A stretch of 24,337 bases of DNA from a virus. The translations under genes and the position numbers were made by a program. The stretch lies in IMG/VR virus record IMGVR_UViG_3300021185_000239, positions 1 through 24,337 of that record. One strand, written 5' to 3'. Positions 1 to 24,337 of this stretch are shown here, one piece after another (the first letter of the stretch is position 1; every line of letters begins with the position of its first letter). The notes below the pieces were generated by a model. That model saw only the letters and a program-made list of their open reading frames with translations, was not told where the DNA came from and made no database searches.

Positions 1-188
1 GCCCATAGGGTACATGGATGACCCTGATGGACTGGCTTGTATAAGTCGTCACGATACATGTGCGGGTGATTGTCATGCAGTGCAGTCGACAACATCTGCG
101 CTTCTTCAATAACCATCTTGCGTAGATGTTTGTCACACTGGTCTTGCGCGGCAATCTTTGGACAAAGGTTCGTGACAAATCGGTTCAT
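1..188 (-). CDS. Partial phage protein, possible endonuclease V / pyrimidine-dimer glycosylase-like (N-terminus only)
   Basis: The gene starts at the ATG at 188-186 and runs off the left edge, leaving 62 open codons. The protein begins MNRFVTNLCPKIAAQ and carries a D-K-H-L-R-K-M-x3-E-E-A-Q-M-L segment at about residues 19-33, then a Cys/His-containing HQGHPCTLW near the break. I remember similar N-termini from phage proteins loosely linked to T4 endonuclease V-type pyrimidine-dimer glycosylases, where a DxHL helix precedes catalytic Glu; this is a family impression, not a proven match. The start codon overlaps the stop of the 65-aa gene upstream (ATGA), and an AAGGAG lies about 10 nt before it, so translation is probably coupled. 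With two thirds or more of the protein missing, function is uncertain. Confidence 0.6.
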   Translation of the reverse strand, partial: MNRFVTNLCPKIAAQDQCDKHLRKMVIEEAQMLSTALHDNHPHMYRDDLYKPVHQGHPCTLW

Positions 189-382
189 TGATGGTTTGCT
201 CCTTCCGTAGTTGTCGCCCAGATTGCGGCGATTGGTTCATCCCAAACTTCGGCCATCGGATACATGTCGACAGTGACGCCGTCATCTCCGTTGCCTATCA
301 TTACTGTCAAACCATGCGAGGGAACGTCGACGTATAGGTAGTCGTCGCCACTGTTGGTTTTGTCTATGACGAATGCTTCCAT
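185..382 (-). CDS. Small acidic protein of unknown function (65 aa)
   Basis: I do not recognise this 65-aa protein. It is acidic, with several Asp residues in its first half and no membrane segment or Cys motif, and looks like a compact single domain. Reality is supported by its packing: its ATG overlaps the stop of the 265-aa gene by one base, and its TGA overlaps the ATG of the truncated gene to the left. It is therefore the middle cistron of a coupled leftward operon of early-type small genes. An inhibitor of a host protein or an accessory nucleotide-metabolism protein would be typical for such a position, but nothing in the sequence selects one. Confidence 0.65.
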   Translation of the reverse strand: MEAFVIDKTNSGDDYLYVDVPSHGLTVMIGNGDDGVTVDMYPMAEVWDEPIAAIWATTTEGANHQ

Positions 383-1179
383 TACTCAGCCGCCTGTGCT
401 GGTGCTGGCAGTTGCTTGATGTGACGCAAGATGATGTTGCCGAGCGGTGTCTCGCAAGTCGACTGCACCCCACTGTCTGTGCATTCGGGGTACAACTTGG
501 CCACGAATGGCTCGGCCTCCGGCCATGCGGCTACGAGATTCTTCGTAGTCTTGGCAGTCTCGATGTTCTCGGTCAGTTCACGAGCCATACTCCGCATGTT
601 GTCGGACAAGGCACAGTGCATGCTGGTTGCCCAAGCCTTGGCGGCTAGGGCTGGTTGCAAGTCTGCTAGGTACTCATCAGGGACGGTGGTTCCGCTTCGT
701 GACGAGATTGTGCGGTTGGACTTCACATACGCGTAGCGCATGTCGCTAAAGACGCAACTAAAATGGCGGTCTTTTGGGAACAGAGACTTGTCCCAATCAA
801 ACTGGTCTTGCTCAACATTGAAGCCGAACCGCTCCGCACTCGTGACCTCAATGACGTCGCCATCACCAAAGGCCATCTGTCCGTATCGTTGTTCGTCGCC
901 ATAGAATGGATTGACCATGTTGTAGACTGTACGCAAGTCGTACACAGGCTTGTCCATGTCAACTTCCATACTCTCATCCACATGAACTCTGACAAATCGC
1001 TTGGCCAAGTCGGGCAAGGCGTCAATGTCGTCGAGGATTTTATCGTGTATTGGTGTCAGCAAGTCGCAAGCCTCGTTGTACTTGTCCATGATGGGCTTGA
1101 ACTCGTCCTTGCAAGCGAACACAGTCAGGATGGTTGCCAGTCTTTCGCGATTGGTGCGTGAGATTACTTTCGATTTCAT
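382..1179 (-). CDS. Nmad5-like phage protein (possible nucleotide-modification associated domain), 265 aa
   Basis: This is the largest gene of the leftward block. It has a basic N-terminus with R-x-x-R near residues 8-12, a long helical region with a DALP motif near residue 53, and a C-terminal part with an AAWPEAEPF motif followed by a PLGNIILRHIKQLP ending. This overall pattern (N-terminal helical stretch, 'aLP' motif, C-terminal 'aWPE..pf' and 'L..LP') resembles phage proteins assigned to nucleotide modification associated domain 5, a family known only by association with DNA-base modification loci. That link is from memory and needs a profile search. The start overlaps the TGA of the 47-aa ORF upstream. 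If correct, it may connect with the window-wide absence of GATC as an anti-restriction strategy, which is speculation. Confidence 0.75.
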   Translation of the reverse strand: MKSKVISRTNRERLATILTVFACKDEFKPIMDKYNEACDLLTPIHDKILDDIDALPDLAKRFVRVHVDESMEVDMDKPVYDLRTVYNMVNPFYGDEQRYGQMAFGDGDVIEVTSAERFGFNVEQDQFDWDKSLFPKDRHFSCVFSDMRYAYVKSNRTISSRSGTTVPDEYLADLQPALAAKAWATSMHCALSDNMRSMARELTENIETAKTTKNLVAAWPEAEPFVAKLYPECTDSGVQSTCETPLGNIILRHIKQLPAPAQAAE

Positions 1180-1319
1180 GTTGAACTCCCTTTGTTCATG
1201 AGATTGCAGATACGCTCAGCCTGTGCGCGTGTACGCGACTTGGCTTCGATGTATCCGGTTAAGATGCACCTCACGGCGTAGCCGCGAGGCGTGGTGATGA
1301 CGTGATATTTTCCAACCAT
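1176..1319 (-). CDS. Small basic protein of unknown function (47 aa)
   Basis: A 47-codon ORF begins at the ATG at 1319-1317 and reads MVGKYHVITTPRGYAV, then RCILTGYIEAKSRTRAQAE. It is basic (pI clearly above 9 by eye) and looks like a small beta-hairpin followed by a helix. Support comes from an upstream GGAG six to seven bases before the ATG and from its TGA overlapping the ATG of the 265-aa gene (ATGA). It is thus embedded in the chain of overlapping genes and fills what would otherwise be a 140-bp gap. I do not recognise a family. DNA binding is conceivable from the charge, but not shown. Confidence 0.6.
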   Translation of the reverse strand: MVGKYHVITTPRGYAVRCILTGYIEAKSRTRAQAERICNLMNKGSST

Positions 1320-1320
1320 G

Positions 1321-1410
1321 TCACGCTCCGTTGCAGGGACACATTGCCCATGCAAGCATTGCGACTATGCAAAACTCGATTGCATAGCGCTTTATGTCGT
1401 GGTCTCTCAC
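1321..1410 (-). CDS. Possible 29-aa membrane peptide (GTG start)
   Basis: A short reading frame could start at GTG 1410-1408, which overlaps the TAG stop of the 90-aa gene (TAGTG), and end with TGA at 1323-1321, one base before the ATG of the 47-aa ORF. The peptide begins MRDHDIKRYAIEFC and continues into a hydrophobic stretch IVAMLAWAM. An AAGGGA eight bases before the GTG could act as ribosome binding site. The exact fit between neighbours argues for translation, but the short length and GTG start make it uncertain. A longer reading of the same frame (to 1722) lies almost wholly antiphase to the 90-aa gene and is rejected. Confidence 0.35.
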   Translation of the reverse strand: MRDHDIKRYAIEFCIVAMLAWAMCPCNGA

Positions 1411-1682
1411 TACCACGTTCCCTTCACGCTCTGCTTTGAATCGGGGAACAGCCATGCAGGGTGACAAGTGCCTGTCTCCCATGTCCTGTCTGCGTGGTAA
1501 GTCGCTTGGCCACAACCAGTTACGAGGTTGGTGGCGACTAGCATGACCAAACCATAGATAGCCATGCCCACTGCGAAGTAACCGAAGATTTCCAGCAGTC
1601 GTCGCGCAAGCGACTTGCGGGTGTGAAGTTGTGCGTATTGTGATGGTGACAGCGATACTGTCATTCGTGTGCGTTTGCTCAT
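1410..1682 (-). CDS. Small single-span membrane protein (90 aa)
   Basis: The 90-aa product has a basic N-terminus (MSKRTRMTVSLSPSQYAQL), Arg/Lys residues just before a hydrophobic helix at about residues 34-55 (FGYFAVGMAIYGLVMLVATN), and a polar C-terminal tail with two Cys. The positive-inside pattern suggests a cytoplasmic N-terminus and an external tail of about 35 residues. A GGGAG six bases before the ATG is a strong ribosome binding site, and the start lies two bases after the stop of the 27-aa ORF. It is in a leftward operon of early-type genes rather than next to lysis genes. A role in superinfection exclusion or membrane takeover is possible, but I do not recognise the family. Confidence 0.6.
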   Translation of the reverse strand: MSKRTRMTVSLSPSQYAQLHTRKSLARRLLEIFGYFAVGMAIYGLVMLVATNLVTGCGQATYHADRTWETGTCHPAWLFPDSKQSVKGTW

Positions 1683-1684
1683 GA

Positions 1685-1768
1685 TTAACTCCCGAACAGA
1701 TAGGTGATGACGGCTTTGACAACGTGATAGACCTTGTCCAAGTCGTCCGGTGATAGAAATTCTTGCAT
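1685..1768 (-). CDS. Very small ORF, first cistron of the leftward operon (27 aa)
   Basis: The ORF reads MQEFLSPDDLDKVYHVVKAV and ends in ITYLFGS with TAA at 1687-1685. It is preceded by AGGAG eight bases before the ATG, and its stop lies two bases from the next start, so it looks like the first cistron after the promoter/operator region at 1789-1816. The peptide is amphipathic: an acidic helical start followed by a hydrophobic end. It may be a real microprotein or a leader peptide whose translation sets expression of the membrane protein behind it. No family is recognised. Confidence 0.45.
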   Translation of the reverse strand: MQEFLSPDDLDKVYHVVKAVITYLFGS

Positions 1769-1788
1769 AAATGACTCTCCTAAGTCGT

Positions 1789-1815
1789 GTTATATATGTG
1801 TGACAGTTGTGTCAC
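1789..1815 (-). promoter_or_regulatory. Possible leftward promoter overlapping the palindrome
   Basis: On the minus strand GTGACA (1815-1810, five of six matches to the sigma-70 -35 consensus) is followed after 15 bases by TATAAC (1794-1789, five of six matches to the -10). The spacing is two bases shorter than ideal. It would start transcription about 14 bases before the 27-aa ORF. The -35 element lies inside the 1799-1816 palindrome. Confidence 0.3.
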
Positions 1816-1816
1816 A
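1799..1816. promoter_or_regulatory. Operator-like inverted repeat
   Basis: The sequence TGTGACAgttgTGTCACA is a perfect inverted repeat with 7-bp arms around a 4-bp centre. It sits in the 49-bp gap between the 74-aa gene and the 27-aa ORF and overlaps the candidate -35 element. The half-site resembles TGTGA/TCACA of CRP-type regulators, but the spacing between those pentamers is 8 rather than 6 bases. It is not followed by a T-run in either direction, so a repressor or activator site fits better than a terminator. Confidence 0.45.
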
Positions 1817-1817
1817 G

Positions 1818-2042
1818 TTAGTCAAGCGTTGTGAATGATACGAATGCCGCAAGACCGCATGATTTGACTGCATCTTCCATTGCTGGTGATGCGTCCATGA
1901 TGGTGACGTCGCCCACGAGCGACTGGTTCGCAACCCACTGAGCGTCATTGAAGTCGAGGTTTGCGTGATTGTGTACGACGTCTGCAAGTTCATGCTCGAT
2001 GCCGTCGATTTGCGTGTGAACGCCGATTTGTACTGTTGCCAT
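1818..2042 (-). CDS. Small acidic protein of unknown function (74 aa)
   Basis: This 74-aa protein starts MATVQIGVHTQIDGIEHEL and is acidic and His-containing (an HNH triplet occurs in VVHNHANLDF, but without the rest of an HNH nuclease motif). A very good AGGAGG lies eight bases before the ATG. The gene sits between a strong terminator/hairpin on its upstream side and the operator-like palindrome downstream, so it may be expressed separately from its neighbours. The 5' leader shares an AACCA(A/G)CC...ATAGGAGG string with the leader of the 129-aa gene. No family recognised. Confidence 0.6.
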   Translation of the reverse strand: MATVQIGVHTQIDGIEHELADVVHNHANLDFNDAQWVANQSLVGDVTIMDASPAMEDAVKSCGLAAFVSFTTLD

Positions 2043-2070
2043 GATGATGTCCTCCTATGGCTGGTTGCGC

Positions 2071-2087
2071 GACTACAGGGTGTAGTC
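2071..2087. promoter_or_regulatory. 7-bp hairpin/palindrome before the 74-aa gene
   Basis: GACTACA-ggg-TGTAGTC forms a perfect 7-bp inverted repeat with a 3-base centre, lying between the terminator at 2090-2129 and the ribosome binding site of the 74-aa gene. On the transcript it would sit just after the terminator U-run. It may be an operator or an RNA stem at a processed 5' end. Confidence 0.4.
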
Positions 2088-2089
2088 AC

Positions 2090-2129
2090 AAAAAAAAGCC
2101 CCTCCCACGCACGGCGCGTGAGAGGGGCT
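2090..2129 (-). terminator. Intrinsic terminator of the 129-aa gene (leftward)
   Basis: Read leftward, AGCCCCTCtCACGC / GCGTGgGAGGGGCT form a 14-bp stem with one U-G wobble and a 5-base loop, followed by eight T. The wobble is a pair only on the minus-strand RNA (on the plus strand it is a C-A mismatch), which supports the leftward direction. It begins 18 bases after the stop of the 129-aa gene. Confidence 0.9.
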
Positions 2130-2146
2130 ATTGGGGTTAGTCGTGA

Positions 2147-2536
2147 TTACTTGGCGGTAAGCGCAGTCACGAATGCCTGCAACTCAGCAAGCTGAGCTTG
2201 CAACTCGGCCTTGGTCGCACGAGATGGCGCAGTATGCACTGGCGCAGGCGGTGTGATTGGCGCAGGCGCAACTGTGAGCATCGCGATGGCCTTGGACGTT
2301 GATGCGAAGCGCGCCGAGTTATGCGCGAGACCCTTGGCATCGTAATCCGCAAGGCGTTGCTTCAGCGAAGCTGACACAGCCGTCACGAAGTCGGACGGTG
2401 AGTCGTGTGCAATCGTGGCGCGTGCGGCCGCCATTGAGCCGATGCCAGCTATGATGGCGTTGCCCTTGGAAGCGTTAGCTTCCATCGCGGTCATGGTCAC
2501 GGAATGTACGTCAGGTGTGTGTGTAGTATTCTGCAT
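2147..2536 (-). CDS. Alanine-rich protein of unknown function (129 aa)
   Basis: The 129-aa product is rich in Ala, Thr and Ser, with a central region TAVSASLKQRLADYDAKG, a proline-rich linker (TVAPAPITPPAPV, about residues 91-103) and a C-terminal helix with heptad-like leucines (KAELQAQLAELQAFV) that could form a coiled coil. The ribosome binding site AGGAGGT is consensus-grade, five bases before the ATG, and the gene has its own strong terminator, suggesting high and independent expression. Short abundant phage proteins of this layout are often DNA-binding or host-takeover factors, but nothing identifies this one. It is the first gene of the leftward block after the divergent region. Confidence 0.65.
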   Translation of the reverse strand: MQNTTHTPDVHSVTMTAMEANASKGNAIIAGIGSMAAARATIAHDSPSDFVTAVSASLKQRLADYDAKGLAHNSARFASTSKAIAMLTVAPAPITPPAPVHTAPSRATKAELQAQLAELQAFVTALTAK

Positions 2537-2934
2537 GATTACCTCCTATGCAGGTTGGTTCGCCTCATCTCAGCAACAACGCCGAGCGGCACTAACTAAT
2601 CCCCCCATACCCCTTTGGGGTATAGGACGACATCCTCTCTAACCAGTTGTTATGATTACCAGACAGTTACAATAACCCATTGAATTGTAGAGATTTCAGT
2701 AGGTTTTCAAATTACGAGGGGAAAATACCACTAATATGCCCTCAGAAGGGACATGAAATCATAACAAATACAGTAACTTACACTACAGATTGTCGCGTTT
2801 TTGCCCATAGGGCAACACGACTTGGCCAACAGGGGGGGCGTAGCCCCCGTCCCGCCGCCGGGTTTTCTATATGCCATGTCCCACTAACAAATATTTCGCA
2901 CCAAAAAATGGAAACACTGTGACGGAAAAGATAC
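2537..2934. other. Divergent intergenic region with several hairpins
   Basis: This 398-bp stretch separates the leftward small genes from the rightward packaging operon and has no convincing gene. It is AT-rich from about 2640 to 2800 and holds four stems: ATACCCC-ttt-GGGGTAT at 2607-2623; a two-part hairpin at 2792-2821 around TTGCCC-ata-GGGCAA; GGGGGC-gta-GCCCCC at 2834-2848; and CCCG-ccgc-CGGG at 2851-2862 followed by TTTT. A divergent promoter pair must lie here, but the only sigma-70-like candidate I find is weak (TTGTTA 2647-2652, 15 bases, TACAAT 2668-2673, rightward). Confidence 0.6.
2792..2821 (-). promoter_or_regulatory. Bipartite RNA-like hairpin in the divergent region
   Basis: An inner stem TTGCCC/GGGCAA (2801-2806 with 2810-2815, loop ATA) is extended by GTCGCG/CACGAC (2792-2797 with 2816-2821) across a 3-base bulge. 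The single C-A mismatch in the outer stem becomes a G-U pair on the minus strand, which hints that the folded molecule is a leftward transcript leader. The assignment of strand rests on that one base. Confidence 0.35.
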
Positions 2935-3330
2935 ATGCCTAACGTAAGAAAAGAACCTAGCTCCACAAAAGGCACTGGCCTGCCCGCAGTAACTCCGCTG
3001 GAAGTCGACAGAGTCCGCCGGAGCGTACTGGACGTTGTACGCAAGCAAATGCCGGAGGTGCGCGAGGTACTGGCCGGAAATAAGAAGTGGGATGCTCAGC
3101 AAACCAGACTGTTTGGCATGATGCTGAATAAAGTCATGCCTGACTTACACCACTCGTTCAACGAACACACTGTTGAGAATAAACAAGCGCACGAACTTAC
3201 AATAGATGAACTGCAACGTATCGCGTCGCAAGTAGATGCCGTCGAAGCAGAATACGAAGAGGTAGAAAATGGCACTGACACCCCAGCAAGCGGCTCAACG
3301 ACTGCTCAAAATAGCTCAAGCGAAGGATAA
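2935..3330 (+). CDS. terS: Probable terminase small subunit (131 aa)
   Basis: The protein is helical and charged: a basic N-terminus, a central LFGMMLNKVMPDLHHSFNEH segment (about residues 59-78) and LTIDELQRIAS, ending in an acidic, Ser/Thr-rich tail. The 'LNKV.PDL' and 'T..EL..I' pieces match small terminase-type proteins I know from marine phages, and its place directly before TerL, with a 62-base overlap into it, is the standard packaging context. TerS binds the packaging site and loads TerL. The ribosome binding site is weak (GGAAAAGATAC before the ATG), fitting low expression. No classical helix-turn-helix is obvious by eye, so the call leans on position and motif. Confidence 0.7.
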   Translation: MPNVRKEPSSTKGTGLPAVTPLEVDRVRRSVLDVVRKQMPEVREVLAGNKKWDAQQTRLFGMMLNKVMPDLHHSFNEHTVENKQAHELTIDELQRIASQVDAVEAEYEEVENGTDTPASGSTTAQNSSSEG

Positions 3331-4882
3331 TTTTCATGGATTTGTTAAAGCACTTTACCCAGATTTTGAATTGGCCGACTTCCAAATGGAACTCATTGAC
3401 ACGTTGGATAGGCTTGAGAAAGACACTCTTGGATGCCGACGTCTTCTTATTACTATGCCGCCACGACATGGCAAATCTTGGTTGGCGTCAACTCTTTTTC
3501 CGGTGTATTACCTTGCTCGCCGACCAAATAGAAATGTTCTTGCGACGTCTTACAACCAAGACCTTGCTAAAACTTTCGGGCGTCAGACAAGAGACCATGC
3601 GCGTGAGCCAATCATTAGCCAAGCGTTTCCTGACTTTTATATGTCGGAAGAATCCAAAGCAGTAGACGACTGGCGCACTACATTCGGCGGTTCATACTAC
3701 GCAACTGGCATGGGCGGCTCTACGACTGGTCGTGCGGCCACTCTTTTGCTCATTGATGACCCCGTTAAAGCTCGTGAAGAAGCCGACAGCGCAACTCAGC
3801 GCAACAAGACTTGGTCATATTATGTGTCTGCTCTTACCACTCGTAAGCAACCAGAGCCAAACGGCGCGGCACCAATAGAAATAGTTATCCTGACGCGGTG
3901 GCACCCGGACGACTTGGCTGGGCGTATCATGGAGACTGAAGACTGGAAGGAGGGCGCATGGGCGCACATCAACTTCCCAGCAATCAGGAGTAAGGATACT
4001 AATGTCAAGAGGAGTGTGGCTGAACTGCCAGAAGAAGACCCTCGCTTCATACCGCAGGGCGAACTCAGTAAAGTATCACCATCGAAACGTCACTACTACG
4101 AAGCAAGAGAAGAAGCCCTGTGGCCAGACAGATTCCCAATCGAAGAGCTTAAAAAGCGAGAAAGACTAGACCCCAGAGAATTTGCCTCACTCTATCAGCA
4201 ATCTCCCTATATCCGTGGTGGTAATCTTATTAAGTCGGGATGGTGGAGAAAGGCAGAGGAGCCAGATTGCAATACCATCATTATCTCTTGCGATACCGCC
4301 TTTAAGAAAACAGAGACCGCTGACTACAGCGTAATGATGGTCTTGGGTATGGACAACAATGCGGACATGCACATTCTGGACATTGTTCGTGAGAGGTATG
4401 ACTTCCCAGAACTTAAACGTGCCGCCATTACCTTGAACGCTAAATGGCGCGGCAGGGGCTTGCGCGGCATGTATGTCGAGGACAAAGCGTCAGGCCAATC
4501 CCTCATTCAAGAGCTACGAACTCAATCAGGTATGTCGGTAATTCCCGTGAAGGTCGGAACCGATAAGGTCTCCAGATTAAACTCTGTACTGCCTCTTGTA
4601 GAGGGGGGACGAGTTTTCATACCGAATGAGGCATTATGGCTTGATAGCTTCATGGACGAGGCTCAGTCATTTCCGAATGGGAAGCACGACGACATGATTG
4701 ACGCCTTATCAATGGGGCTTGCCGCTTTATCAAAAATGGGCGGACAAGCAAGCGAGCTACTAAACTCGCCTATCAATATGGGTTCTTCATTGTCTGCCCA
4801 ATTTAACACAGGCAACGACGACAAATGGTGGGAACGACAAGTTGGTAAAGACGAAAATTTTAGAGGCTGGGGAGAAATCTGA
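3269..4882 (+). CDS. terL: Terminase large subunit, ATPase plus RNase H-like nuclease (537 aa)
   Basis: This is the DNA-packaging motor and nuclease. The N-terminal ATPase has Walker A PPRHGKSW at residues 64-71, Walker B LLLIDDP at 159-165 with Asp163/164, and a coupling-type motif VILTRWHPDDLAGR at 206-219. The C-terminal RNase H-like nuclease shows metal-binding acidic residues in SCDTAF (Asp342), YVEDKASG (Glu404/Asp405) and KHDDMIDAL (Asp474/475/478). Length is normal for a complete TerL. The start at 3269 is set by GAGG about seven bases upstream, which makes it overlap TerS by 62 bases. Its TGA overlaps the portal ATG. The headful versus cohesive-end strategy cannot be judged here. Confidence 0.96.
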   Translation: MALTPQQAAQRLLKIAQAKDNFHGFVKALYPDFELADFQMELIDTLDRLEKDTLGCRRLLITMPPRHGKSWLASTLFPVYYLARRPNRNVLATSYNQDLAKTFGRQTRDHAREPIISQAFPDFYMSEESKAVDDWRTTFGGSYYATGMGGSTTGRAATLLLIDDPVKAREEADSATQRNKTWSYYVSALTTRKQPEPNGAAPIEIVILTRWHPDDLAGRIMETEDWKEGAWAHINFPAIRSKDTNVKRSVAELPEEDPRFIPQGELSKVSPSKRHYYEAREEALWPDRFPIEELKKRERLDPREFASLYQQSPYIRGGNLIKSGWWRKAEEPDCNTIIISCDTAFKKTETADYSVMMVLGMDNNADMHILDIVRERYDFPELKRAAITLNAKWRGRGLRGMYVEDKASGQSLIQELRTQSGMSVIPVKVGTDKVSRLNSVLPLVEGGRVFIPNEALWLDSFMDEAQSFPNGKHDDMIDALSMGLAALSKMGGQASELLNSPINMGSSLSAQFNTGNDDKWWERQVGKDENFRGWGEI

Positions 4883-6765
4883 TGCGCTATAAGACTATGA
4901 CCAGCCCCTCAAAGAACGACGTAGTCGTAGACCTCAGCAACCTCGCAGAGCCTTTAATGGCCTACGAGGATATCAGTGACATGCTTTCTGACGACCAAGA
5001 GACCAAACTCATTGATTATGTACGCGCCTGCACCAAGATGTCTCATGAGCGTATCTCTCGCCGCTACGACCATTGGCGGGATGCTGACCGCGCACACGAC
5101 GTTTGGGTTCCAGAGAACGCTACAAAGTTTCGCGAGAAGGTAGTCGTAGCAGATACACGCGCTATCGCTGACACCGTACTCACATACCTCATGTCTGCCC
5201 TAGCAGGCCGCAACCCTATGTTCCAATTAGAGGGACTCAATCGTAAGTCGCGCCAATCAAGTATGATACTTGAGCGCCTACTGCACCAGCACATGCGACG
5301 CACCGCAGGCGAGGCGCGGCTTGCACAGATGCTCTTGGACTCCATCCGCTACGGCTTCGCTCCGACTAAGTGTGTGTGGAACGCTACGACAAAGACAAAC
5401 GACATTGTGAACTTTGACCCGCGCAGATGCTTCCCAGACCCCCGTGTTCAGTGGGGAGACTGGGAAAGGATGCAGTTCATAGTCTTTACAGACCACATGA
5501 GTACCAATGCCCTGCTCGGTTCTAACCAATACCCCAAAGTCGCCAAGTATCCGGGACTACGCCGCAAAGAAGGTGTACGTCATTCATGGGATGCTCACGG
5601 CTGGTTCAAAGAAGAAGGGCGTGGCCTTTCAATCAACCCCGAAGAACCTCAAGGGCAAGAGAACGGCTACCACTTCACACTACAGGACAGCCGCATAGTC
5701 GATGAGGCGTGGGTACGCTTCAATGGTTACGAGCTTGGCCTCGACAACCTAGAACAAGTTTGGTTGCTAGTGACTATTCTGGACGAAGGCGCGGTTATTA
5801 ACTGCCGTCTAAACCCGTATGGGCGGCAGTTCCCCGTCACAATCGGCGGCCTGTACCACGACAGCCACAAGACATACGGCCAATCACTGTACGACTTACT
5901 ACTTCCTCTACACGAAATAAGCACATGGCTACTTCGTAGCCGTGTCGACAACGTGCAGGCGGCTCTAAACAACCTAATATTCGTAGACCCGACCTCTGTC
6001 AGTGTCCCAGACTTAATTGACAGAAATCCGTGGGGGCTTGTGCGTACTCTCCCCGGTACAAAGCCCGGTGACGGTGTGTTCATCGCAGAGATACCAGATG
6101 TAACACGCGGCCACTGGCAAGACATTGGCGCTATGTCCGACTTAAAGCAAAGAGTATCTGCCGCTTCAGACGCCCAGCAGGGCATGCCTACAGCGGATGG
6201 CATACGGACAGCCACAGAAATCCAGCGTCTTACCCAGCTTGGCTCTCAACGACTTGGTGTTATTTCTCGTATCATGTCGTCAACTACGGTGCGTCCTCTC
6301 GTGAGGATGATGGTCGGGAACTTACAAGACGCCCTAGAATATGAAGGCTCACTTCGCATTACGGGCGGAGATAGCCCCGGCGAACTGACCAACATGATTA
6401 AGGACGACTACCTAGACTTTGACATCAGCATGTTGCAAGGCGACATCGACTACCTAGTCGTAGACGGCACGCTTCCGGTTGAGCCAACTCGCAATGCAGA
6501 GACATGGATGAACATGCTTCAAGTCATGGGCCAGACTGGACTGAACATGGAATACAAAGTCGGCAAGATTGCAGAAGAAGCTATCCGTTCTATGGGTGTC
6601 AGCGACTTAGAACAGTTCAAGATTACCCAGCAAGAGCAAGAGCAAGGCCCAACTCCCTCTCAGCAAATATCCATGATGGAAAAGATGCGTGGTGCGAACA
6701 TCATGCCTCAAGAGCAAATGGAACGTGAGATTGAAAAGGGCAACCTAAAGAGGATGGGCGAATGA
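4882..6765 (+). CDS. Portal protein (627 aa)
   Basis: The portal forms the dodecameric ring at the capsid vertex through which DNA enters and leaves. The length, the position after TerL and the sequence pattern support the call: a helical N-terminal stem region (around DYVRACTKMSHERISRRYDHW), a central beta-rich wing with Trp/Asp-rich strands, then a long helical region containing AASDAQQGMPTADGIRTAT, where many podovirus portals have their crown-proximal helix, and a Gln/Glu/Met-rich C-terminus (SQQISMMEKMRG). The start overlaps the TerL stop (TGATG) with GGAG upstream; an internal ATG at codon 6 is possible. The stop overlaps the next ATG (ATGA). It matches P22/SU10-like large portals better than HK97-type ones. 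Confidence 0.9.
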   Translation: MRYKTMTSPSKNDVVVDLSNLAEPLMAYEDISDMLSDDQETKLIDYVRACTKMSHERISRRYDHWRDADRAHDVWVPENATKFREKVVVADTRAIADTVLTYLMSALAGRNPMFQLEGLNRKSRQSSMILERLLHQHMRRTAGEARLAQMLLDSIRYGFAPTKCVWNATTKTNDIVNFDPRRCFPDPRVQWGDWERMQFIVFTDHMSTNALLGSNQYPKVAKYPGLRRKEGVRHSWDAHGWFKEEGRGLSINPEEPQGQENGYHFTLQDSRIVDEAWVRFNGYELGLDNLEQVWLLVTILDEGAVINCRLNPYGRQFPVTIGGLYHDSHKTYGQSLYDLLLPLHEISTWLLRSRVDNVQAALNNLIFVDPTSVSVPDLIDRNPWGLVRTLPGTKPGDGVFIAEIPDVTRGHWQDIGAMSDLKQRVSAASDAQQGMPTADGIRTATEIQRLTQLGSQRLGVISRIMSSTTVRPLVRMMVGNLQDALEYEGSLRITGGDSPGELTNMIKDDYLDFDISMLQGDIDYLVVDGTLPVEPTRNAETWMNMLQVMGQTGLNMEYKVGKIAEEAIRSMGVSDLEQFKITQQEQEQGPTPSQQISMMEKMRGANIMPQEQMEREIEKGNLKRMGE

Positions 6766-7046
6766 CACTACCAAACGCAAAGGCCATAGAAGGCTCAACA
6801 AAACTGACGGGCATACAGCGTGATTGGGTGAAGTCCTACGTTGCTGAGATTGTGGCTGGAGAGATACATAAAATTAAAAGCGAACTGCTGGAAGAAATAA
6901 CCAAAGCCAGTGGTTGCCAGTGTGAGCCAAGGGTTTCCGCCGCTGAAAGAGCCATACAAGATTTGGTTGCTCGCTATGAGGAGGACGACAAGTTCACCTT
7001 AACTCGTGCAAAATTGCTGAGATTCATGAAAGAGCAAGGACTGTAG
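6762..7046 (+). CDS. Small helical protein of unknown function (94 aa)
   Basis: The 94-aa protein is mainly helical and charged, with a predicted coiled-coil-like middle (VAEIVAGEIHKIKSELLEEI, about residues 27-46), a C-Q-C pair near residues 52-54 and a basic/hydrophobic C-terminal helix ending in KLLRFMKEQGL. The ATG overlaps the portal stop and the next gene starts one base after its stop, so it is co-translated with portal and the first fibre gene. The position is compatible with a head-completion factor or an assembly protein, but I recognise no family. Confidence 0.7.
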   Translation: MTLPNAKAIEGSTKLTGIQRDWVKSYVAEIVAGEIHKIKSELLEEITKASGCQCEPRVSAAERAIQDLVARYEEDDKFTLTRAKLLRFMKEQGL

Positions 7047-7047
7047 T

Positions 7048-9003
7048 ATGGCCTTTACAAAACCCACTGGAGACCAGATACGGTTCCGCTCCTCTCAGAC
7101 AGGCAACCACACTCTTGATACATATCTGGAGGCCACTGAGAAGGGCGGCCGTCCTCTATCTGCTCTCCTAGACGACATCTTCGATGCCAACGGCAACGTA
7201 GACGCTGGCTTTGTTACGTTCAATGTAGACGGCACAACAAACGTCCTACAGTATGCGCCGGGTCCACAGGCCGTCGCTGGTTCGTTTATTGATACGAATA
7301 CATTTCTTTTTCGGCTCCGAGGCAACTGGGCGCAAGACATTGATTACAAGCGGCTCGACCTAGTAACCCACAACAACAATCTTTACATATCCAACGCAGA
7401 CCACAACTCAGGTAGCACAGGTGTATTCCTAGACACAGCCACCAACTGGCAAGTTGTATCTGCGGCCGACACACTTATTCAAGCGATTGACGCCAAGGCC
7501 GACGAGTTGGAAGCAACTAAGTCGGAGACTTACTTCCACGGGTTTGAGCGTTCCGCAGACGGCGAACTCAAGTGGACGACTGGTCCGGGTCCAACAACTG
7601 TTTCCACATACAGCGGTTGGGAAAACCGTGACCCTCGCTCTGAGTACCCACGCATCCAGCGCATACCTTGTGCAATTACCACTAGGATTGATGTCCCACC
7701 AAGCGCAGTCCCAATAAATAGAGATGCAGACTCATCGGCAAGCTGGGGCATGACAACCCCAACGGCTGTACCAAGTTGGTGGACTGGAACTATTGGCCAA
7801 ATCATCTCCAACCCTGTCTTCGCTGGACAGATTGAGATTCCGTACCTTCCTCTCAACAGCCGTTGGAGTTACGTTGTAAGCCAGTATCTTGCCTACAACG
7901 CTGGCACAACAGACAGGAATGTTTGCTTCACCTTGCAAAGCGTGGATGAACCTTTATTTCTTATGTTCGCCAACCAGAACTCACGCGGCGTTGATAATCA
8001 AACAACCATGAACTCTACTATCTTGTTCTCAGAGGGCGCTGGCTGGACTTATCATCAAGGCGGCAGATACACATATAATAAGTATGTTGATAGCTCTAGT
8101 TCTGTGTTTATCAATAGCCCTTCTCAAATCCCTGTTGGGCGTAACCGTAAGTTCAACATGTACTTCCACCGCCAGAATAACTCTTATACTTCCGACAATG
8201 GTACGATAGAGATACGCGGCGCGAATATGCCTACGCTTTGGGAGTTCCAGATTGAAGACTTGGACTACGACCTTCCGCATCCGTCGACTTATTATGTAAA
8301 CAACATTGAGAAGACTCTTAGCTGGAACAGGAACTACCAAAACTTCCAGCAGATAGACCCTAATGTTGCAGGCGACTCTACTTCAATAAGAGCGTTTGAC
8401 CATTACGATGTACCTAACCTTGCCAAGAACGCTTCCATTACAAACGACTTCACCAACAAAGAGATTGAGCATTACACAGATGCTTATGAAGTTCAGCGTT
8501 TGGGTGGCTCAGATGAGCAATATTACTTTGCCAGTGACGGACACCTAAAGGTCAAGCTGGGCGAACACAGATACCCACGCTTTGAAGTTAGCCTTCAAGC
8601 CGAGTACGTCCCTAACTCTAATAGCCCCGGTCAACCAAGTAATGCCTACAACATAGCTGTCTTTGCATTAAACGAAACAAAGCAAAAGACCATTACACTT
8701 GTTCGCGGGCATATCTACGACTTTGAATACACAACAAGTTTGGATGACATGACTTGGGACGACCCAGCCCAGCGGCCGACGGTTAAGTTCCGCTTCTCTG
8801 AGGTGGCGGACGGCATTCATGGGACAGACGCTAACGGAGCCACAGGGACAACTTATTTGTCTGACGTCACTCTAAACGCGACTGGAAGTGTTAGCCGCAT
8901 CAAGGTGACAGCAAGCACTCCTGACACTCTGTATTATTTCGCCGACCCTGTTGCTGGTATCGGCGGGACAATAAACGTCGTCGACGAAGACGCTAACCCG
9001 TAG
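7048..9003 (+). CDS. Modular tail fibre / virion-surface protein A (651 aa)
   Basis: Three parts are visible. Residues about 1-65 form an N-terminal module (TLDTYLEATEKGGRPLSALL then DDIFDANGNVDAGFVTFNVD) also present at the start of the 612-aa protein at 18792. Residues about 87-138 form one W..D..Y...D.V...N..Y.S module like those in the next two fibres. A long beta-rich region rich in Asn, Thr and Tyr follows. The last 115 residues resemble a cupredoxin-like fold of marine phage fibres (FRFSEVADGIHG, then LYYFADPVAGIGG), but the Cys/His/Met copper ligands are missing. A receptor-binding or fibre-base role is inferred from modules and context; it could instead be a head decoration protein. 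An AAGGA precedes the ATG. Confidence 0.75.
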   Translation: MAFTKPTGDQIRFRSSQTGNHTLDTYLEATEKGGRPLSALLDDIFDANGNVDAGFVTFNVDGTTNVLQYAPGPQAVAGSFIDTNTFLFRLRGNWAQDIDYKRLDLVTHNNNLYISNADHNSGSTGVFLDTATNWQVVSAADTLIQAIDAKADELEATKSETYFHGFERSADGELKWTTGPGPTTVSTYSGWENRDPRSEYPRIQRIPCAITTRIDVPPSAVPINRDADSSASWGMTTPTAVPSWWTGTIGQIISNPVFAGQIEIPYLPLNSRWSYVVSQYLAYNAGTTDRNVCFTLQSVDEPLFLMFANQNSRGVDNQTTMNSTILFSEGAGWTYHQGGRYTYNKYVDSSSSVFINSPSQIPVGRNRKFNMYFHRQNNSYTSDNGTIEIRGANMPTLWEFQIEDLDYDLPHPSTYYVNNIEKTLSWNRNYQNFQQIDPNVAGDSTSIRAFDHYDVPNLAKNASITNDFTNKEIEHYTDAYEVQRLGGSDEQYYFASDGHLKVKLGEHRYPRFEVSLQAEYVPNSNSPGQPSNAYNIAVFALNETKQKTITLVRGHIYDFEYTTSLDDMTWDDPAQRPTVKFRFSEVADGIHGTDANGATGTTYLSDVTLNATGSVSRIKVTASTPDTLYYFADPVAGIGGTINVVDEDANP

Positions 9004-9011
9004 GAGATATT

Positions 9012-10115
9012 ATGGCACTTCTCGACTTAGGAAAATTCAGATTTAACTGGGCAGGCGTATGGAACGCATCGGCCAACTACACTAAGGATGATGTAGTTGA
9101 ACGCAATGGCGCGTCATACATAGCCGTTACCAATAACTTCAGCCGCCCCCCAGAAAACTTCCCCGCCGACTGGGACAGGATGGCGCAAGGCTTCGCCTAT
9201 CGCGGTGCGTGGGATGCCCAGCGTGGGTATGCCATGGGGGATATGGTTAAGTACAAAAACACCATTTGGGTAGCCGACCAAACCCAATCTTGGGCGACTG
9301 GCGACGCCGACCTTACTGTCCCGACAACCGACCCCTTTAATTGGAGTGAAGTTATAAACAGCTTCAACTACGCTGGTGACTGGGACGCCACCACACAGTA
9401 TGAAAAGTACGACATAGTCAAATACAACGACAACTTATATCTCGCCGCATCGCGTCCCTTCAGTGTCGGCAATGCTTATGGCCCCACGACTTCTGGTTGG
9501 GACGAACTGATGAATGGCTACTCTGTAAACTCAGGGCAGTTCGGCATCTTGGACGCACAGACCCAACTGACAGTGAACGGTGGGGCAGGCAACTCCACAG
9601 GCTTTGAAGTCAACTCAACTGACATTGTAGTTCACGGCGGCGGCCGATACCTCGGCGACGACTGGGGCGCTGGTACAGTCGTAAACTTTGAAAGAACTTA
9701 CAACGGCGCTAACCGCACAACTCAGACAGACCGTATTTATGAAGAGGCTTTGCCAGCATACACCTACGTCAGCGACGCAAACGGCCTAGTCGTCAACATC
9801 CATTACCACGGCAGGGCGCGGCACGACAACGGAAATATGGGCTTTGAGATGGTGGTTCAGTACAGAGATTCCACCAGCACATGGACTAACTTAGAAGAGC
9901 CACGTCGGCATCATAATTACATCTACGACGGTGGTGCCAACTGGTATATAGAAGCGTCTGCTTGGACTTCTGCATACCTTGATGACCGTTCCAATTATCT
10001 AAATGCCAGCGGCGAATTAGAACTCCGTCTTTACCTATACCACACTGGCGGCACAACTGATGACCAGTTGTATCTTTTCAGCACCGTCGTTGAGTACTGG
10101 GAGGTCACACGATGA
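9012..10115 (+). CDS. Tail fibre protein B with three W/Y/D repeat modules (367 aa)
   Basis: The N-terminus MALLDLGKFRFNWAGVW is paralogous to that of the 823-aa protein (MPIIDLGKLKFHWAGSW). Three tandem modules of about 50 residues follow, beginning near residues 10, 58 and 115: each reads W/F-x-G-x-W-x4-5-Y-x3-D-x-V/M...N..Y/W-x-A and ends with a Trp. They resemble carbohydrate-binding CBM5/12-like modules common in marine phage fibres. The C-terminal 190 residues are a unique beta-rich domain with many His and Tyr, likely the receptor-recognising tip. AGGAGATATT precedes the ATG, and the stop overlaps the start of its assembly chaperone. Likely a trimeric fibre; the sugar target is unknown. 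Confidence 0.8.
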   Translation: MALLDLGKFRFNWAGVWNASANYTKDDVVERNGASYIAVTNNFSRPPENFPADWDRMAQGFAYRGAWDAQRGYAMGDMVKYKNTIWVADQTQSWATGDADLTVPTTDPFNWSEVINSFNYAGDWDATTQYEKYDIVKYNDNLYLAASRPFSVGNAYGPTTSGWDELMNGYSVNSGQFGILDAQTQLTVNGGAGNSTGFEVNSTDIVVHGGGRYLGDDWGAGTVVNFERTYNGANRTTQTDRIYEEALPAYTYVSDANGLVVNIHYHGRARHDNGNMGFEMVVQYRDSTSTWTNLEEPRRHHNYIYDGGANWYIEASAWTSAYLDDRSNYLNASGELELRLYLYHTGGTTDDQLYLFSTVVEYWEVTR

Positions 10116-10474
10116 ATCCTAATTTTGAAAAATATTCTCTGGCTCTTGCGAAGCACTGTAAGGACACAGGCTTTGAATATAAATGCCTCCGCACTGAAAC
10201 GGACGGCACAACAGTTATTGTTTCTGTTGATGGCACAGAAATGTCCCCCGACTTCTTGGACGCCATTACAGATGAGGCGGTGACTGAGGAGCGCTGGAAA
10301 GAGGTGAGAGCCACCCGCAACGGGAAAATGCGTTCTTCTGACTGGACACAGGGCGCTGATAGCCCATTAACAAGCTCTCAAAAATCAAGTTGGCGCACCT
10401 ACAGACAAGCGTTGAGAGACATCACTGACCAAGGCGACCCCTTAAACATTAACTGGCCAAGCCCCCCAGCATGA
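10112..10474 (+). CDS. Tail fibre assembly chaperone 1 (120 aa)
   Basis: The C-terminal half carries the signature of the phage tail assembly chaperone family: RATRNGKMRSSDWTQGAD, then a WRTYRQALRDI segment and a WPSPP ending (pattern R...L..SDWT...D......W..YR.aLRDI......WP..P). Such proteins help trimerisation or attachment of the fibre encoded just upstream. The N-terminal 60 residues are less conserved and may recognise the fibre. The ATG overlaps the fibre stop (ATGA), with a strong GGAGG seven bases upstream, so stoichiometric coupled synthesis is likely. A paralogue of 89 aa follows the 823-aa fibre, making this one of two fibre-chaperone cassettes. Confidence 0.85.
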   Translation: MNPNFEKYSLALAKHCKDTGFEYKCLRTETDGTTVIVSVDGTEMSPDFLDAITDEAVTEERWKEVRATRNGKMRSSDWTQGADSPLTSSQKSSWRTYRQALRDITDQGDPLNINWPSPPA

Positions 10475-10534
10475 TGGGGACGACCATTACAAAACAAAGG
10501 GGTAGTCTATGGGTAACTGCATGAGGTTTGGACA

Positions 10535-13006
10535 ATGCCAATAATTGACTTAGGTAAGCTAAAATTCCACTGGGCTGGTAGCTGGTCGAATGTAAATAAC
10601 TACGAGAAGGACGACGTCGTTCTGCATAGACAGCAGTCGTGGGTTGGCCTTGGCGACAGTTATAATCAATCGCCAGAAGACGGAAGCACCTACTGGGAGC
10701 GTATGACTGGCGGCATGAACTTCAAAGGAAACTTTGACGTTGCTGAGCAATACTACCGCAACGACATGGTCAAGCATGGCAATGCTGTTTACATAGCAAT
10801 TATTGACAAGCCAACATTCGGAACCCAAACATCCGACACAGCGGCTTGGACAGTCATCGGCTCATGGAGCGGTACAGCCGTCACAGAGAACGCTGGCGAT
10901 TTAGTCTATCGTGATGAAAACAATCAGGAAAAACCTCTCCCTGCGAAGATACCGGGCAGAGGCAGGCCGACAGGTCTTACCCCTGACCTCTCCAATATGT
11001 CTTACAGTCGAAGTGTTGGCATGCAACACAAGCTAAAGTTAAATCATAGCGCTGACAACGAGATAGAGATTGAGACACCAAACGTATCTCATAACTTCAA
11101 AGTGACACTTGACGATAACGACAACCCTACTGGCTACCTATTCTATAGGGAGTTGAAGGGTGCTTCAGCAGACTACACGACTGAGTACGAAGTTCGTTGG
11201 AACGGCACAGACAATAAGTTTGAAATGCGTGAGAAGCTCCCACAGCCTGCGCCGACTACCACGACTTATGTTGTCACAGTCGCAGATGATGGCGGACAGG
11301 ACAAGTTTAACTTTGGTGCCGACGTAGCTCCAGTAATTACTGTGACCCGTGGTAGCACCTATGTTTTCCAGCAGTTCGCAAGTTCAAACGACACACACCA
11401 AATTGAATTTGCTGACGCGGCTGACGCTGACTACACAACAGGGATAACAACAAGTGGTACTCCCGGCGACGGCTCTGCGCTTACAACCTTTGTTGTGCCG
11501 ATGGATGCACCAGATGCTCTGAAGTACGCCTGTGTTTCGCATGGCAATGCTATGGGCAACACAATCACAGTCGTAGACGCAATCCCTTATGAGCAAAACA
11601 AACGTCTTTCAATGCGTCGCTCTGGACACTTCCGTAGCTCAGACTTCAACTTCCACCGTTTGCGCTTTGACATGTCACACACCACTCTTGCCGACGATGG
11701 CCAAGCAGTAAGCGCTCCAATTCGCCTTCGCTTTGCCAACATCGCAGATGGCAACCACAACCCAGCGGCCACTTATACCGACAGAAGCGCTCTTACAAAC
11801 AATGCGTACTTTGTTCAAAGTGGAACCGCGCCCGCCGACGACCTCACCGAAGAGTTGTATGCAAAGGTCTACACCAATACCCACGATGGCACTTGGTATA
11901 ACAACAGGGTTACTTACTACGGAACACCCGGAACGGACGGAGCTTTTGTAGAAATTTGGCAAGACTACGATGACCACACAGCAACAGACCAAGTATATTA
12001 CTTCGAGCAGTTTAACACTGCCGCTGGTGGTACTGTAGACATTGGCTATGAGCTAATGGGTCTTAACCCTGCCCTTGTTTTGCACAGATGGCATCAGTAT
12101 CAATTTGAAGTATCCACAGTCGGGACTTCAGCGAACCATCCTTTCTACATCAAGAATCAGCAAAGCTCTGGTACTGGAGACCAGATTGCTGGTGTAACCA
12201 ACAACGGCTCTGACGCGGCAACCGTTGCTATGTGGATAGGAAACGACACATCAGTAAACCCTGACACAATGTACTATGTCTCCTCATTCGATAACACAAA
12301 CTTCACAAACTCCATAACACTCACAAACAAAATAGTCGCGCCATCAATTATATACCCTGATAACGTGATACTCTACGACGGAGCTTACCAGTTCTCAGGG
12401 CAAGCAAGCGCGCTAAACCTTTATTGGGATAGGTTCGAGGGATGGCAAGAGTTTAGCAGAATCCAAGTAAAACTAATGGACGGTCAGACTGTAGACGATA
12501 CCGACCAGTCTGTTTATATCCGTTATTACTGGGGTCCGGGCGACGGCAAAACATACACACGCCAAGACGCCAGCTACTATTATGCTTGGCAGGCCGCTCT
12601 AGGAACGACTGCCTCTCAGACTCAGGCTTACGGTAACAACCTCACCTATGCCCAAATTGTTTGGGACACAGGTAGCCAAAATCGTGAGCAATGGAACACA
12701 GAGATTAACATCAATCTAACCCCAAAGGCTCCCGGCAACTTCTATGGTAGCCCATCTCAATCTGGTGGCCAAGACGAGACCTTCTCCGTAACTGGCGCAC
12801 AGCGTTATTATGACGGCACAGATAGGTCTTTTACTTGGGACTGGAAAACTAACGGAACCAGAGACAACACTACTCAATACGACATGAAGGGTAGTGGGCG
12901 TAACAACGCCAACATCGCCGCTGGGAACTATTTTGTGGGCTTTCGTATTTACTCAAACAGCGGGAACATCGCTAACCTAAGTTGGCAAGTAAGAGGACAT
13001 CGCTAA
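10535..13006 (+). CDS. Large tail fibre protein C with cupredoxin-like domains (823 aa)
   Basis: The N-terminus (residues 1-110) has the DLGK..F.WAG anchor and two W/Y/D modules like fibre B. Residues about 242-350 form a cupredoxin-like domain (YVVTVADDGGQDKFNF, TRGSTYVFQQ, then YACVSHGNAMGNTITVV) with candidate copper ligands His288, Cys333, His336 and Met340. Two further copies, about 395-505 (RFANIADGNH ... YYFEQFNTAAGG) and 506-600 (NPALVLHRWHQYQFEV ... MYYVSSFDN), lack most ligands. The last 200 residues are a Tyr/Asn/Gln-rich beta domain, probably the receptor-binding tip. GAGG seven bases upstream supports the start at 10535. Its TAA overlaps the ATG of its own assembly chaperone. Confidence 0.82.
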   Translation: MPIIDLGKLKFHWAGSWSNVNNYEKDDVVLHRQQSWVGLGDSYNQSPEDGSTYWERMTGGMNFKGNFDVAEQYYRNDMVKHGNAVYIAIIDKPTFGTQTSDTAAWTVIGSWSGTAVTENAGDLVYRDENNQEKPLPAKIPGRGRPTGLTPDLSNMSYSRSVGMQHKLKLNHSADNEIEIETPNVSHNFKVTLDDNDNPTGYLFYRELKGASADYTTEYEVRWNGTDNKFEMREKLPQPAPTTTTYVVTVADDGGQDKFNFGADVAPVITVTRGSTYVFQQFASSNDTHQIEFADAADADYTTGITTSGTPGDGSALTTFVVPMDAPDALKYACVSHGNAMGNTITVVDAIPYEQNKRLSMRRSGHFRSSDFNFHRLRFDMSHTTLADDGQAVSAPIRLRFANIADGNHNPAATYTDRSALTNNAYFVQSGTAPADDLTEELYAKVYTNTHDGTWYNNRVTYYGTPGTDGAFVEIWQDYDDHTATDQVYYFEQFNTAAGGTVDIGYELMGLNPALVLHRWHQYQFEVSTVGTSANHPFYIKNQQSSGTGDQIAGVTNNGSDAATVAMWIGNDTSVNPDTMYYVSSFDNTNFTNSITLTNKIVAPSIIYPDNVILYDGAYQFSGQASALNLYWDRFEGWQEFSRIQVKLMDGQTVDDTDQSVYIRYYWGPGDGKTYTRQDASYYYAWQAALGTTASQTQAYGNNLTYAQIVWDTGSQNREQWNTEININLTPKAPGNFYGSPSQSGGQDETFSVTGAQRYYDGTDRSFTWDWKTNGTRDNTTQYDMKGSGRNNANIAAGNYFVGFRIYSNSGNIANLSWQVRGHR

Positions 13007-13275
13007 TGGCTACTATCACAGTAACAGATGGATGCGGAAACTTTTGGGAAGAGGAGCATACTCCCGACCCAACTCTGCACGCAAAAAACGTAGCGATTGA
13101 CGCACAGACACGCCTCGCATCATCTGATTGGACAATGATTTCTGATGTTGGCCTTACACCATCATGCAAGACCGCGTTTGAAAACTACCGTGCCATCCTC
13201 CGTGGCATAAGACTTGATGGCTCAACCCTCCCTGACTCCGGCTGGCCGGAAGAACCAGCAGTAGAATTTAGCTAG
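13006..13275 (+). CDS. Tail fibre assembly chaperone 2 (89 aa)
   Basis: This is a shorter paralogue of the 120-aa chaperone: it has QTRLASSDWTMISDVGLTP, then FENYRAILRGI and a final SGWPEEP, the same R.LASSDWT..D..L / YR..LR.I / WP..P order. It probably assists folding or assembly of the 823-aa fibre. I chose the ATG at 13006 rather than 13 bases inside the fibre gene upstream (12982), because AAGAGG lies nine bases before it and the start overlaps the fibre TAA (TAATG). The N-terminal part (MATITVTDGCGNFWEEEHT) differs from the first chaperone, which fits specificity for a different fibre. Confidence 0.82.
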   Translation: MATITVTDGCGNFWEEEHTPDPTLHAKNVAIDAQTRLASSDWTMISDVGLTPSCKTAFENYRAILRGIRLDGSTLPDSGWPEEPAVEFS

Positions 13276-13277
13276 GT

Positions 13278-13484
13278 GTGGATATGACAGAGCCAGTGGA
13301 AGTTACACTAGCAAGGTTAGAAGAGCGTATCAAAACTCTCGCCGATGAAGTTCGCCATGTCCATGTAGAAGTCTCCGACTTGAAGGCGCAAGCCAACAGG
13401 TGGAAGGGAGCTTTCTGGGTGATGGTTGCTGTCGGCGGCGTGGTGGGATGGATTTCACATTTACTATTAGGCTGGGCTAGATGA
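13278..13484 (+). CDS. Holin-like or XhlA-like membrane protein (68 aa)
   Basis: The protein has an N-terminal heptad coiled coil (LARLEERIKTLADEVRHVHV, about residues 11-30, continuing through VSDLKAQ) followed by one transmembrane helix near residues 44-66 (GAFWVMVAVGGVVGWISHLL) and a short basic end. This coiled coil plus C-terminal membrane anchor is typical of XhlA/haemolysin-type proteins and small phage holins, which help endolysin reach the wall. The GTG at 13278 or the ATG at 13284 may be the true start; AGGTGTGG upstream favours the ATG. No endolysin is encoded next to it, so a structural membrane role is not excluded. Its stop overlaps the next ATG. Confidence 0.65.
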   Translation: MDMTEPVEVTLARLEERIKTLADEVRHVHVEVSDLKAQANRWKGAFWVMVAVGGVVGWISHLLLGWAR

Positions 13485-13774
13485 CACCAAACGAAAAACG
13501 TGAAGCTATTGAAGATTTAATTAAGTCGTCTGGGTGGGCTGTAATCAAAGAAGAGATGCAGTCTTCCATATTACAGGCGGCATTCCAAATTTCCGATAAC
13601 GCGAACATGCCTATCGAAGAAATGCACTTCCGTCGTGGCTCCATGTGGGCGGCGCGTAAGTTTGTAGAACTCCCTAATTCCGTGAGCGCTTTGTTGCAAA
13701 ACGACATATTGCTCGACGCGGCAAATAGGGGGGAACTGAAAACGGATGAGCGCTACGGCCCGAATCCATTATAA
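13481..13774 (+). CDS. Conserved-looking helical protein of unknown function (97 aa)
   Basis: The protein is helical, with an N-terminal MTPNEKREAIEDLIKSSGW, a Met/Gln-rich middle and a QNDILLDAANRGELK helix near the end. I have no firm family, though small proteins of this character often sit before the scaffold gene in marine phages. The start overlaps the stop of the holin-like gene (ATGA). Its last codons contain a 13-base string that recurs in the leader of the capsid gene, and its stop codon lies within a TATAAT that could be a -10 element for the scaffold-capsid unit, so the 3' end may be constrained for regulation as well as coding. Confidence 0.7.
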   Translation: MTPNEKREAIEDLIKSSGWAVIKEEMQSSILQAAFQISDNANMPIEEMHFRRGSMWAARKFVELPNSVSALLQNDILLDAANRGELKTDERYGPNPL

Positions 13775-13775
13775 T
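13747..13775 (+). promoter_or_regulatory. Possible promoter before scaffold and capsid genes
   Basis: A perfect TATAAT at 13770-13775 overlaps the TAA stop of the 97-aa gene, 26 bases before the scaffold ATG. The -35 region is poor (TGAGCG at 17-base spacing). Extra transcription of scaffold and capsid would make sense at this place, but the call rests mostly on the -10. Confidence 0.3.
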
Positions 13776-13801
13776 CCCGCTACGGCTGGAAGGAGAATAA
13801 A

Positions 13802-14839
13802 ATGGCAGAACAAGATGACCAGATGATTGCACAGATGGCCGCACAACAGTTGGGCGCTCCGGCTCCCGAAGCCGCCCCAGCGCAACCACAGCAAGACCCT
13901 GCGAAAGCAGAGACACCTCCGACTAATCAAGAGAAGGTTCAGGAAGCTGTAAGCCCTGAGACTGAAGGTGATAAGCAGAGGGACGAAGCCTTTATCGAAG
14001 TAGACTTTGGAGATGGACGCAAAGAAGTCATGTCAGGCTCTCAGATTGCAGGGATGACAACACGGTATAAAGACTTAAACCACAAGAACGCCACACGCTA
14101 TAAACCAATGGAACCAGCGATTGGCCTACTTGAGACCATGATGCAAAACGCCAGAGAACAAGGCGTGGAGGTCAGCGGTGACGACTTAGCGCAGTTTGTT
14201 AGCGCGGCAATTCAAGGCTACACTTCAAACCCGACTATGGGTGGACAAGTCGACCCGACACCTGACCGCCCAGATGGCAGTGATTTTGATGCACAAATGG
14301 ATGCAGACATCGAATCATGGGAGCGCGAGAACGCTGTGTCCCTGCCGCCTATGTACCGTCAGGGCTTTAAGATGATGCGTCAGCTAATGCAAGAGAACGA
14401 AGGTCTCAAAAACAACATGGCTGGCATGATTCAACAAGCTCAGTCGTTGAACACTCAAGCTCAACAGCAGGCTCAAGGCGCGATGCAAGCTGGCGACAAT
14501 GCTTACAGACAGCAAGCCGCCAACAATTTGAACGAAGCCCAAACACAATTCGACTTACCTGATGATGCTGAGTCAGACTTCTTCGACTTTGCGTATGGAC
14601 GTGGCTACACAGTCGAAGACTTTATTGACCGCGACTTAACTATAAAGGTGATGCAAGACTTTTCGGCGAACCGTCAGACTCCAGAGATGGAACGGTTACG
14701 CGCACTTAATCAAAAGCGTCAGGCATTCACAGGAGCGACACAGTCAGCCCCATCTGCGGGAGGTGCGCCACAAAATCAAGGTGATGAGTTTATTAACGCA
14801 GTAGCACAGCAAGCCATGCAAAAGCGCGGCTTAGTGTAA
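13802..14839 (+). CDS. Scaffolding protein (345 aa)
   Basis: The protein has the composition of a phage scaffold: acidic, rich in Gln, Ala, Met and Pro, with a disordered N-terminal arm (AAQQLGAPAPEAAPAQPQQD, about residues 13-32), a conserved-looking EVDFGDGRKEVMSGSQIAGM segment near residues 67-86, and Gln-rich helices in the middle (QAQSLNTQAQQQAQGAMQAG) suitable for coiled coils. The C-terminal region is basic near QKRQAFT and ends with MQKRGLV, like capsid-binding tails. It directly precedes the major capsid gene, as scaffolds do. AAGGAGAATAAAATGG around the start is a strong ribosome binding site, almost identical to that of the gene at 24174. No protease domain is seen. Confidence 0.88.
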   Translation: MAEQDDQMIAQMAAQQLGAPAPEAAPAQPQQDPAKAETPPTNQEKVQEAVSPETEGDKQRDEAFIEVDFGDGRKEVMSGSQIAGMTTRYKDLNHKNATRYKPMEPAIGLLETMMQNAREQGVEVSGDDLAQFVSAAIQGYTSNPTMGGQVDPTPDRPDGSDFDAQMDADIESWERENAVSLPPMYRQGFKMMRQLMQENEGLKNNMAGMIQQAQSLNTQAQQQAQGAMQAGDNAYRQQAANNLNEAQTQFDLPDDAESDFFDFAYGRGYTVEDFIDRDLTIKVMQDFSANRQTPEMERLRALNQKRQAFTGATQSAPSAGGAPQNQGDEFINAVAQQAMQKRGLV

Positions 14840-14847
14840 AAAACCAA

Positions 14848-14872
14848 AACGAGGACGACATACGTCCTCGTT
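14848..14872 (+). terminator. Hairpin after scaffold gene, attenuator or terminator
   Basis: AACGAGGACG-acata-CGTCCTCGTT is a perfect 10-bp stem with a 5-base loop starting nine bases after the scaffold stop. The following bases (CTAATATTTAAT) are AT-rich but not a clean T-run, so partial termination or RNA stabilisation between scaffold and capsid is more likely than full stop. Confidence 0.65.
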
Positions 14873-14890
14873 CTAATATTTAATACAGAC

Positions 14891-14926
14891 ATGAGCATAT
14901 TTTAGCGCTACGGCCCTAAAGCTCAT
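14891..14926 (+). promoter_or_regulatory. Structured leader upstream of the capsid gene
   Basis: ATGAGC/GCTCAT (14891-14896 with 14921-14926) and TTTAG/CTAAA (14901-14905 with 14916-14920) stack into an 11-bp stem with a 4-base bulge; the loop holds CGCTACGGCC. The loop sequence, as part of AGCGCTACGGCCC (14904-14916), repeats exactly at 13749-13761 before the scaffold gene. It may be a translational or transcript-stability element of the 185-base capsid leader. Confidence 0.4.
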
Positions 14927-15024
14927 AACAACAAAAGCATGGGAACGTAGGTCTTTGGTGCTGTAGACACGAAGACTATCACTGCCCGCAACCACGATAA
15001 CCTTTTTGCGTCAGGAGAAAAATT

Positions 15025-16200
15025 ATGACTGCAATTTCTGGACTTCGTGGGACTGGTCAGTTCACATCTGACTTCCGTCCCACCAATTACCGGGAGCTTT
15101 TCACGCTCCTAGAACCTAACGGCACTGCACCGCTACAGGCTCTTTTGTCTATGGCTGGTTCAGAGGCAACTGATGACCCGAAGTATAACCACTTCCGCGA
15201 TGAATTGCCTGACCGTAAACTAACAATCGACGGCGCAGTTGCATCAACAAGCACAGCCTCAATCACAGTCGACGCAGGCGACGATGAAGCATTCGTAGTA
15301 CCCGGCACTATCCTCATCAACGTGGATACTGGCGAAGTAATGCGTGCAACATCTGCATCTTCTTCACAGGTGATTGCTGTAGCTCGTAACATCGGCGGCA
15401 CATCTCACCAAATCGCAGACGGCGCGAACATCATCATTGGCGGCCATGCCGACTCTGAAGGTGGCACAAGCCCGACTGCTGTTAGCTTTGACCCAACTAC
15501 CGACTTTAACTACACGCAGATTTTCAAAACTGCTGTACAGGTATCTGGGACTTTGCAGAACACATATCTGCGGACTGGTGACAAAGAGCAAGAGCAGTTG
15601 ACCAAAGCACTGAAGATGCACATGGCCGACATTGAGCGCTCAATGTTCTTTGGTAAGCGTCACGAAGAGAACGGTTCTACCGCTCAGCCAACTCGTTACA
15701 CAGGTGGTTTGACTAACTCAATCACTAACGTAACAGACGGTGCTTCATACGGCGCATCTGCTAACACCATCACTGAGAAAGAGTTTGACCGTCTTCTTAT
15801 TGAAGACATCTTCGCATACGGCTCAACCGAAAAGGTTGCGTTCTGTGGCGCTCGTGTCATCTCTAACCTGATGGAAGTTGGTAAGAACCGTTGGCAACCA
15901 ACTCAAATCGACAATGCTTATGGCGTATCGCTTTCACGCTATACAACATACGCTGGCGATTTGTTGGTCTACATGCACCCAATGTTCCGTCAAGTGCCTA
16001 ACATGGACAAGGAAATGATTATCCTCGACATGAACGAGATTAAATATCGTTACATGCAAGGTCGTGATACTCAGCTTATCCGTGACATCCAGACACCTGA
16101 TTTCGACGGCGTCAAGCACATGTATATGTCAGAGTGCGGCCTAGAAATGACACAGGCGAAGGTACACCACCGCATTAAGGGTTGGAACGCCGTTACCTAA
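15025..16200 (+). CDS. Major capsid protein, DUF5309/SU10-like HK97 fold (391 aa)
   Basis: This is the shell-forming protein. The N-terminus (TSDFRPTNYRELFTLLEPNG) and the LQALLSMAGSEATDDPKYNH segment, a beta-rich insertion with small-residue strands (about residues 65-150), then the long-helix region QEQLTKALKMHMADIERSMF, FFGKRHEENGST and RYTGGL follow the pattern of DUF5309 capsid proteins, the family that includes phage SU10. Position after scaffold, strong AGGAG seven bases before the ATG, flanking hairpin and terminator all fit a highly expressed structural gene. No N-terminal protease delta domain is obvious. The C-terminal part contains IILDMNEIKYRYMQGRDTQL, with the P-domain character of the fold. 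Confidence 0.92.
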   Translation: MTAISGLRGTGQFTSDFRPTNYRELFTLLEPNGTAPLQALLSMAGSEATDDPKYNHFRDELPDRKLTIDGAVASTSTASITVDAGDDEAFVVPGTILINVDTGEVMRATSASSSQVIAVARNIGGTSHQIADGANIIIGGHADSEGGTSPTAVSFDPTTDFNYTQIFKTAVQVSGTLQNTYLRTGDKEQEQLTKALKMHMADIERSMFFGKRHEENGSTAQPTRYTGGLTNSITNVTDGASYGASANTITEKEFDRLLIEDIFAYGSTEKVAFCGARVISNLMEVGKNRWQPTQIDNAYGVSLSRYTTYAGDLLVYMHPMFRQVPNMDKEMIILDMNEIKYRYMQGRDTQLIRDIQTPDFDGVKHMYMSECGLEMTQAKVHHRIKGWNAVT

Positions 16201-16233
16201 TAGGGGACGACCCATAACCCTGACAACCTATAC

Positions 16234-16268
16234 AATAGGGGCTAGAGCAATCTGGCCCCTATTTTTTT
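16234..16268 (+). terminator. Strong intrinsic terminator after the capsid gene
   Basis: AATAGGGGCTAGA-GCAA-TCTGGCCCCTATT gives a 13-bp stem with one G-U pair capped by a GNRA tetraloop, followed by a seven-T run to 16268. The GGAG ribosome binding site of the next gene begins right at the end of the T-run, so transcripts that read through are translated at once. Confidence 0.92.
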
Positions 16269-16278
16269 GGAGTAACCC

Positions 16279-16575
16279 ATGATTAAGAAAACCCGCGTTC
16301 AAGAGCGCAACGAAGTAACCAAAATAGTAAAAGAGGCCGCGCCTAAAAAGGCTATCGCTGAAACACCGAAGGCTCCCAAGGCAAACTTTGTCCTGTTCGT
16401 GTCCGCAGAAGAAGAGGTCGTATCTTTCCCCATCACAGTCGTTGGACAGAAGATTACTCCACTATGGGATAATGAGCGTGAGCATCTAATTTGGCGCGTT
16501 CCAACTGACTTAGTAGAGCGGTTTGCTATGCACGAGTTTGTAGTTAAAGGACGCATTGTACGCGGAGGAAAGTAA
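16279..16575 (+). CDS. Small protein after capsid, unknown (98 aa)
   Basis: The protein has a lysine-rich, probably disordered N-terminus (VKEAAPKKAIAETPKAPKAN, about residues 18-37) and a compact beta-rich C-terminal domain (FVLFVSAEEEVVSFPITVVG, LIWRVPTDLVERFAMHEFVV). I do not know a named family; small proteins in this position are often head decoration, head-tail completion or capsid-stabilising factors. It is the first gene after the strong capsid terminator and uses GGAG six bases before the ATG. Three bases separate it from the connector gene. Confidence 0.7.
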   Translation: MIKKTRVQERNEVTKIVKEAAPKKAIAETPKAPKANFVLFVSAEEEVVSFPITVVGQKITPLWDNEREHLIWRVPTDLVERFAMHEFVVKGRIVRGGK

Positions 16576-16578
16576 GCC

Positions 16579-17298
16579 ATGTCTTACCACGGTTCGTCTT
16601 CATCATCAGGTAGCTCAAGTAGTTCTTCTAGCAGTTCTTCTTCTAGCAGTTCTTCTTCTAGCACCACATACAAGCCGCGCACATATGTCTCAGCGGACAT
16701 CAAAGGCACACGCCCCCAATCTGATGAACCGACTAGAATCGACAACGGTATCGTTGAAGTTGGAGCTATCGACCTAAAAGGCACATTAACCGCCGACATA
16801 GCTCAAGCATCTGACAAGGCTCACCGTGAGCATCAGCAAGAAAAAGACGGCAGAAACAGATATTCTGCAAACAACCCACACCTTAACTCACCCTACTCTT
16901 CTCTTGAGACCTTAGTCTTACAAGCCTTGCGGCGTTACGGCGACATGCACCCCGGAACGGTAGACGGCGAAGTTATGATGATGTTTATCGAATTTGCAAA
17001 CCTCATCATCGAAGACTTGCGTGGGCATCCATACTGGGACAACCCAGAGATAGATTACTACACACACCCGTCAGAGATAAGACAGATACCAGATAACATT
17101 ATGGTGGCTGGCCTTCTGTACCATTACTCAGTGCAACAGCAGTCTAACAAGATTGAGGCTTACGGCCCAATGTACTTCAAGATGATGAACCGTATCCTAT
17201 ACCAAAAGAAATATGGCTCTGGCAAAATTGAGCTTTCTCCGTGGGACAAATCTCAAAGACCAACTGGGGTGCAGGCTTACGACACAAGGAGAAGCTAA
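16579..17298 (+). CDS. Head-tail connector/adaptor-like protein with poly-Ser N-terminus (239 aa)
   Basis: After a low-complexity start (residues 1-28: MSYHGS, then 4 Ser, Gly and 17 Ser) the protein becomes helical: SSLETLVLQALRRYGDMHPG, an FIEFANLIIEDLRGHPYWD helix, an IPDNIMVAGLLYHYSVQQQS helix and MYFKMMNRILYQKKYG. A helical-bundle protein of this size between capsid and tail hub fits the gp4/gp6-type adaptor that binds below the portal. The assignment is from position and fold character, not a specific motif. The serine tract is encoded by two exact 15-bp repeats plus partial copies (16630-16662), so length variation is possible. GGAGG precedes the ATG by 10 bases. Confidence 0.65.
   Translation: MSYHGSSSSSGSSSSSSSSSSSSSSSSSTTYKPRTYVSADIKGTRPQSDEPTRIDNGIVEVGAIDLKGTLTADIAQASDKAHREHQQEKDGRNRYSANNPHLNSPYSSLETLVLQALRRYGDMHPGTVDGEVMMMFIEFANLIIEDLRGHPYWDNPEIDYYTHPSEIRQIPDNIMVAGLLYHYSVQQQSNKIEAYGPMYFKMMNRILYQKKYGSGKIELSPWDKSQRPTGVQAYDTRRS
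16630..16662 (+). repeat. 15-bp tandem repeat encoding Ser
   Basis: AGCAGTTCTTCTTCT occurs twice in a row (16630-16644, 16645-16659) followed by AGC, and a shortened copy precedes it. It encodes most of the 17-Ser run of the connector-like protein while mixing AGC, AGT and TCT codons. Confidence 0.85.
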
Positions 17299-18792
17299 GT
17301 GTCTACGACTTACGCGCCTTCAGGCGTAAACATAAAGGTTTACCCTTATGAGGACTTTCAGGGCATCGACGCATCCCGTGATGTTGGCGCTCTCGACACA
17401 GGCCAAAAGCAACACTTGGTTGAAATCAAAGATGGCTTTGCCGACTGGCGAGGCACATTGGTGCGCGACCCCGGTGCAGAACAGCGTGCGGCAGGCAACA
17501 AGTACATCAAAAGAATTTCGTTCTTCGGGCGCGACTTGGCTGTGTGGGCGCAAGTCGACGGCGGCGGAACATCGCTTCGTTCCGAGCGTGACCATATTGA
17601 GTCGGAAGTTTATCCCAAGAACGCTGTGGTGACTTCGACTGTCTACAACAACAAAGTCGTGTTCGCTTCTCGCGACTACGGCATGTACCAGTATGATGGC
17701 TTTAACTGGAAATCAATCGAAGCGAACTCAGACCCACGCCCAGCATACATTGCTTCTATTCAGCGCCGACTAGCGGTAGCTGGAATGCCGGGTAAAAGAA
17801 CAATCATCGACTTTAGTCGTGTAGATAACGAAGAGGTATTTACCGAGGACGAAGACGACGGCGCTGTTCAAGTAACAAAAGCCGCCGACATCGACGTAGG
17901 TAACATTATTGGTACTGCTGATGAAATTAAGGGACTCGGAGTATTTGAAAACAGCCGCCTTGCGGTTTTCACAAACGACCAGACTTTGGTGTATTCACTC
18001 CACCCCGACTTCACGAGATGGCAGATTGACGATAAGGCCAACATTAAGGTCGGGTGCATCAGCCACAACACAATCACGCAGGCTGGCTCAGACCTATTGT
18101 TCTGCTCTCGTGACGGCATCCATTCTTTACGCCGCTCTGAGACTAACGGTATTACGATTTACACAATACCTATGTCGAACAAGATTGACCTGACATACAG
18201 AGACCTTCTCCGAAACGTAAACGACCTCGAAACAATCAGCGCATTCTACGACCAAGACGAAGGGCAGTACCATGTGTTCTTCCCATTCTCTGACCAAATC
18301 ACAAAGCGGCTTACCTTGTCCCTAAACCCTATGCAGGGTGGAGAAAGTAAGTGGTCAAGCGGCGAGTTCTTAAACATGACTTGTGGCGTGCAGTTGGGCG
18401 GCCAGACCTTAGTCGGCACACCCGGCGGTGTTTGGGAGCGAAAGCGTATTGAAGATGTGACAACCCACAGCCCTGAGATGGTAGTCACAACCCCTATTCT
18501 ATGGCAGGGCGCAATCAATGACACGAAGGAAAGCTACAGCTTCATTCTCCAAGCCACAGGCAAAGGAGAACTGCAAGTAGAGGCTTTTGATGAGAGAGGC
18601 AGATACCTGTCAGCCATCCAGTTTCTTATCGAAGGGGATGGTGCGGACGACAAGTTCCCTGATGTTCCGTTACAAAGACAGTATGAGCGTAAATTTGAAC
18701 ACCGATATAGGGGTGTGCAATTCCGATTCACAACTAAGGGGAAAGGACTGCTCAAAATCATTGGCTTTGCAGTCCAAGTAAGGAGTAGTTAA
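17299..18792 (+). CDS. Tail hub / nozzle protein, P22 gp10-like packaged-DNA stabilisation protein (497 aa)
   Basis: The protein is beta-rich with repeating blade-like strands such as VYNNKVVFASRDYGMYQYDG, GIHSLRRSETNGITIYTIPM and LVGTPGGVWERKR, fitting the beta-propeller nozzle of short-tailed phages (P22 gp10 family). A FQGIDASRDVGAL segment near residues 20-32 and the RDPGAEQRAAG loop resemble the N-termini of such hubs, which begin with a 'G.d......l..g.......n.....g.l..R.G' pattern. It would plug the tail below the connector and hold DNA in. It starts with GTG at 17299, supported by AAGGAG eight bases upstream; no good ATG is closer. Its TAA overlaps the next ATG. Confidence 0.8.
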   Translation: MSTTYAPSGVNIKVYPYEDFQGIDASRDVGALDTGQKQHLVEIKDGFADWRGTLVRDPGAEQRAAGNKYIKRISFFGRDLAVWAQVDGGGTSLRSERDHIESEVYPKNAVVTSTVYNNKVVFASRDYGMYQYDGFNWKSIEANSDPRPAYIASIQRRLAVAGMPGKRTIIDFSRVDNEEVFTEDEDDGAVQVTKAADIDVGNIIGTADEIKGLGVFENSRLAVFTNDQTLVYSLHPDFTRWQIDDKANIKVGCISHNTITQAGSDLLFCSRDGIHSLRRSETNGITIYTIPMSNKIDLTYRDLLRNVNDLETISAFYDQDEGQYHVFFPFSDQITKRLTLSLNPMQGGESKWSSGEFLNMTCGVQLGGQTLVGTPGGVWERKRIEDVTTHSPEMVVTTPILWQGAINDTKESYSFILQATGKGELQVEAFDERGRYLSAIQFLIEGDGADDKFPDVPLQRQYERKFEHRYRGVQFRFTTKGKGLLKIIGFAVQVRSS

Positions 18793-20630
18793 TGGCACGT
18801 CTTAGGCAACAACATCCCCAGAACTATGTGAACTCTGGGAACATCCACACAGATTTTGAGAACGTAATCCGTTATCTCAACTCAGCGGAGCTTGGCGACA
18901 AGACCGTGTCTGAGCTTTTGCGGGTTATCTTCGATGAGGAAGGCGTGTTCAACGGCCCTATCCAAATGCGGGTCGACACCAACGAAGGTCTACAGTATCG
19001 AGTTGGCCAGTACGCAGATGACTCAGAAGGTTGGTACAGCCTAGTCGACATCGGCTCCCTTCGTGGCCCTGCGGGTCAGTCGGTTGGTAACGTCGAGGGT
19101 CCGTTCTTCTTTAACCGTAAAGACACCATTATCGGCTCTACAATCACAGCGATAAGCGTAACTGCCGCTGGTTCCGGCTACACATCTGCTGGATTGTCTA
19201 TCACTCTTAGCGCACCCGACGACCCAGACGGCGTGCAGGCCACTGCTACTGCCACATTGGGCGGCACTAACGGCGACACAATTACGGCTATCAGCCTTAC
19301 AAACGCTGGCTCTGGCTACGCCGCCGCACCGACAGTGACCATCACTGGTGGTAATGGTTCTGGCGCAACAGCAACATCTACAGTTGGTAGCCCCGGCTCT
19401 GTAATCCCATATACTTTTGACCCATCTACGGATGAGATTGTCGTTTATCGCAACGGAATCCTGTTGTTCGACTCAATCGCTTCATCTGCACAGTATGCTA
19501 AGAATGCTTCTGCTGGCACGGTCACATTACAAAACTTGTCACCAGCCGTTGCGTTGGGGGACAAGGTCAGTATCTACTCAATCCGTTCACAGGCCGTAAC
19601 CAACTATCGTCGTGCAGATGAGCTTATCGCTCAGACACAACAGTCAGTCGCGTTTATTCATTCGACTGATGAGAAGTTGTTAGTCTTCCGTAACGGTGTT
19701 CTCCAACAAGAAGGTGGCTCAGCCGACTACTTGGCATCTAGCTCAGTCGGTACAATCACATTCCTTGATACATCTAACCCACTAACGTCTGGCGAGATTG
19801 TGACCATTATCACAGTTGAGAACCAGTCGATTAAGACTGTTGCTGGGTTAATGTTTGAGGATGAGTACACTGATGACAGCGGTTTCATCATATACAACAA
19901 GCTATCTATCCAAAACAACGAGATACCACAGAACAAGGTTTCCAACCTATCAACCTCTTTGGCTGGTAAAGCAAACCTAGTATCTCAGCAGTCGACACCA
20001 ACGGCTCCAGCCACAGGCGACTTATGGCTAGACACAAACCTAAGCCCCGCCATTCTGAAATTCTACGATGGTACGCAGTGGCTTGAGACATCACCAGAAT
20101 CTTCTCTGCCAACATTCGTTCAGACTAACGCAAACGAGTATGTTCGTGTGAACGGTACTGGTACTGGCCTTGAATATGGAGACATCGACTTCTCCGCGCT
20201 AGTCCCCAAGACTTACATGGGTGCGGCTAACGGTGTGGCTACACTGGACACTGGTGGTAAGATGCCTGTGAACCAGTTGCCAGAAACATTCTCGACTCAG
20301 TCGATACCGTTCTTCTCTGTGTGGGAAGACAGTGCGGCGGCTATCGGTAACAAGACTTACTTCGTTACACGGCTTTGGAAGCAGACAATCCGTATTGATG
20401 GCATTGCGTACAAGCTAAACGCAGGCTCATGCACACTTCAGCTTTCAGTCGATGGCACACCAGTCGGAAACACATACAGCGTTACGACTGCACTACAAAA
20501 CGACAACTTGGCCACAGTCATTGAGATTGACGCCACTGTTGCATCAAAGCGTATTGAGCTAGTCGTGACCAACAACTCAGGCGGTCAGACACTTGAGGTA
20601 TCAATCGCGGCCGCAACTGTGAACGTATAG
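18792..20630 (+). CDS. Tail fibre / adhesin with GSGYT repeats (612 aa)
   Basis: The first about 75 residues (FENVIRYLNSAELGDKTVSE, LLRVIFDEEGVFNG, MRVDTNEGLQYRVG) share a module with the 651-aa protein at 7048. Residues about 116-200 hold two GSGY repeats (ITAISVTAAGSGYTSAG, ITAISLTNAGSGYAAAP). Two paralogous domains follow, each with a VYRNGILL / VFRNGVLQQ strand (about residues 218 and 301). Near residue 415 is GDLWLDTN...FYDGTQWLET, then MGAANGVATLDTGGKMPVNQ, a tail-fibre repeat seen widely, and a unique C-terminal beta domain. The place after the tail hub fits a tail-tip or side fibre. No chaperone gene follows this one. Confidence 0.8.
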   Translation: MARLRQQHPQNYVNSGNIHTDFENVIRYLNSAELGDKTVSELLRVIFDEEGVFNGPIQMRVDTNEGLQYRVGQYADDSEGWYSLVDIGSLRGPAGQSVGNVEGPFFFNRKDTIIGSTITAISVTAAGSGYTSAGLSITLSAPDDPDGVQATATATLGGTNGDTITAISLTNAGSGYAAAPTVTITGGNGSGATATSTVGSPGSVIPYTFDPSTDEIVVYRNGILLFDSIASSAQYAKNASAGTVTLQNLSPAVALGDKVSIYSIRSQAVTNYRRADELIAQTQQSVAFIHSTDEKLLVFRNGVLQQEGGSADYLASSSVGTITFLDTSNPLTSGEIVTIITVENQSIKTVAGLMFEDEYTDDSGFIIYNKLSIQNNEIPQNKVSNLSTSLAGKANLVSQQSTPTAPATGDLWLDTNLSPAILKFYDGTQWLETSPESSLPTFVQTNANEYVRVNGTGTGLEYGDIDFSALVPKTYMGAANGVATLDTGGKMPVNQLPETFSTQSIPFFSVWEDSAAAIGNKTYFVTRLWKQTIRIDGIAYKLNAGSCTLQLSVDGTPVGNTYSVTTALQNDNLATVIEIDATVASKRIELVVTNNSGGQTLEVSIAAATVNV

Positions 20631-20640
20631 GGGCATCAAC

Positions 20641-21600
20641 ATGAACAAAGGTGTATTCTCTGGGATACCTAGCTTGGATGACGCAAAGCATTACGAAAGT
20701 ATGCGTGGCGGCGACAACCAAATCTCCTACACAGAGACAGGGGATATGGTCATACCGCCAGAAGTACAGCAGGCCAACCCTGCTCTAATGATGGCGGCAA
20801 TCAAGACCTTTCGGGATATGGGCGCAAACCCCAACCAGTACATATCTGGACACCCAGATGGTAGTTATAACCCAAACACGCAAGCCCAAGAGTTTGCTTG
20901 GTATGACGACTTACTAAAAACTGCTGGAGACTACACACAGACTGCGGCTAACTTTGTTGCTAACAACGACTTAGCTAAAGCCGCCCTGACTGGTACTGTT
21001 ACTGCGGCTGGTGCGAAACTAGCTGGCGCTGACACTAAAGGCGCTCTCGCCGCTGGTGCGGGTGCAGGCTTGGGTTACTATGCTGGAGACAAGCTGTCCA
21101 CTGGATTTGATAATCTGAGCAACAACAAGGGCTTCTTTGATTCAAAGCCAGCGACAAACTACACGTCAACTACTGTGGGACAGTCACTAGGCAACTTAGG
21201 CAAGAGCATAAACTACGGTGCGCTGTCTGGCGCGGCTGGCCTTGGTACGGTTGGCTTAGCTATGTTTGGCAAGCCAGAGATGGAAGAAGACCTACAGCTT
21301 GGGAAGACTAAGGCTTTGAAGTTAGCGGCGATAGCGCCGCCGCCTAATTACTTAGATATGCCGGGGAACGAGCAGGCAAACTTATCAGCCACATTACCGC
21401 AAAACCTACCCATAGCTCCTATGACACCATCGGCGTTGGGGCCACAGGGTGTGTCCTTTAAGAAGAAGGTCAAGGACAGAGACACTGGGCGGTTTAGCTA
21501 TGTTGACTCTGATAGTAGCAACGACGCTGGTGCATTCTCACGGTCATTAAACTCTAAAAGCAGGCGCAAAGGTTTTGGAGGCGGCATTATCTTCGCATGA
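20641..21600 (+). CDS. Gly/Ala-rich virion protein, probable internal or ejection protein (319 aa)
   Basis: The N-terminal half contains GDMVIPPEVQQANPALM followed by NPNQYISGHPDG and NPNTQAQEF, a motif block (GD.VIP.eV......Y..g...G..NP.T...EF) that I know from marine phage virion proteins of unknown exact role. The centre has glycine-zipper-like stretches (GALAAGAGAGLGYYAG near residues 134-149 and GALSGAAGLGTVGLAMFG near 198-215) that could insert into membranes. The C-terminus is basic with RRKGFGGG. Position between fibre and the gp13-like pair suggests an ejected core protein. The stop overlaps the next ATG. Confidence 0.65.
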   Translation: MNKGVFSGIPSLDDAKHYESMRGGDNQISYTETGDMVIPPEVQQANPALMMAAIKTFRDMGANPNQYISGHPDGSYNPNTQAQEFAWYDDLLKTAGDYTQTAANFVANNDLAKAALTGTVTAAGAKLAGADTKGALAAGAGAGLGYYAGDKLSTGFDNLSNNKGFFDSKPATNYTSTTVGQSLGNLGKSINYGALSGAAGLGTVGLAMFGKPEMEEDLQLGKTKALKLAAIAPPPNYLDMPGNEQANLSATLPQNLPIAPMTPSALGPQGVSFKKKVKDRDTGRFSYVDSDSSNDAGAFSRSLNSKSRRKGFGGGIIFA

Positions 21601-22040
21601 TACGCTACGCTACTGAGGACGATATCCAAGCCTCTGTTGAGATTGGCTTTAAGTTTATAAAGGATGGTTACTACAGCCACCTTCCAGTCGACAGAGATAT
21701 GATGCAAGGCCATGCCACTCGTGCTTTAGAAAGTGAGTGGTGGCTTTACCTAGTCGACGAGATTGACGGGAGCCAAGCTGGGTTCTTTTCTGCACATATT
21801 GAAGAAACATTGTTTGGCCCCGGACGCATCGCAATCCAAGACTTAATGTTTATCTTGCCACAGTACAGACGTGGGGCAAGCGCACTAAAGTTCTTGCGCG
21901 AGTTCGAGAAGTGGTCTGTCAGCAAAGATTGCTCCAACCTTTACTTTGCGCCAAGCGTACATGTCGACTCTAGGTTTGACACTTTGGCCAAGCGGGTTGG
22001 CTTTGAGTACATCGGGCCACAATATGGGAAGAAGCTATGA
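21597..22040 (+). CDS. GNAT-fold protein, T7 gp13-like, copy 1 (147 aa)
   Basis: The product starts MIRYATEDDIQASVEIGFKF and runs through IQDLMFILPQYRRGASALKF to KRVGFEYIGPQYGKK. This is the order of an N-acetyltransferase fold: the R.A...D start, a central beta4 strand with 'i.pqyRrg.sa' in place of the acetyl-CoA-binding Q/RxxGxG/A loop, and a 'GF' C-terminal strand. The Phage T7 gp13 family of internal virion proteins has this fold and lies beside ejection genes, so a structural or morphogenetic role is more likely than drug or antibiotic acetylation. The stop overlaps the ATG of a second, paralogous copy. Confidence 0.75.
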   Translation: MIRYATEDDIQASVEIGFKFIKDGYYSHLPVDRDMMQGHATRALESEWWLYLVDEIDGSQAGFFSAHIEETLFGPGRIAIQDLMFILPQYRRGASALKFLREFEKWSVSKDCSNLYFAPSVHVDSRFDTLAKRVGFEYIGPQYGKKL

Positions 22041-22486
22041 TACGTCAGGCCACCCAAGATGACAAAGAACGTGTCATGAACCTAGGCTGGCTCATGTGGA
22101 AGCAAAGCACAGTTTACGAGAAGTTCGGCTGGAGTTGGGACAAGGTCAGCAATATGTTTGACCGATACTGTCAGCAACCAGAAAAGCTCATGTTAGTCGT
22201 AGAGAAAGATGACAACATCATTGGTATGCTTTTAGCAAACACCCACAGCCAATTCTACACAAATGCCAAAGTCGCCAGCCAACAGATATTTTTTATACAC
22301 CCTCTGCATCGTGGTGGTTCAGCCGCGTTACGACTTATGAAGAAGTTTGAGAGCTTTGGACGCCATAACGATTGTGACTTTCTTAACTTCAGCCAAAGCG
22401 TACAAGGCGTGGACGACAGATGGGACAAGTTCTGCAAGAATCTAGGATATACTCATGTAGGCAACACTTATTTCAAGGACTTGTAA
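22037..22486 (+). CDS. GNAT-fold protein, T7 gp13-like, copy 2 (149 aa)
   Basis: This tandem paralogue begins MIRQATQDDKERVMNLGWLM and has QQIFFIHPLHRGGSAALRLM and CKNLGYTHVGNTYFKDL, in the same order as its upstream neighbour. The 'hPlhRGGsAAlrL' loop retains an R-G-G-S-A acetyl-CoA-like phosphate loop, arguably better than copy 1 (R-R-G-A-S-A), so at least this copy may bind acetyl-CoA. Identity between copies is low by eye, meaning an old duplication. ATGA overlap on the left and a one-base gap on the right place it in the same translational chain as the ejection-type proteins. Confidence 0.75.
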   Translation: MIRQATQDDKERVMNLGWLMWKQSTVYEKFGWSWDKVSNMFDRYCQQPEKLMLVVEKDDNIIGMLLANTHSQFYTNAKVASQQIFFIHPLHRGGSAALRLMKKFESFGRHNDCDFLNFSQSVQGVDDRWDKFCKNLGYTHVGNTYFKDL

Positions 22487-22487
22487 G

Positions 22488-24164
22488 ATGTGTGGTGGTG
22501 GAGACGATAGTAGCAACGACAACCAAGACGAGCAGGTCAAGGCGTCGGGCGGTCCGGGCATGTCTCCGGGTGAGAGTAATGCTAAGTTCGGTAATACAGA
22601 CCAAGCTGGTAAGTCACCAGACGTGTCCAATTACGGTGACATGTCAAAGGACGACTATGTTAATGATGTATTGTCTAGCAAAGGTTATACCGACAATTAC
22701 AAGGGTGTAAGCTCTAAGGGTGGCCCTGTCACCGACGGAAAAGGAAACGCAGTCCGCTCTGGCAGTTACGTCGATGCCATGAATAGAGCCGACGCGACTT
22801 TCGACTCATACCAAGACTACAAAACAGAAAGAGCAAAAGCTCAAGAAGCCTTCTATGACGACATGGAAGCCCGACAGCAAGTTGACCAAAGTCTCGTCGA
22901 CATGGCGATGGGAGGCGGCGGCTATGCCAAAGGCTTTTACAATTCAGACGGAACAATAAACGAGAACTTCGACCCGTCCACGTCGTATGGTATGCAAGGT
23001 CCAGCTAGACCGGGGCAGTTCAACGACTTGGGCAGTTACCTTGGGTCTTCCGCAGACACATTTTCATTTCCGGGGTATAGCTTTGCCGACCCGCTTGGCA
23101 CAGCTATGGATGGTCGGATAAGTCGAATTGATGGCTCTGCACTAGGAAGCGAAATCACAACCCAAAACGAGCGGGGTTATTTCGATAACTTCTCCAGCGG
23201 ATATAACGACGACGCAGGCTTCTTTGGTCGGCAATTAGAGGTAGACCAAGCAGGCAACATCGGATTGTCCACTGGTTCGCAGAGGTTCTCAGACGCCGCA
23301 GGCGGGATGGTTATGGGCTTAGTCGGTGGCGGTCTGTTCGGTCCACTTGGCTCTGCATTAGCAGGGGCGACTAACATAAACACGATGGACGCATACGGTG
23401 AGAATGTACCCGGATTCAACTCACAGGTACAAACCACTACTATAGGCGGAGCCAACATTCTTGGCGGCCTATTGGGTAATGCTTTAGCACCAAAAGTTGC
23501 TGGCGCTGTAGGCAAGGGGATATACGGAGGAACTGGCAACATAAACGCGGCTATAGGTGGTGCGGGTGCGGCGGCGGCCGCAACTCCATACGCCACAGGT
23601 CTGGGCGCTCAAGCCCTCATGGGTGATTCACTCAACTACATGTCAAGCGACATTGGCGGCCCGATGGACAGAGACATAGCTGAAAAGCTGGACTCCAGAG
23701 GGTTTGGTGACAGCATCGGCGGCAACGACGGTGGCGGCAACTCACGCCCCGCTGGTCAGATGTCTTCACAGTTAGCCCCAACTGGCGGTGACGGCGGCGG
23801 AACAAATACAGGACAGAATGTAACAGATGCAAATATCCAAAGCGTATCTGGTAGCGATGTTGGTATGGGCGACTTAGTGGGTACTGGAGCGCAAACAGAG
23901 TTTGACCCACAAGCCTTCTTAATGGCTCAAGCTCAGAACATGAATCCTAATACCACACAGGTAACGGACTTCTTTGGTAATAGTGCAAACACAATGGACG
24001 TAAACCCATTGTTCTCGGCTCAAGCACCGGGAGTGCAATATCTTTCAAAGGGACGACAAAGAAACTTTGGCTCTGGTATTTTCAATGTGCAGAATGCTTT
24101 TGAACGAAAGAAGAGCCGCAGGCGCGGCGGTCTAGGCGACAAGTTAGTCGGCGTAGTCGTATAG
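22488..24164 (+). CDS. Gly/Asp-rich ejection-type virion protein (558 aa)
   Basis: The N-terminus is low-complexity (MCGGGDDSSNDNQDEQ) and a disordered Gly/Ser/Asp region follows. Around residues 265-290 (GGMVMGLVGGGLFGPLGSAL) and 320-375 (ANILGGLLGNALAPKVAGAV, then AIGGAGAAAAATPYATGLGA) are glycine-zipper hydrophobic segments like those of phage pore-forming ejection proteins. The C-terminus is basic (RKKSRRRGG) and shares an F-G-S/G-G-I ending with the 319-aa protein. I infer an internal protein that helps DNA cross the host envelope. No peptidoglycan hydrolase motif is visible. The Cys at position 2 is not preceded by a signal peptide, so it is not a lipoprotein. AAGGA precedes the ATG. 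Confidence 0.65.
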   Translation: MCGGGDDSSNDNQDEQVKASGGPGMSPGESNAKFGNTDQAGKSPDVSNYGDMSKDDYVNDVLSSKGYTDNYKGVSSKGGPVTDGKGNAVRSGSYVDAMNRADATFDSYQDYKTERAKAQEAFYDDMEARQQVDQSLVDMAMGGGGYAKGFYNSDGTINENFDPSTSYGMQGPARPGQFNDLGSYLGSSADTFSFPGYSFADPLGTAMDGRISRIDGSALGSEITTQNERGYFDNFSSGYNDDAGFFGRQLEVDQAGNIGLSTGSQRFSDAAGGMVMGLVGGGLFGPLGSALAGATNINTMDAYGENVPGFNSQVQTTTIGGANILGGLLGNALAPKVAGAVGKGIYGGTGNINAAIGGAGAAAAATPYATGLGAQALMGDSLNYMSSDIGGPMDRDIAEKLDSRGFGDSIGGNDGGGNSRPAGQMSSQLAPTGGDGGGTNTGQNVTDANIQSVSGSDVGMGDLVGTGAQTEFDPQAFLMAQAQNMNPNTTQVTDFFGNSANTMDVNPLFSAQAPGVQYLSKGRQRNFGSGIFNVQNAFERKKSRRRGGLGDKLVGVVV

Positions 24165-24173
24165 GAGAATAAA

Positions 24174-24337
24174 ATGGGCAGTAGTAGCGGCGGCGGTAAC
24201 TCACCATCGAACAACAATCAAAAACGTAATCGCAATAAAAATAAAAACCCTGACCAAGGCGGCGGCAATGACCAGAACATACAGCCGCAAAGGAAGGCTC
24301 CACAGAAGCCCACCACTTATGTCGACTCAGGCACAGG
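24174..24337 (+). CDS. Partial low-complexity virion-type protein (N-terminus only)
   Basis: The gene begins at the ATG at 24174 with AGGAG six bases upstream and stays open for 54 codons to the right edge. The visible part is MGSSSGGGNSPSNNNQKRNR followed by more Asn/Lys and GGG, then Gln/Pro-rich sequence. Such Gly/Ser/Asn-rich starts are frequent on podovirus internal virion proteins, and it follows another one. Its ribosome binding site and start context AGGAGAATAAAATGG repeats that of the scaffold gene exactly. The fold and function of the remainder cannot be judged. Confidence 0.7.
   Translation, partial: MGSSSGGGNSPSNNNQKRNRNKNKNPDQGGGNDQNIQPQRKAPQKPTTYVDSGT

Follow-up and report, generated by a model that had tools for sequence, protein, structure and literature searches.

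Blue-copper sites are known in cells as electron carriers and enzyme centres. In the small cupredoxins (plastocyanin, amicyanin and pseudoazurin; Pfam PF00127, Copper-bind) the ligands follow the order His...Cys-x2-His-Met, and in plastocyanin and azurin the first His is followed by Asn. In multicopper oxidases, Pro follows the corresponding His (His-Pro). Metal sites have also been proposed in phage tail fibres, with iron as the metal and HxH motifs as the sites, in T4 gp37 and alterophage R22Y (PMC11705849). No description of a phage virion with a cupredoxin or copper site came to light in a literature search that covered only a minority of subscription journals and no bioRxiv preprints.

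The window analysed here, a stretch of 24,337 nucleotides, is a fragment of an IMG/VR virus (record IMGVR_UViG_3300021185_000239, positions 1 to 24,337). It encodes an 823-aa protein (10535-13006, + strand), a real ORF that matches PHROG tail-fibre and baseplate-connector families, in agreement with the tail-fibre location given in a preliminary description of this DNA. Residues 242-350 (11258-11584, + strand) contain a full His-Cys-His-Met set. Read from the ORF translation, its members are His288 (first His ligand position; codon 11396-11398), Cys333 (Cys ligand position; 11531-11533), His336 (second His ligand position; 11540-11542) and Met340 (axial Met position; 11552-11554), all on the + strand and all where the preliminary description had put them, with a ligand-loop motif of C-x2-H-x3-M. 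Cys333 is the sole cysteine among the 823 fibre residues. The HxH iron fibres (T4 gp37, R22Y) likewise have a proposed metal site in a tail fibre, but their fold and ligands differ from those seen here (PMC11705849). An HxH iron-binding fibre was rejected as a candidate, since the 823 residues contain no His-x-His motif.

Structure prediction supports the cupredoxin-like fold that had been suggested from strand order. An AlphaFold2 model of residues 238-350, built with 34 sequences, has nine strands and a mean pLDDT of 93.8; it is a predicted, not a solved, structure. By DSSP, and in model numbering, His51 lies just before strand 53-57, Cys96 ends the penultimate strand (91-96), and His99 and Met103 come after it. 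The predicted ligand positions and topology (first His, Cys, His, Met) match the plastocyanin order. The preliminary description had named clustering of the four residues in an overlay on plastocyanin as support, and the agreement is at the level of topology only, within the predicted model. As modelled, the domain is a cupredoxin fold (Greek-key beta-sandwich, about eight strands), and its residue set and strand placement are those of a putative type-1 (blue) copper site.

The best PDB match of the model is the N-terminal cupredoxin domain of Hyphomicrobium denitrificans nitrite reductase (2dv6, 6tfo; VIA Z 10.2, rmsd 2.5, 101 residues). Further matches include two-domain (small) laccases (Z about 9.5) and plastocyanin, and the Foldseek probability to cupredoxins is 1.00. 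Although the nitrite reductase domain and the laccases are the best structural matches, identity to them is only 10-17%, and the further copper centres of these enzymes are absent from the fibre domain. Among viral models, the domain matches marine cyanophage fibres at a TM of about 0.9.

Compared with the small cupredoxins, the fibre domain shares the predicted fold, the ligand order and the topology. It differs in its C-x2-H-x3-M spacing, in having Gln (or, in relatives, Pro) in place of Asn after the first His, and in its setting within a viral fibre, where no redox partner was seen. Neither the fibre nor its domain matched PF00127 above the gathering cut-off, and only 4 of 34 relatives matched this family (best E 0.036). 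The best Pfam match for 11 of the 34 relatives was PF25489, the At5g54830-like domain, a weak match (best E 5.7e-5) that was not obtained for the window's own domain. Pfam and NCBIfam did not recognise the domain in this analysis, and a PDB sequence search with the single sequence or the 34-sequence profile returned nothing convincing. When the family profile was compared with genuine plastocyanin-family domains, taken from genomes by PF00127, the His, Cys and His columns were aligned at E 1.1e-6 (reversed and column-shuffled controls, 0.08-0.95). With the ligand columns masked, the score fell to background. The sequence link to plastocyanins therefore rests on the ligand columns, with none shown beyond the site. 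Sequence supports a shared site, and the predicted structure supports a shared fold.

A profile match was obtained to PHROG 677 (cyanophage gp9 baseplate wedge tail fibre connector, T4-GC 398), with an E-value of 4.8e-16 for the whole protein and a best stretch in which residues 239-349 align with profile positions 302-411 of 412. The C-terminal 110 positions of this profile are the same domain, with a complete ligand set. In the one gp9 tested (P-SSM4), the N-terminus is like T4 gp9/gp10; the 823-aa protein, by contrast, is a fibre in its own right and belongs to a CRP-810-type phage. The gp9 proteins of T4-like cyanophages themselves end in such a cupredoxin domain, with all four ligands.

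The four residues are strongly conserved among relatives of the domain. They are invariant in all 59 distinct sequences of a first set, which was fetched partly by the pattern HGNAMGNT and so by a pattern containing the His and the Met. A second set was fetched by patterns from the N-terminal 90 residues only, so that the search did not select for Cys, His336 or Met, and here too each of the four is invariant (75/75 distinct relatives). The same holds for an alignment of 88 sequences (88/88), where conservation reaches 97% or more at just ten positions: the four ligands, Tyr276, Phe278, Tyr331 and three Gly. Finally, a ligand-masked HMM, trained on intact copies and therefore carrying a residual bias, found 57 non-redundant copies with good coverage, 52 of them intact (51 read H-C-H-M directly, and one more does so once a gap misplaced by one residue is corrected); the remaining five are either degenerate or of doubtful status. 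The N-terminal-pattern set and the masked HMM speak against the conservation being a product of the search patterns, with the residual bias remaining. Free variation of homologues at these positions, which according to the preliminary description would speak against the site, was not seen, and its reading of a complete type-1 ligand set is borne out by the residues present and their invariance.

Around the ligands, the family shows limited variation. Among 194 distinct copies, the loop spacing is C-x2-H-x3-M in 123 and the amicyanin spacing, C-x2-H-x2-M, in 71, while 177 have Pro directly after the first His (the 823-aa fibre has Gln). Apart from the ligand, the domain-bearing proteins contain few cysteines (2.7 per 1000 residues); of 84 non-redundant ORFs with the domain, 39 have no Cys but the ligand. 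A chance motif was rejected on the grounds of invariance, fold and the single Cys.

Copies without a complete site also occur, two of them in this window. Within the 823-aa fibre, the ligand-masked HMM detected a second, degenerate domain at residues about 510-596 (12062-12322, + strand), in which the His-Pro is kept and the Cys, His and Met are lost. Its model is of low confidence (pLDDT 68), with rusticyanin as the best match, and we call this domain cupredoxin-like only. The other copy is the C-terminal domain of the neighbouring ORF 7048-9003 (8653-8982, + strand; ligand-masked HMM E 3.6e-5), which keeps none of the four ligands and is assigned from sequence only. Ligand-free copies are also present in the baseplate wedge protein adjoining gp9 in T4-like cyanophages. 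One further cyanophage stretch reads YYYCKNHGSYH and has no Met. Since domains lacking Cys, His and Met exist, the fold can probably exist without the site, and these residues would not be a requirement of the fold as such. Copies that retain the site nearly always retain all of it. Together with a fold that is probably possible without the site, this pattern of retention is what would be expected if the residues serve a metal. Intact sites are the rule in this domain family, with ligand-free copies beside them; the intact ligands that the preliminary description singled out are thus present, but they do not make this fibre an exception.

The domain was found in 241 of 50,697 phage records, nearly all named as Synechococcus, Prochlorococcus, Methylophilales or Pelagibacter phages. 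It is found repeatedly in marine phages, both in fibres and in gp9 connectors, consistent with an earlier impression that cupredoxin-like domains are common in marine phage fibres, and in S-TIM5 and S-CAM4 the proteins that carry it are annotated as virion structural. The domain also appears in contigs binned as marine bacteria and archaea (Neomarinimicrobiota, Alphaproteobacteria, Flavobacteriaceae and Euryarchaeota); such contigs may come from phages and have been binned with these organisms.

Taken together, the residue set and the predicted model lead us to favour, with moderate confidence, a genuine cupredoxin module at residues 242-350 that most likely binds one copper through the four residues and most likely has a structural use. 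Copper binding is a strong inference; the type-1 nature of the site and a role in stabilisation, rather than in redox chemistry or adhesion, are likewise inferred. One copper ion would be held by His288, Cys333, His336 and Met340 as in type-1 copper domains, and the metal would lock the ligand loop and stiffen this beta-sandwich bead of the fibre. A stiffened bead could help the particle to survive seawater and keep the joint rigid. The module is also used elsewhere, in the fibres of other marine phages and on the fibre side of the cyanophage gp9 baseplate connector, and would thus be a building block of such structures. The preliminary description had offered metal-dependent adhesion and metal piracy as possible uses; that the domain is common to phages of very different hosts and occurs in the gp9 connector points to a general structural or metal-related role rather than to adhesion to a particular host. 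Stabilisation is the most likely of the roles considered and also the least specific. Against the copper reading stands the residue after the first His, which is Gln here and Pro in most copies where plastocyanin and azurin have Asn. It should also be noted that free copper is scarce in the cytoplasm, where the fibre is made; copper may therefore enter the site only once the cell has lysed, or never.

Alternatively, the site may not be for copper: it could hold zinc or another metal, its Cys could form a covalent link, or its conservation could be purely structural. Two points are compatible with such a site: sequence cannot tell one metal from another, and the same fibre has a further copy of the domain that lacks the ligands. 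However, two His, one Cys and one Met that are invariant together, in the places they have in cupredoxins, are the type-1 copper signature; a covalent link would need neither His nor Met, and ligand-free copies point to a fold that can do without these residues. We therefore regard a non-copper site as unlikely.

A more specific use of copper would be in host contact, in the manner of a Trojan horse: the copper-loaded domain would mimic a host copper protein or copper-ligand complex and engage a metal-uptake receptor on the cell surface. The domain does sit in a variable host-recognition cassette (described below), and an analogous idea has been put forward for iron bound by tail-fibre HxH motifs (PMC11705849). 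However, the same domain is found in phages of many unrelated hosts, and its presence in Synechococcus, Prochlorococcus, Methylophilales and Pelagibacter phages argues against one specific receptor. Its position also fits poorly, being in the gp9 connector rather than at the fibre tip in T4-like cyanophages, and mid-fibre here, with about 470 residues C-terminal to it. We know of no receptor for a copper-loaded fibre domain, and copper-dependent host contact seems decidedly improbable.

We consider it very unlikely that the site is a redox switch, in which the copper or the thiolate changes state on host contact or cell exit and alters the conformation of the fibre. His2-Cys-Met is the classical electron-transfer site, and in cyanophage gp9 the domain is at a fibre joint, but cupredoxin sites change shape little on redox, and neither a redox partner domain nor an electron path was seen. 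Least probable of all is a copper sink, by which virions would export copper or protect themselves or the host from its toxicity: the domain is widespread in marine phages of open-ocean hosts, some of which are copper-sensitive, but the few sites on each particle could take up little copper, and among the genes of the window none was identified as handling copper.

If these sites do bind copper as favoured above, abundant viruses of the ocean would have a metal cofactor as part of the machinery by which they recognise hosts, both in fibres and in the gp9 of T4-like cyanophages, and ocean virus particles may carry copper. This would extend the question of metals in tail fibres from iron to copper, and it gives a widespread domain a name, cupredoxin. 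In its strongest form, the idea is that the particles of marine phages are copper proteins, those of T4-like cyanophages by virtue of gp9, that loaded type-1 sites in fibres and joints matter for infection (by redox or copper-dependent host engagement), and that the ocean virus pool acts as a copper ligand; we think this rather unlikely.

The virus, an uncultured marine phage, is a member of the CRP-810-type family. Positions 3269-24164 of the window correspond to Roseobacter phage CRP-810 (TerL 57%, portal 69%, MCP 62%), and no DNA match to isolated phages was found for the window. Gene order is as in CRP-810, except that the single 1252-aa tail fibre of that phage is replaced by a fibre cassette. 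The cassette, all on the + strand, comprises a 651-aa protein (7048-9003), a 367-aa fibre (9012-10115), a tail fibre assembly chaperone (10112-10474; Pfam Phage_tail_APC, E 5.5e-19), the 823-aa fibre and a second tail assembly chaperone (12982-13275; Phage_tail_APC, E 5.2e-7) that overlaps the 3' end of the 823-aa fibre ORF. Since the cassette replaces the single CRP-810 fibre, the cupredoxin domain is part of a variable fibre module; it was not found in the CRP-810 stretch examined.

The N-terminal 114 aa of the 651-aa protein match the CRP-810 tail fibre gp57, suggesting that it is likely the particle-anchored fibre. The 367-aa fibre has CBM5/12-like repeats and shares its first 88 aa with the 823-aa fibre; from its position, the chaperone at 10112-10474 probably belongs to this fibre. 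The C-terminal 470 residues of the 823-aa fibre are known only from two near-identical contigs. Elsewhere in the window, two adjacent acetyltransferase-like ORFs, 31% identical to each other, lie in the structural module (21597-22486) where CRP-810 has one GNAT gene, and a 239-aa ORF (16579-17295) starts with MSYHGSSSSSG followed by a long serine run.
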